64,000 bases of DNA from Acidaminococcus timonensis (lineage in GTDB: Bacteria > Bacillota > Negativicutes > Acidaminococcales > Acidaminococcaceae): the NCBI RefSeq assembly GCF_900106585.1, contig NZ_FNWH01000006.1, positions 1,394,502-1,458,501 of the forward strand, given 5' to 3'. This document shows, piece after piece, positions 1 through 64,000 of the stretch (the first letter of the stretch is position 1; each line of letters begins with the position of its first letter). The notes below the pieces were generated by a model. It ran no database searches and was not told the origin of the DNA. It saw nothing but the letters and a program-made list of their open reading frames with translations. The translations under genes were made by a program, and so were the position numbers.

Positions 1-504
1 ATCGTTGATGTAATACTCCCGGGTCACATCGTACCCGGCGGCCTTCATCAGATTGGCCAGGGCACTGCCCACAGCCGCTCCCCGTCCATGGCCCACATGG
101 AGCGGACCGGTGGGATTGGCACTGACGTACTCGATCTGAATCTTTTCGCCCTTTTTCGGCGGCAGATTCCCATAGCTCTCCCCTTTGTCCACAATGGCCT
201 TCAGAGCGGCAGCCAGCCAGTCTTCCTTCAAGTAGAAGTTCAAAAATCCGGGACCGGCGATTTCCACTTTCTCCACCTGGGGGCAATCCAGGAATTCCTG
301 GACAGCTCCAGCGATCACCCGGGGTGCACAATGGAAATTCCGGGCCGCCTGCAACGCAAAATTGGTGGCAAAATCGCCAAAAGATTTCTGGGGCGGTACG
401 GTCAATACCACCGGTGCCAGTTCACCCTGGGGCAGTTTACCTGCCTCAATGGCTTTCCGGACGGCAGCTGTGACGGCTTCCGCCAGTACATTCTTCATGT
501 CCAC
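1..504 (-). CDS. argS: Arginyl-tRNA synthetase, N-terminal part (cut by window edge)
   Basis: Charges tRNA-Arg with arginine in the cytoplasm. About 168 N-terminal residues are present; the rest lies outside the window. The additional N-terminal domain typical of ArgRS (start MKNVLAEAV) is followed by the class I signature SANPTGPLHVGHGRG, with HVGH as the HIGH motif. A GTG at 504 lies 9 nt after an AGGAGG and is better placed than the in-frame ATG at 498 (15 nt away), so I use 504. The start overlaps the end of the DUF1934 gene by about 59 nt, implying translational coupling. Confidence 0.93.
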   Translation of the reverse strand, partial: MDMKNVLAEAVTAAVRKAIEAGKLPQGELAPVVLTVPPQKSFGDFATNFALQAARNFHCAPRVIAGAVQEFLDCPQVEKVEIAGPGFLNFYLKEDWLAAALKAIVDKGESYGNLPPKKGEKIQIEYVSANPTGPLHVGHGRGAAVGSALANLMKAAGYDVTREYYIND

Positions 505-925
505 TGATTTTTTCCTCCTCGATCTCAATTCGCAAACAAATCCTTCCACTGGGCTGATTGTCCATTTCCAAATCGTAGGACAGCCCCACCTTCCAGCTGT
601 GTTCCTGCCGGTCAATGGCCAGGCTGCGGGTGAACACCGTCATGGGCACAGTAAAATACGGGGTCCTGTATTGAAACGTACTGTTCCGGCCCCGTTCGTA
701 CTGCTGCCGATGTTCATAACGGCCGTGCCGGATTACCGTCAGAGAATCCTCCGTCCATTTCAGGGTGGTACGGGTCCCCTCCATGCCGGTGACTTTGGTT
801 TCTTCATACCGGACATAGGTGGTCCCATTCTTTTCCGTCAGCTGCCCGAAGGCCACCAGTGTAATGGGCTTCGTATCTCCCAGCCCCTGGCTTTCACTAT
901 GGATGGTAATCTTAACTGGTGTCAT
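446..925 (-). CDS. DUF1934 (YwiB-like) beta-barrel protein
   Basis: A 159-residue protein of the DUF1934/YwiB family. It starts MTPVKITIHSE and has the family's alternating beta pattern, with YVRYEETKVTGMEGTRTTLKW near residues 38-58. The family is a small lipocalin-like barrel often found just upstream of argS in Firmicutes, as here. Its molecular function is not established. The last ~18 codons run into the argS start region. A GTGGAG lies 5 nt before the ATG. No signal peptide or membrane segment is visible, so it is probably cytoplasmic. Confidence 0.85.
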   Translation of the reverse strand: MTPVKITIHSESQGLGDTKPITLVAFGQLTEKNGTTYVRYEETKVTGMEGTRTTLKWTEDSLTVIRHGRYEHRQQYERGRNSTFQYRTPYFTVPMTVFTRSLAIDRQEHSWKVGLSYDLEMDNQPSGRICLRIEIEEEKISGHEECTGGSRHSCRPESH

Positions 926-1001
926 GGCGTCTCCACAATAAGTAGAGGGTTGCCCCTGTGCAAGCCAGCACCATCAGCGCGGCGAAGGAGCAAGCCCTCA
1001 T
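912..1001 (-). CDS. Possible 29-residue membrane microprotein
   Basis: A short frame directly upstream of the DUF1934 gene, overlapping its first codons. It would encode a peptide starting MRACSFAALMVLA, then a hydrophobic stretch and a basic end WRRHDTS, consistent with a single membrane helix with positive-inside topology. There is no convincing Shine-Dalgarno before the ATG, so this is only a candidate. It is the only coding-like signal in the gap between DUF1934 and putP. Confidence 0.22.
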   Translation of the reverse strand: MRACSFAALMVLACTGATLYLLWRRHDTS

Positions 1002-1129
1002 TCGGATTTCGTTATGGTTGTTTTGTGCAGCAAAAAATGTAGTATCCTTGCCTTATTCTTGTTTATTTTATATTAATCCTCTCCAAAAGGCAAGAGGAAG
1101 CTCCGGGAAAGATGGAATTCTTTCCTTTG

Positions 1130-1159
1130 TTGCCACAATGATGGGTTCTATTATATAAT
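1130..1159 (+). promoter_or_regulatory. Promoter of putP
   Basis: TTGCCA (1130-1135), an 18-bp spacer and a perfect TATAAT (1154-1159), about 36 bp before the putP start. Sigma-A type by sequence. Confidence 0.7.
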
Positions 1160-1194
1160 GAAGGTTATTACGATATATGAAAGGAAGTGTGTCT

Positions 1195-2682
1195 ATGCAC
1201 ATCGCATTGAGCACGGTGATCGCCCTGGTCCTGTATTTTTCGGTCCTGATCGGGATCGGACTGATCACGTATAAAAAGGATGAGGACATGGAAGGCTACG
1301 CCCTAGGGGGACGGGCCCTGGGGCCCTGGGTCACTTCCATGAGTGCCGAAGCCTCGGACATGAGCGGCTGGATGCTCATGGGGCTGCCGGGCTATGCCTA
1401 CATGGCCGGCATCAGCGCCTTCTGGATTGCTCTAGGGCTGATCCTGGGCACCTGGGTGAACTGGGTGGTGATCGCCAAACGGCTGCGGATCTTCACCCGG
1501 GTCATGGGCAATGCCATCACCCTGCCGGAATACTTCGACAACCGGTTCTACGACAAACACAAAAAGCTGCGGATTGCTTCTGCCTTTTTCATTTTCATCT
1601 TTTTCCTGATCTACACCTCCTCCAGCTTTGTAGCCGGTGGCAAGCTGTTCAATACGGCTTTCGGGCTGGATTACCGGTATTCCCTGTTCCTGACGGCGGG
1701 CATCGTGGTGTTCTACACCCTGATGGGCGGTTTTGCAGCCGTATGCTGGACGGACCTGTTCCAGGGCTTTTTGATGTTCTTCTCCATCCTGGTGGTGCCC
1801 ATCACGGCCATGTACACCATCGGCGGGGTGGATGCCACCATGGAACGGCTGAATTCCATCAGCCCCAACTATTTCAACCTGTTCCAGGGCGCTGATGGCA
1901 GCATGCTGAGCCTGACCGCCATCATTTCCCTGCTGGCCTGGGGGCTGGGATATTTCGGCCAGCCCCATATCCTGGTGCGTTTCATGGCCATCCGGGATCC
2001 CAAAAGCATCAAACAGGCCACCCACATCGCGGTGACCTGGGTGGTGATTTCTCTGGCCATGGCCGTGCTGGTGGGGCTCACCGGGCGGGTCTATCTGGGA
2101 GACGTCCTCAAGGGGGGCGCCGCTGAAACGGTCTTCATCCAGATGACCGGTCATTTCTATCATCCCTTTGTGGCCGGGATCATCACATCCGGTATCCTGG
2201 GTGCCATCATGAGTACGTCGGACAGCCAGCTGCTGGTGGCTGCCTCCTCCTTCACCACGGACTTCTACAAGATCCTGATCAATCCGAAAGCCTCCGCAGG
2301 GGAACTGGTACGGATGAGCCGGATGATGATCATCGTGGTCTCCGCGCTTTCCCTGGTGCTGGCCATGAATCCTGACAGCATGATCCTAAACATCGTGTCC
2401 TATGCCTGGGCCGGATTCGGAGCCGCCTTCGGACCTCTGGTCCTCTTCTCCCTGTTCTGGCGGCGGATGACCACGGACGGGGCCTTTGCCGGCATCGTGG
2501 TGGGCGGTACCACGGTCCTGGTGTGGAAGAACTTCTTCGCCTTCACCGGGGTCTATGAAATCATTCCCGGATTCATCCTGTCCTCCCTGGCCATCCTGCT
2601 GGTCAGCAAGCTGGACAAGGAACCGGAACCGGACGTGGTGGCCCGGTACGACGAAGCCGTTGCAAAGCTGAGGGAAGAATGA
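1195..2682 (+). CDS. putP: Sodium/proline symporter
   Basis: A sodium:solute symporter family (SSS) protein of 495 residues with about 13 membrane segments, predicted to import proline with Na+. The signature GGRALGPWVTSMSAEASDMS near residues 38-57 matches PutP, including the conserved first-helix SAEASDMSGW segment; helices run to about residue 470. I prefer the ATG at 1195 (MHIALS) over the in-frame ATG at 1177 because AAAGGAAG lies 7-8 nt before 1195. The gene stands alone with its own promoter and terminator, so it is monocistronic. Confidence 0.93.
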   Translation: MHIALSTVIALVLYFSVLIGIGLITYKKDEDMEGYALGGRALGPWVTSMSAEASDMSGWMLMGLPGYAYMAGISAFWIALGLILGTWVNWVVIAKRLRIFTRVMGNAITLPEYFDNRFYDKHKKLRIASAFFIFIFFLIYTSSSFVAGGKLFNTAFGLDYRYSLFLTAGIVVFYTLMGGFAAVCWTDLFQGFLMFFSILVVPITAMYTIGGVDATMERLNSISPNYFNLFQGADGSMLSLTAIISLLAWGLGYFGQPHILVRFMAIRDPKSIKQATHIAVTWVVISLAMAVLVGLTGRVYLGDVLKGGAAETVFIQMTGHFYHPFVAGIITSGILGAIMSTSDSQLLVAASSFTTDFYKILINPKASAGELVRMSRMMIIVVSALSLVLAMNPDSMILNIVSYAWAGFGAAFGPLVLFSLFWRRMTTDGAFAGIVVGGTTVLVWKNFFAFTGVYEIIPGFILSSLAILLVSKLDKEPEPDVVARYDEAVAKLREE

Positions 2683-2700
2683 TCCTACGAAAGAGAAAAG

Positions 2701-2745
2701 AAGCCGTGAGCAAATGCCAGGCATTTGCTCACGGCTTCTTTTTTA
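2701..2745. terminator. Bidirectional rho-independent terminator
   Basis: A perfect 17-bp stem (2701-2717 with 2721-2737) and a 3-nt loop, followed by a T run on the plus strand and a T-rich tract on the minus strand. It serves both putP and the convergent GerMN lipoprotein gene. Confidence 0.9.
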
Positions 2746-2759
2746 TCTGGGGACGGCTG

Positions 2760-3308
2760 TTACTTTGCAATGTATGATTTGTTCCGCTTCAACGGGGTTT
2801 CCAGGTCCTGTCCTCCCAGCACCGTAACCTTTTTGCCGGCACTGGTAAACTGTACGGACTGGATCTCCGGCAGTTCCGTCAGGGTATCCACGATGGCATA
2901 CAGCATCAGCACCGTATCCTGGTCTCCCCTGCGGGTGCGGAATTCCTTGCTGAAATCCACCGTAGCCACCTGGCCCTTCACCGTGACCTTGTTGACTTTC
3001 AAGCCTTTGGGGAACGTGGTGTCCCCCTCCGGCCGCTTCTCCACCAGTTCCTTCAGGAGCTGCAGGGGCAGCTTCTCCCGGCTGGCGGTGAGCTTCACCG
3101 TACCGGCGGTGAGCTTGCCGCCCTTCCCGGCCCGGTAGATAGTAAACTGGCTGGCTTGGGTCCGAGATGCTTTCTGATCCTGTTCTGCCACGGTCTGCCC
3201 GCTTTTCGGGGCATCCGGGTTCGTCGTCTGGGCCGCTCCGCAGCCGCCCAGAAACAGTCCGGCTCCCACCAGGAGCACGGCGGTCCATTGGGTCAGCGTT
3301 TTCTGCAT
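2760..3308 (-). CDS. GerMN-domain lipoprotein
   Basis: A 182-residue predicted lipoprotein. The signal peptide ends in the lipobox LFLGGC, then comes a low-complexity linker, then a GerMN domain (about residues 55-175: KLTAGTVKLTASREKLPLQLLKELV cut short here, and VATVDFSKEF). GerMN domains occur in sporulation proteins and in cell-surface lipoproteins of non-sporulating Firmicutes. A TTG at 3317 gives a longer frame, but GGGAGG is 9 nt before the ATG at 3308. It lies 5 nt after the amidase gene, so the pair is probably co-transcribed and linked to wall turnover. Confidence 0.82.
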   Translation of the reverse strand: MQKTLTQWTAVLLVGAGLFLGGCGAAQTTNPDAPKSGQTVAEQDQKASRTQASQFTIYRAGKGGKLTAGTVKLTASREKLPLQLLKELVEKRPEGDTTFPKGLKVNKVTVKGQVATVDFSKEFRTRRGDQDTVLMLYAIVDTLTELPEIQSVQFTSAGKKVTVLGGQDLETPLKRNKSYIAK

Positions 3309-3313
3309 AGGCT

Positions 3314-4414
3314 TCAACCTCCCTGGTGCTGATTGTAGAAGTCTTCGATTCCGTCGGCAATAGCGTTGGCCACCTTATTCTGGAACCAATCGGAAATCAG
3401 CAGTTTCTCTTCCCGGGCATTGGTCAGGAACAGACATTCCACCAGTGCACCCGGCATGGTGCTCCGCTTGTTCACATAGAAGTTGGCGAACCGTACGCCC
3501 AGATCATCCACATCGGCTGTCTTCATCAGCTGGTCCTGGATGCACTGGGCCACCTGGATATCATACTTGGTCTTGGGATAATAATAGGTGGAGAACCCGC
3601 CTACGCTGGTATTTTCGCTGGCATTGATATGGATGCTGATGAACATGTCCGAATGGCTGTTTTCCGCCACATCCACCCGTGCCTGCAGTTCTTCGGCATC
3701 GGTGGCATCGGGCCCGTACACATCCACGTCCGTGGTCCGGGTCATATAGACAATGGCACCCTTCTTCTCCAGCAGAGCCTTCACCTTCTTGGTGATGGGC
3801 AGCGTCACGTCCTTTTCAAAGGTCCCTGTGCGCAGTCCGTGGGTCCCGGGATCCGTGCCGCCGTGGCCGGCATCCAGGGTGATCCGTTTGCCCCGGATGC
3901 CGCCCACTACGGAATAGGTATTGCCGAACCGGGGTCCGCTGGGCTTGGTCCAGGGAGAGCTGCTGGGCCGTTTGGTATTCTTCGGCGTGAACGTTTTCTG
4001 AGGCGGTGCCGCGATCACGTCCACCACCACCCGGGTGGGCCGTTTGGCAACCCGGTCTTCCTTCAGGCTGAACACATTGAACATTCCCTTTTGCAGGGGT
4101 TTCTTCATATTCACATGGACCACTGTGGAATTGACCTTCCGTTCCAGATACACCCGGGATACATAGGTGGCATTCTTGGGCGTGGTCACCCGGGGAATGG
4201 AGGACTTCAGATTGCCGTACACGGTAACCCGCAGTTCATTGTCCAGCATCTCCGTCTTATATTTCGTCGCCTGGTTGGTATCCAGGACGATCCGCAACCG
4301 TCCATTGGGATTGACACCGTAGACCACATTCTGGATTTTCGACGCTGCCTGGGCGTTGCCCGTTCCCAGACACGCCACCAGACAGAAAACAAGTAACAGC
4401 AGTTTTTTTAACAC
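3314..4414 (-). CDS. N-acetylmuramoyl-L-alanine amidase with AMIN domain
   Basis: An exported zinc amidase that cleaves the amide bond between muramic acid and the stem peptide. It has 366 residues: a signal peptide ending near AQAAS, an AMIN targeting domain (about 25-135), a Ser/Pro-rich linker (about 138-165), then Amidase_3 (about 175-362). Visible zinc ligands are His184 (DAGHGG), Glu200 (TFEKD) and His262 (SIHINAS); the catalytic Glu is Glu326 (ALVECLF). It starts with GTG, 6 nt after GAGGAGG. The AMIN plus Amidase_3 layout resembles AmiC-type cell-separation amidases. Confidence 0.93.
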   Translation of the reverse strand: MLKKLLLLVFCLVACLGTGNAQAASKIQNVVYGVNPNGRLRIVLDTNQATKYKTEMLDNELRVTVYGNLKSSIPRVTTPKNATYVSRVYLERKVNSTVVHVNMKKPLQKGMFNVFSLKEDRVAKRPTRVVVDVIAAPPQKTFTPKNTKRPSSSPWTKPSGPRFGNTYSVVGGIRGKRITLDAGHGGTDPGTHGLRTGTFEKDVTLPITKKVKALLEKKGAIVYMTRTTDVDVYGPDATDAEELQARVDVAENSHSDMFISIHINASENTSVGGFSTYYYPKTKYDIQVAQCIQDQLMKTADVDDLGVRFANFYVNKRSTMPGALVECLFLTNAREEKLLISDWFQNKVANAIADGIEDFYNQHQGG

Positions 4415-4473
4415 CTTGAACCTCCTCTGGGGAAATCAGCCGAGCTTTCCGCCGACTTCCGACATACCCGGCC

Positions 4474-4502
4474 ATTGTAACACGTTCTTCCTCTGTGTGC
4501 AA
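4474..4502 (-). promoter_or_regulatory. Promoter of the amidase/GerMN operon
   Basis: Minus strand TTGCAC (4502-4497), a 17-bp spacer and TACAAT (4479-4474), about 60 bp upstream of the GTG start. Confidence 0.7.
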
Positions 4503-4512
4503 ATGGTCAGGG

Positions 4513-6015
4513 TCATCTGGCTTTTGTCCGGTCGATGGCCTGGGGCAGTTTTTCCAGCAGATCACCGGCTGCCAGGCCGATGGTACCGTTTGCAGCGGCC
4601 AGATCACCGGCCAGCCCATGGAGGTATACGCCGCAGCAGGCAGCCCGCACCAGGTTCAGTCCCTGGCCCAGCAGGGCGGCAATGGTACCGGTGAGCACAT
4701 CACCGCAGCCGCCGGTGGCCATCCCTTCGTTCCCGGTGGTATTGATGTAGATCTGGCCATCGGGTTGGGCAATGATGGTGGGGGTACATTTCAGCACCAC
4801 CACAGCCTGCCACTTCCTGGCCCCTTCCCGGGCTGCCGCCACCGGATCCTCCAGCACCTGGCTGACCGGTACGCCCAGCAACCGGGCCATTTCTCCCGGA
4901 TGGGGGGTAAATATTTTATGTTTCAGGGATTGCAGCAGGGCATCGTCCCCGGCCAGGGCATTGAGCCCGTCCGCATCCAAGACCAGCGGCTGCTGCAACT
5001 GGGGCAGAAGTTCCCGCAGATACTGGACGGTTTCCGGTGCCTTTCCGGCGCCCGGTCCGGCGGCTACTACATCGTAGGCCTGGAAGGCTTTCAGACTTGC
5101 TTCCGTCACCGGCCGCACCATCACTTCCGTGGATTTGATGATCAGCGGCTGCAGCACTTCCGGCTGGGTATACAGGGTCACCAGACCGGCCCCGGCCCGC
5201 ACAGCGGCCTTGGAGCACAGTTCCGCCGCCCCGGCATAGCCCAGGCTGCCGGCCAGGATGCCGATGCGCCCGTTCATGCCCTTATGGGCATTGGGAGGCC
5301 GTTTGGGCAGGGTGTGCTGCACCAGATCCTCTGTCAACAGTTCTGCCCGGCTTTCTGCTTCCAGGACAAGAGAAGGCGGTGTATCCAGATCGGCCAGGAC
5401 GATCCTGCCCGTATAACCGGCACCGGGGTACAGATACAGCCCCGGTTTGGGCGCAATCATGGTCACGGTCAGCCGGGCGTGGAGGGCCACGTCCGTATGG
5501 CCCGTATCAGCAGCCACCCCGCTGGGGATATCCACGGCCAGTACGGGTACAGGAACCATCTGCAGGGTCTCCAGCAGGGACCGGATGGGTTCCCGCACCT
5601 TGCCGTGGAAGCTGGTTCCCAGCAGGGCATCCACAAACAGATCCGCCTGGGCACAGGCCTGGAGCACATCGTTCTGGTCCTTTTCCCAACGCAGGATGGT
5701 AAAGGGGAAGCTGGCATCGATCTTATACTGGAGAGCGGCTCCCGGGCCGAAGCTTTCCGGCGCCTCGGCCAGTACCAGGGTCACCAGGGCACCCCGCTTC
5801 AACAGGAACCGGGCAGCGGCCAGTCCATCTCCGCCGTTGTTGCCCTTGCCCACGAACAGGATGATTTTCCTGTCCTTCACAGTCTCCAGCAGTTCCTGGG
5901 CAGCATCGGCCACAGCCCGGCCTGCATTCTCGATCAGGACTGCTTCCGGGATCCCCATCTCGCCGATGGCTTTCGTATCCACTTTTTTCATGGCTGCACT
6001 TGCAATGAGTTTCAT
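4513..6015 (-). CDS. nnrD: Bifunctional NAD(P)H-hydrate epimerase / ADP-dependent dehydratase
   Basis: Repairs damaged NAD(P)H hydrates. It has 500 residues. The N-terminal YjeF_N epimerase half (about 1-215) carries GKGNNGGDGLAAARFL near residues 58-73. The C-terminal ribokinase-like dehydratase half (about 225-500) carries the signature TGNEGMATGGCGDVLTGTIA. The fused layout is the common bacterial one. The start is the ATG at 6015 (MKLIASAAMK), 6 nt after GGAGG; a longer frame would run into acpS. It follows acpS by 1 nt, the usual acpS-nnr neighbourhood. Confidence 0.95.
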   Translation of the reverse strand: MKLIASAAMKKVDTKAIGEMGIPEAVLIENAGRAVADAAQELLETVKDRKIILFVGKGNNGGDGLAAARFLLKRGALVTLVLAEAPESFGPGAALQYKIDASFPFTILRWEKDQNDVLQACAQADLFVDALLGTSFHGKVREPIRSLLETLQMVPVPVLAVDIPSGVAADTGHTDVALHARLTVTMIAPKPGLYLYPGAGYTGRIVLADLDTPPSLVLEAESRAELLTEDLVQHTLPKRPPNAHKGMNGRIGILAGSLGYAGAAELCSKAAVRAGAGLVTLYTQPEVLQPLIIKSTEVMVRPVTEASLKAFQAYDVVAAGPGAGKAPETVQYLRELLPQLQQPLVLDADGLNALAGDDALLQSLKHKIFTPHPGEMARLLGVPVSQVLEDPVAAAREGARKWQAVVVLKCTPTIIAQPDGQIYINTTGNEGMATGGCGDVLTGTIAALLGQGLNLVRAACCGVYLHGLAGDLAAANGTIGLAAGDLLEKLPQAIDRTKAR

Positions 6016-6016
6016 C

Positions 6017-6391
6017 TTATTCCTCCAACAGTACTTGGGCAATGGCATTTTCCGCAGTATGGCTCAGGCTTACATGGATCCGTTCCACCTGCCGGGTCAG
6101 AGCGGCTACCCGCAGCTGTCCCATGAGATGGAGCCGGGGAGCCCCGGTCTTTTCATCCACCAGGATTTCCACCTGCTGGAGCTGGCTCAGATGGATGCCC
6201 GTCCCCAGGGCCTTGCCCAGGGCTTCCTTGGCCGCATACCGGGCTGCATAGGATTCCACACTGTGGGCGCCCTTCTTTTCGCAATAGGCGATTTCCTCGT
6301 CGGTAAATACTTTTTCCCTGAAGCCTGTCTGTTTCAGGGCCCGTTCCATCCGGCCCACTTCCAGGATATCCACACCGATTCCAATGATCAT
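6017..6391 (-). CDS. acpS: Holo-[acyl-carrier-protein] synthase
   Basis: Transfers the 4'-phosphopantetheine arm of CoA to apo-ACP for fatty acid synthesis. It has 124 residues, normal for AcpS. It shows IIGIGVDILEVGRMERAL at the N-terminus (Asp binds Mg2+), then FTDEEIAYC and the ARYAAKEALGKALGTG motif with the metal-binding Glu. The ATG at 6391 is 7 nt after AGAAGGA and is preferred to the TTG at 6397. It is coupled to the downstream nnrD gene. Confidence 0.95.
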   Translation of the reverse strand: MIIGIGVDILEVGRMERALKQTGFREKVFTDEEIAYCEKKGAHSVESYAARYAAKEALGKALGTGIHLSQLQQVEILVDEKTGAPRLHLMGQLRVAALTRQVERIHVSLSHTAENAIAQVLLEE

Positions 6392-6475
6392 ACCCAATTC
6401 CTTCTTTCAATGCTTTTTTATCATAAAGAATGAATGTAACAAACTCTTGACAAATCCGTGTCCTTTCGGAATTTT

Positions 6476-7795
6476 CTAGCGGCTGTGTTCCCGCTTCCAG
6501 TCCTTGATCTGCTGCAGCCGGACCTTATACCGGGCCTCCAGGCCCTGCTCCGTGGGATGATAGTAGGTCCGGTCCTTCAAGGCATCGGGCAGACACTGCA
6601 TGGCCGCCATCTTCTCTTTCGTATCGTGGGCGTATACATACCCCCTGCCGTAGCCAAGGTCCTTCATGAGCCGGGTCGGCGCATTGCGGATATTCATGGG
6701 TACCGGTTCGTTCAGGTGCTTCTGGGCATCCCCTTTCGCCTCATTGTAGGCCAGCTCCATGGCATTGGATTTGGGCGCCATGGCCAGATAGATCACTGCA
6801 TGGGTCAGGTTCACAGAACATTCGGGCATGCCGATGAAGTGGCAGGCCTGGTAGGCCGCCACTGCGATCTCCAGACCACGGGAATCGGCCAGTCCCACGT
6901 CCTCACTGGCGAAGCGTACCACCCGCCGGGCGATGTAGAGAGGATCCTCCCCGGCTTCCAGCATCCGGGCCAGCCAGTACACCGCCGCATCGGGATCCGA
7001 ATTCCGCATGGATTTGTGCAGGGCGGAGATCAGATTGTAATGTTCTTCCCCGGACTTGTCGTAGAGCAGGGATTTTTTGGCCGTACACTGCTCGATCAGT
7101 TCCCGGGTCACATGGATGCCGTCGTCCTTCTTTTCCCCGTTCAGCACCACCATTTCCAGGGTGGAAAGGGCTGACCGGGCGTCCCCGTTGGAGAATTCAG
7201 CCAGGAAATCCAGGCATCCCTCCTCCATATGGACATTTTCATTGCCAAAGCCCCGGGGATCCCTAAGGGCATGCTGGAGGATCTTTTTGATATCCTCCCT
7301 GCCCAGCGCCTTCAGTACAAACACCTTGCAGCGGCTGAGCAGGGCTCCGTTCACCTCAAAGGAAGGATTTTCCGTGGTGGCCCCGATCAGGATGATGGCC
7401 CCTTTTTCCACAAAAGGCAGGAACGCATCCTGCTGGGCCCGGTTGAACCGATGGATTTCGTCCACGAACACGATGGTCCGTCCCCCGAACCGCCGGTTGT
7501 CATCCGCTCTCTGCATCACCGTACGGATTTCCTTGATGCCGCTGGTGACGGCTGAAAAATTGATGAAATTGGCCCGGGTGGTATGTGCGATGATTTGGGC
7601 CAGTGTGGTCTTGCCCACACCGGGAGGTCCCCAGAAGATCATGGAAGAAATCCGGTCTTCCTCAATCAGATTCCGCAGGATCTTGCCGGGGCCCAGCAGC
7701 TGCTCCTGCCCCACGAACTCATCCAGGGTGCGGGGGCGCAGCCGGGCCGCCAGGGGTTCCTCCGCCGGGGGAGCGAACAGACTGTCTTCTTCCAT
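6476..7795 (-). CDS. rarA: Replication-associated recombination protein RarA (AAA+ ATPase)
   Basis: A clamp-loader-like ATPase (RarA/MgsA, Wss1-interacting family) acting at stalled forks. It has 439 residues. The Walker A is GPPGVGKTT (about 54-62), the Walker B is IVFVDEIHRFNRAQQDA, and sensor 1 is ILIGATTENPSF. The C-terminal MgsA tetramerisation domain follows, with the ALHKSMRNSDPDAAVYWLARM segment split by helices. The start at 7795 (MEEDSLF) lies 8-9 nt after AAGGAGG. Confidence 0.95.
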   Translation of the reverse strand: MEEDSLFAPPAEEPLAARLRPRTLDEFVGQEQLLGPGKILRNLIEEDRISSMIFWGPPGVGKTTLAQIIAHTTRANFINFSAVTSGIKEIRTVMQRADDNRRFGGRTIVFVDEIHRFNRAQQDAFLPFVEKGAIILIGATTENPSFEVNGALLSRCKVFVLKALGREDIKKILQHALRDPRGFGNENVHMEEGCLDFLAEFSNGDARSALSTLEMVVLNGEKKDDGIHVTRELIEQCTAKKSLLYDKSGEEHYNLISALHKSMRNSDPDAAVYWLARMLEAGEDPLYIARRVVRFASEDVGLADSRGLEIAVAAYQACHFIGMPECSVNLTHAVIYLAMAPKSNAMELAYNEAKGDAQKHLNEPVPMNIRNAPTRLMKDLGYGRGYVYAHDTKEKMAAMQCLPDALKDRTYYHPTEQGLEARYKVRLQQIKDWKREHSR

Positions 7796-7825
7796 GGAAT
7801 CCACCTCCTTGTTTCCGTAACTTTC

Positions 7826-7831
7826 ATTATA
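7826..7831 (-). promoter_or_regulatory. Probable -10 element of rarA
   Basis: TATAAT on the minus strand, about 30 bp upstream of the rarA start and just after the clc terminator. A TTGTTT 15 bp further upstream is a poor -35 candidate. Confidence 0.45.
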
Positions 7832-7849
7832 CCATGATTTCCACAGAAA

Positions 7850-7890
7850 CAAAAAATGAAACCGGGGAGCTGCGCTCACACGGTTTCATT
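7850..7890 (-). terminator. Terminator of the ABC-lysA-clc operon
   Basis: A 10-bp stem (7881-7890 with 7855-7864) followed by a T run on the minus strand. The upstream arm is built from the last codons of the clc gene (Asn-Glu-Thr-Val and stop). Confidence 0.75.
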
Positions 7891-9459
7891 CTGGGTCTTG
7901 AACAATCGATTCAATTGATGGAGATGGGCATGATTGGGGATCAGGTACACATAGTCCCCCCCCATGAGCACCGTATTGGCCTGGGGAATGATATCCGCAT
8001 CTCCCCGCCGTACACAGATTACCAGGGCCCTGCCCGGCAGCCGGATTTCCTGGAGGGTCTTCCCTTCCACCGGGGATCCTCCTTCCACCGCCACTTCCAC
8101 CAGCATCTGTTCCGCCGGTGCCTCCACCAGCTCCTTGACCCGGGAAGTTTTCCTCAGGGCCCGTTCCAGCATGGCATCAAAAATGGGCGTATCGTGGACC
8201 ATTTCCCCGGCCGCATAGGCGAAAAGGGTAACAATGCCCAGTGGCACCAGGTGGTAGAACCGCCCGGTCATTTCCAGCAGCAGCAGAATGGCTGTCACCG
8301 GTGCCCGCACAGACCCGGCAAACCAGCCGGCCATGCCCAGCATGACCATGTTCAGCCGGTAAGCTTCCGGCAAAAGTCCCAGCAGCACCATCAGATTCCC
8401 ATACAGAGCGCCGCACAGGCTGCCCAGCACCAGCATGGGCTGCAGGCTGCCGCCGGGAGCTCCGGAACCGGTGCTCAAAATGGTGAAGAGGAACTTGCCC
8501 AGCAGCACCACCAGGATCATGGACAAGGTTCCCTTCAGACTGATCATGGCCTCGATGACCCCATCCCCGGCGCCCAGCACCTGGGGCAGGAAATAGGTCA
8601 GGGGAATGGTGAGCAGCAGGGGGAACGCAATCTTCATCCAGTCCTTTTTGAAAATGGGCAGGCTGTAGAATCTTCCGATGCGGAGAGACCCTTTGTTGAA
8701 GGCCACGCCCAAAAATCCGGAAAACAGCCCCAGGCCAATCACGTGGGGAAGCAGTTCCAGAGGCAGGAACGGCATCTCAGGAAAGGTCAGCACCGTTTCT
8801 CTGCCAAAGAACCAGTGGACCATCACCGTGGTGGTCATACAGGCCATCAGGGTGGGTACCATGACCATGGAGGACAGGTTCTTGTGGATGGCTTCCATGG
8901 TGAACATGACCCCGGCCATGGGCGCATTGAAGGCGGCTGCCAGTCCGGCACCGGCCCCGCTGCTGATCAGGGCCCGTTTTTCCAGGTTGGTGTTGTTCAG
9001 GGCGTTGCCCACGCCCTGGCCTGTCATGGCCCCGATCTGCACCGAAGGCCCTTCCCGTCCCATGGAGAGCCCGGCTCCGATGCCCAGGGACGTATCCACC
9101 AGTTTCACCAGGATGACCCGGGCCCAGTGGGTACTTTTTTCCAGCCCCAGTACAATGCCCCGCACCTGGGGAATGCCGCTTCCCCCGGCAATGGGCGCCC
9201 AGCGTACCAGCAGGGCAATGATCAGGGCAACCAGGATCAGGGCAGCCACCCAGATCAGGGTATAGGACGGGGGTACATTCTGGAGAAAATGCACCATCCG
9301 GGACCGGTTCTTCGCCACAAAGCCCAGACAGAGCCGCAGCAGGATGATGCACAGCCCGGTCGCCACCCCCACCAGGATCCCCTCAAAAGCCAGTTTCAGC
9401 TTCAGGTTGGGAATGTGCAGCATCCCCTCCAGGGTTTTCTGTCTATCTGCCTCATTCAT
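7876..9459 (-). CDS. CLC-family chloride channel/transporter with TrkA_C domain
   Basis: A 527-residue membrane protein of the CLC family with a C-terminal TrkA_C ligand-binding domain (about 445-520). Chloride-selectivity motifs are present: GSGIP (93-97), GREGP (134-138, gating Glu136) and GSGAPGG further on. At the position of the E. coli ClcA proton glutamate (E203), aligned through NAPMAGVMFTMEA, this protein has Ala190; related Firmicute proteins usually read EE there. That suggests loss of proton coupling or a channel-like mode. It overlaps the upstream lysA-like gene by 8 nt. Confidence 0.92.
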   Translation of the reverse strand: MNEADRQKTLEGMLHIPNLKLKLAFEGILVGVATGLCIILLRLCLGFVAKNRSRMVHFLQNVPPSYTLIWVAALILVALIIALLVRWAPIAGGSGIPQVRGIVLGLEKSTHWARVILVKLVDTSLGIGAGLSMGREGPSVQIGAMTGQGVGNALNNTNLEKRALISSGAGAGLAAAFNAPMAGVMFTMEAIHKNLSSMVMVPTLMACMTTTVMVHWFFGRETVLTFPEMPFLPLELLPHVIGLGLFSGFLGVAFNKGSLRIGRFYSLPIFKKDWMKIAFPLLLTIPLTYFLPQVLGAGDGVIEAMISLKGTLSMILVVLLGKFLFTILSTGSGAPGGSLQPMLVLGSLCGALYGNLMVLLGLLPEAYRLNMVMLGMAGWFAGSVRAPVTAILLLLEMTGRFYHLVPLGIVTLFAYAAGEMVHDTPIFDAMLERALRKTSRVKELVEAPAEQMLVEVAVEGGSPVEGKTLQEIRLPGRALVICVRRGDADIIPQANTVLMGGDYVYLIPNHAHLHQLNRLFKTQNETV

Positions 9460-10732
9460 CTTTCAGGTTGTTGAACAGGCCGGTGAAATCCAGGGTAGCG
9501 AAATAATCCTTGGGAGTCTCGGCCCGCCGCAGCAATTCTACAGAACCATCTTCCTTCAGCAGCAGTTCTGCACACCACAGTTTGGCGTTGTAGTTGTACC
9601 CCATGGCCGAACCATGGGCCCCGGCATCGTGGATAAACAGGTAGTCCCCTTTTTCGATTTCCGGCAGTTTCCGGTCGATGGCAAATTTATCGTTGTTTTC
9701 GCACAGGCCGCCGGTCACATCATAGGTATGGTCACAGGGGGCATCTTCCTTGCCCAGCACGGTGATGTGATGGTACGCTCCATACATGGCCGGCCGCATC
9801 AGGTTGGCGGCGCAGGCATCCACACCCACATATTCCTTGTAGATGTGTTTGAAATGCAGCACCCTGGTAACCAGGGCACCATAAGGACCGGTGACGAAGC
9901 GGCCCATTTCGGTGAACAGGGCTACATTGCCCATGCCTTCCGGTACCAGGACTTCATCGTATACCTTATGGACCCCTTCGCCGATCACAGCGATGTCATT
10001 GGGGACCTGATCCGGTTTGTAGGGGATCCCCACGCCACCGGACAGGTTGATGAATTCCACAGCCACACCGGTATCGTGTTTCATTTCCACGGCCAGCTGG
10101 AACAGCTGCCGGGCCAGTTCCGGATAATAGCCATTGGATACGGTGTTGCTGGCCAGGAACGCATGGATGCCGAAATGTTTGACACCCTTTTTCTTCAGGA
10201 TCTTAAAGGCTTCCCGCAGCTGATCCTTGGTCATCCCATATTTGGAATCACCGGGGTTGTCCATGATGTCATTGCCCAGGGAGAACACACCACCCGGGTT
10301 GTACCGGCAGCAGATGGTTTCCGGAATGCCGGCCACCTGTTCCAGGAAGTCGATCATGGTGAAATCATCCAGATTGATGATGGCCCCCAGTTTGTAGGCT
10401 TCCTGCATATCTTTCACAGGCGTATCATTGGAGGAGAACATGATATCGTGCCCTTTGAATCCGCACACATCACTGAGCAGCAGTTCCGGATAGGAAGAGC
10501 AGTCCGTTCCACAGCCTTCTTCTTTCATGATTTTCAGGATGCCGGGCAGCGGCGTGGCTTTGACGGCAAAATATTCCTTGTAGCCCTTGTTCCAGGCAAA
10601 AGCCTTATAAATGCTGCGCACCGTTTCCCGGATGCCTTTTTCGTCGTAGACATAGAATGGTGTCGGAAATGTTTCCGCGATTTTTTCTACCTGTTCTTTC
10701 GTGACAAATGGAACTTTCTTCATGTTGGTCAT
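9452..10732 (-). CDS. lysA: Diaminopimelate decarboxylase family protein (fold III PLP enzyme)
   Basis: Probably converts meso-diaminopimelate to lysine, using PLP. It has 426 residues, the normal LysA length. The PLP lysine is in EYFAVKATPLPG (about residue 58); SGGVGIP is the glycine loop; EMGRFVTGPYG replaces the usual EPGR; and the Cys-Glu pair sits in GGLCENNDKF. The late GAY motif reads GAHGSAMGYNYN, as in a divergent LysA subfamily, so another basic amino acid substrate cannot be excluded. Start: ATG at 10732 or ATG at 10723; GAGGGGG lies just upstream and fits 10723 slightly better. It is between an ABC importer and a CLC gene in one operon. Confidence 0.82.
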   Translation of the reverse strand: MTNMKKVPFVTKEQVEKIAETFPTPFYVYDEKGIRETVRSIYKAFAWNKGYKEYFAVKATPLPGILKIMKEEGCGTDCSSYPELLLSDVCGFKGHDIMFSSNDTPVKDMQEAYKLGAIINLDDFTMIDFLEQVAGIPETICCRYNPGGVFSLGNDIMDNPGDSKYGMTKDQLREAFKILKKKGVKHFGIHAFLASNTVSNGYYPELARQLFQLAVEMKHDTGVAVEFINLSGGVGIPYKPDQVPNDIAVIGEGVHKVYDEVLVPEGMGNVALFTEMGRFVTGPYGALVTRVLHFKHIYKEYVGVDACAANLMRPAMYGAYHHITVLGKEDAPCDHTYDVTGGLCENNDKFAIDRKLPEIEKGDYLFIHDAGAHGSAMGYNYNAKLWCAELLLKEDGSVELLRRAETPKDYFATLDFTGLFNNLKDE

Positions 10733-10754
10733 TACCCCCTCATTATATGGCTGG

Positions 10755-11549
10755 TCAGCCCAGCATCATGCGATCATTGTCCAGTTCAGAGCCGGATGCC
10801 TTTTCAAACAGGGCCAGCAGGTCCGGAATGGTCAATTTGGCTTTTTCTTCTGCACCCACATCCACCACGATGTGTCCGGCGTTCATCATGATCAACCGGT
10901 TGCCGAAGCGAAGTGCATCTCTCATATTATGCGTAATCATCAAAGATGTCAAATGGTCCCGTTGGATGACTTTTTTCGTCATGTTCAGGACCTTCTCGGC
11001 AGTTTTGGGATCCAGGGCCGCCGTATGTTCGTCCAGCAGCAGCAGCCGGGGCTTGTTCATGGCTGCCATGAGCAGGGTCAGGGCCTGCCGCTGGCCCCCG
11101 GAAAGAAGTCCCACCCGGCTGGTGAGCCGGTCTTCCAGACCCAGATCCAATTCCTTCAGCATTTCCCGGAACCGCTCCCGGTCGCTGTCCTTCAGCGCCC
11201 AGGAAAGGCCCGGTGTTTTGCCCCGCCGGGAGGCGATGGCCAGGTTCTCCTCGATCATCATGCCTGCGGCAGTCCCCATCATGGGATCCTGGAATACCCG
11301 GCCGATGTACCGGGCCCGTTTGTGTTCGGGCATTTTGCTCACGTCCACCCCGTCGATGAGGATCTGTCCTGCATCAATGGGGAATACCCCGGCAATGGAG
11401 TTCAGCAGGGTGGATTTCCCGGCCCCGTTGCCCCCGATGATGGTGATGAAATCTCCCGGTTCCATGTGCAGGTTCACATCGGTCAGGGCTTTTTTCTCAT
11501 TGACCGTACCCGGGAAAAAGGTTTTCGATAGATGTTTGATGTCCAGCAT
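10755..11549 (-). CDS. ABC importer ATP-binding protein (TrpZ-like)
   Basis: The ATPase of a three-gene importer, 264 residues. Walker A is GGNGAGKST, the signature is LSGGQRQAL, and Walker B is LLLLDEHTAALD. The sequence matches the ATPase that accompanies PF04392-type binding proteins (TrpXYZ of streptococci). Its ATG overlaps the stop codon of the permease gene by 1 nt (TAATG). Substrate unknown here; tryptophan or another amino acid is a family-based guess. Confidence 0.85.
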   Translation of the reverse strand: MLDIKHLSKTFFPGTVNEKKALTDVNLHMEPGDFITIIGGNGAGKSTLLNSIAGVFPIDAGQILIDGVDVSKMPEHKRARYIGRVFQDPMMGTAAGMMIEENLAIASRRGKTPGLSWALKDSDRERFREMLKELDLGLEDRLTSRVGLLSGGQRQALTLLMAAMNKPRLLLLDEHTAALDPKTAEKVLNMTKKVIQRDHLTSLMITHNMRDALRFGNRLIMMNAGHIVVDVGAEEKAKLTIPDLLALFEKASGSELDNDRMMLG

Positions 11550-12433
11550 TACAGACCCGCCTTTCTGCTTTGGAACTTCCCTTTCACCATGGGCAGGCTC
11601 AGGGCGATGGCCACCAGTACGGCCGTGAACAGTTTCAAGTCATTGGGCGGCATCCCCATCTGCAGGACAATGGCGATCACCAGACGGTATACGATAGAAC
11701 CCAGGATCACGGAGATCAGGGAATTCTTGAAGCTGCGGGTACCGAACAGCACTTCGCCGATGATCACAGAGGCCAGGCCGATCACGATGGTCCCTACCCC
11801 CATGCCCACATCGGCAAAGCCGTTGCTCTGGGCCACCAGGGACCCGGCTACCGCCACCAGGGCGTTACTGAAGAACAGCCCGATGAGAAGCATTCCATTG
11901 GTGTCCACACCCTGGGCCCGGATCATCTGGGGATTGTATCCGGTGGCCCGGATCGCAGCTCCGATTTCCGTGCCGAAGAACCAGTACATCAATGCGGAAA
12001 ACACCACACAGGACAGGATGCCCACCAGCAGCACCGCCTGGGAATAGGCCACGCCCAGCGCATTTTCCAGGACTGTAAAGGCGGTTTCCTTCCCCAGCAG
12101 GGAAATGTTGGCTTTGCCCATGATCCGCAGGTTCACCGAATACAGGGCGATCATGGTCAGGATCCCGGCCAGAAGAGCCGGGATCTTCAACTTTGTATGG
12201 AGCAGACCGGTAACCACGCCGGAAATCCCGCCGGCCAGGGCTGCGGCCAGGATGGCCGTCACCGGATTCACATCTTTCACCAGCAGGGTCACCGCCACGG
12301 AGGCCCCCAGGGGAAAGGATCCTTCCACAGTCAGATCGGCGATATCCAGTACCCGGAAGGTGATATACACGCCCAGGGCCAGCAACGACCACAGCAGACC
12401 CTGGGAAATGGTTGGCAGCAATAGATCAATCAT
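11549..12433 (-). CDS. ABC importer permease (TrpY-like)
   Basis: A 294-residue membrane permease with about 8-9 helices, of the BPD_transp_2 (branched-chain/ribose type) family. It starts MIDLLLPTISQGLLWSLLAL and includes the first-helix segment LGVYITFRVLDIADLTVEGS typical of this clade. SD AAAGGAG precedes the ATG. It lies 3 nt after the binding-protein gene and overlaps the ATPase gene by 1 nt, so the three form one transporter. Confidence 0.87.
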   Translation of the reverse strand: MIDLLLPTISQGLLWSLLALGVYITFRVLDIADLTVEGSFPLGASVAVTLLVKDVNPVTAILAAALAGGISGVVTGLLHTKLKIPALLAGILTMIALYSVNLRIMGKANISLLGKETAFTVLENALGVAYSQAVLLVGILSCVVFSALMYWFFGTEIGAAIRATGYNPQMIRAQGVDTNGMLLIGLFFSNALVAVAGSLVAQSNGFADVGMGVGTIVIGLASVIIGEVLFGTRSFKNSLISVILGSIVYRLVIAIVLQMGMPPNDLKLFTAVLVAIALSLPMVKGKFQSRKAGL

Positions 12434-12436
12434 GGA

Positions 12437-13441
12437 TTATTTGGCTCCTTTGGCTTCCTTCCGGATGTCATCCGGAATGGTCAGCCCCAGTTTCTTGATG
12501 GCTTCTTCGTTCAGGGAAACCGTAAAGGTCTTCTGGGACTGGATGGCCATATCCTGGGGTTTGGCTTTGCCAGACAGGATATCTGCCGCCATTTCCCCGG
12601 TCTGGAAGCCCAGTTTGTAGTAGTCGATACCCAAGGTTGCCACGCCGCCGGATTTCAGCATACCGGCTTCCCCGCAGAACACAGGGATCTTGGCTTCGTC
12701 GGTGATCTTGATCAGGTTGGGCATGGCGGAGGCCATGACGTTATCCGTAGGGATGTACAGGGCATCCACTTTGCCCATCAGGCTCTGGGCGGCCTGCTGG
12801 ATGTCATTGACGCTGGAGACGGTGGCTTCCACCGTGGCCAGTCCCCGGGCGGCAGCGGCCTTCTTGGCCAGGTCGATCTGCAGCTGGGAGTTCACTTCAC
12901 TGGAATTATAGATGAAGCCTACGGTTTTGGCCTTGGGCATGATCTTCACCAGCAGGTCGATCTGGGCTTCCACCGGATTCATATCCGTGGTCCCGGTCAC
13001 GTTGGTCCCCGGTTTGCTGTTGTCCTTCACCAGTTTGGCCACCTTGTAATCGGTAATGGCCGTGCCTACGATGGGAATCTCTTTGCTGGCGTTGGCCATG
13101 GTCTGGGCAGCCGGCGTGGCAATGGCGCAGACCAGATCATCCTTGTTGCTGACGAACCGCTGGGCGATGGTCTGCAGGTTGGATTGATCCCCCTGGGCAT
13201 TCTGCTGGTCAAAGGTCACATTCTTCCCCTCTTCGAACCCCTTGGATTTCAAGCCATCGATGAATCCCTTGTTGGCGGCATCCAGGGCCGGATGCTGGAC
13301 CAGCTGGAGCACACCCACCTTATAGGACTTCTTGTCCTTGGACCCGGTCTGGGTACTGCTGCCGCAGCCGGCAGCTCCCACCACCATGGCGGCCAGGGCC
13401 AGGGTGGCCAGCCATTTCATACTTTTTTTCATCATCATCAT
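12437..13441 (-). CDS. ABC importer substrate-binding lipoprotein (TrpX-like, PF04392)
   Basis: The periplasmic or membrane-anchored binding protein of the adjacent importer, about 334 residues. The signal peptide ends in the lipobox VGAAGC, then comes a PF04392 fold (SYKVGVLQLVQHPALDAANKG at the mature start). TrpX homologues bind tryptophan; ligand here is inferred only from family. Four consecutive ATG codons (13441, 13438, 13435, 13432) follow AGGAGG; the first two are best spaced. Confidence 0.87.
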   Translation of the reverse strand: MMMMKKSMKWLATLALAAMVVGAAGCGSSTQTGSKDKKSYKVGVLQLVQHPALDAANKGFIDGLKSKGFEEGKNVTFDQQNAQGDQSNLQTIAQRFVSNKDDLVCAIATPAAQTMANASKEIPIVGTAITDYKVAKLVKDNSKPGTNVTGTTDMNPVEAQIDLLVKIMPKAKTVGFIYNSSEVNSQLQIDLAKKAAAARGLATVEATVSSVNDIQQAAQSLMGKVDALYIPTDNVMASAMPNLIKITDEAKIPVFCGEAGMLKSGGVATLGIDYYKLGFQTGEMAADILSGKAKPQDMAIQSQKTFTVSLNEEAIKKLGLTIPDDIRKEAKGAK

Positions 13442-13555
13442 ACATCCCTCCTGCTTTCTTACCATTCTACACTGGTTTCCTTCCGGCGCTTCCGGAAAGG
13501 TGTGATGCTGCAGAGGATCCTCTCCTCCAGTTGCTTTGGTCTATTTTTTCATTTT

Positions 13556-13583
13556 ATCATATCCTGTGAACAGGGGCAATCAA
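13556..13583 (-). promoter_or_regulatory. Promoter of the ABC-lysA-clc operon
   Basis: Minus strand TTGATT (13583-13578), a 16-bp spacer and TATGAT (13561-13556), giving a leader of about 110 nt. The leader has an imperfect CCTTTCCGG/CCGGAAGG hairpin near 13480-13500. No T-box or riboswitch core was recognised. Confidence 0.55.
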
Positions 13584-13614
13584 AAGTATATTTTTGTAAA
13601 GTCACTTTGCCATT

Positions 13615-14697
13615 CTACAAGGTGACGAAAAAATTAATCTCCCAGCAGGGTACATAGGGATGCCGGCGCAGGTAGATCCGGTAATCCGGCCGCAGGGACC
13701 ACAGCTCCAGGGGGATCGCCCACAGATCATCGTCGTGGTGATAGCCTGCCAGGAGGAGCTTGGGAGCGCAGCGGCCAATGACATTTGCGCCCCCTGCCAG
13801 GGCCTCTTTTTCCACCCCTTCCACATCCATCTTCACGTAGGTCAGGTTGTGGTCCCCCACCAGGGCATCCAGGCTGGTCACCGGTACCGGTACCACTTTT
13901 TTGCCCCTTTCCTCCAGAGAAGACATCCGTCCCCCCCTGGCTGCAAAGGGCAGTGCCGCCGGCTGGGCCCAGATGCCTTCCGGGACCAGGGTGCACCGGC
14001 CCAGCTGCTCCCCTTCCACATAGGCCTGGAGCTTGTGGAAGTTCTTCGGGTCCGGCTCCACCGCATACAAATGGTCGTAATGACCGCCGGTCAGCTCCAG
14101 GAATTCCCGCAGGGTGTCCCCATTGTAGGCTCCCAGATCCGCATAGGTTTCCTCTTCCCCGAAGGTGAACAGGCTGGTGAGATCGTCCTGCCGGCAGGTG
14201 ACCCGGGACAGATATTCCAGTTTTCCTGTAAGTTTATAGGAAAGGATGTCCTCCATCACCTGCCGGCTGGTGTCATCGGCCAGATGGTCATGGACCCGCT
14301 CCAGGACGCCCCGGTTTTCCCGCAGCCACTGGGGCGTCACCACAGTGGTATCGCCGAACAGGGGCAGATGGGGGGCATAGGTTTCCTGCTGCTGCGCCAG
14401 ATGGAAGAACCGGCGCAGGATTTCAGGCCGCTCACTGGCAAAGGCAATCAGCAGCACGAAGTCTCCCCACTGGGCCCTGGCCTGTTTGTAGGTCAGGACC
14501 TGGTACCCCCGGAACTGCTGGCCCCGGACGAATTCATCGCTGGCAAAGACCCCGGCTACAGGAATGTCCAGAGCGGCACACCGGTCCAGGATGGCATCGG
14601 CCCCGTTGCCCATGCCGTAGAGGACGATGGGTTTGGATGCCCGGGACAGATGCTCCCAGAAATAAGGCTGTTGTAAGATCGAATCAAGCCAGTTCAT
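13615..14697 (-). CDS. FkbM family methyltransferase
   Basis: A 360-residue protein. The N-terminal third contains a Rossmann-like segment, IVLYGMGNGADAILDRC, and the C-terminal half is an FkbM SAM-dependent methyltransferase: ETYADLGAYNGDTLREF (SAM loop), LYAVEPDPKNFHKL (acidic SAM ligand) and VKMDVEGVEKEALAG. FkbM enzymes methylate sugar hydroxyls; the target here is unknown, perhaps a surface glycan. The ATG at 14697 overlaps the M48 stop by 4 nt (ATGA), so the two genes are coupled. Confidence 0.85.
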   Translation of the reverse strand: MNWLDSILQQPYFWEHLSRASKPIVLYGMGNGADAILDRCAALDIPVAGVFASDEFVRGQQFRGYQVLTYKQARAQWGDFVLLIAFASERPEILRRFFHLAQQQETYAPHLPLFGDTTVVTPQWLRENRGVLERVHDHLADDTSRQVMEDILSYKLTGKLEYLSRVTCRQDDLTSLFTFGEEETYADLGAYNGDTLREFLELTGGHYDHLYAVEPDPKNFHKLQAYVEGEQLGRCTLVPEGIWAQPAALPFAARGGRMSSLEERGKKVVPVPVTSLDALVGDHNLTYVKMDVEGVEKEALAGGANVIGRCAPKLLLAGYHHDDDLWAIPLELWSLRPDYRIYLRRHPYVPCWEINFFVTL

Positions 14698-15815
14698 GCT
14701 GCTTTCTTTCCTTTCTCTCTGATGGCCTGCTGGATGGCAGCCGCCGGATCCACCTGGATCACAGGTATGGTTTTCGCGATTTTTGCCCACTCCTGGAGTT
14801 TTCCGGCGATTTTCAGGGCCAGACTGCCAGTGGTATCCCCTTCCTGGTGATCCTGGGGATAGACCCGGAGCAGGTGGATGTCTTCATAATAAATATCGGT
14901 CCAATTGTCTCCGTCCACGGTCATGAAATGGGATTCATCCAGGTTCCCCCGCTTCTGGGCCAGGTACAGGCCCCCGGCCAGCATCCGGGCCCGGTATTCC
15001 GGTTTGTCATACCCTGCAGTTTCCGTGAACGTAAAGGACCATGTGCCCAGCCGTACCGTGGCCGCTCCGTCCTTGGCCACGGTAACCGTTTCCGGGATAT
15101 GGAAGGGTTCCGTCCATTTCAGGGCCCGGACCATCCGCAGGCCCGGATCCGGGTGGGAGGCGAACAGGCCGCCGGCCGCGTCCCCCAAATCCTTGCTCAT
15201 ATCTTCCAGTTTGGACATGGTCACATAGGAGGCATAGGGATTGTACCCGGCAAGGATGGACAGGCGGAAGCCCTCCTGATCGGCCTGACCTTCGTCCGCC
15301 CGGCTGTAGCCGGCCATCAGGGCCTGGCTGGTGACCGTGGACAGGGCAAAACCGGCTCCCGGATCCCCGGAAGCCACCCCGGCCAGCAGGGTAAGCAGGG
15401 ACAGGGCCATCTGTTTTTCCATCTGGTGTACCGTATGGCGCTTTTCGATGTGTCCGATTTCATGGCCCAGCACCGCCGCCACTTCATCGTCACTGGTCAT
15501 GTAGTCCAGAAGCCCTTTGTACACGTAGATGAAACCCCCGGGACAGGCCAGGGCATTCACATCCGGGGTGTTCAATACCTTGAAGGTATAGTCCAGTCCG
15601 GGACGGGTGCCGTGTTCCAGCAGCTTTCGGCCGATCCGGTCCACCCGGGCCTGGACATCGTCATCCTGGACCAGTCCATACTGGTTTTCCAGCTGTTTGG
15701 CCACTTCCCGGCCCATTTCGATTTCCTGTTTCTGGCTGATCATGGCTGCTTCCGCTTTGGGTAGGGGCAGCAGAGAAAACAGGCAGAGTAAGAGGGTAAA
15801 TATGATTTTCAACAT
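14694..15815 (-). CDS. M48 family zinc metallopeptidase, exported
   Basis: A 373-residue secreted Zn peptidase resembling BepA/YfgC or LoiP-type proteins that act in outer-membrane quality control. A signal peptide ends at KAEA-A. The zinc site HEIGH is preceded by EVAAVLG, and the third ligand Glu lies in DEGQADQEGFRLSILAGYNP. No TPR repeats are seen, so it is closer to short LoiP-like proteins with a C-terminal extension (residues ~250-373) of unknown role. The ATG at 15815 is 9 nt after AGGAGG. Confidence 0.87.
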   Translation of the reverse strand: MLKIIFTLLLCLFSLLPLPKAEAAMISQKQEIEMGREVAKQLENQYGLVQDDDVQARVDRIGRKLLEHGTRPGLDYTFKVLNTPDVNALACPGGFIYVYKGLLDYMTSDDEVAAVLGHEIGHIEKRHTVHQMEKQMALSLLTLLAGVASGDPGAGFALSTVTSQALMAGYSRADEGQADQEGFRLSILAGYNPYASYVTMSKLEDMSKDLGDAAGGLFASHPDPGLRMVRALKWTEPFHIPETVTVAKDGAATVRLGTWSFTFTETAGYDKPEYRARMLAGGLYLAQKRGNLDESHFMTVDGDNWTDIYYEDIHLLRVYPQDHQEGDTTGSLALKIAGKLQEWAKIAKTIPVIQVDPAAAIQQAIREKGKKAA

Positions 15816-15845
15816 AGAAAGGTTCCTCCTGAGTCGTACGTTGCT

Positions 15846-15851
15846 ATTATA
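15846..15851 (-). promoter_or_regulatory. Probable -10 element of the M48 gene
   Basis: TATAAT on the minus strand about 31 bp before the M48 start. It abuts the palindrome at 15856-15889; no good -35 is visible. Confidence 0.4.
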
Positions 15852-15855
15852 CACG

Positions 15856-15889
15856 AAAAGGAGCAGGGTGTGCATACCCTGCCCCTTTT
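15856..15889. terminator. Terminator-like palindrome upstream of the M48 gene
   Basis: A near-perfect 14-bp inverted repeat (15856-15869 with 15876-15889) flanked by A and T runs. It may insulate the M48 gene from transcription entering from the RAYT region. No gene ends at it on either strand. Confidence 0.5.
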
Positions 15890-15917
15890 CAATTCCCTGG
15901 CAAACAGAAAACCACCA

Positions 15918-15958
15918 GACCTGGGTCCGGGCGTCCCTTATGGGCCGCCCCTACGCAT
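15918..15958 (+). repeat. REP-like single arm, left of RAYT
   Basis: A 41-bp arm beginning GACCTGGGTCCGGGCGTCCC and ending CCCCTACGCAT. It is nearly identical and in the same orientation as 16711-16750, differing by a one-base gap. It belongs to the REP-like family also found at 16548, 43295 and 56211. Confidence 0.85.
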
Positions 15959-15993
15959 ATACACGCCGCTTTGGGTATTTTTGTCGATGGGGG

Positions 15994-16021
15994 TTGTCTT
16001 TCTTTTGTGATTTGTTATAAT
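15994..16021 (+). promoter_or_regulatory. Promoter of the RAYT gene
   Basis: TTGTCT (15994-15999), a 16-bp spacer and TATAAT (16016-16021), 50 bp before the ATG. Confidence 0.65.
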
Positions 16022-16070
16022 GAACATAATATCGTAATTATGAACATATGTTTTTATTGGAGGTGTTTCC

Positions 16071-16604
16071 ATGTCAGCCCCTGTCCTTCTCCATCCCAAA
16101 CGCCGCTGGACCCGGCTCCGTCCTGATGTCTATGCCCAAAATGGACGGGTCTTCCTGACCTTGTGTGCCAAAGGAAAACAACCGATTTTTGGGTACATTG
16201 AAAACGACCTGCTGCACCCCACTCCCATCGGAATCATGGTTTCCCGGCAGCTGGATGCATTCCAGCACCGATATGAAGGCCTTTCCATTGAACAATCTGT
16301 ATTGATGCCCAATCACCTCCATATGCTGCTGGCCCGGTCATCGGAGGGGATTGCCCTGGGCCAATTCGTGAACCTCTTCAAAGGGTGGTCCACGCGCGCC
16401 TGTGGATGCTCCATTTGGCAAAGGGGATATTATGACCATTTGGTACGGAATGAGCAGGACGAAATGCGGATCCGGGAATATATGACGAACAATCCCCAGA
16501 AGTGGGAATTGGACAAGGAATATTACAGGGAATCAGCAAATGAATCAGGCCCTCTGGGCGACCTGGGTCCGGGCGCCCCTTATGGGTCGCCCCTACGCAA
16601 GTAG
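16071..16604 (+). CDS. REP-associated tyrosine transposase (RAYT, Y1_Tnp family)
   Basis: A single-domain Y1 transposase of 177 residues, related to IS200/IS605 TnpA and TnpA_REP, which nick and join single-stranded REP palindromes. The metal-binding HUH pair is His82/His84 in LMPNHLHMLL. The candidate catalytic tyrosine is Tyr120 or Tyr121 in WQRGYYDHLVRNEQD, followed by the RAYT-typical REYMTNNPQKW. GGAGG lies 7 nt before the ATG and a good promoter is present, so the gene looks functional. The last ~18 codons (from ESGPLGDLG) are encoded by the flanking REP arm itself. Confidence 0.9.
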   Translation: MSAPVLLHPKRRWTRLRPDVYAQNGRVFLTLCAKGKQPIFGYIENDLLHPTPIGIMVSRQLDAFQHRYEGLSIEQSVLMPNHLHMLLARSSEGIALGQFVNLFKGWSTRACGCSIWQRGYYDHLVRNEQDEMRIREYMTNNPQKWELDKEYYRESANESGPLGDLGPGAPYGSPLRK

Positions 16605-16674
16605 CGTACGGTTCGACTTATCTCCGTAGGGTCTACCCGTCAGGGGAGACCGTTCCCAGGTCACCCAGAGGGCC
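16548..16674. repeat. REP-like paired palindrome, right of RAYT
   Basis: Two inverted arms of about 50 bp. The left starts GGCCCTCTGGGCGACCTGGG and the right ends CCCAGGTCACCCAGAGGGCC; both contain the GACCTGGG...CCCTACG core of the family. It overlaps the 3' end of the RAYT gene. Confidence 0.88.
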
Positions 16675-16710
16675 ATCCAGGTCCACCTTTCGGAACCGGA
16701 TCCCGTTGAT

Positions 16711-16750
16711 GACCTGGGTCCGGGCGTCCCTTATGGGCCGCCCCACGCAT
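16711..16750 (+). repeat. REP-like single arm upstream of sbcD
   Basis: A 40-bp arm, a direct repeat of 15918-15958. Together they bracket the RAYT block. Confidence 0.85.
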
Positions 16751-16761
16751 ACATGGTACCA

Positions 16762-16791
16762 TTGTCCCCTTCCCCCGGTCCATGGTATGAT
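16762..16791 (+). promoter_or_regulatory. Promoter of sbcDC
   Basis: TTGTCC (16762-16767), an 18-bp spacer and TATGAT (16786-16791), 39 bp before the sbcD start and directly after a REP arm. Confidence 0.55.
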
Positions 16792-16830
16792 GTACACAAT
16801 GAACCCATCTAAGGAAAGCGAGGCTTTGCT

Positions 16831-17973
16831 GTGCGATTTTTACATACTTCTGACTGGCATCTGGGACGGATCTTCCATGGTCTCCATCTTCTGGAGGACC
16901 AGCGGGCTGCCCTGGATCAGATCATCACCCTGGCCCGGGACTACAAAGTGGATGCCCTGCTGGTGGCCGGGGATATCTACGATCGGGCCGTCCCCCCCAC
17001 GGAAGCCGTGAACCTGCTGGACGAAACCCTGCGCCGGCTGGTGGTGGACCTGAAACTGCCGGTGATCCTCATTGCCGGCAACCACGACAACCCGGACCGG
17101 CTGAACTTCGGCCGCACCCTGTTTGCCACCCGGCAGCTGTACATTGTGGGTCCGGTGGCGGCGGACACCCCTCCCATTGTGCTGGAGGACGCAACCGGCC
17201 CTGTCTACTTCGCCCCCCTGCCCTACTGCGAACCCCTGACCGCCACGGAACTCAGCGGGAAAAAGAAGCCCACCCACGAAGCCGCCCTCCAGTGGCAGGT
17301 GGACCGGATGCTCCTGCAGATTCCGGAAGGGGCCCGCAAGGTGGCCCTGGCCCATGTGTTCCTGACCGGTGCCCGGACCACCCCGGACAGCGAACGGCCC
17401 CTGGCGGCCGGAGGAGCCACCACCGTCAGCATCCACTGCTTCAAAGATTTCAACTACACAGCCCTGGGCCATCTCCACGCCTGTCAGAACAACAGCCCCA
17501 TCGTGCGCTACAGCGGTTCCCTGCTGAAATACTCTTTTGCGGAAGCCAGCCAGAAAAAGGCCGTCCATATTGTGGATCTCTCCGGTGACGGCAGCGTTTC
17601 CGTGGAAACCATCCCCCTTACGGCGCCCCACGAACTGGCCGTGCTGAAGGGCTCCTTCCAGGACCTGCTGGAAAATCCCCGCACTGAACATATTTCCGAT
17701 TACCTGCAGATCGTCCTGACGGACCCCACCCCGGTACTGGATGCCAAACACCGGCTGGAGCAGGTCTATCCCCAAATCCTGCAGCTGGGCTATGAGCGGC
17801 TGCAGCCCCGGGAAACGGAGGAACAGGAAACCGCTCGGCGGAAGGGGCTTTCCACCGACGACCTGTTCCAGGCCTTTTTCCGGGAAGTACAGGGACGGGA
17901 CCTGACGGAAGCCGAAAAAGCCCTGTTCCATCAGGTGGTCAATGACAATGACGCAGAAGGGAGGAATGCCTGA
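16831..17973 (+). CDS. sbcD: Exonuclease subunit SbcD (Mre11 homologue)
   Basis: The nuclease subunit of SbcCD, which opens hairpins and processes double-strand breaks. It has 380 residues. Metallophosphoesterase motifs are clear: TSDWHLG (8-14), AGDIYDRA, AGNHDNPDR, then ALAHVFLTG and LGHLHACQ. It starts with GTG, 8 nt after GAGG, giving MRFLHTSDWH. Its TGA overlaps the sbcC ATG by 1 nt. It is a relevant neighbour for a palindrome-rich region, since SbcCD attacks DNA hairpins, but a link with the REP repeats is speculation. Confidence 0.95.
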   Translation: MRFLHTSDWHLGRIFHGLHLLEDQRAALDQIITLARDYKVDALLVAGDIYDRAVPPTEAVNLLDETLRRLVVDLKLPVILIAGNHDNPDRLNFGRTLFATRQLYIVGPVAADTPPIVLEDATGPVYFAPLPYCEPLTATELSGKKKPTHEAALQWQVDRMLLQIPEGARKVALAHVFLTGARTTPDSERPLAAGGATTVSIHCFKDFNYTALGHLHACQNNSPIVRYSGSLLKYSFAEASQKKAVHIVDLSGDGSVSVETIPLTAPHELAVLKGSFQDLLENPRTEHISDYLQIVLTDPTPVLDAKHRLEQVYPQILQLGYERLQPRETEEQETARRKGLSTDDLFQAFFREVQGRDLTEAEKALFHQVVNDNDAEGRNA

Positions 17974-20246
17974 TGCGGCCCCAGATCCTGACCATGACGG
18001 CTTTCGGTCCCTACGCCGGCGTGGAGACCATCGATTTCACCCAATTGGGAGACAAGCGGTTCTTCCTGATCACCGGTCCCACCGGCAGCGGCAAGACCAC
18101 CATCCTGGACGCCATCACCTTTGCCCTGTACGGCACCCCCAGCGGAGACCTGCGAGACAACCGGTCCCTGCGCAGCGATTACGCCACCCCGGACCAGAAA
18201 ACGGAAGTGAAATTCCGGTTCACCAACCAGGACCGGACTTTTGAAGTGACCCGGACCCCGGAGCAGGTGCTGAACAAACAGCGGGGAGAAGGCACCCGAA
18301 CCGTTCCCGCCGGAGCCTCCCTGGTGGAACTGCTGCCCGCTGGAGAACGGAAAGTACTGGGTACCACCAACAACACGGTGACCCGTGCGGTGGAAAGCCT
18401 GCTGGGATTCCAGGCCCGGCAGTTCCGCCAATTGATGGTGCTGCCCCAGGGTGAATTCCGCCGGTTCCTGGTGGCGGATTCCAAGGAACGAAAGGGCATC
18501 CTGGAGACCCTGTTCAAGACCGGGCAGTACAGTGCCCTGGAAGACGCCCTGGATGCCCGGGCCAAAGCCCTGAAAAAGCAGTATGAGGACTGCCGCAGCC
18601 GGTACGACCTGCTGCTGGAAAGCGCCCAGGTGGAAAAAACGGAGGAACTGGAGCAGCGGCTGGAAAAGGAGAAAGCCGAAAACAAAACCCTGGCCGCCCA
18701 GGCCCAAAAGGCCCAGCAGGCCGCCAGCACGGCCCTGACCGCCCTGCAGCAGGCCCGGCAGCTGGCCCAGCTGTTCCAGGACCGGAAATCCTGCCAGAAA
18801 CGCCAGGCCGCCATGGCCGCCCAGGAACCGGCCATGGTGGAATTGAAGAAAAAACTGGCTTGGCTGGAAGAGGCCCAGAAAATCCATTCCATCTACGACC
18901 GCACACGGAAAGCCAAAAACCAGCTGGATACCGCAGATGAAATCCTGAAAAAGGCCCGGGCCGAGGAAACCACTTCCCGGCAGACCCTGCAGCAGCTGCT
19001 GGCGGCCGCCACCCAGGATCACACCCAGGCCCTGCAGGAGCAGGTGGTCCGGGTCCGGGAACAGCTGGCCCGGATGACCGCCGTTTCCGGTGAAACGGTT
19101 CGCCTGGCCCAGGGACTGCAGCCGGGCCAGCCCTGTCCGGTGTGCGGCTCCCCGGATCATCCCCGGCCTGCCACCCAGACCCGGAAGGAACGGGAAGAAC
19201 TGGACCGGAAGACCCAGGCCATGGAAAAACAGATCCGGGAACTGAACCGGAAGCAGAAAGCCCTGGAAGAGGCCCAGAAAACCGCGGACCAGGCCGCCGG
19301 TTCCTGTCGTACCGCCGAAGAGAGCCGAGCCACTGCCCAGCAGGCTTTCGACGCAGATGTGGAAGCATATAAAGCGACCCTGGCTGCCTCTCCCTTCCCG
19401 GATCAGCGTTCCTTCCTGGCCGCCCACAAGGCCCTTTCCCAAAAGCCCCTGTGGCAGCAGCAGGTGCAGCAGTACCAGGATCAGCGCAGCAGCCTGGCCG
19501 GTGAACTCCAGTTGCTGGACCAGCAGATTGCCGGACGGACGCTGCCCGAACTGGAGCCCCTGGAAAAAAGAGCCGGGGAAACCCGCAATACGGCCCAGGC
19601 ACTGGTCACCCGGGCAGGAGCCCTGCAGGAAACCCTGCGCCGGGAAGAGGAAACCCTGAAAAAACTGGCCAGACTGGGCAAAGAACTGGAAAAGCTCCAG
19701 GAAGCCTACGGGCCCATCGGTCTTCTGGCGGATACAGCCAAAGGGAATAACAGCCGGAAGCTGACCTTTTCCTCCTTTGTCCTCCAGGCGGTGCTGGACG
19801 ATGTGCTCCAGACCGCCAACCTGCGGCTGGGCAAAATCAGCCAGGGGCGCTACAGCCTGTACCGCAGCCAGGACATTGTGGATGCCCGGAAGGAACAGGG
19901 ACTGGGACTGGAGATCATGGACGCCTTTACAGGACAGGCCCGTGCCGTGACCACCCTGTCCGGGGGCGAAATCTTCTTCACCTCCCTGTCCCTGGCCCTG
20001 GGGCTGTCCGATGTGCTGGAATCCTATGCCGGCGGGCTGCATCTGGATACCATCCTGGTGGATGAAGGGTTCGGATCCCTGGATCCGGAGACCCTGGACA
20101 GCGCCGTCAGCGCCCTGCTGGAACTGCAGCAGGGGGGCCGGCTGGTGGGCATCATCTCCCATGTGGCGGAACTGAAGGAACGGATCTCCGCCCAGCTGGA
20201 GATCATCCCCACCAACCAGGGAAGCACCACCCGGTTCCGGGTATGA
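17973..20246 (+). CDS. sbcC: Exonuclease subunit SbcC (Rad50 homologue)
   Basis: The SMC-like ATPase subunit of SbcCD, 757 residues. The Walker A GPTGSGKTT lies near residue 34, and the zinc hook CPVCGSPDHPRP near residue 388 is in the middle of two coiled-coil arms. The C-terminal ATPase lobe has LSGGEIFFTSLSLALGLSD (signature) and ILVDEGFGSLD (Walker B). It is shorter than E. coli SbcC (about 1050 residues) because the coiled-coil arms are shorter. It is coupled to sbcD and ends in a bidirectional terminator. Confidence 0.95.
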   Translation: MRPQILTMTAFGPYAGVETIDFTQLGDKRFFLITGPTGSGKTTILDAITFALYGTPSGDLRDNRSLRSDYATPDQKTEVKFRFTNQDRTFEVTRTPEQVLNKQRGEGTRTVPAGASLVELLPAGERKVLGTTNNTVTRAVESLLGFQARQFRQLMVLPQGEFRRFLVADSKERKGILETLFKTGQYSALEDALDARAKALKKQYEDCRSRYDLLLESAQVEKTEELEQRLEKEKAENKTLAAQAQKAQQAASTALTALQQARQLAQLFQDRKSCQKRQAAMAAQEPAMVELKKKLAWLEEAQKIHSIYDRTRKAKNQLDTADEILKKARAEETTSRQTLQQLLAAATQDHTQALQEQVVRVREQLARMTAVSGETVRLAQGLQPGQPCPVCGSPDHPRPATQTRKEREELDRKTQAMEKQIRELNRKQKALEEAQKTADQAAGSCRTAEESRATAQQAFDADVEAYKATLAASPFPDQRSFLAAHKALSQKPLWQQQVQQYQDQRSSLAGELQLLDQQIAGRTLPELEPLEKRAGETRNTAQALVTRAGALQETLRREEETLKKLARLGKELEKLQEAYGPIGLLADTAKGNNSRKLTFSSFVLQAVLDDVLQTANLRLGKISQGRYSLYRSQDIVDARKEQGLGLEIMDAFTGQARAVTTLSGGEIFFTSLSLALGLSDVLESYAGGLHLDTILVDEGFGSLDPETLDSAVSALLELQQGGRLVGIISHVAELKERISAQLEIIPTNQGSTTRFRV

Positions 20247-20282
20247 AAAAAGGAGGAGGACTCGATGTCCTCCTCCTTTTTC
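20246..20282. terminator. Bidirectional terminator between sbcC and queE
   Basis: A perfect 16-bp stem (20246-20261 with 20267-20282) and a 5-nt loop, with A/T ends on both strands. It overlaps the stop codons of both convergent genes. Confidence 0.88.
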
Positions 20283-20937
20283 ACACCCCTCGCTCGTTGG
20301 GGTCCCAAATCACCTTGTGCAGCTGCACCTGGGTACAGACCCGGGCCAGCTGATGCTCTCTTACGAACTCCACCAGTTCTTTCGGCTGGATGGCCCCATA
20401 GACCGGGGAGACGTAAATCTGTCCCCGGATGGGATACTCCTGCAGCACCTGTGCCATATCCAGCAGGTCCTCCCGGCTGCCCACCACGAACTTCACCACA
20501 TCGTCCTCCGTAAGCCGGGTCAGGTTCTCCATGCGCATCCGGCCCCGCATCCCTGAAGACGGAGACTTCACATCCATGGTGTAGAACAGGTTCCGGGGTC
20601 GGTCCTTCAGCAGAGGTACAGCCCCATTGGTCTCGATGTTGATTTCATACCCTTCGGCGCTCAGGTCCCGGCACAGCCCTTCCAGGGGCTGCAGCATGGG
20701 TTCTCCCCCGGTCAGGGTGATTCTTTTCCAGGGATACCGGTGGATCCGTTCCAGCAGCCGGGACCGGTCCAGGGTCTCCACTGCATCCTCCCGCTTCAGA
20801 GCGTACCCGGTATCGCAATAGCTGCAACGGAGGTTGCAGCCGGCGAACCGGACGAACACGGCCATATAACCGGTCCGCTTCCCTTCCCCTTCCACGGAAT
20901 CAAAGATTTCAACAATGGGAAATTCCTCACTCTTCAT
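20281..20937 (-). CDS. queE: 7-carboxy-7-deazaguanine synthase (radical SAM)
   Basis: Converts 6-carboxytetrahydropterin to 7-carboxy-7-deazaguanine, the radical-SAM step of preQ0 synthesis. It has 218 residues. The [4Fe-4S] motif CNLRCSYC (CX3CX2C) is followed by ITLTGGEPMLQ (SAM-binding GGE). The start MKSEEFPIVEIF at 20937 matches the usual QueE N-terminus and overlaps the queD end by 11 nt; an in-frame ATG at 20949 is the alternative. Last gene of the queF-queC-queD-queE operon. Confidence 0.94.
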   Translation of the reverse strand: MKSEEFPIVEIFDSVEGEGKRTGYMAVFVRFAGCNLRCSYCDTGYALKREDAVETLDRSRLLERIHRYPWKRITLTGGEPMLQPLEGLCRDLSAEGYEINIETNGAVPLLKDRPRNLFYTMDVKSPSSGMRGRMRMENLTRLTEDDVVKFVVGSREDLLDMAQVLQEYPIRGQIYVSPVYGAIQPKELVEFVREHQLARVCTQVQLHKVIWDPNERGV

Positions 20938-21253
20938 AGATGGCCACATTCCCTTCTGATTCCTGGACGGAAACCCGGGTGCAATAGGGTATCTGGTCGT
21001 GGAGCCATTTGGCAATGTTCTCCGCCGTGGGGTTTACCTTGATCACATCGTTGATGAAGGCATGATCCAGCTGCTGGACCACTTCCTTGATTTTGGTGAA
21101 ATCCACCACCATGCCGTTCTCATCCAGCTCCTGTCGCCTGCAGGTCACATCGATGATCCAGTTGTGCCCGTGCAGACGGGTGCATTTGCTTTTATAGGGC
21201 AGCTGCAGGCAGTGGGCCCCGCTGACTTCGATCCGTTTCGTTACTGTATACAT
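20927..21253 (-). CDS. queD: 6-carboxy-5,6,7,8-tetrahydropterin synthase
   Basis: Converts dihydroneopterin triphosphate to 6-carboxytetrahydropterin. It has 108 residues, a short QueD. Zinc ligands are visible as SGAHCLQLPY, with LHGHNW supplying two more His. The nucleophile Cys is probably in the KSKCTRLHGH segment; DHAFIND and ESEGNVAIYEE (substrate Glu) are also typical. Two nt separate it from queC. Confidence 0.94.
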   Translation of the reverse strand: MYTVTKRIEVSGAHCLQLPYKSKCTRLHGHNWIIDVTCRRQELDENGMVVDFTKIKEVVQQLDHAFINDVIKVNPTAENIAKWLHDQIPYCTRVSVQESEGNVAIYEE

Positions 21254-21255
21254 GG

Positions 21256-21954
21256 TCAGTCCTCCAGTGCCGGGTCTTTCACCCCGTTGGCAGCAAACGC
21301 CCGGGCCCGATCGATGCAGGTCCCGCAGGTGCCGCAGGGTTTGTCCCCGCCTTCATAGCAGCTCCAGGTCAGTTCATAGGGGGTATGGAGCTCCAGTCCC
21401 CGTTTCACCACCCCGGCCTTATTGCAGGCCGCAAAGGGTGCCACAATGTGACACTGGTTGTAGGTACCGATGGAGATGGCCTGCCCCATGGCCTGGATGA
21501 AGGCTTCACTGCAGTCCGCATAGGCATTCCCCGCCGCATCGTCTGCATGGGCCCCGATGAAGATGGATACATCATCGTTTTCGTAGATGCTCATGGCCAG
21601 GCTGGCAACGGCAGACAGCATCAGCCCGTTGCGGAAAGGCACGTAGGTGGATACCTTCCCTTCCCCGTTTTCCGCAATCTGCTGTTCATAACTTTCATGG
21701 ACGATTTCGTCCGTGGAATGGCTCAGCAGAGAGCAGTTGGAATACTGGAAAATCCTGGACAGGTCCAATTCATAATGGGGCAACCCATAGTAATCAGCCA
21801 CTTTCCGGGCACATTCCAGTTCCTTTCGATGCTTCTGGCCATAGAAAATGGATACGGTGGATACATTCTCTTTTCCGAATTCCTCGATGGCCACGGAGAC
21901 GCAGGTGGTGGAATCCACGCCGCCGCTGGACAGGACCAGGGCTTTCTTATTCAT
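21256..21954 (-). CDS. queC: 7-cyano-7-deazaguanine synthase
   Basis: ATP-dependent conversion of 7-carboxy-7-deazaguanine to preQ0. It has 232 residues. The PP-loop [13 protein letters not shown] is at the N-terminus and the C-terminal zinc-binding cysteines are in [16 protein letters not shown]. The start at 21954 (MNKKALVL) is 9 nt after GGAGG and overlaps the queF end by 8 nt. Confidence 0.95.
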
Positions 21955-22411
21955 GGACGAACGCCTCCATTCTCCGCTGGGCCATGTCTTTGTAGTCCGG
22001 CTGGTAATACACGGCAAAGGGAAGGATGCTGATGCCGCCCCGGGGATTGAAATATCCGGCCACTTCCAGGTACTTGGGCTGGAGCAGTTCCACCAGGTCG
22101 TTTTTGATGATGTTCACGCAGTCTTCGTGGAAATCCCCGTTGTTCCGGAAAGAAAACAGGTACAGTTTCAGGGATTTGCTTTCCACCAGTTTGTGGTCCG
22201 GGATGTAGCTGATCACGATCCGGCCGAAATCCGGCTGGCCCGTCTTGGGACACAGGCTGGTAAATTCCGGACAGTTCAGTTTCACCATATAGTCCGCTTC
22301 TTCATGTTTGTTGGGGAAGCACTCCAGCACTTCCGGGGCATAGGTATTCCGGTATTCCGTATGGCCGCTGCCCAGTTCTGTGACACCGCGCAATTCTTCT
22401 TTGGTTCTCAT
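21947..22411 (-). CDS. queF: NADPH-dependent 7-cyano-7-deazaguanine reductase
   Basis: Reduces the preQ0 nitrile to preQ1, four electrons. It has 154 residues, the short unimodular YkvM-type QueF. The catalytic Cys is in [14 protein letters not shown], with the paired Asp at PDF, and the QueF motif [14 protein letters not shown] follows. First gene of the operon; its presence means the cell makes preQ1 for queuosine rather than only taking it up. Confidence 0.95.
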
Positions 22412-22500
22412 TGATCAATCCTCCAAAAAGTACAGTTCTGGGGAAATCCGCAGCCGGAAAAAACAGTTCCGTGCGGACTCACAAATTTAAATTATACCGT
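22412..22500 (-). promoter_or_regulatory. queF leader with -10 element and hairpin
   Basis: TATAAT on the minus strand at 22496-22491 starts a leader of about 75 nt. It contains a hairpin pairing CCGCACGGAA with TTCCGGCTGCGG. I looked for a preQ1 riboswitch consensus here and could not recognise one; a divergent class is possible. Confidence 0.4.
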
Positions 22501-22528
22501 ATCTGGAAGAAGAAAGAAAGAGAAAAGC

Positions 22529-22566
22529 AAAAAAAAGGAGTTATCCACCAAATCGTGGATAACTCC
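22529..22566 (-). terminator. Terminator of the C_GCAxxG_C_C gene
   Basis: A perfect 12-bp stem (22555-22566 with 22537-22548) followed on the minus strand by eight T residues. It separates the upstream gene from the que operon. Confidence 0.88.
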
Positions 22567-22594
22567 CCTTTTTTCCACCGGATATGTTGACTAC

Positions 22595-22993
22595 TCAGCC
22601 CAGGTGTTTTTCCAGTCCCAGGACCGCCAGCCGTACGCAGTCGTCGCAGGAACAGAGCATCTTTCCGGTCTTCACGCCTTTCAGGTCCTTACACAGGGTG
22701 GCACCGGCCTTTTCCCTGAATTCCTGCAGGATCTCATTTATCACCAGTTTGGGTTCCCGGCCGCTTTTGTCCAGGAGTCCCAACACCACTGCCGCTCCCG
22801 TCAGTGCCCCGCAGGTGGCGTCCATGCCGCCCATGCCGCCTCCGAAGGCGGACCCCAGAGCCCGGAGCTCTTCGGTGGATTTTCCCAGTTCGTCCTGGTA
22901 AGCCAGGAGTACTGCCTGGGCACAGTTGGTATGCACACCGGTGGAATGTTTCAGTTCCACGGCCTTTTCCGCCCGTTTGGATGTTTCGTTCAT
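22595..22993 (-). CDS. C_GCAxxG_C_C family redox protein
   Basis: A 132-residue protein of the C_GCAxxG_C_C (PF09719) family. Cys residues are spaced as in the family: HTNCAQAVLLAYQDE, DATCGALTGAAVVLGLL (the GCAxxG-like core reads CGALTGA) and CSCDDCVRLA at the end. These proteins are thought to be redox-active or to bind metal; function is unproven. Start at 22993 (MNETSKRAEKAV), with GGGGAG 9 nt upstream. Confidence 0.82.
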   Translation of the reverse strand: MNETSKRAEKAVELKHSTGVHTNCAQAVLLAYQDELGKSTEELRALGSAFGGGMGGMDATCGALTGAAVVLGLLDKSGREPKLVINEILQEFREKAGATLCKDLKGVKTGKMLCSCDDCVRLAVLGLEKHLG

Positions 22994-23061
22994 CGGATCA
23001 TTCTCCCCTCCTGATAATACAACCCTTATTATACCGGCTGCCAGGGAAAGAAACAACCGGC

Positions 23062-23451
23062 CTACAGCCATGCTTCCTGCATTGTCTTTTGAAGCCGTTC
23101 AAAAAGTCCCAGATATTTTTCCCGGCAATCCTGGATGATCCGTAATGCAATCAGTTCGTTGTATGAATGGGTTACATCATTGCAATCTTTGAGAGCCTGC
23201 AGCCATACCGTTTCCTCACTGATCATTCCCGCCTGATACGCCAGCTTCAGGATTGACCGGGGTGACCCCATCCTTGCTTCACTGTAGCCACTCTGTTCCA
23301 GCAGTTCCTTCATGGCTTTCCATGCCTGTTCAAAGCAGATTTCGAACAAAGCCACCATTCCTGTCTGCGTAATCGTATCATAAGGAGGTTCGACATGCTG
23401 TATCTTTTTCAAGTTTTCCAGGGCACGGCAAAAATTGTCATATTTTTTCAT
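23062..23451 (-). CDS. HEPN-domain nucleotidyltransferase substrate-binding protein (HI0074 family)
   Basis: The HEPN partner of an MNT/HEPN toxin-antitoxin type pair, 129 residues. The fold is recognised from the WLQALKDCNDVTHSYNELIA segment, which aligns with the HI0074/PF08780 motif R-N-x-T-S-H-x-Y. His95 and Tyr97 are kept, but the RX4H arginine position is Cys90. In characterised HEPN RNases that Arg is needed for cleavage, so this copy may be inactive as an RNase. It overlaps the MNT gene by 14 nt. Confidence 0.85.
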   Translation of the reverse strand: MKKYDNFCRALENLKKIQHVEPPYDTITQTGMVALFEICFEQAWKAMKELLEQSGYSEARMGSPRSILKLAYQAGMISEETVWLQALKDCNDVTHSYNELIALRIIQDCREKYLGLFERLQKTMQEAWL

Positions 23452-23722
23452 ACAGGGTGATTCCCTCCCTTTTGATGGATTCCAAAAGTTCTGGTTGAAC
23501 CGATGCATCCAGGTCGACTACATCGAAAAACAACAGTGTGGGTACTTTTTCTTCCACATCCAGAGAAAAACGAAGGGTATCGCCCCCCTGGATGGCCAGA
23601 TCAATATCACTGCGCTCACGGCAGTCTCCTCTGGCACGAGAGCCAAACAGGATCACTTTCCCAATCCCATGTTCTTTTGCCAGATCAATGATCGATTGTT
23701 GAATTTCCGGATTCAGTTTCAT
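23438..23722 (-). CDS. MNT-type minimal nucleotidyltransferase (HI0073 family)
   Basis: A 94-residue minimal nucleotidyltransferase. The core GSRARG (27-32) and RSDIDLA (Asp39, Asp41) match the GSX10DXD motif. MntA-type antitoxins silence their HEPN partner by adding AMP to a Tyr in the RX4HXY motif; Tyr97 of the partner is still present. Start at 23722, after GGAAGGATTGT. The pair sits between unrelated metabolic genes, as is common for mobile TA modules. Confidence 0.85.
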   Translation of the reverse strand: MKLNPEIQQSIIDLAKEHGIGKVILFGSRARGDCRERSDIDLAIQGGDTLRFSLDVEEKVPTLLFFDVVDLDASVQPELLESIKREGITLYEKI

Positions 23723-23736
23723 ACAATCCTTCCTTT

Positions 23737-25272
23737 TTACAAAATCCCAGCCGGCAGATGGACCGTAACACCCGGTCCCAGAGGGATGTTGAGCCCCACC
23801 CAGATCATCATGAACAGGATCCAGGCAATCTGCAGGATCACCGCCAGGGGGATCAGGTTGGAAATAAACGTCCCCACCGTGCACTTGGGATCATACTTTT
23901 CCTGGGCCACACTGAGCATCATCCACAGATAGGGCATCATGGGCGTCACGCTGTTGCCCGGAGAATCCCCCAGCCGGTACAGCAGCTGGGCAAAAGCCGG
24001 ATGATATCCCAGCAACATGAACATGGGCACGAAGATGGGCGCGAAGATGGCCCACTTTGCAGACCCGGAGGACATGAAGATGTTCACAAAGGCGCACACC
24101 AGCACGAACACCACGCACAGGGGCATCCCCGTAAAGCCCAGCCCCTTCAAAAAGTCCGCCCCGCCAATGGCCAGCAGGGTCCCCATATGGCTCCAGTTGA
24201 ACAGCCCCTGGAACTGACCGCAGAAGAAACAGAACACCACATAGGATCCCATATGGGACATCTGCTTCACCATGGCCCCGTTGATGTCCTTCACCGTTTT
24301 GAATTTCTTCGTGGTCAGCCCATAGGCAATGCCGGCCAGGCTCATGAGGAAGAACAGGATGGGGATCAGTCCCTTGAGCAGCAGGGACCCCACCAGAGTA
24401 TGGCCGTCCCTGGACAGGATGCCTGTGAAAAAGCCCACAGCAATCAGGGCCACGTACACCAAGGTGACCAGACCGGCGTTGTGCAGCCCCCGTTTTTCGT
24501 CCATCGTCAGATCCTGTACGGCTTCCAGTTCTCTGGCTTCATAGGGAGCAAACCGGGGTTCCACGATTTTCTGAGAAGCATAGCCCAGCACCAGGGCCAC
24601 CAGAAAGGTGGAAGCCGCCATGAAGTACCAGTTGCAGGTCACATCCACGGCATAGGCCCCTTTGCCCAGAAAGCCGTCCAGGGCCTGGTTGGTCAGCCCC
24701 TGGAGCAGGGTATCGGTGCCGGCGATCATCAGGTTGGCGGTGAAGCCGGCGTTGGCTCCTGCATACCCCACGATCATGCCGGCCAGAGGATTCTTCCCCA
24801 CCCCGATGTAAACCAGGGCTGCCAGGGGCGGAATCACTACCGCCGCCGTATCGGAGGCAATGTTCCCCAGGGTCCCCACAAAAGCGATCAGATAGGGTAC
24901 GATGCCCGGAGGCACGTCCTTCATGCTGCGCCGCAAAAGACTGACCAGAAGGCCACTTTCCTCACAGAAGCCAATGGCCAGGGTCATGGTGATCACCAGT
25001 CCCAGAGGGGCGAACCCGGAGAAATTCTTCACCATATTCTTCAGCAGCCAGTCCACCCCGGCCGGAGAAAACAGATTCTGGGCCGTGACCACCTTACCGT
25101 TGGCCGGGTTCACCATGCTCAGTCCGGAGGCCGTCAGCAGGGCTCCGGCAATGGCTGTCAGCACAAACAGAAGGCAGAACAGGATGGCCGGAGGCGGCAG
25201 TTTATCGCAGACCTTCTCCACTCCGTTCAGGAACCGGTCCACCCAGTTCTGCTTTGGCTGTATTTCTTCCAT
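23737..25272 (-). CDS. AbgT family transporter
   Basis: A 511-residue membrane protein of the AbgT family (PF03806), which covers p-aminobenzoyl-glutamate importers and antimetabolite exporters such as MtrF. It has about 11-13 helices. Typical segments are GTLGNIASDTAAVVIPPLAA, YAGANAGFTANLMIAGTD, and a C-terminal SSGSAKWAIFAPIFVPMF with RLGDSPGNSVTPMMPY. Transport direction and substrate cannot be told from sequence. SD AGGAAGGG precedes the ATG. Confidence 0.9.
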   Translation of the reverse strand: MEEIQPKQNWVDRFLNGVEKVCDKLPPPAILFCLLFVLTAIAGALLTASGLSMVNPANGKVVTAQNLFSPAGVDWLLKNMVKNFSGFAPLGLVITMTLAIGFCEESGLLVSLLRRSMKDVPPGIVPYLIAFVGTLGNIASDTAAVVIPPLAALVYIGVGKNPLAGMIVGYAGANAGFTANLMIAGTDTLLQGLTNQALDGFLGKGAYAVDVTCNWYFMAASTFLVALVLGYASQKIVEPRFAPYEARELEAVQDLTMDEKRGLHNAGLVTLVYVALIAVGFFTGILSRDGHTLVGSLLLKGLIPILFFLMSLAGIAYGLTTKKFKTVKDINGAMVKQMSHMGSYVVFCFFCGQFQGLFNWSHMGTLLAIGGADFLKGLGFTGMPLCVVFVLVCAFVNIFMSSGSAKWAIFAPIFVPMFMLLGYHPAFAQLLYRLGDSPGNSVTPMMPYLWMMLSVAQEKYDPKCTVGTFISNLIPLAVILQIAWILFMMIWVGLNIPLGPGVTVHLPAGIL

Positions 25273-25296
25273 AAATCATCCCTTCCTTTCAGAGAT

Positions 25297-25353
25297 CCCA
25301 CCCTTCTCCGCCCTTTTCAAGGGCGGGGGACCAGCCGCATGGCTGGTGGTGGG
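25297..25353. repeat. Compound palindrome (repeat family R4)
   Basis: An outer stem CCCACC/GGTGGG encloses two hairpins: CCGCCCTT/AAGGGCGG and ACCAGCC/GGCTGGT. One related copy occurs near 43103-43150. It lies between the small membrane protein gene and abgT and could fold as a three-way junction in DNA or RNA. Confidence 0.6.
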
Positions 25354-25356
25354 TTC

Positions 25357-25779
25357 TTATACAGGTTTGTTCCTCTCCTGCATCCAGCTCTGCCTGCACC
25401 GGGGCCGCCCCAGGATCATGGTCCAGACCATCCCTTCCCGCAGATTGCCTGTAAGCGCCGGATGGACAGGCCCTGCTGCCGCCATTTTCCGGGAATGTTC
25501 CACCACCTGGGGTGCCACCGTGGGCTTCAGGTCCCGGATTTCGTCCACCAGGTCGCTGCGCACCGGCTTCACCGTAGGTTCCACTCCTGTATCCGACCAC
25601 TTTTCCGGTTCCTGGGCCTCCCGGCATACAAACGTTCCGGGCTGGGCGACTTCTCTTTTCTTTTTCAGCGGGGGCAGGGGCCTGGCCATCCGGGGCCGCT
25701 GCCGCTTCCGCCTGTTCCATACCTGGATGCCGATCACAAACGCCATCCAGAGCACAAAGAATAAAAATTCAGAGCCCAT
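25357..25779 (-). CDS. Hypothetical membrane-anchored protein downstream of floA
   Basis: Not recognised. A 140-residue product with one N-terminal helix (MGSEFLFFVLWMAFVIGIQV), a basic stretch RRKRQRPR and then a soluble tail with LVDEIRDLKPTVAPQVVEHSR cut here at 20 residues' limit and a C-terminal REGMVWTMILGRPR. AGGAGG lies 5 nt before the ATG. It follows floA by 12 nt, so it may belong to the nfeD-floA membrane microdomain operon. Confidence 0.6.
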   Translation of the reverse strand: MGSEFLFFVLWMAFVIGIQVWNRRKRQRPRMARPLPPLKKKREVAQPGTFVCREAQEPEKWSDTGVEPTVKPVRSDLVDEIRDLKPTVAPQVVEHSRKMAAAGPVHPALTGNLREGMVWTMILGRPRCRQSWMQERNKPV

Positions 25780-25791
25780 GGCAGCCTCCTG

Positions 25792-26790
25792 TTACTTGCC
25801 GGGATCCCTGGTGGGCGGCAGTTCCTCCTGACCGCTGCTGACCAGGCTTTCCCGCATTTTGGTATCCGCCATCAGGTTCTTCAGGTTGTAGTAATCCATG
25901 GCCCCCAGATGGCCTTCCCGCAGCGCCTGGGCCAGTGCCTGGGGCACCTGGGCCTGGGCTTCCACCACCTTGGCCTGCATTTCCTGGGTATACGCCCGCA
26001 TTTCCTGCTCCTTGGCCACAGCCATGGCCCGGCGTTCCTCTGCCTTGGCCTGGGCGATGTTCTTGTCCGCTTCCGCCTGGTCCGTCATCAACTGGGCCCC
26101 GATGTTCCGGCCCACGTCCACGTCGGCAATATCGATGGACAGGATTTCAAAGGCAGAGCCTGCATCCAGACCCTTGCTCAGTACCGTCCGGGAAATGTGA
26201 TCCGGATTCTCCAGCACATCCGTATGTTCCTCCGAAGACCCTACGGTGGTAACGATGCCCTCGCCCACACGGGCAATGATGGTACTTTCCCCGGCACCGC
26301 CCACCAGGCGGTCGATGTTGGCCCGCACCGTTACCCGGGCCCGTACCTTCAGTTCGATGCCGTTTTTGGCCACCGCAGAAATCAGCGGGGTCTCGATGAC
26401 TTTGGGATTGACGCTCATCTGGACAGCTTCCAGCACATCACGGCCGGCCAGATCGATGGCCGCCGCCCGCTCGAAGGTCAGGGGAATGTCTGCCCGTTCT
26501 GCGGCGATCAGGGCATCCACGACCCGGTCCACGTCACCTCCGGCCAGGAAATGGGCCTCCAGCTGGTCCACATTCACGTCCAGCCCGGCCTTGTTGGCCT
26601 TCACCAGGGGCAGGATGATTTTCGACGGGACCACCCGGCGCAGCCGCATCCCCACCAGGGTAAAGATATGGACATTGACCCCGGCCGCCATGGCCGAGAT
26701 CCACAGGCCCAGCGGTACGAAATGCAAAAACAGCAGGATGACCGCCAGCAGGGCCACAATCAAAACAGAACTGCCTAACACTGCAACCAT
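25792..26790 (-). CDS. floA: Flotillin-like protein FloA (YqfA)
   Basis: A scaffold protein of functional membrane microdomains, 332 residues. An N-terminal membrane hairpin (about 5-50) is followed by a PHB/SPFH-like domain with [19 protein letters not shown] and [18 protein letters not shown], then an Ala/Glu-rich coiled coil (about 245-300: [20 protein letters not shown]). Length matches Bacillus FloA (331 residues). It starts 1 nt after the nfeD stop. Confidence 0.93.
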
Positions 26791-26791
26791 A

Positions 26792-27256
26792 TTACGCCTC
26801 CTTCCGGACGATTGTCCGACCCCCGGTCACCGCAACCACTTTGATCCGGGTGCCCGGTTCATAAAATTCTCCATCGGTGATCACATCCACCAGCTGACCG
26901 TCAATCAGGGCCCGGCCTGAAGGCCGCAGCACCGTCTGGGCCACGCCGCTCTTCCCTATGAGGTCCGTCCGTTCCCGGTTCCCCGTATAGCCCCTGGCTT
27001 TCGTGGAACGCAGGTGCAGAGTCAAATGCCGCCCCAGCCAGCTTCCGGGTCCCCGGCGCACCAGCCACAGCACCGCCAGTACCAGCACCACCAGCAGACC
27101 GCCCACCAGAGCCGCTGCCTGGGTGGTGGCACCCAGATACAGGTACAGAGAGCCCAGCAGACAAAGGATCCCCAGGGACCCGAAAACCCCGAATCCGGGG
27201 ATAAAGGCTTCGATGACCAGGAACAGGAGCCCGGCAACTACCAATGGGATTCTCAT
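26792..27256 (-). CDS. NfeD-like membrane protein
   Basis: A 154-residue NfeD-family protein lacking the ClpP-like protease part. Two to three membrane segments (about 1-68) are followed by a C-terminal OB-fold (about 95-152: [20 protein letters not shown], then [14 protein letters not shown]). Such short NfeD proteins pair with flotillins, and floA follows directly. SD AAAGGAGG. Confidence 0.9.
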
Positions 27257-27364
27257 AGCCTCCTCCTTTCCACAGAGAAAAAGTTATAGAAGATATATTC
27301 GAGACCAAAGAGGAAATCCCTGCTAATTGGCAGCCGATTCGCCCGCTCCGCTCTTTTGGGCAAT

Positions 27365-27401
27365 AAAAAAAGACGATACAGCGTTACGCATGTATCGTCT
27401 T
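27365..27401 (-). terminator. Terminator of the tRNA operon
   Basis: An 11-bp stem (27391-27401 with 27370-27380) followed by a T run on the minus strand, right after the last tRNA. Confidence 0.85.
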
Positions 27402-27406
27402 CTTTG

Positions 27407-27482
27407 TGGTGGGCGCTAACAGGATCGAACTGCTGACATTCTGCTTGTAAGGCAGACGCTCTCCCAGCTGAGCTAAGCGCCC
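27407..27482 (-). tRNA. tRNA-Val (anticodon TAC)
   Basis: A 76-nt cloverleaf with encoded CCA. The acceptor pairs GGGCGCT with AGCGCCC, the anticodon stem is TCTGC/GCAGA around loop CTTACAA, and the T loop is TTCGATC. Anticodon TAC reads GUA. The T stem includes one G-U pair. Confidence 0.95.
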
Positions 27483-27488
27483 ATAAAA

Positions 27489-27563
27489 TGGTGACCGGAG
27501 AGGGAATCGAACCCTCGATACCGCCGTGAAAGGGCGGTGTCTTAACCGCTTGACCATCCGGCC
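27489..27563 (-). tRNA. tRNA-Glu (anticodon TTC)
   Basis: A 75-nt cloverleaf with encoded CCA. The acceptor pairs GGCCGGA with TCCGGTC, with one G-U, and the anticodon loop CTTTCAC sits in a CCGCC/GGCGG stem. Middle gene of the three-tRNA operon. Confidence 0.95.
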
Positions 27564-27571
27564 AAAAAAAA

Positions 27572-27647
27572 TGGTGATCCGCCAGAGGATCGAACTCTGG
27601 ACACCCTGATTAAGAGTCAGGTGCTCTACCAGCTGAGCTAGCGGACC
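27572..27647 (-). tRNA. tRNA-Lys (anticodon CTT)
   Basis: A 76-nt cloverleaf with encoded CCA. The acceptor pairs GGTCCGC with GCGGATC, and the anticodon loop CTCTTAA sits in a CCTGA/TCAGG stem. First gene after the promoter. Confidence 0.95.
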
Positions 27648-27685
27648 ATCATGTCTTTCGGTATCTCTCAACCGTCGACTATGTT

Positions 27686-27714
27686 AGTATACCCGATTTT
27701 TATAATTTTGGCAA
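27686..27714 (-). promoter_or_regulatory. Promoter of the tRNA operon
   Basis: Minus strand TTGCCA (27714-27709), a 17-bp spacer and TATACT (27691-27686), about 39 bp before tRNA-Lys. Confidence 0.8.
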
Positions 27715-27742
27715 GCCCTTTTTCAAAAAAAATCCAGATTTT

Positions 27743-28768
27743 TTATTTCAGCCATTTATGAGCTGCCTTCAGCACCTGTTTCACGGTCAGTTCCTTCATG
27801 CACCGCATATCCTCACAATGGTGCTTCATGCCCTTTCGGCACCCGTCGCAGGGTGGAATGGCCCGTACAATGGTGGCCTGCTTCGTATAGGGACCGTACA
27901 GTTCCGGATGGCTGGGGCCGTACATGGCCACAATGGGCACCTTCTGGCTGATGGCCACATGCATGGGGCCGCTGTCGTTGGTGATGATCAGACAGCACCG
28001 GCTCATGGCCGCCGCCAGTTCTCCCAGCCCGAATTTTCCCGTGGCGATGATGGGTTGGCTCTTCATGAAACCCACGGCTTCCTGTACCATCTCTTCATCC
28101 ATGGTTCCGCCGAAGAACACGGTCCGGTCCCCTTCCTTCGCCAGGGTATCCGCCACCTGGGCAAACCGTTCCGGTGCCCAGCGCTTGGTCACCACGGCGC
28201 TGCCGATATTGAAGCCCACCAGTTTGGCGCCCGGATTCAGACCCTGTTCCTTCCAGAAAGCTTCGGCCCGGGCTTTGTGCTCCGGTCCGGGGAATACCTC
28301 CAGCCCGTTGTTGGAAAGGTCCCGGACCCCTATGCGCTTCAGTACATCCAGGTACATATCGGCCGCATGGATTTTCCGGTTCAGTTTCAGCCAGGGATGG
28401 AAAAATCCCCGGAACAGAAAGTGGGAGGCCCCCACCTTCACCGGTACCACAGCCATGGCATCGATGAACGAACACCGCTCGTTGGGGTGCAGGTTGATCA
28501 GCACATCAAAATGAGCGTCAGTGATCTTCCGGCTCATCCGCCAAAGGGCGGGCAGGTTGTTGTCCCTTCCCTTCTTGTCGATGGTCCACACATGGTCGAT
28601 GTTGGGGTTATGGGCCACAATGTCCTTCAGCTTCTCATCCACCAGATAGGTGATATCCGCCCCCGGCGCCGCTTTGCGCAGGGCGTGGAGGAAAGGCGTG
28701 GTCAGCACCAGGTCCCCCAGATGCATCAAAAACGTGACGATGATCTTCTTTCCTGCCAGTTCAATCAC
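27743..28768 (-). CDS. Glycosyltransferase family 9 (heptosyltransferase-like)
   Basis: A GT9 enzyme of 341 residues, probably adding an LPS core sugar on the cytoplasmic face. The N-terminal motif FLMHLGDLVLTTPFLHAL and the C-terminal nucleotide-sugar site NDSGPMHVAISQKVPIVAMY cut within family norms are typical of WaaC/WaaF/WaaQ. A Cys-rich tail (CDGCRKGMKHHCEDMRC) could bind a metal. It starts with GTG after AGGAGGGG and overlaps the preceding GT9 gene by 8 nt. Exact heptose position unknown. Confidence 0.88.
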   Translation of the reverse strand: MIELAGKKIIVTFLMHLGDLVLTTPFLHALRKAAPGADITYLVDEKLKDIVAHNPNIDHVWTIDKKGRDNNLPALWRMSRKITDAHFDVLINLHPNERCSFIDAMAVVPVKVGASHFLFRGFFHPWLKLNRKIHAADMYLDVLKRIGVRDLSNNGLEVFPGPEHKARAEAFWKEQGLNPGAKLVGFNIGSAVVTKRWAPERFAQVADTLAKEGDRTVFFGGTMDEEMVQEAVGFMKSQPIIATGKFGLGELAAAMSRCCLIITNDSGPMHVAISQKVPIVAMYGPSHPELYGPYTKQATIVRAIPPCDGCRKGMKHHCEDMRCMKELTVKQVLKAAHKWLK

Positions 28769-29819
28769 AGGCCTTCCCCTCCTTCTTCAAAAAATCCATG
28801 AACACCTGCTCCGGGGTCACAGCCCCCATACAGGTCCAGTGGTCACAATGTTTCTTCAGGCAACCGGCACACTCCACGGGGCTCAGCAGTACCGTAGCGT
28901 TGGGATTGCCATAGGGGCCCGTCCGGTCCGGCCGGGTGGGACCGTACATGGTCACCAGGGGCTTCTGCAGCGCCGTGGCGATGTGCAGCGGCCCTGTATC
29001 CCCGCTTACATAGAATCGGGCTCCCTTGATCAGCGCCCCCAACTCACGCAGGCTGGTCTTGCCGATGAAGTCGATGAGCCGCGGATCTTCTCCAACCTGT
29101 TGCAGGATGGCCTCGCCCAGGGGAGCATCCCCCGGTCCGCCGGCCAGCACCACATAAAGCCCCCGTTCCAGGAACTTCTTCGCCAGGGCCGCATAATGGT
29201 CCAGGGGCCAGCGCTTCGTATCCCAGCGGGCGCCGGGCACGAACACCACATAGGGCAGCGGTCCCTCCTTATCCGGAATCCCCGCCCCAATGAGCCGCAG
29301 ACGGATTTCTTCCATTTCTTCAGTAAGAGCCGGCATGGGGTACGTAATGGACTCCACCTTCGCCCCCAGGTACCGGGCCACATCCAGGTACCGTTCGATG
29401 ACGTGTTTATGGGCGTTGGGCCCGGTAATAGCTTTGGAGATCAGTCCGCTGCCCTCCCGCATCTCACAGTAGCCGATCCGGTTGGGACAACCGGTGAGCC
29501 AGGCCATGACCGCGCTCTTGAACAGCCCCTGGAGGTCGATGACCAGGTCGAAGTGTTTGCTGTGCAGCATGGCCCGGGTCTTCTTCAGGGTCTCCCAGCG
29601 TTTGCCCCAGCCCATCTTCCCAAAGGCCGCCTTGTCAAAATACAGGATTTCGTCAATGATGGGCGGTTCAGGCACAAAAGCGCTGAACTGGGGATGGACC
29701 AGCCAGCTGATCCTGCTTTGGGGGAAGGTCTGCCGCAGGGCCACCGCAAAGGGCAGGGCGTGGATCACGTCCCCCAGGGAACTCATTTTGATGATCAGGA
29801 TGTTCTTGTAGTCCATCAT
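28761..29819 (-). CDS. Glycosyltransferase family 9 (heptosyltransferase I/II-like)
   Basis: A 352-residue GT9 protein. Motifs are IIKMSSLGDVIHALPFAVAL at the N-terminus, VPGARWDTKRWPLDHYAALA in the middle (typical of WaaC/WaaF), and SGDTGPLHIATALQKPLVTM for the ADP-heptose site. The tail again has clustered Cys (CAGCLKKHCDHWTC), as in the neighbouring paralogue. It is coupled to gmhB by a 4-nt overlap. Likely the first heptosyltransferase (WaaC-like), from its SSLGDV start. Confidence 0.9.
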   Translation of the reverse strand: MMDYKNILIIKMSSLGDVIHALPFAVALRQTFPQSRISWLVHPQFSAFVPEPPIIDEILYFDKAAFGKMGWGKRWETLKKTRAMLHSKHFDLVIDLQGLFKSAVMAWLTGCPNRIGYCEMREGSGLISKAITGPNAHKHVIERYLDVARYLGAKVESITYPMPALTEEMEEIRLRLIGAGIPDKEGPLPYVVFVPGARWDTKRWPLDHYAALAKKFLERGLYVVLAGGPGDAPLGEAILQQVGEDPRLIDFIGKTSLRELGALIKGARFYVSGDTGPLHIATALQKPLVTMYGPTRPDRTGPYGNPNATVLLSPVECAGCLKKHCDHWTCMGAVTPEQVFMDFLKKEGKACD

Positions 29820-30340
29820 ACCTCCGCCTGCCGCTGCAGCACCCGTTCCACAAAGGTCTTCAGATCCGTGCCCGTAAACCGATAGCCCGGGATGCCGGCC
29901 GCCAGGGCCGCCTGTACATCGCTTTCGTTGTCCCCGATGAGGAACGACCCTTCCCGGCTCAGATCATGGTCCGCCATCGCCTGCAGGATCATCCCCGGTT
30001 TGGGTTTCCGGCAGTTGCACTCGATGGTCAGCGACCGGATCACCCCTTTGGTGGGATGGTGGGGACAGAAATAGAAGCCGTCGATCTGACCGCCGGCTTT
30101 CTCCATTTCTTTTGCCATATAGGCATGGAGGGCTTCCATGTCTTTTTGGGTATAGTAGCCCCGGGCGATGCCGCTCTGGTTGGTCACCACGTAGATGGCA
30201 TAGCCCAGGCTGTGGAGCAGGGCCACCGCTTCTCTGGCACCCTGCACCCATTCCACCTGGTCCGGACGGTAGATGTAGCCCTTATCCATGTCCAGCACCC
30301 CGTCCCGGTCCAGGAACACCGCTTTCTTGCCCGTTGTCAT
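29816..30340 (-). CDS. gmhB: D-glycero-beta-D-manno-heptose 1,7-bisphosphate 7-phosphatase
   Basis: An HAD phosphatase of the ADP-heptose pathway, 174 residues. Motif I is FLDRDGVLDMDKGYIYRP, motif II is VVTNQSGIARG, and a zinc-binding loop reads FCPHHPTKGV...CNCRKP; motif III/IV is IGDNESDVQAALAAG. It overlaps hldD by 4 nt and the next GT9 gene by 4 nt, so the whole operon is translationally coupled. Confidence 0.94.
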   Translation of the reverse strand: MTTGKKAVFLDRDGVLDMDKGYIYRPDQVEWVQGAREAVALLHSLGYAIYVVTNQSGIARGYYTQKDMEALHAYMAKEMEKAGGQIDGFYFCPHHPTKGVIRSLTIECNCRKPKPGMILQAMADHDLSREGSFLIGDNESDVQAALAAGIPGYRFTGTDLKTFVERVLQRQAEV

Positions 30341-31305
30341 GCCTTGTAATAACCGTCGGAATCCTGCAGCACCTGGCAGTATTCCTTCACGGCCTGGCTG
30401 AAGTCCGTAAACCCGCCGTCATAGCCGGTGGCCAGCAGTTTCGTGGCATCGGCCTGGGTGTAGCTCTGGTACTTGCCCTTCAGCACTTCCGGGAAGGGAA
30501 CGTACACCAGCTCGCCGCTGCCGAAGAATTCCAGTACGGCTCTGGCCATATCATTGAACGTATGGGCATGGCCGGTGCCCAGGTTGTAGATGCCCTTCAG
30601 TTCCGGGTGCTGCCAGAAGTACAGCAGGACCTTCACCACGTCCTTCACGTACACAAAGTCCCGGGTCTGTTCACCGGGGCCGTAGCCGTCGTATTCTCCG
30701 AATAATTTTACCTTATGTTCTGCCTTCCACTGCAGGAACATCTGGCGCACCATGGATGCCATCTTGCCCTTGTGGTTCTCCTGGGGCCCGAATACATTGA
30801 AATACCGGAACCCGGCAATCTGGCTTTCCGCTTTGTCAAAGTACCGGCGGGCATAGTTGTCGAAGAACAGCTTGGAGAACGCGTACACGTTCAGGGCTTC
30901 CTCGCAGGCCGGTTCTTCCCGGAACCCGTTCTTGCCGCTGCCGTAGGTAGAGGCAGAAGAGGCATACAGGAACTGGATGCGCCGATCCAGGGCAAAGTGC
31001 ATCAGGGTCTTGGTATATTCGAAGTTGTTTTCCATCATGTACTTGCCGTTGTATTCCATGGTATCGGAGCAGGCCCCTTCATGGAAGATCACGTCGATGG
31101 GTTCATAATCGAATTTGCCGTCCCGCACCCGCTGGATGAAATCATATTTATCCAGGTAATCCAGCACCTTCAGACCCTGGATGTTCTTGAACTTCACCAT
31201 ATTGGTCAGGTTGTCCACCACCAGGATGTCATCCCGTCCCCTGTCGTTCAAGCCCTTGATAATATTGCTGCCGATAAAACCGGCGCCGCCGGTTACAATG
31301 ATCAT
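30337..31305 (-). CDS. hldD: ADP-L-glycero-D-manno-heptose 6-epimerase
   Basis: An NADP-dependent SDR epimerase that makes ADP-L-glycero-D-manno-heptose. It has 322 residues. The glycine motif [20 protein letters not shown] is at the N-terminus, and the catalytic Ser-x-Lys/Tyr-x-x-x-Lys triad is in ASSASTYGSG and NVYAFSKLFFDNY. FRYFNVFGPQENHKG is HldD-specific. A longer frame upstream belongs to shifted hldE sequence; the ATG at 31305, after AGGAGGG, is the start and overlaps hldE by 4 nt. Confidence 0.95.
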   Translation of the reverse strand: MIIVTGGAGFIGSNIIKGLNDRGRDDILVVDNLTNMVKFKNIQGLKVLDYLDKYDFIQRVRDGKFDYEPIDVIFHEGACSDTMEYNGKYMMENNFEYTKTLMHFALDRRIQFLYASSASTYGSGKNGFREEPACEEALNVYAFSKLFFDNYARRYFDKAESQIAGFRYFNVFGPQENHKGKMASMVRQMFLQWKAEHKVKLFGEYDGYGPGEQTRDFVYVKDVVKVLLYFWQHPELKGIYNLGTGHAHTFNDMARAVLEFFGSGELVYVPFPEVLKGKYQSYTQADATKLLATGYDGGFTDFSQAVKEYCQVLQDSDGYYKA

Positions 31306-32780
31306 AATTTGCCCTCCTTGACCAGTTTCACGATTTTCTGGATCACACCGGTGGTGGAATACCCTTCCTTGAAGGGCAGGATCTCCACCTTGCCGGCATA
31401 TTCCCGGCCGGCCACTTCCTCCGGCCTGTAATCTCCGCCCTTCACCAGGATGTCCGGACGGATCCGTTTGATGAGCTCTGTGGGGGTATCTTCCCCGAAC
31501 AGCACTACGGCATCCACGCAGGCCAGGGCGGCCAGCAGCCGTGCCCGGTCGTTTTCCTGATTCAGGGGACGGGTCTCCCCTTTCAGCCGTTTCACTGACG
31601 CATCGGTGTTCACACCCACGATCAGGTGCTGGCCCAGTTTGGCTGCCTGTTCCAGATACTGCACATGGCCGGCATGCAAAATGTCGAAGCACCCGTTGGT
31701 GAACACGATCCGTTCCCCGGCTGCCTGCCAGGTACGGGCCAGGCTGGTCACTTCCTCCCAGCTCAAAGGCCGGTAGTCCCGGCCCTCCCGTTCTTCGCTG
31801 GCCAGCACTTCCTTCAGCAGTTCCTCCCTGTGCACCGGGTAGGTCCCCACTTTGGACACCACGATCCCGGCTGCCTTGTTGGACAGGTTCAGGGCCTCCC
31901 CCAGGGAAAGGCCACCGGCCACTGCTGCCAGCAGCACCGCTGCCACCGTATCTCCGGCCCCGGACACGTCGAACACATCCCGGGCCGTAGCCGCTTCGGT
32001 GATGACTTCCTGTTTGTTGATCAGGGACACCCCTTTTTCGGAACGGGTCACCACCACATTCCTGATGTGGAAGGTATCCCGGGCTTTAGCCGCCAGTTCC
32101 ACCAGAGGTCCTGTTTCATTGGGGACCACTTTGCCCCCTGCTTCACACATTTCCTTCACGTTGGGGGTGATGAAATCGCAGCCCGTGTATTTCCGCCAGT
32201 CACTGCCCTTGGGATCTACCAGCACGGGTACCTGGGACTGATGGGCCAGGGCCATCACCGTCTGGCAGAAATGATCCGAACACACACCCTTGGCGTAGTC
32301 GCTGAGTACGATGCCGTCCAGGCCCTGCTGCAGCCGTTTCTGCAGCCAGTCCAGCAGCTGTTTCTCCTCGTCCGGATCCAGGTCCCCGGGTTCCTCGAAA
32401 TCCAGCCGCAGCATCTGCTGCCGGCCACCGATCACCCGCAGTTTCGTAATGGTCTTCCGTCCCGGCATGGGAAACAGGCCAGAAAAATCAATGCCGGCGC
32501 CGGCCATTTTCTGTTCCAGGTCTTCCCGATGGGCATCCAGGCCCGTGACCCCGGCCGCATATACCTGCACCCCCAGGCCGGCCAGGTTGGCTGCCACGTT
32601 ACCGGCGCCCCCCAGCACGCTTTCCATATGGCGCACATGGTTCACCGGCACCGGGGCTTCCGGAGAAATCCGTTTCACTTCCCCGTAGATATACCGATCC
32701 AGCATCACGTCGCCGATAACGGCAATCCGCAGTTTCTGGATGGTTTCCGTTAAGAACCGGGTGCTTTTCGTATTACGCAT
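31302..32780 (-). CDS. hldE: Bifunctional heptose 7-phosphate kinase / heptose 1-phosphate adenylyltransferase
   Basis: A two-domain enzyme of 492 residues. The N-terminal ribokinase-like half (about 1-325) has [20 protein letters not shown] and the anion-hole motif [12 protein letters not shown]. The C-terminal nucleotidyltransferase half (about 355-490) has [20 protein letters not shown] with the HxGH motif. Start at 32780 ([14 protein letters not shown]); it overlaps gmhA by 8 nt. Confidence 0.95.
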
Positions 32781-33363
32781 AGTCTTCCACCAGCTCACAG
32801 AGAATATGTCCCAGGATCTCATGGATTTCCTGGGCCCGTGCCGTATTGGTGGACGGCACATCCAGCAGCACGTCGCACAGGTCAGCCATTTTGCCGCCCC
32901 CCTTGGCCGTGAAACCGATCACCCGTATGCCCTTTTCCCGGGCCTTGGCTATGGCTTCCAGCACGTTGCCGCTGTTGCCGGAAGTGGAAATCCCCACCAG
33001 CACATCCCCTTCCCGGCCCAGGCCTTCCACCTGCCGGGCGAAGATCTTGTCATAGCCGTAATCATTGCCAATGGCCGTCAGGATGGACGTATCCGTGGTG
33101 AGCGCCAGCGCTGCCATCCCCGGCCGTTCTTTCTGGAACCGTCCCACGATCTCCGCGGCCCAGTGCTGGGCATCGGCTGCCGAGCCGCCGTTGCCACAGA
33201 ACATCACCTTGCCGCCGGAAGCCAGGGTAAGAGAAATCATCCCTGCGGCTTCCTCCACCGCCTTCAGCAGCCGTTTGCTGCCCATGACTTTATGGACCAG
33301 CTTCTCATGTTCCAGCAGCCGAGCGCTGATCGTTTCCTGCACCTTACCACCGATAGAGGTCAT
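32773..33363 (-). CDS. gmhA: Sedoheptulose 7-phosphate isomerase
   Basis: The first enzyme of ADP-heptose synthesis, 196 residues. SIS-domain motifs are [19 protein letters not shown] and [18 protein letters not shown], and the zinc or catalytic residues follow as in GmhA ([20 protein letters not shown]). Its start overlaps the lptD end by 20 nt. With hldE, hldD and gmhB it gives a complete route from sedoheptulose 7-phosphate. Confidence 0.95.
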
Positions 33364-34972
33364 AAGTCACACTCCATTCATGATCATTGTCATATTTCTT
33401 ATCCCGGTATTCCAGTCCCAGCCGGAAGCAGCAGAAATCATGGTACCAGCGATAGATGTACTCATAGACGCCGCTCTTGCCCTGGTCATACCGCATTACG
33501 AAGTTCACCCAGTCGTTCTTCCCCAGCTGTTTGGACAGGCCCCACTGCAGCTCCTTGGCCATATCCGGATCCGAGTAGGAGAAGACGGAACTGTGCTCTT
33601 TTTCGTAGTAGTAGCCCAGCCAGGTGTTCCAGCCGCCTTCAAAGGCCTTATTCAACGTGGCGGAATACAGCATGGTCTTCTTCGTTTCGTCGTTGATGCT
33701 TTCCCGGACCCACTTGTGGCCCACACCCAGGTTCAGGTACAGAGGCTGTTTTTCCCGGGTCAGCCGGATGGGATCATGATTCAGATAGACCCCGTATTCC
33801 GTATGCCAGCTGCGCTTCCAGTTGTCCTTCCACAGGCCGTGGCTGATGTAGGCGGAATAGTTCACCGGTACATTCTTATCGAACTTGTGGCTCTTGTAAA
33901 CGAACTTCACATCCCGCTCTTTGCGGATCCAGTTGTTGTCCGAGTCTTCCGTATGGCCGTCCTGGATCTGCACGTAAAAATTCTTTTCATTCTGCACATC
34001 CGTGAACAGGGGCCGCCAGCCGATCTTGGAATAATATTTCAATTCCGCATCCAGGTTGTTTTTGTTGCTCACCGGAATGTCCAGATTGTAGCGGATCTTC
34101 ACCCCATGATCCGTATCATATCCGATATGGGGCAGCAGGCTCTGTTTGCTCCCGTCATCCTGCATCCGGTTGATCCAGCGATCCCGGGAGTAGATATGCT
34201 TGCCCTTTACATACACCTTGACGTTGTAGGCAATGATCTTGTCCTTGGGATAGATCACCACTTTGTCTGCCTTCACTTCCACACAGGGGGGATGGTAAAT
34301 GGCCGGGCAGCGGGTGGTGGACCCGCCGCTGGTCAGTTCCACCCGGTCGGGGTAGATTTCCCCGATATCCGCCTTGTAGATATCCTTCCCGTTATGGCCG
34401 GAAATATTCTTCACCGTTCCGGTCTTGTCCAGGAAATTGTAGTGTCCCCATTTCCCATCCGTGACACTGGTGCCGGTACTGGTGTCATCCACGATCCGGC
34501 CGCCGGTAAGCAGGTACACATCCCCGGTTTTGGAATTGCCCTGGGCCTGGGCCGTATACAGTTTCTGATTGCCCTGGTACAGACGCACATTCCCGGAAGC
34601 CGCAAAATCGCCGGTTTCCGTATTGTATTTCACCTGATCCCCATAGATGGTAATGGGCAGGGTGGATTCACTGGGGACGGTCTCCCCTCTTTTTTCCCGT
34701 TCCTTCTGCTCTTTGGACGTTTCTTTTCCAGCCTGGGTGATGGCTTCCACTTTGGCATCGGGCTGATCCTGGATCCGGCGGATTCCCTCATGCTGGTGGG
34801 CATAGGATTCCACTTCATCCAGGCTCTGGGGCTCGTTCAGAAACGCCCGCGGCTGATACGCCGGGCCATCCTTGCTGCTCAGCTTGCCCCCGTCATAGGT
34901 GACAGCTGCGCTGGCCATCCCCGGCAGCGACAGCGCCAATGTAATTCCTAAGGCCAATGCCTTCTTGTTCAT
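33344..34972 (-). CDS. lptD: LPS-assembly protein LptD-like outer-membrane barrel
   Basis: The outer-membrane LPS translocon, 542 residues. A signal peptide (about 1-22) is followed by an OstA/LptA-like jellyroll (about 105-250: [20 protein letters not shown]) and a beta-barrel half. Two Cys pairs resemble the LptD disulfides: [10 protein letters not shown] near residue 222 and the adjacent CC in [14 protein letters not shown] near the C-terminus. It is shorter than E. coli LptD (784), from a smaller barrel. It is the first gene of the heptose operon. SD GGAGGACAAG. Confidence 0.85.
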
Positions 34973-35050
34973 AGGATCTTGTCCTCCACTGGTAAAATTC
35001 GCTTGTCAATCGTTTCCATCAAATTCATAAACAAAGATACACTCTTCATC

Positions 35051-35056
35051 ATTATA
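35051..35056 (-). promoter_or_regulatory. Probable -10 element of the lptD-heptose operon
   Basis: TATAAT on the minus strand, about 80 bp before lptD and right after the T tract of the upstream terminator. The best -35 (TTGCGG) is 20 bp away, so the promoter is weak or atypical. Confidence 0.4.
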
Positions 35057-35060
35057 ACAC

Positions 35061-35104
35061 AAAAGACCCGGCTCTTCCGCAACTTTGTGTGAAAGAGCCG
35101 GGTC
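35061..35104 (-). terminator. Terminator of the secreted glycine-zipper protein gene
   Basis: A perfect 12-bp stem (35093-35104 with 35065-35076) followed by TTTTGTGTT on the minus strand. Confidence 0.85.
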
Positions 35105-35147
35105 CCGGCTGCAGGTACCATCGGTACCCACCGTTTTGTTCCTTGTC

Positions 35148-36518
35148 TTACAGAGTGCTGGCGTCGTAGGCAGAACCGTCGTCTTCATCCAGCAGGGGCT
35201 GGTTGCTGCTGTCGTTCTTGCGCACCCGTTTTCCGGCATCGTCGTCCTTCTGCTTCTGGGCAGCGTCTGCCGCGGCTTCCGTTTCCGCATCCGCTTTGTC
35301 GCCGCCTTCTGCCTTGTCTGCAGCGTTGGCTTCGGTGGTATCCTGAGAAATAGTCTTGTCCTGGGCTGCCACCACATCCGCATCGGATTCATCCAGAGAG
35401 ATGCCGCTGTCCTTTTTGGGAGTCACGGCAGCGGCCGGTTCTTTCGTGGAAGTGTCTCCACTGACAGCGGGCTGCTGGGCCGCTGCGTTTTCACCGGCGG
35501 CCACAGCCACGCCGGAAGCCGGTTCGGCAGCTGCGGGACCATTCACCACCGCATTGCTGTCCAGCTGCTGGCCCCTGGCGGTGTTCCCGGCCAGGATCAC
35601 GCCGTCCACGCTGGTGTCTTCCGAAACCTGCACATAGGTATTGGTCCCGGCAGGGATGGTCACGGAAGAGCCCTTCACGAAAGCACCGCCTACGATGCCC
35701 ACCGGCCCGAACAGGACCATGCCCCCAATGGAGGCACCGGCAGCACCGGCTGCGGTCTTGGCCTGCTGTTTGGCCAGTTCACCCACGGTGACAGGGATGG
35801 CCCCGCCATTGACGGCTACCACATGGGAGAAGTCCAGATCGATCCGGGCATCCCGGCCGAAAATCCGGGGCTGCACGATTTTTTTGATCTGGCCATAGCC
35901 TTTGGAACCTTTGGGCAGTACCAGGGCATCGCCCACATACACGTTATCGTCCACGATGAAGTCGATGCTGTCGCCCTGCTGGTTCGTCTTGCTGCTGATA
36001 TCCTGCATGAATTTCACTTTGATCAGGGAGTCCTTGGGCAATACCACCGTACTGGAGGTCAGGCTGCCACTGGAGAAGGCGGCCTTGGTCAGCCGGTTCA
36101 GGCGGCTGCTGAAAGTATCCTTCGTATACTGGGTTCCGAAAATCTGGGTTTCCAGAGAACCGATCCGTTCTCTGGCGGCCTCTGTACTCATCCGGTCAGA
36201 GAACTGCCATTCGATCACATTCAGCATGGTGGCAGCCGAGAGCTTGCCGTTGGCCGGAGCCCCCTCCAGACCGTTATACAGGTGATCCACCCGGCTCATC
36301 ACCGATCCGGTGCTCTTCTGGCCGTACATTTCCATTTCCATCTTGTCCACCCGGGACACCAGGGAACCGGTCTGCACCGCACCATACAGGAAACTTTCCG
36401 CCGTTTCCAGCTTCCCAGCCACCGTATTGCTGGTTGCCATTTCCTCGGCAAAGGCCGGGACCAGGCAGGTCAGACAAAGAAGCGCTGTCAAAAACAGGCT
36501 GATGAATTTTTTCTTCAC
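35148..36518 (-). CDS. Secreted glycine-zipper protein of unknown function
   Basis: Not recognised as a named family. A 456-residue exported protein. It begins with GTG (8 nt after GGAGG), a signal peptide ending VPAFAEE, then a helical region (about 30-135) with repeated SRVDxxE/LYG-like segments, a beta-rich part (about 150-245: VVLPKDSLIKVKFMQDISSK), a glycine zipper near 245-275 (GAAGASIGGMVLFGPVGIVG) and a long acidic, disordered, Ala/Asp-rich tail (about 320-456). The domain order suggests a surface or envelope role. Monocistronic. Confidence 0.8.
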   Translation of the reverse strand: MKKKFISLFLTALLCLTCLVPAFAEEMATSNTVAGKLETAESFLYGAVQTGSLVSRVDKMEMEMYGQKSTGSVMSRVDHLYNGLEGAPANGKLSAATMLNVIEWQFSDRMSTEAARERIGSLETQIFGTQYTKDTFSSRLNRLTKAAFSSGSLTSSTVVLPKDSLIKVKFMQDISSKTNQQGDSIDFIVDDNVYVGDALVLPKGSKGYGQIKKIVQPRIFGRDARIDLDFSHVVAVNGGAIPVTVGELAKQQAKTAAGAAGASIGGMVLFGPVGIVGGAFVKGSSVTIPAGTNTYVQVSEDTSVDGVILAGNTARGQQLDSNAVVNGPAAAEPASGVAVAAGENAAAQQPAVSGDTSTKEPAAAVTPKKDSGISLDESDADVVAAQDKTISQDTTEANAADKAEGGDKADAETEAAADAAQKQKDDDAGKRVRKNDSSNQPLLDEDDGSAYDASTL

Positions 36519-36578
36519 TCCAGACACCTCCGTCAGGGTAATTTCAGAATAATGTAGTTTCATTGTACCATAGTTGCC

Positions 36579-37484
36579 TTATTTTTTCCACGGGGCCAGC
36601 TTTTCTTCCATCTCCGCCCGCATGCGATCCATGAGTTCGTAGCGGCGGCGATGGTTGGCCCGCTTGGACGGTTTGAATTCCGACAGTTCCCGTCGTTTCT
36701 CCTCCAGCGGAATCTTGTAGAACCGGGGATCGGCACAGGCCGTGCCTCCGCATTCCTCCCAGAAATCCCCGAAGTTCGTCTTCAATTTCCGGTCCATGCG
36801 CACATGGTTCATGGCATAGTACCCTGCATTGGACACGGCATAGATGGATTCGCAGCCCATCAGGTCCGCCAGGGTCCGCAGCCCGTAGAAGATCAGGTTC
36901 TTGGTGCGGTAGCCAAAGAATTTCTTCGTCATGGCCTTCACTGCATCATTCCCCAGGGTGGTTCCCTGCAGGGCCCCCACCCACACGCAGGGCTTCCCGG
37001 TTTCCGGATCCGGGCTCAGCCAGAACATGATCTGGTAGAAATCCAGGTCGCCCCAGTGGAGCACCAGGGACAGGCACCCTTCCTTCCGCTGGCCCGGGTG
37101 GAACAGCAGATCCAGGGTCAGGGGCCTGTCCTGGAAGGCATCGGTCCACAGGTTCACCCGGCCGTGTTCGACATAGATCCGCCGTAAAAAATCCGGCTGC
37201 AGCAGCTGTTCCAGGGCAAAGATGTGGTACGTGATCAGCCGGCACCGCTGCGCCCAGGAAGCCCCCTTGTAGAAAAAGGCCCGGGTCGCCTGTTCCAGCA
37301 GGCAGGGCATGCCCTGGAGCACTTCCCGGCGCAGGGGCGTGGCCTGGAAAAACTTCTGCAGTGCCGCCATCTGCTGGCTGTGGATCCGGCAGCGCAGCAG
37401 GTACACCCAGTACCGCTTCCGTTCCTTCAAATGTTCCAAATTGTAGCAGGCCCTTCCCGCCGCTTTGATTTCCGCCCAATCCAT
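36579..37484 (-). CDS. VirK/YbjX (DUF535) family protein
   Basis: A 301-residue protein of the DUF535 family (VirK, YbjX), linked in enterobacteria to surface properties and resistance to antimicrobial peptides; the biochemical role is unknown. Typical segments are EGCLSLVLHWGDLDFYQIMF, VWVGALQGTTLGNDAVKAMT, and NAGYYAMNHVRMDRKLKTNF with a basic C-terminus. No signal peptide. SD AAGGAATGG precedes the ATG. Confidence 0.85.
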   Translation of the reverse strand: MDWAEIKAAGRACYNLEHLKERKRYWVYLLRCRIHSQQMAALQKFFQATPLRREVLQGMPCLLEQATRAFFYKGASWAQRCRLITYHIFALEQLLQPDFLRRIYVEHGRVNLWTDAFQDRPLTLDLLFHPGQRKEGCLSLVLHWGDLDFYQIMFWLSPDPETGKPCVWVGALQGTTLGNDAVKAMTKKFFGYRTKNLIFYGLRTLADLMGCESIYAVSNAGYYAMNHVRMDRKLKTNFGDFWEECGGTACADPRFYKIPLEEKRRELSEFKPSKRANHRRRYELMDRMRAEMEEKLAPWKK

Positions 37485-37548
37485 GCTGTGCCATTCCTTT
37501 CTTCATGAAGAAAGGGCCGTCGCCGCTGGTGCGATAGCCCTCTGTCTG

Positions 37549-38187
37549 TTATTTGTTGTTCTTGATGACCTTGTTCAGCTCTCTCCGCACGAACAGGCCA
37601 AATTCGTGGTGAGGCCAGTCAGACCGGGGATTGATGGCGCCGCTTTCCATTTCGCGGCTGTAGCTCCAGTGGTCATCCTTGAACTTGCCATTGATGGTGT
37701 TCAGGGTGGCGAACCGGCCTCTGTAATCCAGGATGGTCATGGGTTCCCGGCGGAAATTGTCTTCCGTCACATCGAACTTGTCCACGGCCATGGCAATGAC
37801 CACATCCGCTCCGCTGGCCTTGGCTACGGCCTGGAGACCTTCTTTGGTGAACAGGTTGTCCTGTTCCTGCAGGGCCACTTTCCGGACCGTATCGGAATCC
37901 ACCATGTCATATTCCGGATACTGGAATTTCTTGGCAATTTCGTTGCTGTATACGATAGGTTTCATGCCCTCGTTGTCTTCCACCTTTTCACCGATCATCA
38001 GAGGGACCACTGCCAGTTTCAGGGATTTGACCTGAGGAGTGGCAGCAGGGGTCTGCTGCTGGGAAGTGGTTTCCGCCGGCTTGGTCGGGGTAAAGGTGAA
38101 GGTCCCGGCTTCCGCCTGCGGAAGTACCGGCAGCGTCAGCGCTGCACAAAAAGCGACGGCAGACAAAGTGTGCCAGAATTTTTTCAT
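37549..38187 (-). CDS. Exported protein of unknown function
   Basis: Not recognised with certainty. A 212-residue product with a signal peptide ending PQAEAG, then a Thr/Gln/Pro-rich linker (30-55) and one alpha/beta domain (about 55-210: LKLAVVPLMIGEKVEDNEGM and ADVVIAMAVDKFDVTEDNFR). The pattern (predicted beta strand, then helix with regular GADVVI) recalls TolB-N or DUF4136-like periplasmic domains that bind other envelope parts, but I cannot assign it. ATG at 38187, 10 nt after AGGAGG. Confidence 0.7.
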   Translation of the reverse strand: MKKFWHTLSAVAFCAALTLPVLPQAEAGTFTFTPTKPAETTSQQQTPAATPQVKSLKLAVVPLMIGEKVEDNEGMKPIVYSNEIAKKFQYPEYDMVDSDTVRKVALQEQDNLFTKEGLQAVAKASGADVVIAMAVDKFDVTEDNFRREPMTILDYRGRFATLNTINGKFKDDHWSYSREMESGAINPRSDWPHHEFGLFVRRELNKVIKNNK

Positions 38188-38253
38188 ATTGCTACAACCT
38201 CCTAGTTGTCGTTCTATATATTGTATCATAGGAGCCGGTATTTGACCAGTCAA

Positions 38254-38778
38254 TTAAATTTCCTGCAGGTAGTCCGAAGCCACCCAGCCGATATCTCCGT
38301 TTTCCCGTTCCACCCGGGTCCAGTGCAGTCCGCCTCCATCGGCAGCATCCAGAATGGTGACCACTTCGCCTTTTTCAAAGTAGTCCAGCACATCGGCATT
38401 CTGGTTAGGGTCGCTGCGCATGCGCACCTCCGTACCGATGATCTTGCCTTTGCGGTCCTGCAGGCGGGTTTCCGAAGGGATGAGGGAACCTTCCGGCACC
38501 CGGCAGTATTCGCCGGCCACCCAGCCCTGGGTACCGTCCTGGCGGTTCACTTCGTACCATTTGCGGCCTTCGTTCACATTGCTTTTCAGGACTTCCACCT
38601 TTTCGCCGTCATCGAAATAGCCGATAATTTCCGTATTTGTCCCTGCCCCCTTGCGCATCCGGACTTCCGTCCCGATGATGGTCCCGGTGGCAGACGCATC
38701 TGCTTTCCGTTCCAGGGGGAATGTCAGACCGAAAAGACAGCAGGCTGCAGCGACGATCCGTACCAATTTCTTCATCAT
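38254..38778 (-). CDS. Exported protein with two SH3b-like domains
   Basis: A 174-residue exported protein: signal peptide (about 1-30), then two bacterial SH3 domains (about 33-93 and 112-172). Both contain the IIGTEVRMRxxPxxN start and the GWVAxxYxxxx end typical of SH3_3. SH3b domains bind peptidoglycan peptides. It resembles the repeats at the C-terminus of the next gene, so they are probably paralogous modules. GAGGAGG lies before a double ATG. Confidence 0.85.
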   Translation of the reverse strand: MMKKLVRIVAAACCLFGLTFPLERKADASATGTIIGTEVRMRKGAGTNTEIIGYFDDGEKVEVLKSNVNEGRKWYEVNRQDGTQGWVAGEYCRVPEGSLIPSETRLQDRKGKIIGTEVRMRSDPNQNADVLDYFEKGEVVTILDAADGGGLHWTRVERENGDIGWVASDYLQEI

Positions 38779-38905
38779 GGTCTGCCTCCTCTCACGCTTA
38801 TGCGATCGATTTCTTTCTTTTATGTAGTCATTGTATCACGAAGTTTACAAGAGAACCAGCAGGATTTAATACTTGTGTCCCCCTGAAAGGGGGAAAGGAC
38901 AACTT

Positions 38906-40741
38906 TTATCCTTCTGCCACGAAATCGGCGGCCACCCAGCCTACGCTTCCGTCGCTGCGCTGTACTTTCAGCCAGCGCTGGCCATTACTGGTCACGTCGT
39001 CCAGGATAGTGACGCTTTCGCCGTTGTCGAAATACCCCAGCACGTCGCTGTCAGTGCTGTAGCTGGCCCGCATACGGACATCCGTGCCGCTGATGGTCCC
39101 GGTGGAACTGCTGGCGGTATCCCCGCCAAGGCTGCAGTAATCCGCGGACACCCAGCCGGTGCTGCCGTCACTGCGCTGCACCTTGTACCAGGTCGCACCA
39201 TCAGCCTGGGCGCTGCCCAGGACCTGTACGGTCTCGCCGTTGTCAAACGCTCCGATGACATTATAATCCGTGCCGGCACCGGAACGCATCCGCACCTCGG
39301 TGCCGGTGATCACCCCGGAACCGTTGGTGTCATAATCCACGGCCGCCTGGCGGGCGGCTTCGGCAGCAGCGGCCTGGCGTTCTGCCTCAGCCTGCCGTTC
39401 CGCTTCTTCCTGACGGGCCCGTTCTTCGGCAGCAGCCCGTGCGGCGGCTTCCTGACGGGCTTTTTCTTCGGCAGCCCGTTTTTCAGCGGCTTCCCTGATG
39501 GCCACCAGCTGTTTCATCCGGGCGGCTTCTTCTTCCGCTTCCTTCCTGGCTTCTTCCGCCTGGATCATGGCCACCTTTTCTTTTACGGTCATAGGTCTGG
39601 CCTGTGTTTCCACTTTGGTTTCTGCCTTGGCTTCCGGTTTCGTTTCCTTCTTTGCTTCTACAGCGGTTTTCGCTGCGGCGGCAGCTTCCTTCCGGAGTTC
39701 TGCCGCTCTGGCTCTGGCTTTTTCTGCCTCAGCCTTTTCCCGGGCATCCCGCTTGGCCTTTTCAGCCGCTGCCTTCTTCGCAGCCGCTTCCTGGGCCAGC
39801 TGGGCCTTCTGGTCTGCGGCGATCTGGGCATCCAACTTGGCATCGGCAGCCTTGGCGGCCCGGTACTTGGCAGCCAGGCGGGAAATATCTGCCTTGGCCT
39901 GGCTATCGTCGTCCAGCTGTTCTTCGTCTTTTGCCGCCTGCTCTTTAGCAGCCTGCTTCTCAGCCTCTTTCCGGGCCTTTTCTTCTGCAGCCTTCTGCCG
40001 GGCGGCTTCCCGGGCAGCAGCCCGTTTCTGCAGATTGGCCAGGCCCTTGCCTCTGCCGGTTTCAGCCGGAACCTCTTCCTCGTGATTCTCCTGCTTTACA
40101 GCTGTTGCAGAAGCATCGGAAGGATGGGCAATGGGCGTCTCCACCACATTGCCGTCCTCATCCACCCCGGCTGCAGACAGGTTCACTTCGATTTCCCCTT
40201 CACTTTTGTCCAGGACGGCACCGGCATGGTACAGCCCGATCAGGCTGCCATCCTTGTCAATGTAATAGGTGTCGGGCAGGGTCTGGAGCCTAGACGGATC
40301 CACGTCATACAGGTATTTCAGGCCATTTTCCGCCAGCACATGGAGCTGGTCGTCCGTGTAGTAATAGCTCAGGGGCCGCAGCTGACCGCTCTTCCGGTCG
40401 AAGGTCATACCCTGGCTTTCTTCCACCCCCATGTTGGGGGTCATGACGATGGTGAAGCTGATCACATCCCCATCCGCCTTGTGCACATCGTAATGGACCT
40501 TGCCGCCGCCCAGGGTGGAGGCCTCGCTGGCAAAGGAAGCCACCTGGCTGCTCAGGGCCCGGTTGATCTTCTCGTCGGCAGATTTGCTGCCCCCCACCAC
40601 CTGGGGACATTCAACGGTCACTTTATTCTGGGTACTGGTCACCGTCTTGACCGGTACCTCCAGATCCGCTGCCCATACCGGAGCCATCGTGGTGCCCAGC
40701 ACCAGACAGCTCATCAGGACCGCACACGTTTTTTTCAACAT
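38906..40741 (-). CDS. Exported DUF3298-like protein with coiled coil and two SH3b domains
   Basis: A 611-residue exported protein. Signal peptide (about 1-24, ends VWAA), then a DUF3298/RsiV-like domain (about 30-215: ESQGMTFDRKSGQLRPLSYY and DSLIGLYH-like DGSLIGLYHAGAVL), a very Ala/Glu/Lys-rich helical rod (about 240-470), then two SH3b domains (about 478-535 and 550-610: VRMRSGAGTDYNVIGAFDNG, GWVAADF). The rod could span periplasm and wall. Start at ATG 40741 (MLKKTCAVLM); an upstream in-frame ATG (40786) lacks a ribosome site. Confidence 0.82.
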   Translation of the reverse strand: MLKKTCAVLMSCLVLGTTMAPVWAADLEVPVKTVTSTQNKVTVECPQVVGGSKSADEKINRALSSQVASFASEASTLGGGKVHYDVHKADGDVISFTIVMTPNMGVEESQGMTFDRKSGQLRPLSYYYTDDQLHVLAENGLKYLYDVDPSRLQTLPDTYYIDKDGSLIGLYHAGAVLDKSEGEIEVNLSAAGVDEDGNVVETPIAHPSDASATAVKQENHEEEVPAETGRGKGLANLQKRAAAREAARQKAAEEKARKEAEKQAAKEQAAKDEEQLDDDSQAKADISRLAAKYRAAKAADAKLDAQIAADQKAQLAQEAAAKKAAAEKAKRDAREKAEAEKARARAAELRKEAAAAAKTAVEAKKETKPEAKAETKVETQARPMTVKEKVAMIQAEEARKEAEEEAARMKQLVAIREAAEKRAAEEKARQEAAARAAAEERARQEEAERQAEAERQAAAAEAARQAAVDYDTNGSGVITGTEVRMRSGAGTDYNVIGAFDNGETVQVLGSAQADGATWYKVQRSDGSTGWVSADYCSLGGDTASSSTGTISGTDVRMRASYSTDSDVLGYFDNGESVTILDDVTSNGQRWLKVQRSDGSVGWVAADFVAEG

Positions 40742-40948
40742 CAGTAAAGCCTGCTTTCTTCTATAAAATGGATTTCCCTCATCCAATCATCCATTGGAGT
40801 CAATAGTATTAGTGTACTGTAATGGGGTGGGAAAATCAAGGGGACGGGACTGGATGAAATCGCAGAGCGCCCTTACGGGCTTCCAGAAGTCAGAAGTCAG
40901 CTTTGTTTGCCAAGCAGCACTGGCAAGATTTTCTTGTCGCCTGACAAG

Positions 40949-40999
40949 CTGACATCTGGAGGCTCGTCAGAGCCGAGTCTGACATCTGGCATCTTATAC
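40949..40999 (+). repeat. R2 repeat, copy a (overlaps the yigZ stop)
   Basis: A 51-bp element beginning CTGACATCTGGAGGCTCGTC, with an inner GGCTC/GAGCC hairpin. It matches 41700-41750 at 49 of 51 positions. Together the two copies bracket yigZ. Related sequence continues upstream to about 40886. Confidence 0.88.
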
Positions 41000-41638
41000 A
41001 GGGTCGCTTTTCACTCTGCACTCTTTAAAGAATTTTCTCTTCTCCTCCAGCTCCACCGGCCGGCTCAGGGCTTCCGTCAGCCAGGCTTCCGCCTTTGCCC
41101 TGTCCTTTTCGGGCATGATCAGGTGGAGTCTTGCCCGGTTGTCATATTCCACATCGCCCACGGTGAACAGGTCCTGCTGATACAGCAGGTTCAGCACCCG
41201 TCCCACATCGTCCAGGGACCAGAGGAAGGTGTAATCCCCCATGGGGATCCGTTCTGCCAGACCGGCTTTTTCCACGGTCTGAGCCACGGATTTTCCGTAG
41301 GTGCGGGTCAGGCCCCCGGCCCCCAGTTTGATGCCCCCGAAGTACCGGGTAACCACGGCCGCCGTGTTGTACAATCCCTTCCGCCGCAACACCTCCAGCA
41401 TGGGAGAGCCGGCGGTACCACCGGGTTCTCCGTCATCACTGGACCGTTCCACCCGGTTGTCGGCCCCCACGATGTAGGCAGAGCAGTTGTGCCGGGCGTC
41501 CCAGTATTTCTTTTTCATGGCCTTCACAAAGGCCTGGGCCTCGGCCTCCGTTTCCACCCGGGCCAGGGTGCAGATGAAGCGGGATTTTTCCACCACCAGC
41601 TCACTGACCGCCGGCTGGGCAATGACATATTTTCCCAT
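40994..41638 (-). CDS. YigZ family (IMPACT/UPF0029) protein
   Basis: A 214-residue YigZ/IMPACT-type protein. The N-terminal UPF0029 domain (about 10-120) has the signature SDDGEPGGTAGSPMLEVLRR and TRYFGGIKLGAGGLTRTYGK; the C-terminal DUF1949 domain (about 135-205) follows. Role unclear: possibly translation or stress related. Start at 41638 (MGKYVIAQP), after GAAAGGAA. R2 repeats lie on both sides and the stop codon is inside one of them. Confidence 0.92.
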   Translation of the reverse strand: MGKYVIAQPAVSELVVEKSRFICTLARVETEAEAQAFVKAMKKKYWDARHNCSAYIVGADNRVERSSDDGEPGGTAGSPMLEVLRRKGLYNTAAVVTRYFGGIKLGAGGLTRTYGKSVAQTVEKAGLAERIPMGDYTFLWSLDDVGRVLNLLYQQDLFTVGDVEYDNRARLHLIMPEKDRAKAEAWLTEALSRPVELEEKRKFFKECRVKSDPV

Positions 41639-41699
41639 GATTACAGTTCCTTTCACAACTCGATTTTCAAATCCCATCTATTATACCATATTCTGCTTT

Positions 41700-41750
41700 C
41701 TGACATCTGGAGGCTCGTCAGAGCCGAGTCTGGCATCTGACATCTTATAC
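41700..41750 (+). repeat. R2 repeat, copy b
   Basis: The second 51-bp copy, in the same orientation as 40949-40999 and differing by two A/G swaps. Its last part contains CTGACA, which serves as the -35 of the next promoter. Confidence 0.88.
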
Positions 41751-41765
41751 TCTGTATGTTATAAT
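41737..41765 (+). promoter_or_regulatory. Promoter of the NlpC/P60 gene, -35 inside an R2 repeat
   Basis: CTGACA (41737-41742), a 17-bp spacer and TATAAT (41760-41765), about 31 bp before the TTG start. The swap that turns GGCATC into GACATC in this copy creates the -35-like hexamer. Confidence 0.65.
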
Positions 41766-41796
41766 AGTACCCGATATCCCAAAGGAGGTTTTTGTT

Positions 41797-43077
41797 TTGT
41801 TTACCCATACATTGCAACGGATTTCTGTCCTTACCGGGGCTCTCTGCCTTTCGGCTTCTGTGGCCCTGGGGGCTGCTGCCATGCCCGGCACGCCAGCCGC
41901 CTTGAATTCCCCTTCTGCCTGGACTTCGGCCCAGGGCAATACCGTGCTGGCCACCCCGGAACGGATCCGGGCCATGAACGCCCAGATGGACAAGGCCATC
42001 TTCGGGGATTCCATCCAGGATCTGGGCGCCACCATTTCCGGCGACAAGCTCACCGCCTATGTAAACGCCTTTACCATGGATGAAGACCAGTACGTCCAGG
42101 GCGCACCCCTGAGCCACAGCTTCGCCCGGCAGCTGGTATCCGACGCCAAAGCCAACATCCAGCCCACCAACACGGTAAAATACGGCGTGGTGGTGGACCG
42201 GGTGGATCTGCGTTCGTTCCCCACCCTGCAGCGGGCCTTTGATTCCGCCTCCGACCGGGAGTTCGACAACTGGCAGGAAACGGCAGTGGATCCCTCCACA
42301 CCGGTGCGGGTGTACCATACCAATCCCCAGGGCAACTTCATCTTTGTCCGTACCCCCCATTACCGGGGCTGGGTCCCCCGGAACAAGGTGGCCATCACCG
42401 ATGCCAAAACCTGGCAGACCTATGCCAGCCCGGCCTCTCCCGCCGTGGTCACCGGCAAGCTGCTGAGCTTCAAGGCCGGCACCGACACCCAGCTGTACCA
42501 GATGGGCACGGCCATCCCCACTTCCAACGGCAATCTGTTGCTGCCCACCCGGGATCACAGGGGCTATTTGCAGATCGTACCAGTGAAGGCCACCTATGGG
42601 GCCGACCTGCACCAGGGATACCTGCCCTACACCACCAACAATACCATCCAGATGGCCTTCAAGCACCTGGGTGCCCCCTACGGCTGGGGCGGCATGCACA
42701 ACAGTGTGGACTGCTCCGCCTTTGTCCAGGACGTGTACAAGACCATGGGCATCCAGCTGCCCCGGAATGGAGATGAGCAGGCCCAGTCCTTCCCGGGCAA
42801 GAGCTTCTACGGTATGAGCCACGACCAGAAGCTGGCCTATATCAGGACGGCCGCCCCCGGTTCCCTGCTGTTCACCCCCTACCATGTGATGATGCTGCTG
42901 GGGAACAAGAACGGTACACCTTACATGATCCATTCGCTGGCGTCCTACGGGGTCAATACCGGTGATGGGGTGGTGAAGAACCGGATCATGCAGGTGGTGG
43001 TCAGCAAAGTGGACCTAATGGCCGGCAGCGGAACCCCGCTGGTGGACCAGATGACACAATGCAATACGTGGAGATAA
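41797..43077 (+). CDS. Secreted NlpC/P60 cysteine peptidase with SH3 domain
   Basis: A C40 peptidase cutting peptidoglycan stem peptides, 426 residues. Signal peptide (about 1-28), an N-terminal helical stabilising region, an SH3b-type domain (about 120-240) with PHYRGWVPRNKVAITD, then NlpC/P60 (about 280-410): catalytic Cys in NSVDCSAFVQDVY near residue 305, His in FTPYHVMMLLG, and the third polar residue soon after. It starts with TTG, 8 nt after AAAGGAGG; no ATG fits. The architecture resembles gamma-D-glutamyl-L-diamino acid endopeptidases. Confidence 0.9.
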   Translation: MFTHTLQRISVLTGALCLSASVALGAAAMPGTPAALNSPSAWTSAQGNTVLATPERIRAMNAQMDKAIFGDSIQDLGATISGDKLTAYVNAFTMDEDQYVQGAPLSHSFARQLVSDAKANIQPTNTVKYGVVVDRVDLRSFPTLQRAFDSASDREFDNWQETAVDPSTPVRVYHTNPQGNFIFVRTPHYRGWVPRNKVAITDAKTWQTYASPASPAVVTGKLLSFKAGTDTQLYQMGTAIPTSNGNLLLPTRDHRGYLQIVPVKATYGADLHQGYLPYTTNNTIQMAFKHLGAPYGWGGMHNSVDCSAFVQDVYKTMGIQLPRNGDEQAQSFPGKSFYGMSHDQKLAYIRTAAPGSLLFTPYHVMMLLGNKNGTPYMIHSLASYGVNTGDGVVKNRIMQVVVSKVDLMAGSGTPLVDQMTQCNTWR

Positions 43078-43238
43078 AAGGAGTCTCACAGAAGGTGTAA
43101 AAACCCATCCACCAGCCATTGGGCTGGTCCCCCTTCCCTTTTCCCCGGGACTAGGCCGTTCCTCTTCGTCACGGCCGTCGCGGGAAGGACAAAAGAGGTA
43201 AAAAAAGCGCTGTGAAAAAATGCTTTTTCACACCCCGT

Positions 43239-43277
43239 CACTAGTCACTAGCCGATGGAAGCCAGCTGACGCTGGCA
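43239..43277. repeat. R3 repeat
   Basis: A GTCACTAG-type sequence followed by the palindrome GCCAGCTGACGCTGGC. The other copy is at 56085-56147. Confidence 0.6.
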
Positions 43278-43294
43278 AAAAAAGGCCGCTGGCC

Positions 43295-43394
43295 GACCTG
43301 GGAACGGACGTCCCTCATGGACCGTCCCTACGAATACACACCAGTTACGATGCATGCGTAGGGACTACCCGTAAGGGGAGTCCGAATCCAGGTC
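43295..43394. repeat. REP-like paired palindrome upstream of the porin cluster
   Basis: Two inverted arms with the GACCTGG...CCCTACG core, as at 16548-16674. The left begins GACCTGGGAACGGACG; the right ends in the complement of GACCTGGATTCGGACTCCCC. Confidence 0.85.
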
Positions 43395-43415
43395 TCCCGG
43401 AGGGTTTCGATCAAA

Positions 43416-43448
43416 AAAAATAGACCGTTGCGAAGACGGTCTATTTTT
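43416..43448 (-). terminator. Terminator of porin P1
   Basis: A 13-bp stem (43436-43448 with 43416-43428), with T residues following on the minus strand. Confidence 0.87.
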
Positions 43449-43459
43449 TATGGAATGAA

Positions 43460-44728
43460 TTAGAACGTTACTACGAACTGGCTCCAGAGGGTCCGGGCGT
43501 GCTTGCCATTCTGGTCCCCTTCCTTGCCTTTCAGGTCGTAGTAATCCACTTCGGCCACCATGTTTTTGGCCAGGGTCAGGTTGCCGCTCACTTTCCAGCC
43601 TTTGAAGCCGTTGGTGACGCCGTTGTCCCCGGGGATGAAGGCATCCCAGTTGCCATCCATGGTGTGGTCGATCACCGTAGAGGCGCTCTGGTCATAATAG
43701 GTTGCCAGAAGGCCCCAGCTGCCCGGCTTGTCGCTGTCCGCACCGCCGTAGGTCAGTCCGGCCACCCAGCCGTCCTTGTCCCAGTCACGGGCATCGGCAT
43801 AGTCATTGCTGCCCCGCAGGTACATGGCGTTGATGCCCAGCTTGCCGGCGGTATAACCGGCTCCGGCGGTCCAGATCTTGTTGTCGTCCCCGTCCAGGAA
43901 GGTCAGGTTACCGGCTTTGGTGTAGGTGGCTGCCAGGTGCAGGTTTCCGGTGTCGCCGCCCAGTTCGGCCGTCCAGAATTTGTCTGCCGTGGAAACCTTT
44001 TCCTCATCGCTCATATAACCGAACCCGGACACATCGGCCATTTTCCCATAAGCAGCCTGCAGATAGGAACCGTGGCCCAGAGGTACCTTGGCTTTGATCC
44101 CATCCACCGGGTTATCATAGACGTTCCCATCCGCCAGGAATTCGTCATACCGGCCGGCTTTCAGTTCCACTGCGCCGATCCGGCCATCCAGAAAGGCTCT
44201 CTGGAAATCGGTGTCGCTGTCACCGGATTCGTTCCGGCCGCCGAAGTACTGGTGGTTTTCCAGCATGGAAACATAATGCCAGTTGTCATTCACTTCCCCG
44301 GTGAACCACAGACGGGTCCGCAGATCAGATTCGCTGCCCTTGCCGGTGGCGGAACCGGAATCGTTCCGGTAGCTCATCTGGACTTCCCCGGAGATGGCCA
44401 CGTTGTCGGCGTGCTTTTCCAGTTTGGCAACTCTAACGCCCAGGTTGTCCAGCTCGTCGGCAAATTCGCTGACCAGTTTGTCATCAGCACCAATGGCGCC
44501 TTTGGCCAGGGCCTTGGCCACGATTTGGGCCATTTCGTACCGGGTCATGGTCTTGTCCCCTTTGAAGGTACCATCCGGATAGCCATCCACTACGCCGGCA
44601 GCCGCCAGTTTGGCTACGGCGCCGTAGGCCCAGTGACCGGCCGGCAGATCGGAAAAGGGGTTGGCGGCAAATGCCGTAGCGCTGACCCCCAGTGCCATGG
44701 CCAGAGCCATTACCAGTTTCTTGTTCAT
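43460..44728 (-). CDS. SLH-domain outer-membrane porin P1
   Basis: A 422-residue outer-membrane porin of the Negativicutes type. Signal peptide (about 1-21, TAFAA), an SLH domain (about 22-75: NPFSDLPAGHWAYGAVAKLA and YPDGTFKGDKTMTRYEMAQI), a short coiled linker (about 90-108: LDNLGVRVAKLEKH) and a beta-barrel ending in the aromatic TLWSQFVVTF, with a final Phe for BAM recognition. The SLH domain would bind wall polymers and tether the outer membrane. ATG at 44728 after AAGGAGG. Confidence 0.93.
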   Translation of the reverse strand: MNKKLVMALAMALGVSATAFAANPFSDLPAGHWAYGAVAKLAAAGVVDGYPDGTFKGDKTMTRYEMAQIVAKALAKGAIGADDKLVSEFADELDNLGVRVAKLEKHADNVAISGEVQMSYRNDSGSATGKGSESDLRTRLWFTGEVNDNWHYVSMLENHQYFGGRNESGDSDTDFQRAFLDGRIGAVELKAGRYDEFLADGNVYDNPVDGIKAKVPLGHGSYLQAAYGKMADVSGFGYMSDEEKVSTADKFWTAELGGDTGNLHLAATYTKAGNLTFLDGDDNKIWTAGAGYTAGKLGINAMYLRGSNDYADARDWDKDGWVAGLTYGGADSDKPGSWGLLATYYDQSASTVIDHTMDGNWDAFIPGDNGVTNGFKGWKVSGNLTLAKNMVAEVDYYDLKGKEGDQNGKHARTLWSQFVVTF

Positions 44729-44850
44729 GAAGATTCCTCCTTGTGTCCTTTGCATTCCAGGGTTCCGGACCAACCAGGAGTTTCCGTGTTTCCTCCGCTT
44801 GTCATAGGGAACCGAAATGTAAAATAGTTAGTTTTGTATAACTATTGCAT
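44729..44850 (-). promoter_or_regulatory. Leader RNA of porin P1
   Basis: About 120 nt. A stem-loop (AATAGTTA/TAACTATT, 44823-44846) lies within about 5 nt of the predicted 5' end. A conserved block (44777-44796, GGAGGAAACACGGAAACTCC) follows, then the SD. P2, P3 and P4 have the same order of parts. Confidence 0.65.
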
Positions 44851-44855
44851 CACAA

Positions 44856-44884
44856 ATTATACACGAAGGAGGAGAAAAAGGCAA
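44856..44884 (-). promoter_or_regulatory. Promoter of porin P1
   Basis: Minus strand TTGCCT (44884-44879), a 17-bp spacer and TATAAT (44861-44856). Confidence 0.8.
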
Positions 44885-44904
44885 GATGAGGATTAGCGCT
44901 TCGT

Positions 44905-44962
44905 CGGTTGGTGTATCCGTAGGGGCGTGCCGGCGGCGCGCCCGCCCCCGCAACGGATGCTG
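44905..44962. repeat. GC-rich imperfect palindrome (R5)
   Basis: Nested inverted repeats ATCCGT/ACGGAT (44915-44920 with 44953-44958) and GGGGCG/CGCCCC. No other copy in the window; origin unknown. Confidence 0.5.
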
Positions 44963-45006
44963 GGACCGCAACACCCAGAGACTTCGTCCGCACGCCTCCA
45001 TACCCA

Positions 45007-45046
45007 AACAAAAACAGAGGACTGCCGATGGGCAATCCTCTGTTTT
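45007..45046 (-). terminator. Terminator of porin P2
   Basis: An 11-bp stem (45036-45046 with 45011-45021), followed by TTTTTG on the minus strand. Confidence 0.85.
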
Positions 45047-45060
45047 TTGGTTTTCTGTTA

Positions 45061-46359
45061 TCAGAACGTGATGTTCAGTTCGGACCACAGAGTGCGGGCA
45101 TGCTTGTTGCCTGCATCGATGCCGTTTTCTGTATCTTTGTTCTTCAGATCATAGTATTCCACGGTAGCCACCATGTTCTTGGCCACGGTCAGGTTGCCGC
45201 CCACCATGTAGCCCTTGAACCCGGTGTACGGGAATACGTACCAGTCGCCGTTCATGGTGTGGGAGGCCACGGTCACAGCAGCCTGGTCATAGTATTTGGC
45301 ATACAGGCCCCAGGTACCCGGTTTCTTTTCATCGGCACCGGCATAGCCCAGACCCACTACATAACCATCATCATCCACATTGTTGACCCAGCTGTTGTTC
45401 TTGGAATCAGCGTCACCCTTCAGGTACATGGCGTTCACATTCCATTTGCCGGCAGTATAATCGGCCCCAACGGTCCAGATTTTGTTGTCAGTCTTATCCA
45501 GGGTGCTTTCCCCTTCATTCATGGCGCCGAAGTCCTGGTCATTAATCTTGGTATAAGTGGCTTCGCCGTGCAGGTTGCCCCAGTTGCCGCCCAGGGCTGC
45601 GCTCCAGTAGGTATCCCCTACGGAACCATCTTTATCCTGCCAGCCATACCGATCAGCGTTGGCCAGCTTACCATAGGCAGCGGACAGATATCCCTGGCCG
45701 AATTTTACATCAGCCCGGACAGCGTCGGCACGGTCATCGAACACGTTCCCATCAGCAATAAAGTCATTGAAACGGCCGGCGGTGATGTCCACCACGCCGA
45801 TATTCCCGTTCAGATAGGCTCTCTGGAAGTTCGTATCGCTGTCGCCAGATTCGTTCTTGCCTTCGAAGTATTGCTGGTTCTGGATCATAGCGGTGTAATG
45901 CCAGTTGTCGTTCACTTCACCGGTGAACCACAGACGGGTCCGCAGCTGGGCTTCGGATTTGTCATCCCAATTCTTGAAGCCAGCGCCTCTGCGATCTGCA
46001 TAGCTGATACGGGCAGCCCCGGTCACCTGTACATTGTCCGCGTTCTTTTCCAGTCTGGCCACCCGCACACCCAGGTTGTCCAGTTCATCCGCGAATTCGC
46101 TGACCAGTTTGTCATCGGCACCGATGGCGCCTTTGGCCAGGGCCTTGGCCACGATCTGGGCCATTTCATAACGGGTCATGGTCCTGTCACCCTTGAAGGT
46201 GCCATCCGGATACCCGTCCACCACACCGGCAGCCGCCAGTTTGGCCACCGCGCCGTAGGCCCAGTGGCCGGCAGGCAGATCGGAGAAGGGGTTGGCGGCA
46301 AAGGCAGTGGCGCTGATGCCCAGAGCCATGGCCATGGCAAACACTAAGGATTTTTTCAT
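45061..46359 (-). CDS. SLH-domain outer-membrane porin P2 (promoter displaced by IS21)
   Basis: A 432-residue paralogue of P1 with an intact frame: signal peptide, SLH (NPFSDLPAGHWAYGAVAKLA), linker and barrel ending TLWSELNITF. The first ~100 residues are almost identical to P1 and P3, while the barrel diverges in the loops. SD GGGAGG precedes the ATG at 46359. An IS21 element 68 bp upstream separates it from its own promoter, so expression should be reduced or altered. Confidence 0.93.
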   Translation of the reverse strand: MKKSLVFAMAMALGISATAFAANPFSDLPAGHWAYGAVAKLAAAGVVDGYPDGTFKGDRTMTRYEMAQIVAKALAKGAIGADDKLVSEFADELDNLGVRVARLEKNADNVQVTGAARISYADRRGAGFKNWDDKSEAQLRTRLWFTGEVNDNWHYTAMIQNQQYFEGKNESGDSDTNFQRAYLNGNIGVVDITAGRFNDFIADGNVFDDRADAVRADVKFGQGYLSAAYGKLANADRYGWQDKDGSVGDTYWSAALGGNWGNLHGEATYTKINDQDFGAMNEGESTLDKTDNKIWTVGADYTAGKWNVNAMYLKGDADSKNNSWVNNVDDDGYVVGLGYAGADEKKPGTWGLYAKYYDQAAVTVASHTMNGDWYVFPYTGFKGYMVGGNLTVAKNMVATVEYYDLKNKDTENGIDAGNKHARTLWSELNITF

Positions 46360-46427
46360 TGGAGATTCCTCCCAGAAGATATTTTTATCCAGGCAGTTTG
46401 CCGTTTCTTCCCCATTCCCGCGAGTCT
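46360..46427 (-). promoter_or_regulatory. 3' part of the P2 leader, cut by IS21
   Basis: The remaining 68 nt of leader next to the P2 start, ending in AGTCT, the target duplication. The other part is 48634-48714. Confidence 0.8.
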
Positions 46428-46538
46428 TGTTAAGGCCGGACTATAATTGACCTAAAGGGCCGGAAAAAAATGACCCACCTCATACCAAAGTGGATTACCA
46501 TAATAATAAGCGACCAAACTTGTTAGGAGGTAGTCCAA

Positions 46539-47756
46539 ATGATAGGAAGTGGGCTTATTATGATAATACGCGATAGTGCAAGAAAAGGCAAGAGCGCATA
46601 TGCTATCGGTAAAGAGCAGAATATTTCCAAGAATACGGCCAAGAAGTATATGCAAGTGGCTACTCTGCCGGAGCAACCTCATAAGCGCGGTTCCATTCTG
46701 GATCCCTTTAAGCCGCAGGTCAACCAGATGATGCACGATGGCATATTCAACTGCGTCGTCATCCTGGAGACCTTGCAACAGATGGGTTACACCGGTGGGA
46801 AGACCATCATCAAGGATTATGTCCACGTTTTTCGTCCGCCAAAGACCATCCCGGCTGTGCCACGGTATGAAACCGAGCCCGGCAGACAAGCCCAGATGGA
46901 TTGGGGAATCTGCCAATATTTGGGCACAGATGGCGAATTCCATAAAGTTCCGGCTTTCGTCATGACCCTGGGATACTCCAGGGCCAGGTACGTGGAATTC
47001 ACAAAGCGGTGTGACCTCAAAAGCCTGGAACGCTGCATCCTGAACGCTTTCGAATATTTCGGCGGAGTTCCTGATGTTGTGCTGACAGACAACATGAAGA
47101 CAGTTGTCCTGAAACACGAGGCCGGTAAGACCATCTTCCTTCCCGCTTTCGAAAGTTTCTGTGCCGATATGGGCTTCAAGCCTTCCACCTGTAAGGTACG
47201 CCGGCCTCAGACGAAAGGGAAGGTGGAACGTTCTGTCCGTTATCTCAAGGAGAATTTCCTGCCTGGAAGACGTTTCACCAATCTGTACGACCTGAACCGT
47301 CAGGCTCTTCAATGGTGCCAGCATGTGAACGGCAAGAAGCATGGGACTACAGGGAAAATCCCTCTGCAGGAATTGGCGGCCGAGCATTTGAACCCGCTCC
47401 CGCCTCAGGAACTGCGTAACCGTTACCGCTGGGAAGATCGGCGGATTTCCAAAGATGGATTCGTCAGTTTCGATGGTCATCTCTATGGTATAGATTGGCA
47501 TTACAGCGGCAGAGAAGCCCGGGTCCGGCTGTACCAGAACCATGTACAGGTATTCGTAGATAACCTTCCTGTGGCAGATATACCGCTCTCTGAAGTAAAG
47601 GGATATTATGTTCCGCAGCAGGCGCAATACAGCGGATTGGAGGCAAAGGAAGGCATTGCTTACCCTCGAACGGCAGGAATCCAGATGAAAGAGGATGTGG
47701 TGAAACGACCTCTAGCCCTTTACGACAGGCTGATGGAGGTGGTATCCAATGCTTGA
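46539..47756 (+). CDS. istA: IS21 transposase IstA
   Basis: A DDE transposase of 405 residues. An N-terminal HTH (about 12-40: GKSAYAIGKEQNISKNTAKK) precedes the rve integrase core: QAQMDWG (first Asp), VVLTDNMKT (second Asp) and QTKGKVERSVRYLKENF (Glu). A beta-rich C-terminal domain follows. SD AGGAGG before the ATG. It overlaps istB by 8 nt. No stop or frameshift, so likely active. Confidence 0.94.
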   Translation: MIGSGLIMIIRDSARKGKSAYAIGKEQNISKNTAKKYMQVATLPEQPHKRGSILDPFKPQVNQMMHDGIFNCVVILETLQQMGYTGGKTIIKDYVHVFRPPKTIPAVPRYETEPGRQAQMDWGICQYLGTDGEFHKVPAFVMTLGYSRARYVEFTKRCDLKSLERCILNAFEYFGGVPDVVLTDNMKTVVLKHEAGKTIFLPAFESFCADMGFKPSTCKVRRPQTKGKVERSVRYLKENFLPGRRFTNLYDLNRQALQWCQHVNGKKHGTTGKIPLQELAAEHLNPLPPQELRNRYRWEDRRISKDGFVSFDGHLYGIDWHYSGREARVRLYQNHVQVFVDNLPVADIPLSEVKGYYVPQQAQYSGLEAKEGIAYPRTAGIQMKEDVVKRPLALYDRLMEVVSNA

Positions 47757-48552
47757 AGTGGAGCATGCCAGGCAGCTCCTGGCTGAATTCAATATGCCGG
47801 AGGCAGCCTGCCAGCTGGATGCCCTTCTGGAAACGGCCGCTGCAAAAGACTCGACTTTTATTTCGTTTCTCGACCAGCTCCTGAGCTTTCAACAGAAGGA
47901 ACGAACTGAGAAAGCCATCCGGAAAAGGATGAAAGCTGCGCGGATCCCGGCCGTGAAGACCCTGGAGGAATTCGATTTTTCGTTCCAGCCCAGCCTGAAT
48001 CCGAAACAGCTCCAGGAACTGCGTACACTTGCTTTTGTGGAACGAGGTGAAAATCTGATCCTGCTGGGCCCGCCGGGGGTCGGCAAGACGCACCTGGCCA
48101 CCGCGTTTGCGGTAGAAACCCTGCACCACGGCAAAACCGCATACTTCATTACGCTAGCCCATCTTATTGAAGATCTGGAAAAGCGTCGGGAAAAAAGGCT
48201 GTTGTCCAGGCGCTGCAAATTTTACGCCCGGCCAGATGTCCTGGTGATAGATGAAGTTGGCTATATGCAGCTGAGCCGGCAGCAGGCAGAATTGCTGTTC
48301 CAGATTGTCTGTGCCCGCTACGAGCGGGGCACCATAATTATGACCAGCAACAAGTATTTCAGTGACTGGGGTGAACTCATGAGCGATTCAGTGATTGCGA
48401 CTGCTATCCTGGACCGATTGCTGTACCATGCTCATGTGATAAATATTAGAGGTGAGAGTTACCGGCTGAAAGATCGTCTGCGTGCAGGTTTGAATCCGGC
48501 CGTCCCCCAGCCCGGCCTTGGGAAAACCGGCTTTAAGGACTTCCGGCCCTAA
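47749..48552 (+). CDS. istB: IS21 helper ATPase IstB
   Basis: An AAA+ ATPase that chooses the target and assists IstA, 267 residues. Walker A is LLGPPGVGKTHLATA, Walker B is VLVIDEVGYMQ, and the sensor segment is IIMTSNKYFSDWGE. SD GGAGG overlaps the istA end. Full length for the family. Confidence 0.94.
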   Translation: MLEVEHARQLLAEFNMPEAACQLDALLETAAAKDSTFISFLDQLLSFQQKERTEKAIRKRMKAARIPAVKTLEEFDFSFQPSLNPKQLQELRTLAFVERGENLILLGPPGVGKTHLATAFAVETLHHGKTAYFITLAHLIEDLEKRREKRLLSRRCKFYARPDVLVIDEVGYMQLSRQQAELLFQIVCARYERGTIIMTSNKYFSDWGELMSDSVIATAILDRLLYHAHVINIRGESYRLKDRLRAGLNPAVPQPGLGKTGFKDFRP

Positions 48553-48638
48553 GGCAGAAAAAGCATTGAATTTACCGTTTTATTGGGTCACTTTTAACCG
48601 GCCAAATGGGTCAAATTGAACCCGGCCTTGACAAGTCT

Positions 48639-48714
48639 TCTTGTTTCCTCTGTTCCTGGCAAAAGAATCGATTCACCTGCCTGGGATAAATCAATTGTGA
48701 CAATTCTATCAACT
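48639..48714 (-). promoter_or_regulatory. 5' part of the P2 leader, stranded beyond the IS21
   Basis: Contains the 5' stem-loop (AATTG/CAATT, 48693-48705) and the conserved AGAGGAAACAAGA block, split from the P2 gene by the insertion. Confidence 0.7.
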
Positions 48715-48720
48715 TTTCAT

Positions 48721-48749
48721 AAAATACCATATTTACATCTATTTTACAA
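48721..48749 (-). promoter_or_regulatory. Original promoter of porin P2
   Basis: Minus strand TTGTAA (48749-48744), a 17-bp spacer and TATTTT (48726-48721). It now reads into the IS21, antisense to istAB. Confidence 0.6.
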
Positions 48750-48826
48750 TAGTATCGGCATAACCTTGCAGGATACGTTTTACTTTGTACATTTTACTAC
48801 ACCTTTCATTGGTTATTTTGCATAAA

Positions 48827-48856
48827 AAAAGACGATCTCTTGCGAGATCGTCTTTT
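48827..48856 (-). terminator. Terminator of porin P3
   Basis: A 13-bp stem (48844-48856 with 48827-48839) and a T run on the minus strand. Confidence 0.88.
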
Positions 48857-48872
48857 GGGTTCCAATCGGAGA

Positions 48873-50135
48873 TTAGAACGTAACAACCATCTGAGACCAC
48901 AGGGTCTTTGCATGGTTATCGGTAGCACCTTTGTCTTTCAGGTCATAGTATTCAACCTGAGCCACCATGTTCTTAGCTACGGTCAGGTTGCCGCCGACCA
49001 TCCAGCCTTTGAAGCCTTCAGGACCGAAGGAATCATAATGACCGTTCATGGTGTGAGCAATGTAGGTAGCGCCGCCCTGATCATAGTATTTACCGAACAG
49101 GCCCCAAGAACCAGGTTTAGCAGAGGAAGCGCCTTTGTAAGCCAAGCTAGCTACCCAACCATCGTTGTCGGGTTCTACACCGTCGATCTTGTCATCAGCA
49201 TCGCCGTGCAGATACATAGCGCCAATCTTCCAGTCGCCAGCTTTGTAGTTGGCTGCGGCAGTCCAGATATTGTCAGAGCCTTTCACCCAACCATTCTTGT
49301 AAACCTTTGCATCAGCATTGGCAGTATCCAAATCTTTCACGTGCAGGTAGTTGGCTTCCAGGTTCAGGTTGCCAATGTCGCCGCCCAGTACAACCTGGGT
49401 GAACTCATCTGCTTTAGATTTTTTGCTAGCAAAATCTTGGTTGGCCATCTTGCCCCAGGTTGCGCCCAGGTAGGTAGCACCAAACTTGGTGTTGGCGTTT
49501 ACAGCATCCACACGGGTATCGTAAACGTTGCCTTCCGCATAGGTACCGTTATAACGGCCGGCGGTCATGTTCACAACGCCGATGTTACCGGTCAGGTAAG
49601 CTCTCTGGAAACGGGTTTCGCTGTCACCGGAGTCATTCTTGCCTTTGTTGTTCCAAGTTTGTTCGTTCTGCAGCATACCAACATAATGCCAGTTGTCGTT
49701 CACTTCACCAGTGAAGAACAGACGGGACCGGGTCTTGGTATCGCTGCTCTTACCGAAATCGCCGGTAGTATGATCATAGTGGGTACGGATGTTCCCGGTG
49801 ATCTTTACAGCGTCAGCGTTCTTTTCCAGTTTGGCAACGCGGACACCCAGGTTGTCCAGTTCATCAGCGAATTCGCTGACCAGTTTGTCATCAGCACCAA
49901 TGGCGCCTTTGGCCAGAGCCTTGGCAACGATCTGAGCCATTTCATAACGGGTCATGGTCTTGTCGCCTTTGAAGGTGCCATCAGGATAACCATCAACTAC
50001 GCCGGCAGCAGCCAGTTTGGCAACAGCGCCGTAAGCCCAGTGGCCAGCAGGCAGATCGGAGAACGGGTTGGCAGCAAAAGCAGTTGCGCTTACACCCAGA
50101 GCCATAGCCATAGCAAATACTAAAGACTTTTTCAT
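48873..50135 (-). CDS. SLH-domain outer-membrane porin P3
   Basis: A 420-residue paralogue of P1 and P2, with signal peptide, SLH domain (about 22-75), linker LDNLGVRVAKLEKNADAV and barrel ending TLWSQMVVTF. Its codon use is richer in A and T at third positions than P1 and P2, and its promoter and leader are intact. This may be the major expressed porin, but that is inference. SD AGGAGG before the ATG at 50135. Confidence 0.93.
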   Translation of the reverse strand: MKKSLVFAMAMALGVSATAFAANPFSDLPAGHWAYGAVAKLAAAGVVDGYPDGTFKGDKTMTRYEMAQIVAKALAKGAIGADDKLVSEFADELDNLGVRVAKLEKNADAVKITGNIRTHYDHTTGDFGKSSDTKTRSRLFFTGEVNDNWHYVGMLQNEQTWNNKGKNDSGDSETRFQRAYLTGNIGVVNMTAGRYNGTYAEGNVYDTRVDAVNANTKFGATYLGATWGKMANQDFASKKSKADEFTQVVLGGDIGNLNLEANYLHVKDLDTANADAKVYKNGWVKGSDNIWTAAANYKAGDWKIGAMYLHGDADDKIDGVEPDNDGWVASLAYKGASSAKPGSWGLFGKYYDQGGATYIAHTMNGHYDSFGPEGFKGWMVGGNLTVAKNMVAQVEYYDLKDKGATDNHAKTLWSQMVVTF

Positions 50136-50281
50136 GGGAATTCCTCCTTAGGAATGACAGAGTGAAATTCCGTGGGAGCGTCCGGCTGACTCCTGCCGCG
50201 AGTATCCTTGTTTCCTCTGGTCTCGCCAGCGTTCTGTTCCTTTGGTTTTTCACATAGCTATTGTGACAACTCTTTGTCACG
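50136..50281 (-). promoter_or_regulatory. Leader RNA of porin P3
   Basis: About 145 nt. A 5' stem-loop GTGACAA/TTGTCAC (50263-50280) with a 4-nt loop, then a conserved block at 50198-50218 (AGAGGAAACAAGGATACTCGC) whose ends pair as GCGAG/CTCGC, then the SD. Confidence 0.7.
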
Positions 50282-50286
50282 GCTTT

Positions 50287-50316
50287 ATTTTACCATAAGG
50301 CTACAGAAAAATGCAA
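50287..50316 (-). promoter_or_regulatory. Promoter of porin P3
   Basis: Minus strand TTGCAT (50316-50311), an 18-bp spacer and TAAAAT (50292-50287). Confidence 0.7.
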
Positions 50317-50412
50317 ATTTGTGAAATAATTTTAAACCAGGGTTACAAACGGTTATTATTTTCTTTGTGAACTTCATTTTTTTATCACATAAAAATATGA
50401 TTTGTAGCACGA

Positions 50413-50444
50413 AAAAAGGACGATTCCAAAGAATCGTCCTTTTT
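50413..50444 (-). terminator. Terminator of porin P4
   Basis: A 14-bp stem (50431-50444 with 50413-50426), followed by a T run on the minus strand. Confidence 0.88.
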
Positions 50445-50458
50445 GTATTGGTCTTGGA

Positions 50459-51286
50459 TTAGAAGGTTACAACCATCTGAGACCACAGGGTCCGTGCATG
50501 GGCATCGGATTCCTTGCCCTTCAGGTCATAGTATTCTACCTGAGCCACCATGTTCTTGGCCAGGGTCAGGTTGCCGCCGACCTGGTAGCCCTTGAAGCCT
50601 TCACCATTGAATTTGTCCCAGCTGCCGTTCATGGTGTGGTACACAATGGTGGGAGCTCCCTGATCATAGTATTTGGCGAACAGGCCCCAGCTGCCGGGTT
50701 TGGAAGCCGTAGCACCCTTGTAGCCCAGGGATACCACATAGCCGTCATCATCGCCATTGGTGTAGTTGCTGTACTTCAGGGTATCATCGTCACCCTTCAG
50801 GTACATGGCCCCGATCTTGAAATCGCCGGCTTTGTAGTTGGCGCCCACGGTCCAGACTTTGTTATCCCCGGTCAGACCGTTGTCAATGTACGGGTTCACA
50901 TCGTCAGCTTTGGTGTAGGTAGCAGCCAGGTCCAGGTTGCCGATGTTGCCGCCCAGTTCTGCGTTCCAGAACTTGTCAGCTACGGAATCATCTTTGGTCC
51001 AGGTACGGCCTGCTACGGTGACCAGGTCACCATCGGTCCACCCATAGGTGTCCAGGCTTGCCATCTTGCCGTAGGCAGCACTGAAGTAGGTCTGGCCGAA
51101 AGGAACCTTGAATTCAACAGCATCTACACGGTCATCGTACACGTTGCCTTCTGCAATGGTCTTGTTGTACCGGCCAGCCGTGATGTTCCACACACCGATG
51201 TTACCATTCAGGTACGCTCTCTGGAAGGAGGTATCGGAATCACCGGATTCGTTCTCACCCTGGAAGTACTGGTTGTTTTCCAGCAT
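50459..51286 (-). pseudogene. Porin P4 lacking signal peptide and SLH domain
   Basis: About 275 residues that match P1-P3 from the MLENxQYFxGxNESGDSD segment to the C-terminal TLWSQMVVTF. The expected signal peptide, SLH domain and first strands (about 145 codons) are missing. Upstream, the frame joins directly to a porin leader with the conserved block (51307-51327), so an internal deletion of roughly 0.5 kb is likely. There is no ribosome site before the ATG and no export signal. It could be a dead gene or a silent donor of barrel sequence. Confidence 0.85.
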
Positions 51287-51393
51287 TTGGATCCGGAACT
51301 TTCGGTGCGAGTATCCTTGTTTCCTCTACGTACACATTCCGGTTTCTCTCAGTCCGTTTCTCCTTGACAGGACAGGTGTGAATCTCTTCACAC
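51287..51393 (-). promoter_or_regulatory. Leader RNA of truncated porin P4
   Basis: Retains the 5' stem-loop GTGTGAA/TTCACAC (51376-51393) and the conserved block (51307-51327). About 20 nt later it joins porin coding sequence near a GGATCC; the SD part is lost. Confidence 0.7.
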
Positions 51394-51397
51394 TGCC

Positions 51398-51426
51398 AGT
51401 GTAGCATGGCCCAAAAAAAGAAACAA
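51398..51426 (-). promoter_or_regulatory. Promoter of porin P4
   Basis: Minus strand TTGTTT (51426-51421), a 17-bp spacer and TACACT (51403-51398). Confidence 0.65.
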
Positions 51427-51489
51427 GGTCATAGGGAAAGAGTTTCCATTCGTTCCCTATTAACCTTGTTTTTTCATGTGACTGATGAG

Positions 51490-51933
51490 TCATTTTTGTG
51501 GCTTGTAATCCGACGATTTCACAGTTTTATCACGAAGATACCGCTGTACCAGAACCATGGCTGCCAGTCCATCCACTGCGGACGGTGGATCCAACAGGGC
51601 CACCGGGATCATCCGTTTCCATCCCCTGGGTGGATACAGCTTCCAGTACAGCTTTCTGGCCTCCTGGGTACTGCCGTACTCATTGACCGTAAAAAGAGGC
51701 AGCCGGGGAAAGGCTTTCTCCAGCTGCGCTGCCATGGTCTTTGATGTGGTCCCATCCCCCAGGATGCAGCCGGCCAGGGGCTGTTCCGGGAGGAATGGTT
51801 TCAGGTGCGTAGTAAAATCGTCGGTAGGAATGATTTCCTGCCGGCAAAGGGTCCCATCTTCCCACACCAGAGCGGCTCCGGTTTTATCCCGGCCGGGATC
51901 CACCCCCAGGTACAGTTTCAACGGTTCACTCAT
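51490..51933 (-). CDS. RuvC-fold (YqgF-like) nuclease-family protein
   Basis: A 147-residue protein with a RuvC/RNase H-like fold: LYLGVDPGRDKTGAALVWED at the start gives the first acidic residue, GDGTTSKTMAAQLEKAF gives a middle strand, and VNEYGSTQEARKLYW plus DPPSAVDGLAAMVLVQRYL fit the rest. It resembles YqgF/RuvX and the CRISPR-unrelated DUF-type RuvC proteins, but is not the canonical RuvX gene. The start at 51933 is 7 nt after GGGAGG and overlaps the DUF3084 gene by 8 nt. Confidence 0.75.
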   Translation of the reverse strand: MSEPLKLYLGVDPGRDKTGAALVWEDGTLCRQEIIPTDDFTTHLKPFLPEQPLAGCILGDGTTSKTMAAQLEKAFPRLPLFTVNEYGSTQEARKLYWKLYPPRGWKRMIPVALLDPPSAVDGLAAMVLVQRYLRDKTVKSSDYKPQK

Positions 51934-53149
51934 TGGGGGTACCTCCCGCTGCCCGGATTTCCAGATCTGGCACCACCGGACCGGCCACCGTGATATCGTG
52001 CCGGGCTTTGGCAGAAATGAGCACCTTGCCGCCCAGGCTGCGGATCTTTTCACTGGCCTGGGTCAGTTCACTGCTGGTGATGGCCCCCACATCGCCGGTA
52101 AGGGGATTGGGGATCACCCCGTCGGCCTGGGCTGCCCGGTTCACGTCCTTCAAAAAGGCCATGAGCGCCAGGTCGCTTTCGTTGCTGTTGGGATTTATGC
52201 TGATGGACTGGCTGAGGATCAGGCTCCCTTTGGGGTACACCACTTGATTCTCCACCATTTCCAGACGGGACACCACCACTTCCCCGGAAAGGATGTTGCC
52301 GGCGGCGCAGACCCGCACGTACATATCCCCTTTGGCCCTGGACAGATTCTGGGCCGCGTCTTCCACCGCCTCCCGGCTGAGCCAGATGACGGGCGTGGAA
52401 GGATCCACCCCGATACGGCCTGCCACCTGGATGTTGGCCTGGTTCAGGAAATCCTGGAGCTGTTTCTGGGTACTGTCTGCATTCTGGCCACCCTTCAGCA
52501 CCCCTGAATAGAGGATTTCACCGCTGCGGAACGCCACATTGCCTTCCCGGATGGCCACAATCCCTTCCCGAAGCTTTTGGGCGGCCGTTTCCAGGGATTT
52601 CACATCCTGCTGCAGCTGGTCACGGGCCGCTTCGGCCTCTTTCACCTGGGCCTGGGCCTGCTGCAGACGGTCATTGGCTTCATTGTAACGTGCCTGGAGT
52701 TCTCCCAGATCCGCTCGGGCCTGCTGCATCTGGGCCTGGGCCTGGGCCATCTGGGCTTTGGCCGCAGCTTCCTGCTGTCTGGCCTGGTCGGCCGCTGCCG
52801 TGGCCTCGGTGATCTTCTGGTCCAGTTCCTGGATCTTGGCGTTCTGGGCACTGAGTTCCTGGTTGGCCTGGTCCCGGGCTGTGGTCAGGGACGCGATTTC
52901 CGCCCGCATCTTCTTCATGCCGAACAGGGCGGTACGGACCTCCTTGGAGGAGATGGTCAGGACGGTGATGGTCAGGGCAGCCACCAGGATGCCGCTCAGG
53001 ATGGTCATGACCACGGAGGTGTCATGAGGGCGCAGGCCAAAAAGCCGGAGCCGTTTCTTGCCGATCTTGCTTCCCAGTTTGTCCCCCAGGTAGGCAATGA
53101 GGCCGCCCATCAGGGCCAGAACCAGGATCAGGGTAATTCCACCGGTCAT
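51926..53149 (-). CDS. DUF3084 domain membrane protein
   Basis: A 407-residue protein. Two N-terminal membrane segments (about 4-22 and 45-65) enclose a basic loop, then a long Ala/Gln-rich coiled coil (about 75-195), then the DUF3084 domain (about 205-400: EGNVAFRSGEILYSGVLKGG and SKARHDITVAGPVV-like AKARHDITVAGPVV). DUF3084 proteins are found in cyanobacteria and Negativicutes; function unknown. SD AAAGGAGAG, ATG at 53149. Confidence 0.87.
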   Translation of the reverse strand: MTGGITLILVLALMGGLIAYLGDKLGSKIGKKRLRLFGLRPHDTSVVMTILSGILVAALTITVLTISSKEVRTALFGMKKMRAEIASLTTARDQANQELSAQNAKIQELDQKITEATAAADQARQQEAAAKAQMAQAQAQMQQARADLGELQARYNEANDRLQQAQAQVKEAEAARDQLQQDVKSLETAAQKLREGIVAIREGNVAFRSGEILYSGVLKGGQNADSTQKQLQDFLNQANIQVAGRIGVDPSTPVIWLSREAVEDAAQNLSRAKGDMYVRVCAAGNILSGEVVVSRLEMVENQVVYPKGSLILSQSISINPNSNESDLALMAFLKDVNRAAQADGVIPNPLTGDVGAITSSELTQASEKIRSLGGKVLISAKARHDITVAGPVVPDLEIRAAGGTPNE

Positions 53150-53189
53150 GGTTTGCGCTCTCCTTTCGTAATTCATTCGATGTCAGAAA

Positions 53190-53225
53190 TCAGACTCGGC
53201 TTTTGCAAAGCCTCGAGATGTCAGC
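53190..53225 (-). repeat. R2-related repeat, copy c
   Basis: On the minus strand it reads CTGACATCTCGAGGCTTTGC, then AAAAGCCGAGTCTG. The flanks match copies a and b, while the hairpin loop differs. It lies just upstream of the DUF3084 gene. Confidence 0.7.
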
Positions 53226-53420
53226 CTGTTCGGCAAGCAACGGTACTGTAGATTTCCAGTCGAACAGAGCTGACATCTGACATTTTTTCTGGCATCTGTA
53301 TTCTAAATTATTATAGCATAAATTTGTTTTATAAAAAGAGAGCTGTGAAAAAACACAGTGATGTGACCCCAAAAAGTTAGACCTTAGTAACGAGATGGTT
53401 TTTACCGTCTCGTTACTTTT

Positions 53421-54266
53421 TTATGCTGCCTGCAAGGAAAGCCTGTATTGAACAGGACTTTTCCAGCCCAGTTTTTCCTTGATTCTTTGCTCGTTATAGT
53501 ATTTGATGTATCGTTCGATAGCGCCTTTTAATTCTTTGTAGCTGTAGTAGGTCACTCCGTAATATATTTCCTGCTTCAGTAAGCCGAAGAAGTTTTCCAT
53601 TACAGCGTTATCATGACAGTTGCCTTTTCGAGACATGCTCTGAAAAATTCGTTCGTTTTTTAGTCTTTTGGTATAGAATTTCATTTGGTATGCCCAGCCC
53701 TGATCGGAGTGAAATGTTCTTCGATACGGACAATCAGCAGTAATTTTGATTGCTTTGGCTTGAGCTTCCAGTATGCTGTTAGCCGAAGGATATTTGGCTA
53801 TTCCATAGCTGATGATTTCATTATTGAACATGTCCAGGAAAGGATCCAGATAAAGCTTGCGCAGAGTCAAATGTCCCTGTGAATCTGCTTCATAGTATTT
53901 GAATTCTGAAGTGTCGGTCGTAATCTTCTGGTGAGGGATATTCGTCTCAAAACGACGATGTATCCTATTTGGAGCAATGGTTCCTACCTTACCCTTATAG
54001 GAGCTGTATTTACGGCTCTTCCGGGTAAAAGATGTTACCTGAAGGCTCAGTTTCTGCATGATACGTTGAACTTTCTTCTTGTTCACGCAAATCCCTTGGT
54101 TCTTTAGCTCACCGGTCATGCGACGGTATCCATAATCTTTATGCTGGCTGCGGATTTCCTGTATTTTCTCCTCTACTTCCTGGTCTGGATTCTCGCGGTC
54201 AAACCGTTTCTGCCAGTACATATAGGTTGCTTTGGGCATTTGCGTATAGGAGAGAATGTCTTTCAA
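53421..54266 (-). CDS. IS3 transposase OrfB (DDE integrase core)
   Basis: An rve-type DDE transposase of 281 residues as drawn from a TTG at 54266. HTH_21 segment KDYGYRRMTGELKNQGICVN, then the core: TTDTSEFKYYE (first Asp), FHSDQGWAYQM (second Asp) and NAVMENFFGLLKQE (Glu). The frame is open further upstream, with no stop, to the slippery site at 54350-54356 in orfA, giving a fused N-terminus ending KIISSLRGSFKLKDIL. The functional product is probably OrfAB, made by -1 frameshifting. Confidence 0.92.
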   Translation of the reverse strand: MKDILSYTQMPKATYMYWQKRFDRENPDQEVEEKIQEIRSQHKDYGYRRMTGELKNQGICVNKKKVQRIMQKLSLQVTSFTRKSRKYSSYKGKVGTIAPNRIHRRFETNIPHQKITTDTSEFKYYEADSQGHLTLRKLYLDPFLDMFNNEIISYGIAKYPSANSILEAQAKAIKITADCPYRRTFHSDQGWAYQMKFYTKRLKNERIFQSMSRKGNCHDNAVMENFFGLLKQEIYYGVTYYSYKELKGAIERYIKYYNEQRIKEKLGWKSPVQYRLSLQAA

Positions 54267-54841
54267 CTTGAATGATCCTCGGAGACTGGAGATGATTTTC
54301 GCAACTCTCTCATTTTTGCTTCGTCCTCTAAACGCAGTCTCCTCAGTTCTTTTAAAAAAGCATTCTCTATTCGGAGTTTAAGGTTTTCATTCTCTAACTC
54401 CTGGACATGTTCCACACTGATGTTGACCATCGGTTGTTGAACCTGGGTATCTGTTTTTTTGGGTTTTGATTGGCTCAAAGTCTTTTTCCTACCTTTTTTA
54501 TGTGACCGTAACGCATCCGGCCCCGCAATTTTAAATTCATTGACCCATCTGGAAATCAATGACGGATTGTTGATTCCTACACGAATTGCCAATTCCTGAT
54601 ATGAGATTTCATTTGTTAAGTAAGACTCTACCACAGAAAGTTTTTCTTTGAAAGAGTATATTTTTTGAGAGCGAGATCTCTTCAGACCATTATCTCCAAA
54701 TGCCTTGTAAGCAGCAGCCCACTTTAGCAGCTGGCTGCTACTTGCCATCCCATATTTACGTGAAATAGAAATACACCCTTTGTCACTGTTCAAGTATTCC
54801 AGTACTATTTTTTTCTTAAATTCATAGCTGTGTCTTGCCAT
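54263..54841 (-). CDS. IS3 OrfA (HTH and leucine zipper)
   Basis: A 192-residue DNA-binding protein. Two helix-turn-helix segments (about 8-60 and 68-115, as in IS150 OrfA) are followed by a leucine zipper (about 145-175: VQELENENLKLRIENAFLKE). The heptamer T_TTA_AAA (54356-54350) lies in the zipper region, in the correct frame for -1 slippage. I use the ATG at 54841 (MARHSYEF). It directly follows a hairpin and a T7 run. Confidence 0.9.
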   Translation of the reverse strand: MARHSYEFKKKIVLEYLNSDKGCISISRKYGMASSSQLLKWAAAYKAFGDNGLKRSRSQKIYSFKEKLSVVESYLTNEISYQELAIRVGINNPSLISRWVNEFKIAGPDALRSHKKGRKKTLSQSKPKKTDTQVQQPMVNISVEHVQELENENLKLRIENAFLKELRRLRLEDEAKMRELRKSSPVSEDHSS

Positions 54842-54890
54842 AAAAAAACTAACCCCCAATTGTTAGATTTTTGGTCTAACAATTGGGGGT
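54842..54890 (-). terminator. Hairpin and T run at the 5' end of the IS3
   Basis: A perfect 16-bp stem (54875-54890 with 54852-54867), a 7-nt loop, then TAGTTTTTTT just before the orfA ATG. It should stop transcription entering from the nuclease gene or hide the orfA start in read-through RNA. Confidence 0.7.
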
Positions 54891-54910
54891 CAGCTCACAG
54901 CTCTCTTTTC

Positions 54911-55660
54911 CTACGCCCTTTTGCTCTTTCCGGTTTTATAATCGATGGTGATACCGGGCTGGTTGTTGTACACGAACACGTTGAACTGGACGCCGGCGCC
55001 GTTATCTTCCACGCTGTAGGCTTCCATCTGCACGCCTCGGGCCACCAGGTCATTTCCCTTGAAAATGGGCGTCACCCGGTACAGCACATGGTGTTTCGTT
55101 TCTTTCACGTAGTCGGCCACCAGGTTCTCAAAGGGCAGCATGCCGGTGACGTTCAAGTAGCGGGTGCCGGTGATCAGGTTCTTGGGGTTGGCATTTTCCG
55201 CGGTAAGCTGGTACCCGATCAAATGGCACCGGTTGTACAGGTATTTGCCGTCGATGCCCTCATACTTTACGGTCTGCCAGCCGGAAGGCTTCACCTGGCC
55301 GATGGGTCCCCGTTTCTGGGTGGGCATGGTCTCCAGGCACACATTGGCGTAGGCCGGGCCGCAGCGGCCCAGGCTGTCCAGGTTGCTGTAGTGCTCGAAG
55401 GCCTTTTTGGATTTTTTATCGGCGTCCGGAAAGTCGGGCACATTGTTGTTCAGGACCACATAGGGCTTGTTGGTAAACGCCGGGATGGACGACAGGTCGA
55501 AGGACGGCTGGTTCTTGCCAATCTGCTGGGTCTGTTTCGTGGTGTTCTTGGGGGCGCTTTTTTTGGCGGTAGTGGTCTTGGCGGAGCCACAGCCCGTTAC
55601 GAACAGGGAGGCAGCCACCAGCAGGGACGCCAGGACGGATGTGAGTTTCTTCATTTGCAT
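54911..55660 (-). CDS. DNA/RNA non-specific endonuclease lipoprotein
   Basis: A surface nuclease of the beta-beta-alpha metal type (EndA/NucA family), 249 residues. Lipobox LFVTGC (Cys near 24), a basic linker, then the nuclease domain (about 60-245). The usual DRGH motif reads NRCHLIGYQL, keeping the catalytic His, and NLITGTRYLNVTGMLPFENL carries the metal Asn. Family members act in DNA uptake or nutrient scavenging. Start at 55660, after GAGGAGG; it overlaps the upstream small gene by 10 nt. Confidence 0.88.
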   Translation of the reverse strand: MQMKKLTSVLASLLVAASLFVTGCGSAKTTTAKKSAPKNTTKQTQQIGKNQPSFDLSSIPAFTNKPYVVLNNNVPDFPDADKKSKKAFEHYSNLDSLGRCGPAYANVCLETMPTQKRGPIGQVKPSGWQTVKYEGIDGKYLYNRCHLIGYQLTAENANPKNLITGTRYLNVTGMLPFENLVADYVKETKHHVLYRVTPIFKGNDLVARGVQMEAYSVEDNGAGVQFNVFVYNNQPGITIDYKTGKSKRA

Positions 55661-56064
55661 GGGATATAGACCTCCTCGGTAATCTTGTCATGGGATGAGC
55701 CGGCAAATTCCGTTGTGGAAACAAGCTGCCAGCCTTTTGTCACGTCGATGTCGAAGAACGTATCGCCGGGGTAGGCCCGGTTCCAGTGGTACAGGTACAG
55801 TTTTTCGATTTTGGCCAAAAAGGGCGCCGCCGGGCGGTCTTCCAGCAGGGCACAGGCGCCGGGACCAGCCTCCTCCAAAAACGTCTCAGAGACATGGATC
55901 CGGTCTTCCTGACCGGCAAACAGAGCGGCAGTATAGCCGTCCATCCACAAACCGGACGGGCCGGCGATGTCCAGCATATGCTGGCGCAGAAGGCGGTCCT
56001 GGCTTTGCCGGCGGTGGTTGAACAAAAGTCCGCCGGAATCATCGATGGTGGTCATAAGGATCAT
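55651..56064 (-). CDS. Small conserved protein coupled to the nuclease
   Basis: Not assigned. A 137-residue cytoplasmic protein with an N-terminal motif DDSGGLLFNHRRQSQDRLLR, a central SGLWMDGYTAALF and a C-terminal TTEFAGSSHDKITEEVYI. I recognise this pattern from unannotated Firmicute proteins (sometimes called ribonuclease Z without basis). SD AAGGAGG. The 10-nt overlap with the nuclease gene suggests that the two act together, perhaps regulation or immunity, but this is inference. Confidence 0.75.
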   Translation of the reverse strand: MILMTTIDDSGGLLFNHRRQSQDRLLRQHMLDIAGPSGLWMDGYTAALFAGQEDRIHVSETFLEEAGPGACALLEDRPAAPFLAKIEKLYLYHWNRAYPGDTFFDIDVTKGWQLVSTTEFAGSSHDKITEEVYIPCK

Positions 56065-56084
56065 GGTTTTGCCTCCTTGGGTGA

Positions 56085-56147
56085 GTCACTCGTCTCGAGT
56101 CACGAGTCCACAGCCGAATGTTGCCAGCTGACGCTGGCTTCGAATAT
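56085..56147. repeat. R3 repeat, second copy
   Basis: Contains GTCACTCGTCTCGAGTCAC-type inverted sequence and GCCAGCTGACGCTGGC, as at 43239-43277. Confidence 0.6.
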
Positions 56148-56210
56148 AAACATTATAGCAGATTATGAACAGAAGTTCACTATATGGGATAAAAAATAAG
56201 CCCTCCGGGC

Positions 56211-56315
56211 GACCTGGGTTCGGACTTCCCCTTACAGGCAGTCCTTACGCATGAAACATACCCTGTACGTTTCTCCTCGTAGGGGCGACCCATGAGGGGC
56301 GCCCGTTCCCAGGTC
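56211..56315. repeat. REP-like paired palindrome downstream of lptFG
   Basis: Inverted arms with the GACCTGGG...CCTTACG and GACCTGGGAACGGGCGCCCC...CCCTACG cores. It sits just after the lptFG stop and may help end that operon. Confidence 0.85.
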
Positions 56316-56330
56316 TGGAAGGTTTTCTTT

Positions 56331-57422
56331 TTACACATTATCCTTTTTATAGATCATCCAGCACCCGAACGCTCCGCAGAGCAGGTTGGGGGTCGCCGCG
56401 GCAATGGCAGGGGGGATGACCCCTCCCTGGCCCAGGCCGGTCATGAAGGTCATGATGGAATAGTAGATGAAGATGATCACCACCGAGAAGCCCAGGCCCA
56501 TGGAAGCCCCGGTCCGCTGGGACTGTACACCCAGGGGCACGCCGATCAGGGCGAAGAAGAAGCTGGCCAGGGGCACGGTGAACCGGCGATAGATTTCCAT
56601 TTCGTACTTGCTGGTGGGCAGGTACTGTTTCTTCAAAATGTTGATGTACATCTTCAGTTCGCCAATGGTCATCTGGTCCGGATCTTTCTGGTCCAGGGTA
56701 ATGGCCTTGGGCGTCTCGCTGATGGGCAGCACCTGTTTGCTGAAGGTCATGGTCCGGGCAACCCCGTCCTTGCCGGTCAGGTCTGTGATGGTGCCGTCTT
56801 CCATGATCCAGCTGCCTTCGGTCCATCTGGCCTGGGGGGTCCGCTGGATCCGGGCCACCTTGCCGTTGTCCCAGTCCTCGATGGTAATGTCCTTCATCAG
56901 GCCCTGCTTTTCATCAAAGGTACGGGCATAGGTCAGCCGCACCAGTTTTCCCTTGGAAACCTGTTTGATGATCACATGATTCTGGGTCCTGGGTTTGGCA
57001 TCCCGCTTGATTTCCACCTTGATGATCCGCTCGTATTCACTTTTGGCGGGAGGGACGACTTTTTCAGCCCACACCACAGAAAACAGGCTGACCACGAAGC
57101 CGGCTGCCAGGATGGGCGCCGCAATGCGCCGGAAGCTCAGGCCCCCGCTGCGCATGGCCGTGATCTCGCTGTTGCTGGACAGCTGGCCCATGGTCAGCAG
57201 GGCCGCCAGCAGCATGGACATGGGGAAGGTATAGTTGATGACTTCAGGCATCAGACACAGGAACAGCCGGATCAGGGACCAGTAGCTGGCCCCGTACTGG
57301 GTGATGTACTGGGTCACCCGGAACAGGAAGGAACTGGCCACGAAGATGGTGGAAAAGGCAGCCACCCCGAACGCGAAGGGCTGCAGCATCTGTTTTAAAA
57401 TGTACTTATCTAAAATGGACAT
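56331..57422 (-). CDS. LptF/LptG family LPS export permease
   Basis: The inner-membrane permease of the LPS exporter, 363 residues with 6 helices (three at each end) around a periplasmic jellyroll (about 125-255). Family segments are MSILDKYILKQMLQPFAFGV and RRFTVPLASFFFALIGVPLG. A single LptFG gene is present here, which is common in Negativicutes; a second copy could lie elsewhere. Seven nt separate it from lptB. Confidence 0.93.
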   Translation of the reverse strand: MSILDKYILKQMLQPFAFGVAAFSTIFVASSFLFRVTQYITQYGASYWSLIRLFLCLMPEVINYTFPMSMLLAALLTMGQLSSNSEITAMRSGGLSFRRIAAPILAAGFVVSLFSVVWAEKVVPPAKSEYERIIKVEIKRDAKPRTQNHVIIKQVSKGKLVRLTYARTFDEKQGLMKDITIEDWDNGKVARIQRTPQARWTEGSWIMEDGTITDLTGKDGVARTMTFSKQVLPISETPKAITLDQKDPDQMTIGELKMYINILKKQYLPTSKYEMEIYRRFTVPLASFFFALIGVPLGVQSQRTGASMGLGFSVVIIFIYYSIMTFMTGLGQGGVIPPAIAAATPNLLCGAFGCWMIYKKDNV

Positions 57423-57429
57423 GACAGCC

Positions 57430-58149
57430 TCACATTCTAAAGTTATCGCCCAGGTAGAACTTCCGGGCCACAGGGTCTTCTGCCACCTGCTGGCTGGTGC
57501 CTTCCACCAGGATCTTGCCGGCGCTTAAAATGTAGGCCCGGTTCACAATGCTCAGGGTTTCCCGCACGTTGTGGTCGGTGATCAGGACACCGATGCCCCG
57601 TTTGGCCAGATGGGCCACCATCACCTGGATATCGGCCACCGCAATGGGGTCGATCCCGGCGAAAGGTTCGTCCAGCAGGATGAAGCCGGGGTCGGTGGCC
57701 AGGGCCCGGGCGATTTCCACCCGGCGCCGTTCGCCGCCGGACAGGGCACTGCCCTTGCTCTTGCGGATGTGGTCGATATGGAATTCCTGGATCAGGTCTT
57801 CCATTTTCTGCTGCCGTTTGGCATGGTCGCTTTCGATCTGTTCCAGGATGGCCATGATGTTCTCTTCCACGGTGAGTTTCCGGAAGATGGAAGCTTCCTG
57901 GGGCAGATAGCCGATGCCCTTCAGGGCGCGCTTGTACATGGGCAGTCCGGTGACATCCTCGTCATCCAGGAACACATGGCCGGTGTCAGGATGTTCCAGT
58001 CCCACGATCATATAAAAAGACGTGGTCTTGCCGGCACCGTTGGGACCCAGGAGGCCCACGATGGTCCCCTGCTCCACCTCCAGGCTGACCTCATTAACCA
58101 CCCGGCGGCCTCCATATTCTTTTACCAGTTTTTCCGCGCGTATCTTCAC
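57430..58149 (-). CDS. lptB: LPS export ABC transporter ATP-binding protein
   Basis: The cytoplasmic ATPase that drives LPS extraction, 239 residues. Walker A is [17 protein letters not shown], the signature is [15 protein letters not shown], Walker B is [13 protein letters not shown], and LptB-specific [20 protein letters not shown]. It starts with GTG after GGGAG. Downstream of lptA by 11 nt. Confidence 0.95.
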
Positions 58150-58160
58150 TCTTGACTCCC

Positions 58161-59006
58161 TTACCCTACTTCAGTCTCACCCCAGGACAGCAGTTGTCCG
58201 GGCCAGTTATAGAACTTGTACACATAAGCCGGGATCCCCGGCAGTCCGGCCAGGCTGAATACCGGTGTTTCCTCCTGCACGGACGGCTGGCTCTGCTGGG
58301 GTACCACCACCATCTTCACATCGCCTTCCGCCATGGCCACCTTGCCGCCAGCTCCGGTAATGGTCAGGGTATCCCCGCTGACCGTATCATCGTTCTGGGT
58401 GGCGGTGGCATGGCCGATCAGCCGGATGGTCCCGTCCGCTTCCTTCGTATTGTAAATGGCCCGGTCGGCCCGTGCCGTCAGATTCCGGGGCGGACTCACC
58501 AGCCGCACGTTTCCGTCGGCATTGGCCACGCCGCTCTGCATATTGTATTTCATGCTGGCCGAATCCAGGCTGGACCCGTCATCCATGGTCAGCTGGGCCC
58601 AGTCCCCCACGGTCTGGGCAAACTGGGCATCGGAATCGTAATCCACCTGGTCGGCACGCAGGGTCTTGTCGGCTTTACGCAGCACCGCATTGCCAATGGC
58701 GGACAGGAACTTGCCCTTGTTCTTGATGATCAGCGTACCACTGGTCAGATGGGCATCCTTCTGGTCAGCCACCACGGAACCAGTCAGCTTGCCTTCTCCG
58801 GTCTTGGTATTGTAATCAGCGGAACTGGCGCTGGCGGTACCGTCGTCATGACGGATCTGCACATTGCCTTCGGCTGCTGCCTGTCCGGTCTTGAAATCAT
58901 ATTCCACCGTATCGGCGGAAATGGAGGACGCAGCCCAGCAGGCGGTGGTCACGGACAGAAGGCCTGCCAGGATTCCCAGCATTGCAAGTTTCTTCAGTTT
59001 CAACAT
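58161..59006 (-). CDS. lptA: Periplasmic LPS-bridge protein LptA (OstA)
   Basis: An exported OstA-fold protein of 281 residues, forming the periplasmic bridge. Signal peptide (about 1-26), then OstA jellyroll repeats with [20 protein letters not shown] and [17 protein letters not shown]. It is longer than E. coli LptA (185), with one extra OstA-type unit. The ATG overlaps the lptC stop by 1 nt. Confidence 0.9.
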
Positions 59007-59560
59007 TAGAATTCTCCCTTCTGTACGTTGGCATCCTGTTCCAGTTTGGCATGATCCAGGGCCACATTGAATGTGGCCTTTTTCGAAGTGGCCACGGTGT
59101 CGCCCTTCTTCAGATAGACGTTGCCCTCGGCCAGCACCGTCTGGTCTTTGTTCACCCAGGTGAACCTGTCTGCTTTGGCTTCCCCGCCGTCAGAGGTGGT
59201 GCCATGGGGATTCACGGAAAGGACCACATCCTTGGTATCCACATGGACTTCCCCTTCATCGGCAGTGACGGTCATGCTCCGCCCGTCTTCCTGATAGAAA
59301 GTCCCCTTGATGCCCTTCAGCTTGTCGATCTGGGTCTTTTTGTCATAGAGCATGGATTCCACAGTCAGTTCCCAGACCTTCCGGCCATTTTTCGTTTCCT
59401 GGATGGTGGACCCGTTTACTTCCTGGAGTACGTCCTTGCCATTTTCCTGCACTTTACCCGTGGTGGGTTTGCTGCTCAATAACCAGGCAATGACGCCCCC
59501 CATCAGGAGCACGGCGGCCACAATCACCAGTATGGTACGTTTGTGTGCTTGCACTTGCAT
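59006..59560 (-). CDS. lptC: LPS export protein LptC
   Basis: A 184-residue inner-membrane anchored protein that passes LPS from LptBFG to LptA. One helix (about 9-27) is followed by a periplasmic LptC jellyroll (about 55-180: RKVWELTVESMLYDKKTQID). Located between lpxL and lptA. Confidence 0.9.
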   Translation of the reverse strand: MQVQAHKRTILVIVAAVLLMGGVIAWLLSSKPTTGKVQENGKDVLQEVNGSTIQETKNGRKVWELTVESMLYDKKTQIDKLKGIKGTFYQEDGRSMTVTADEGEVHVDTKDVVLSVNPHGTTSDGGEAKADRFTWVNKDQTVLAEGNVYLKKGDTVATSKKATFNVALDHAKLEQDANVQKGEF

Positions 59561-59575
59561 GAAGGCATCCTTTCT

Positions 59576-60445
59576 TTAACCGTTCCAGGGAGTGTTCCAG
59601 CGGTGCTGGAACCAGATCCAGTTGTCCGGATACTGCCGGATGATCTTTTCCACTTCCTGGGTCATTTTCAGGGTAATCCGGTAATCATCTTTTTCCCGGT
59701 TGCCCGTATCTTCATAGTAGATGGGGTCTTTCACGAAGACCTGGTGGCCATACCCGCTGGGTTTGCGCACAATAAAGATGGGCACCACCGGTGCCTTGAA
59801 CTTGCGGGCAAAATAGGCCGGCCCTTCGGGGGTGGAAGCCATCTTGCCGAAGAAGGGCACGAAAATGCCATGATAGCCACCGTCCTGGTCCGCAATCAGA
59901 CCCAGCATGCGGCCTTTCTTCATGGCCCGGGCACAGCCCAGGATCTCGTTGGTCCCCCGGGCGAAGATTTCCTGGCCCACACCCCGGCGCAGTTCGTTCA
60001 TGAAATCGCTGTACACCGGATTGGGCTGGGGTTTCTCCACGGCGCTCAGGGGAAAGCCGTTCAGGGCCAGGGCGGCCCCCAGCCATTCCCAGTTGTCCAT
60101 ATGGCAGGCCAGCATGACCACCCCGTGTTTCCTGGCCAGGGCTTCCCACAGGATGTCCGGCCGGTCGAAGGTGACCAGGCCCCGGATGTTGTCCTTGTTC
60201 AGGGCGGGCATGTAGAACATCTCCATGGCTGTCATCCCCAGGTTCAGGAACAGCCGATGGATGATTTCCCGGGCCTGCCGGGGGGATACGCCCATCCGTT
60301 CCTGGATGGTCTCTTCCGCCCGGATCCGCTGTTTTTTGGCGATATACCAATACAGTTTACCACAATTCCTGCCCAGCCGCACTACGAATTTGTAGGGCAG
60401 ATGGGAAATGATGATACTTACACCTTTCAAAAATCCGTAGAGCAT
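59576..60445 (-). CDS. Lysophospholipid acyltransferase, LpxL/HtrB family
   Basis: Adds a secondary acyl chain to Kdo-lipid A, 289 residues. An N-terminal helix (MLYGFLKGVSIIISHLPYKF) precedes the acyltransferase motif HMDNWEWLGAALAL; the HX4D/E element is HMDNWE. Substrate-loop segments GRMLGLIADQDGGYHGIFVP and APVVPIFIVRKPSG follow. Start at 60445, sharing 1 nt with the kdsC stop (TAATG). Confidence 0.92.
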   Translation of the reverse strand: MLYGFLKGVSIIISHLPYKFVVRLGRNCGKLYWYIAKKQRIRAEETIQERMGVSPRQAREIIHRLFLNLGMTAMEMFYMPALNKDNIRGLVTFDRPDILWEALARKHGVVMLACHMDNWEWLGAALALNGFPLSAVEKPQPNPVYSDFMNELRRGVGQEIFARGTNEILGCARAMKKGRMLGLIADQDGGYHGIFVPFFGKMASTPEGPAYFARKFKAPVVPIFIVRKPSGYGHQVFVKDPIYYEDTGNREKDDYRITLKMTQEVEKIIRQYPDNWIWFQHRWNTPWNG

Positions 60446-60987
60446 TACTGTTTGTCTCCCTGCCCCTGGACTTCGTACTCTCTCACGATCTGGTTCCACA
60501 GTCCCTTGGCCTTCAGGATGCGTTCGATCACATCCCGTACAGCCCCCCGGCCTCCTTTGCACCCGGAGACCAGCATGGCCCGTTCCCGGACTTCCGGAGC
60601 CGCATCGGCGGGAGCAAACGTCACCGCCGACCGGCCAAAGGCCGGCAGGTCATTCAGATCGTCCCCCATGAAGGCAGTCTCCTCCAGGGGAATACCCAGT
60701 TCTTTCGAAGCTTGTTCCAGGATCTTTCCTTTGTAAATGACATTTTCATACACGGAGCTGATACCCAGTTCCATAGCCCGATGGAGCACGATCTCGCTGT
60801 GGCGTCCGGTGATGAGCGCCACCTGGATACCATGGCGCAGGGCCAGGCTGATGCCCAGTCCGTCCCGGGCGTCAAAGTGCTTGCACAGTTCTCCTTCCTG
60901 GCCGATGATGATGCTCCCATCGGTCAGGACACCATCCACGTCCAGGGCCAGCAGGTGGATCCTGGCCAATTGTTCTTCAGTTACCAT
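60445..60987 (-). CDS. kdsC: 3-deoxy-D-manno-octulosonate 8-phosphate phosphatase
   Basis: An HAD phosphatase of Kdo synthesis, 180 residues. Motif I is LLALDVDGVLTDGSIII, motif II is ALITGRHSEIVLHRA, and motif IV is FMGDDLNDLPAFGRSAV. It lacks a cap domain, as in KdsC. ATG directly follows the kdsD stop; AAGGAG is within kdsD. Confidence 0.95.
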   Translation of the reverse strand: MVTEEQLARIHLLALDVDGVLTDGSIIIGQEGELCKHFDARDGLGISLALRHGIQVALITGRHSEIVLHRAMELGISSVYENVIYKGKILEQASKELGIPLEETAFMGDDLNDLPAFGRSAVTFAPADAAPEVRERAMLVSGCKGGRGAVRDVIERILKAKGLWNQIVREYEVQGQGDKQ

Positions 60988-61953
60988 TTATACCACTCCT
61001 TGATGGACCAGATCGGTGATGTGCAGCAGACCTACCACTTTGTCTTCCTGATCCACCACCGGCAGCACCGTAATGGGCCGGGGTTTGTTGGATTCCATCA
61101 AATGGAGGGCTTCTGCTGCCAGTTTGTGATCCTGGATGGTCCTCGGGTGTCTGGTCATCATCTCAGCCACAGGCCGGTTCAGACAATCCAGGTCCTTGGC
61201 AATGCCCCGACGGATATCCCCATCGGTGAGCAGCCCTTCCAGACGGTGATCCTTGTCCACCACGGAAACGGCACCCACCCCTTTGTCGGTGATCACGAAC
61301 AGGGCATCCTTCACGCTGACCGTAGAGGGCACCAGGGGATTCTCGTCCCCCTTGTGCATCACATCATCCACGGTAAGCAGCAGTTTCCGTCCCAGGCTGC
61401 CCCCGGGATGGAAAATGGCGAATTCTTCCGGCGTGAATTTCCGGGCACTCAAAAGTTCCATGGCCAGGGCATCCCCGTAGGCCAGGGCTGCCGTGGTGCT
61501 GCTGGTGGGAGCCAGGCCCAGAGGGCAGGCTTCCCGCTTCACGCCCACATTCAAGACAATATCCGCATTTTTGGCCAGGGTGGATTCCGGATTGCCCACC
61601 ATGGCAATGATCCGTGCCCCGATGCGCCGCACGCTGGGCAGGATGTTCAGCACTTCCCCGGTTTCCCCGCTGTTGGAAAGGGCCAGGACCACATCGTGTT
61701 CCGTGACCATGCCCAGGTCCCCGTGGATGCCTTCCGCCGGATGGAGAAAGAATGCTGGAGTACCGGTGCTGGCCAGGGTGGCAGCGATCTTGCGGGCGAT
61801 GATGCCGCTTTTGCCCATGCCCGTAACGATGATCCGTCCTTTGCAGTGGAGGATCATATCCAGTGCCTGCCCGAAATGCGCATCCACCCGGGGAATCAGT
61901 TCCAGGATGGAGTCAGCTTCGATACGCAGGGCTTCTTTGGCTTTTTCAAACAT
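60988..61953 (-). CDS. kdsD: D-arabinose 5-phosphate isomerase
   Basis: Makes arabinose 5-phosphate for Kdo, 321 residues. The SIS domain (about 30-180) has GRIIVTGMGKSGIIARKIAA and LALSNSGETGEVLNILPSV; two CBS domains follow (about 205-320: LEGLLTDGDIRRGIAKD). KpsF/GutQ/KdsD layout. GGGAGG precedes the ATG. Confidence 0.94.
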   Translation of the reverse strand: MFEKAKEALRIEADSILELIPRVDAHFGQALDMILHCKGRIIVTGMGKSGIIARKIAATLASTGTPAFFLHPAEGIHGDLGMVTEHDVVLALSNSGETGEVLNILPSVRRIGARIIAMVGNPESTLAKNADIVLNVGVKREACPLGLAPTSSTTAALAYGDALAMELLSARKFTPEEFAIFHPGGSLGRKLLLTVDDVMHKGDENPLVPSTVSVKDALFVITDKGVGAVSVVDKDHRLEGLLTDGDIRRGIAKDLDCLNRPVAEMMTRHPRTIQDHKLAAEALHLMESNKPRPITVLPVVDQEDKVVGLLHITDLVHQGVV

Positions 61954-61956
61954 GGC

Positions 61957-62781
61957 TCATGCCTCCCTGCGGCCGATGGCGTCAATGGCTTTGGCATCGG
62001 CCAGTACCTGTTCCAGCTTGTCCAGGGCGATCATGTTGGGACCGTCGGACAATGCTTCGGCCGGGTTGTCGTGGACCTCCAGGAACAGCCCGTCCACCCC
62101 AACCGCTGCGGCTGCCCGTGCCATATGGGGAGCAAACTGGCTCTGGCCGCCGCTTTTGGATCCCTGACCGCCAGGGATCTGCACACTGTGGGTCACATCC
62201 ATGATCACCGGGAATCCCATTTCCCGCATGATGGGCAGGCTGCGCATATCCGTCACCAGGGTGTTGTACCCGAAGCTGACGCCCCGTTCGGTGAGCATGA
62301 GCTGGTGGCAGCCGGAGCCGGTGATCTTGTGGACCACATTCTTCATATCCCAGGGTGCCAGGAACTGCCCCTTTTTCACATTGACCACCCGGCCGCTGTG
62401 GGCGGCTTCCACCAACAGGTCCGTCTGCCGGCACAGGAAGGCCGGAATCTGGATGATATCCAGCACTTCGGCGGCTTTTTCCACCTGCCAGGTTTCGTGC
62501 ACGTCGCTGATGATGGGCACCTGCAGGTCTTTTTTGATCTGGGCCAGGATCTTCAGCCCTTCTTCCAGGCCCGGTCCCCGGAAGGATTCCAGGGAAGAGC
62601 GATTGGCCTTGTCGAAAGAAGCCTTGAACACGTACGGCAGGCCCAGTTTTTCACAGATGGCCTTGGCCCGTTTGCCAATGGCCAGGCTCCGTTCGTAGCC
62701 TTCCAGCACACAGGGGCCGGCCATGATGAGAAGCGGGTGGCCCTGTCCTGCCTCATAAGGTCCGATCTTGACGATTTGCAT
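61957..62781 (-). CDS. kdsA: 3-deoxy-8-phosphooctulonate synthase
   Basis: Condenses PEP with arabinose 5-phosphate, 274 residues. Motifs are [47 protein letters not shown], and [20 protein letters not shown]. Metal type: Cys is seen in IMAGPC, at the usual metal-ligand position of metal-dependent KDO8P synthases. It starts after GGAGC; 3 nt before kdsD. Confidence 0.95.
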
Positions 62782-62784
62782 GGG

Positions 62785-63534
62785 TTACTGCTCCTTTCCT
62801 TCTGCAATCAGCTTGCCAAAGATTTCGTTGGCCCGTTCCAGATCTTCCCGGGTATCGATGCCCACACCCTGGAAATCGGTGGCCAGCACCTTGATCTTGA
62901 CCCCGTTTTCCAGGGCCCGCAGCTGTTCCAGCCCTTCCACCTTTTCCAGGGGGGTGGGCAGCAGTGCGGCGAATTTCAGCAGGAAGTCCCGCTTATACGC
63001 ATAGATGCCGATATGCTTCCACACCTTCACATCCGGTTCCTCATTGCGGGGATAGGGGATCAGGCTGCGGGAAAAATACAGGGCATAGCCGTTCTGGTCG
63101 GTGACCACTTTTACGGCATTGGGGTTCTGGTAGTCTTCCGGCTGCATTTCTGTTTTCATGGTGGCCATTTCCAGGTCGGGATTCTCCTCAAAGGCGTGGG
63201 CCAGGTCGTCGATGACCTGGGGCGGGATCATGGGTTCATCTCCCTGGACGTTGACGATCACGTCCACATCCTCATAGTTCAGGGCCACTTCAGCCAGCCG
63301 GTCCGTACCGCTGGGATGATCCGCAGAGGTCATGACGGCCCTGCCGCCGAAGGCGGTCACCACATCGGCGATGCGCTGATCGTCGGTGGCCACCAGGACC
63401 TGGTCGGGAATGCGGGCCAGAGAAGCACGCTCATACACACGCTGGATCACCGGTTTGCCCTGGATCAGTGCCAGGGGTTTACCCGGCAGACGGGTGGAAC
63501 CATAACGGGCCGGAATCACACATAGTACTTTCAT
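62785..63534 (-). CDS. kdsB: 3-deoxy-manno-octulosonate cytidylyltransferase
   Basis: Activates Kdo as CMP-Kdo, 249 residues. Motifs are VIPARYGSTRLPGKPLALIQ, VATDDQRIADVV, DVIVNVQGDEPMIPPQVIDD, and KHIGIYAYKRDFLLKFA. It overlaps lpxK by 4 nt. Confidence 0.95.
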   Translation of the reverse strand: MKVLCVIPARYGSTRLPGKPLALIQGKPVIQRVYERASLARIPDQVLVATDDQRIADVVTAFGGRAVMTSADHPSGTDRLAEVALNYEDVDVIVNVQGDEPMIPPQVIDDLAHAFEENPDLEMATMKTEMQPEDYQNPNAVKVVTDQNGYALYFSRSLIPYPRNEEPDVKVWKHIGIYAYKRDFLLKFAALLPTPLEKVEGLEQLRALENGVKIKVLATDFQGVGIDTREDLERANEIFGKLIAEGKEQ

Positions 63535-64000
63535 TTCGCAGGTTTCTCCTTTTTAATCGCGGCAGTAATGGTATCTACAAAAGCTTCTTCGCCGCTTGTA
63601 ATCTGAATTTCCATATCAAGGATATATAGAGGCACATCCCGATGGAGATAAATGAACTCCGTAGGGATCTTCACAGCATCTTTCCCGGTGGTGACCAGGG
63701 CCTTCACACCCTTGCTGATGGCCCGGTCCATGATGTACTGCATCTCCACCATGCCGTAGTCGTGGTGATCCGGATACCGGATGGCTTCCACGATGTTCAG
63801 CCCTTCGGCGTTCATGGTCTGCTCGAAGGAGGACGGATTGCCGATGGCGGAGAACACCATCACATGTTTCCCCCGCAGGGCTTCCAGGGGCAGGGCCCTG
63901 GACATATCATTTTTATACCAGTCGGCGATCTCAATGAAATCGCAGGGTTTGTGGATGCTTTCCACAATCGGTGCCGCCGGTGCATATCTGTGCAGGGTAT
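63531..64000 (-). CDS. lpxK: Tetraacyldisaccharide 4'-kinase, C-terminal part (cut by window edge)
   Basis: The C-terminal ~155 residues of LpxK, which phosphorylates lipid A at the 4' position. Visible: LQRYAPAAPIVESIHKP-like text (here LHRYAPAAPIVESIHKP), VMVFSAIGNPSSFEQTMNAE and RYPDHHDYGMVEMQYIMDRA with the conserved DHH, then TTGKDAVKIP. The frame is open to the edge of the window. First gene seen in this Kdo/lipid A/Lpt operon; upstream genes (such as kdtA) may lie outside. Confidence 0.92.
   Translation of the reverse strand, partial: TLHRYAPAAPIVESIHKPCDFIEIADWYKNDMSRALPLEALRGKHVMVFSAIGNPSSFEQTMNAEGLNIVEAIRYPDHHDYGMVEMQYIMDRAISKGVKALVTTGKDAVKIPTEFIYLHRDVPLYILDMEIQITSGEEAFVDTITAAIKKEKPAK

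Follow-up and report, generated by a model that had tools for sequence, protein, structure and literature searches.

A candidate REPtron in Acidaminococcus timonensis: a single-copy RAYT gene among GTAG-tagged REP arms

The RAYT gene and its REP arms

The window is a stretch of 64,000 nucleotides from Acidaminococcus timonensis (contig NZ_FNWH01000006.1, positions 1,394,502 to 1,458,501). It holds a gene for a REP-associated tyrosine transposase (RAYT, or TnpA-REP) with four short palindromic arms beside it, two of which form an inverted pair (REPIN), and two further head-to-head arm pairs (REPINs) at 43295-43394 and 56211-56315. The features are as follows:

15918..15955, minus strand: REP arm A1, single; covariance-model match
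15994..16021, plus strand: promoter-like site TTGTCT-16-TATAAT upstream of the RAYT gene; weak, with 3 such sites found against 1.1 expected in shuffles
from 16059: GGAGG ahead of the RAYT gene
16071..16604, plus strand: RAYT / TnpA-REP gene; intact reading frame of 177 aa with sequence, profile and fold matches
16549..16559, strand not assigned: outer mini-hairpin GCCC-TCT-GGGC adjoining arm A2
16560..16597, minus strand: REP arm A2, left arm of the REPIN at the RAYT gene; encodes residues 164-176
16598..16624, strand not assigned: REPIN spacer of 27 nt, containing the RAYT stop codon (16602-16604)
16625..16662, plus strand: REP arm A3, right arm of the REPIN at the RAYT gene
16711..16747, minus strand: REP arm A4, single, its tag decayed to CGTG
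43295..43332, minus strand: REP arm of the 43.3-kb REPIN
43357..43394, plus strand: second REP arm of the 43.3-kb REPIN
56211..56249, minus strand: REP arm of the 56.2-kb REPIN
56278..56315, plus strand: second REP arm of the 56.2-kb REPIN

A preliminary description had placed a full-length Y1 (HUH) transposase of the REP-associated type between a single arm, a palindrome pair that encodes its C-terminus and another single arm; the intact frame, the profile matches given below and the arms beginning at 15918, 16560/16625 and 16711 agree with it, and the same arm family recurs at 43.3 and 56.2 kb, as it had also stated. The protein matches Pfam Y1_Tnp (PF01797) at 23.1 bits, against a cut-off of 23, and NCBIfam NF047646 (REP-associated tyrosine transposase) with an E-value of 3e-15; the latter score, 56.4 bits, lies under the curated cut-off of 80, and the best E-values for this family in the genus (1.9e-16 and weaker) fall outside the range of the rows above that cut-off. 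The solved structure closest in sequence is 4er8, a TnpA-REP (E 3.8e-4). A structure model built with 26 relatives reached a mean pLDDT of 85.9, falling below 50 for residues 163-177, and a Foldseek search with this model returned 30 PDB chains at E <= 0.001. All of them carry a transposase label, mostly of the IS200/IS605 type, and 4er8, solved with a REP hairpin, had the highest TM to the query (0.59, rmsd 3.3; TM pair 0.59/0.63).

The HUH motif reads H82-L-H84, and Y137, within YMTNNP, is the presumed catalytic tyrosine. All 27 aligned proteins share H82, H84, K104, Q117, R126 and Y137, and W116, which with Q117 forms a W-Q pair, is almost invariant. W116, Q117 and R126 align with W94, Q95 and R104 of the E. 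coli protein, the GTAG-contacting residues that PMC6006769 names as well conserved in the portion consulted, to which all our statements from this and the other cited papers refer. The epithet "active-looking" in the preliminary description holds for the intact reading frame and the intact catalytic residues, and it extends no further than these; no insertion polymorphism was observed. The GC content of the RAYT core, 0.52, is lower than that of its neighbors (0.58 and 0.62).

It is hardly credible, in our estimate, that 15918-16747 is an ordinary IS200/IS605 insertion sequence with REP-like ends. Such an element would share the fold and carry arms on both sides, as this one does; however, the unit is single copy (one match in a genome search), whereas three further Y1 genes elsewhere in the genome all score 140.1 bits with PF01797, and the protein carries the class-2 signature Y---NP (YMTNNP, with H82/H84 and Y137) instead of the class-1 Y---Q of IS200 (PMC6006769). 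The arms, moreover, occupy 53 sites against one RAYT gene. No DNA match to the RAYT gene was found among phage records.

Read on the strand that shows GTAG, an arm consists of CGTAG, a stem of five pairs, a one-base mismatch, three further pairs, a 4-nt loop and a tail ending in CCCAGGTC; the GTAG stands directly 5' of the imperfect palindrome, and the hairpins fold. The conserved length is ~38 nt, shorter than the ~50 bp originally proposed. A strict core pattern of the arm occurs at four places and its reversed control at none. Residues 164-176, encoded by arm A2, are predicted to be disordered, and the related RAYT of another Acidaminococcus genome, G004, stops at residue 155 and has no arm-encoded tail of this kind. 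The mini-hairpin GCCC-N3-GGGC also adjoins the arms of a second family (R2, below) and may belong to the repeat element. The idea that REPINs insert into the loops of intrinsic terminators comes from a few flanks read by eye. Rfam gave two rows for MIR820, at 34.8 and 28.4 bits (cut-off 196), and a single row for SurA, at 15.2 bits (cut-off 100), which we took as chance matches or artefacts of long inverted repeats.

A second dispersed repeat of ~95-110 bp lies at 43184-43292, directly before the 43.3-kb REPIN, and contains GTGAAAAAAT...TTTTTCAC, CACTAGTCACTAGCC and GAAGCCAGCTGACGCTGGC; it occurs at a minimum of about 29 places in a related genome, G001 (40 of 202 candidates scored).

Arm population of the genome

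A covariance model built from the eight window arms, which themselves score 54-65 bits with the model trained on them, puts the genome's arms of this family (R1) at 75 or more with E <= 0.001 and 79 or more with E <= 0.01; both counts are lower bounds, from scoring 150 of 614 first-look candidates. Most of these arms (71 of 79) lie outside the window, and GTAG is intact in 70 of the 79. The 79 arms are distributed over 53 sites as 29 singles, 20 head-to-head pairs, two triplets, one tail-to-tail pair and one tandem. Both triplets contain a head-to-head pair, bringing that arrangement to 22 of the 53 sites, with spacers of 18-29 nt that measure 27 nt in twelve cases.

Outer-stem pairing was assessed in the 66 arms that measure exactly 38 nt: on average 4.82 of the five pairs are intact, against a mean of 3.94 and a maximum of 4.26 when the 3' sides are shuffled among arms (2,000 shuffles), a contrast inflated by related copies. 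The last base of the 5' stem divides these arms into a G-type (41) and a T-type (25), the other 13 arms being left untyped because their length is not 38 nt. Every typed pair joins one arm of each type (19 of 19; 17 head to head and 2 tail to tail, two of the 19 sharing one arm and five further pairs being untyped), and none of 100,000 permutations was as extreme.

The positions of the sites relative to genes, which the preliminary description had proposed to determine together with the genome-wide count, rest on a rough gene caller of our own that missed the RAYT gene, probably because of its codon use. By this caller, the genes on either side of a site are in tandem at 38 of the 53 sites, convergent at 9 and divergent at 3 (two of these three being the sites at the missed RAYT gene); 2 sites partly overlap a gene and 1 has no neighbor; none lies wholly inside a called gene, and the window REPIN overlaps the RAYT 3' end. 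Neighboring gene 3' ends are within 100 bp of a site in 32 of 58 cases and 5' ends in 14 of 47.

This preference for gene 3' ends, rough as the caller is, would also suit a different origin of the arms, namely as 3'-UTR elements of the host, either terminators or mRNA stabilizers, spread by recombination or by some other enzyme, with the RAYT gene merely among them. Two terminator-like matches at the RAYT-adjoining arms, where 1.2 are expected, point the same way. Against it stand the density of arms at the RAYT locus, four in 830 bp where the genome mean predicts 0.03, and the retention of the residues named for GTAG contact; together with the other RAYT loci described below, these make the host-element origin improbable. 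Mobile and host roles are compatible: once inserted, the repeats may be of use to the host.

RAYTs and arm families in the genus

RAYT genes were found in three of the nine Acidaminococcus genomes searched, namely the one studied here, G004 (52% identical protein) and G005 (33-36%), and an order-wide search of 63 genomes returned the same three. They occupy three different loci. The M48-sbcD locus that holds the window RAYT showed none in the relatives, where no tblastn match at the loci examined was better than E 0.04; in G005 this locus is split between contigs. In a tree computed without the columns absent from the three genus RAYTs, the proteins of A. timonensis and G004 are sisters (SH-aLRT 99); support for grouping all three is 79, and the placement of the G005 protein, whose best identity (44%) is to a Pasteurellaceae protein, is unsure.

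Each of the three genes is flanked on both sides by its own kind of GTAG hairpins, which argues against the host-element origin and bears out the earlier claim of a RAYT with its REPs, alongside the fold, the arm anatomy and the genome-wide copies. We modeled the G004-type arms as R2 (trained on 5 G004 and 7 G005 arms) and the arms adjoining the G005 RAYT as R3 (trained on 6 G005 arms). With 150 candidates scored per genome, all counts are lower bounds, and those of R2 and R3 in G004 and G005, the training genomes, depend on the models. R1 arms (E <= 0.001) number at least 75 in A. timonensis, 10 in G001, 4 in G005 and 2 in G002, with none among the scored candidates of five others; R2 arms (E <= 0.0001) at least 118 in G005, 44 in G004, 12 in G001 and 4 in A. 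timonensis, with none among those scored in five others; and R3 arms (E <= 0.0001) at least 120 in G001, 58 in G005 and 11 in G004, with none among those scored in six others. Read by eye from part of the coordinates, paired arms have GTAG inside and lie ~65 nt apart in R1, GTAG inside and ~130 nt apart in R2, and GTAG outside and 52 nt apart in R3.

The G001 genome, a single contig, yielded no RAYT by protein search or with NF047646; its sole Y1 gene is IS200-like by score (PF01797, 145 bits). It nevertheless holds the at least 120 R3 arms just given, including four in tandem at 43-nt steps (C1:930682-930842). This persistence of REPs in a species without a RAYT speaks for the host-element origin, and its simplest reading is loss of the RAYT; such losses have been noted in many E. 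coli strains (PMC3733652). In G005, the R2 arms, whose family surrounds the RAYT of G004, are abundant, yet its one RAYT found sits among R3 arms. At the level of genomes, the coupling of RAYT and REPs is loose.

Arms occurring independently of a RAYT in related species had been named in the preliminary description as grounds for doubting the association. To the letter this is the case, since G001 (at least 10 R1 arms) and G002 (at least 2) hold arms of the window family and no detected RAYT; but 8 of the 10 arms in G001 look imported. These eight lie in segments 95.8-98.4% identical to the A. timonensis genome (L087, L088 and L090), and the other two in 257 nt that match it at 93% (L089), against a background of 79-86% in eight orthologous window blocks (81-84% in another comparison). 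Because flanks of 96-98% identity stand out from that background, most R1 arms of G001 probably arrived with imported DNA.

At the G001 places orthologous to the two distant window REPINs, the gaps measure 92 bp (358 bp in the window) at 43.3 kb and 179 bp (227 bp) at 56.2 kb, and no R1 match was found in them among the scored candidates. Using these empty sites to define the REPIN ends was rejected, as flanks of 79-86% identity give no base-precise junctions.

Several further observations concern repeats and exchange in these genomes. The block at 45060-46427 of the window is 96% identical to G001 while neighboring blocks are 79-86% identical, a sign of interspecies recombination in a repeated-gene cluster. 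The adjoining ~2.2 kb (46428-48633) have no counterpart at the orthologous position of G001, and the two matches on either side share 5 bases there, as if a mobile element had inserted; a 94% copy of 46428-47689 occurs in G002 (L039), and the L039 stretch matches another A. timonensis locus (L057) equally well. Elsewhere in A. timonensis (L063, G000:C6:902500-914500), a gene is duplicated at 1691-2431 and 5064-5807 with the same left flank, and a REP arm stands beside each copy, once single and once paired.

Relatives beyond the genus and known systems

To characterize the hairpins of more distant RAYTs, we used the best 80 of 427 confirmed relatives (591 stretches) from a scan of named genomes; 51 of these 80 are from Bacillota, and the others include Chloroflexota, Cyanobacteriota and Pseudomonadota. 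With the three genus loci added, making 83, GTAG hairpins number 134 within 600 bp of the RAYT (1.37 per kb) and 56 beyond 1.2 kb (0.22 per kb). Other four-letter orders gave 8-43 matches near the RAYT, and TAGG, which overlaps GTAGG, gave 113. The scan found a flanking GTAG hairpin at 45 of the 83 loci, on both sides at 24, and none at the other 38; in a control set of 30 long RAYT-like loci of the class, there were no flanking GTAG hairpins and one internal. This enrichment at RAYTs from several phyla is a further argument against a host-element origin of the arms.

GTAG hairpins also occur within the coding sequences, 122 of them in 63 of the same best 80 relatives, whereas other letter orders gave 3-12 matches in 3-11 genes (TAGG, again overlapping GTAGG, gave 115 in 63). 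In 38 of the 80, a plus arm precedes the HUH codons and a minus arm lies between HUH and the tyrosine, spaced 182-358 nt apart (median 190), as at L216:2992-3474 and L217:2959-3474 (among L206-L285); 25 have other layouts and 17 have no such hairpin. One arm of a gene is read in sense and its partner in antisense, so the peptides they encode differ; the arms are identical in 11 of the 38 genes and covary between species. They differ by an average of 1.7 edits, against 7.7 when shuffled between genes (minimum 6.1 of 5,000), and internal and flanking arms of the same locus (27 loci) differ by a mean of 5.4 edits, against 9.5 (minimum 7.9 of 5,000), both sets of shuffles ignoring kinship among genes. 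The window RAYT has a single in-gene arm, A2, at the 3' end of the gene, and the G004 and G005 genes contain no in-gene GTAG hairpin. In-frame REP insertions, generally between HuH and Y, have been described for subclass 2.4 genes in PMC6006769, whose consulted passages yielded no mention of a REP site ahead of HUH. We tentatively suggest, as a possibility we would rate below even odds, that in this wider clade the RAYT gene is built around a resident REPIN that acts both as an autoregulatory device and as a master copy seeding the REPs of the genome, with the in-frame arms kept as DNA (or RNA) hairpins even as their sequence diverges between species; the C-terminal REPIN of the window would then be another form of the same habit.

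For the window itself, sequence, fold, arm anatomy, genome-wide copies and the GTAG hairpins that the other two genus RAYTs carry as their own support the identity of RAYT and REPs, and with a probability of about 0.9 we interpret it as a REPtron, that is, a single-copy RAYT (HUH/Tyr Y1 transposase) with a cognate GTAG-REP population. By analogy with the TnpA-REPs of E. coli and other organisms, the RAYT would bind single-stranded DNA at the 5' GTAG and its mismatched hairpin, cleave beside the hairpin through Tyr137 and, over evolutionary time, copy REPINs into intergenic DNA, often near gene 3' ends; the copied unit would be a G-type and a T-type arm in inverted orientation around a ~27-nt spacer. 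We infer binding, cleavage, movement and any present activity only from this analogy.

By motifs, the window RAYT is closest to TnpA-REP subclass 2.4 (PMC6006769, where it is equated with Bertels group 4). The two share the WQ motif, Y-x-x-N-N-P, REPs with a GTAG foot within 1 kb, an in-gene REP that keeps the frame and a patchy spread over phyla. The window protein, with NHLH and YMTNNP, is one letter off in each of the subclass motifs of Table 1 of that paper (NH[IFV]H and YIxNNP), and the G004 and G005 RAYTs fit them (NHIH, WQ and YIGNNP or YIRNNP). The in-gene REP is C-terminal here instead of between HuH and Y, and the R1 hairpin has an internal mismatch. Subclass 2.4 is described with long REPs that have three G-C pairs at the stem foot, or with double-foot REPs. 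Three such pairs occur in 10 of 66 R1 arms and two in 64 of 66; R2 and R3 arms read GGG...CCC. The same paper also lists for the subclass an insertion of 8 aa where helix B ends. The main text of PMC6006769 does not name Firmicutes.

The E. coli REPtron (PMC8266576; 4er8) resembles this system in its GTAG foot, its mismatched hairpin and the retained W, Q and R for GTAG contact, and its y and z REPs, frequently joined in BIMEs, recall the two arm subtypes that make up inverted pairs here. It differs in belonging to subclass 2.2, in its arm sequence and in its copy number, about six hundred in K12 against at least 79 here. GTAG-REP families (PMC3733652) likewise consist of GTAG-tagged palindromes, mostly downstream of genes and adjoining RAYTs; their hosts in that paper are Proteobacteria, Cyanobacteria, Chloroflexi and the PVC superphylum, whereas 51 of our best 80 relatives are Bacillota. 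REPINs as described in PMC8049555 share the inverted REP doublets, the intermediate copy number and the single RAYT. That paper finds RAYTs vertically inherited and REPIN transfer not significant at the species level; in Acidaminococcus, by contrast, RAYTs sit at three loci in three of nine species, and arm-bearing segments look transferred.

Two Geobacillus genome papers tabulate genes annotated RayT (COG1943), and RayT also appears in a metagenome study; the consulted parts of these reports mention no repeats alongside such Firmicutes genes. Firmicutes and similar words were likewise not found in the consulted part of PMC2817692, and a literature search returned no title on a RAYT-REP system in Negativicutes, Firmicutes or Acidaminococcus. 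This kind of system is known, and its occurrence in a little-described genus is new to the literature consulted.

The window thus presents a well-formed REPIN/RAYT system from a genus absent from the consulted parts of this literature, with three RAYTs and three REP families within that one genus. The in-gene REP pairs of the wider relatives would allow self-regulation of RAYTs through their own hairpins to be tested directly. With one species holding a RAYT and its REPs, another more than 100 REPs and no RAYT, and some arms apparently transferred between species, the genus amounts to a natural experiment on whether REPs need a resident RAYT.
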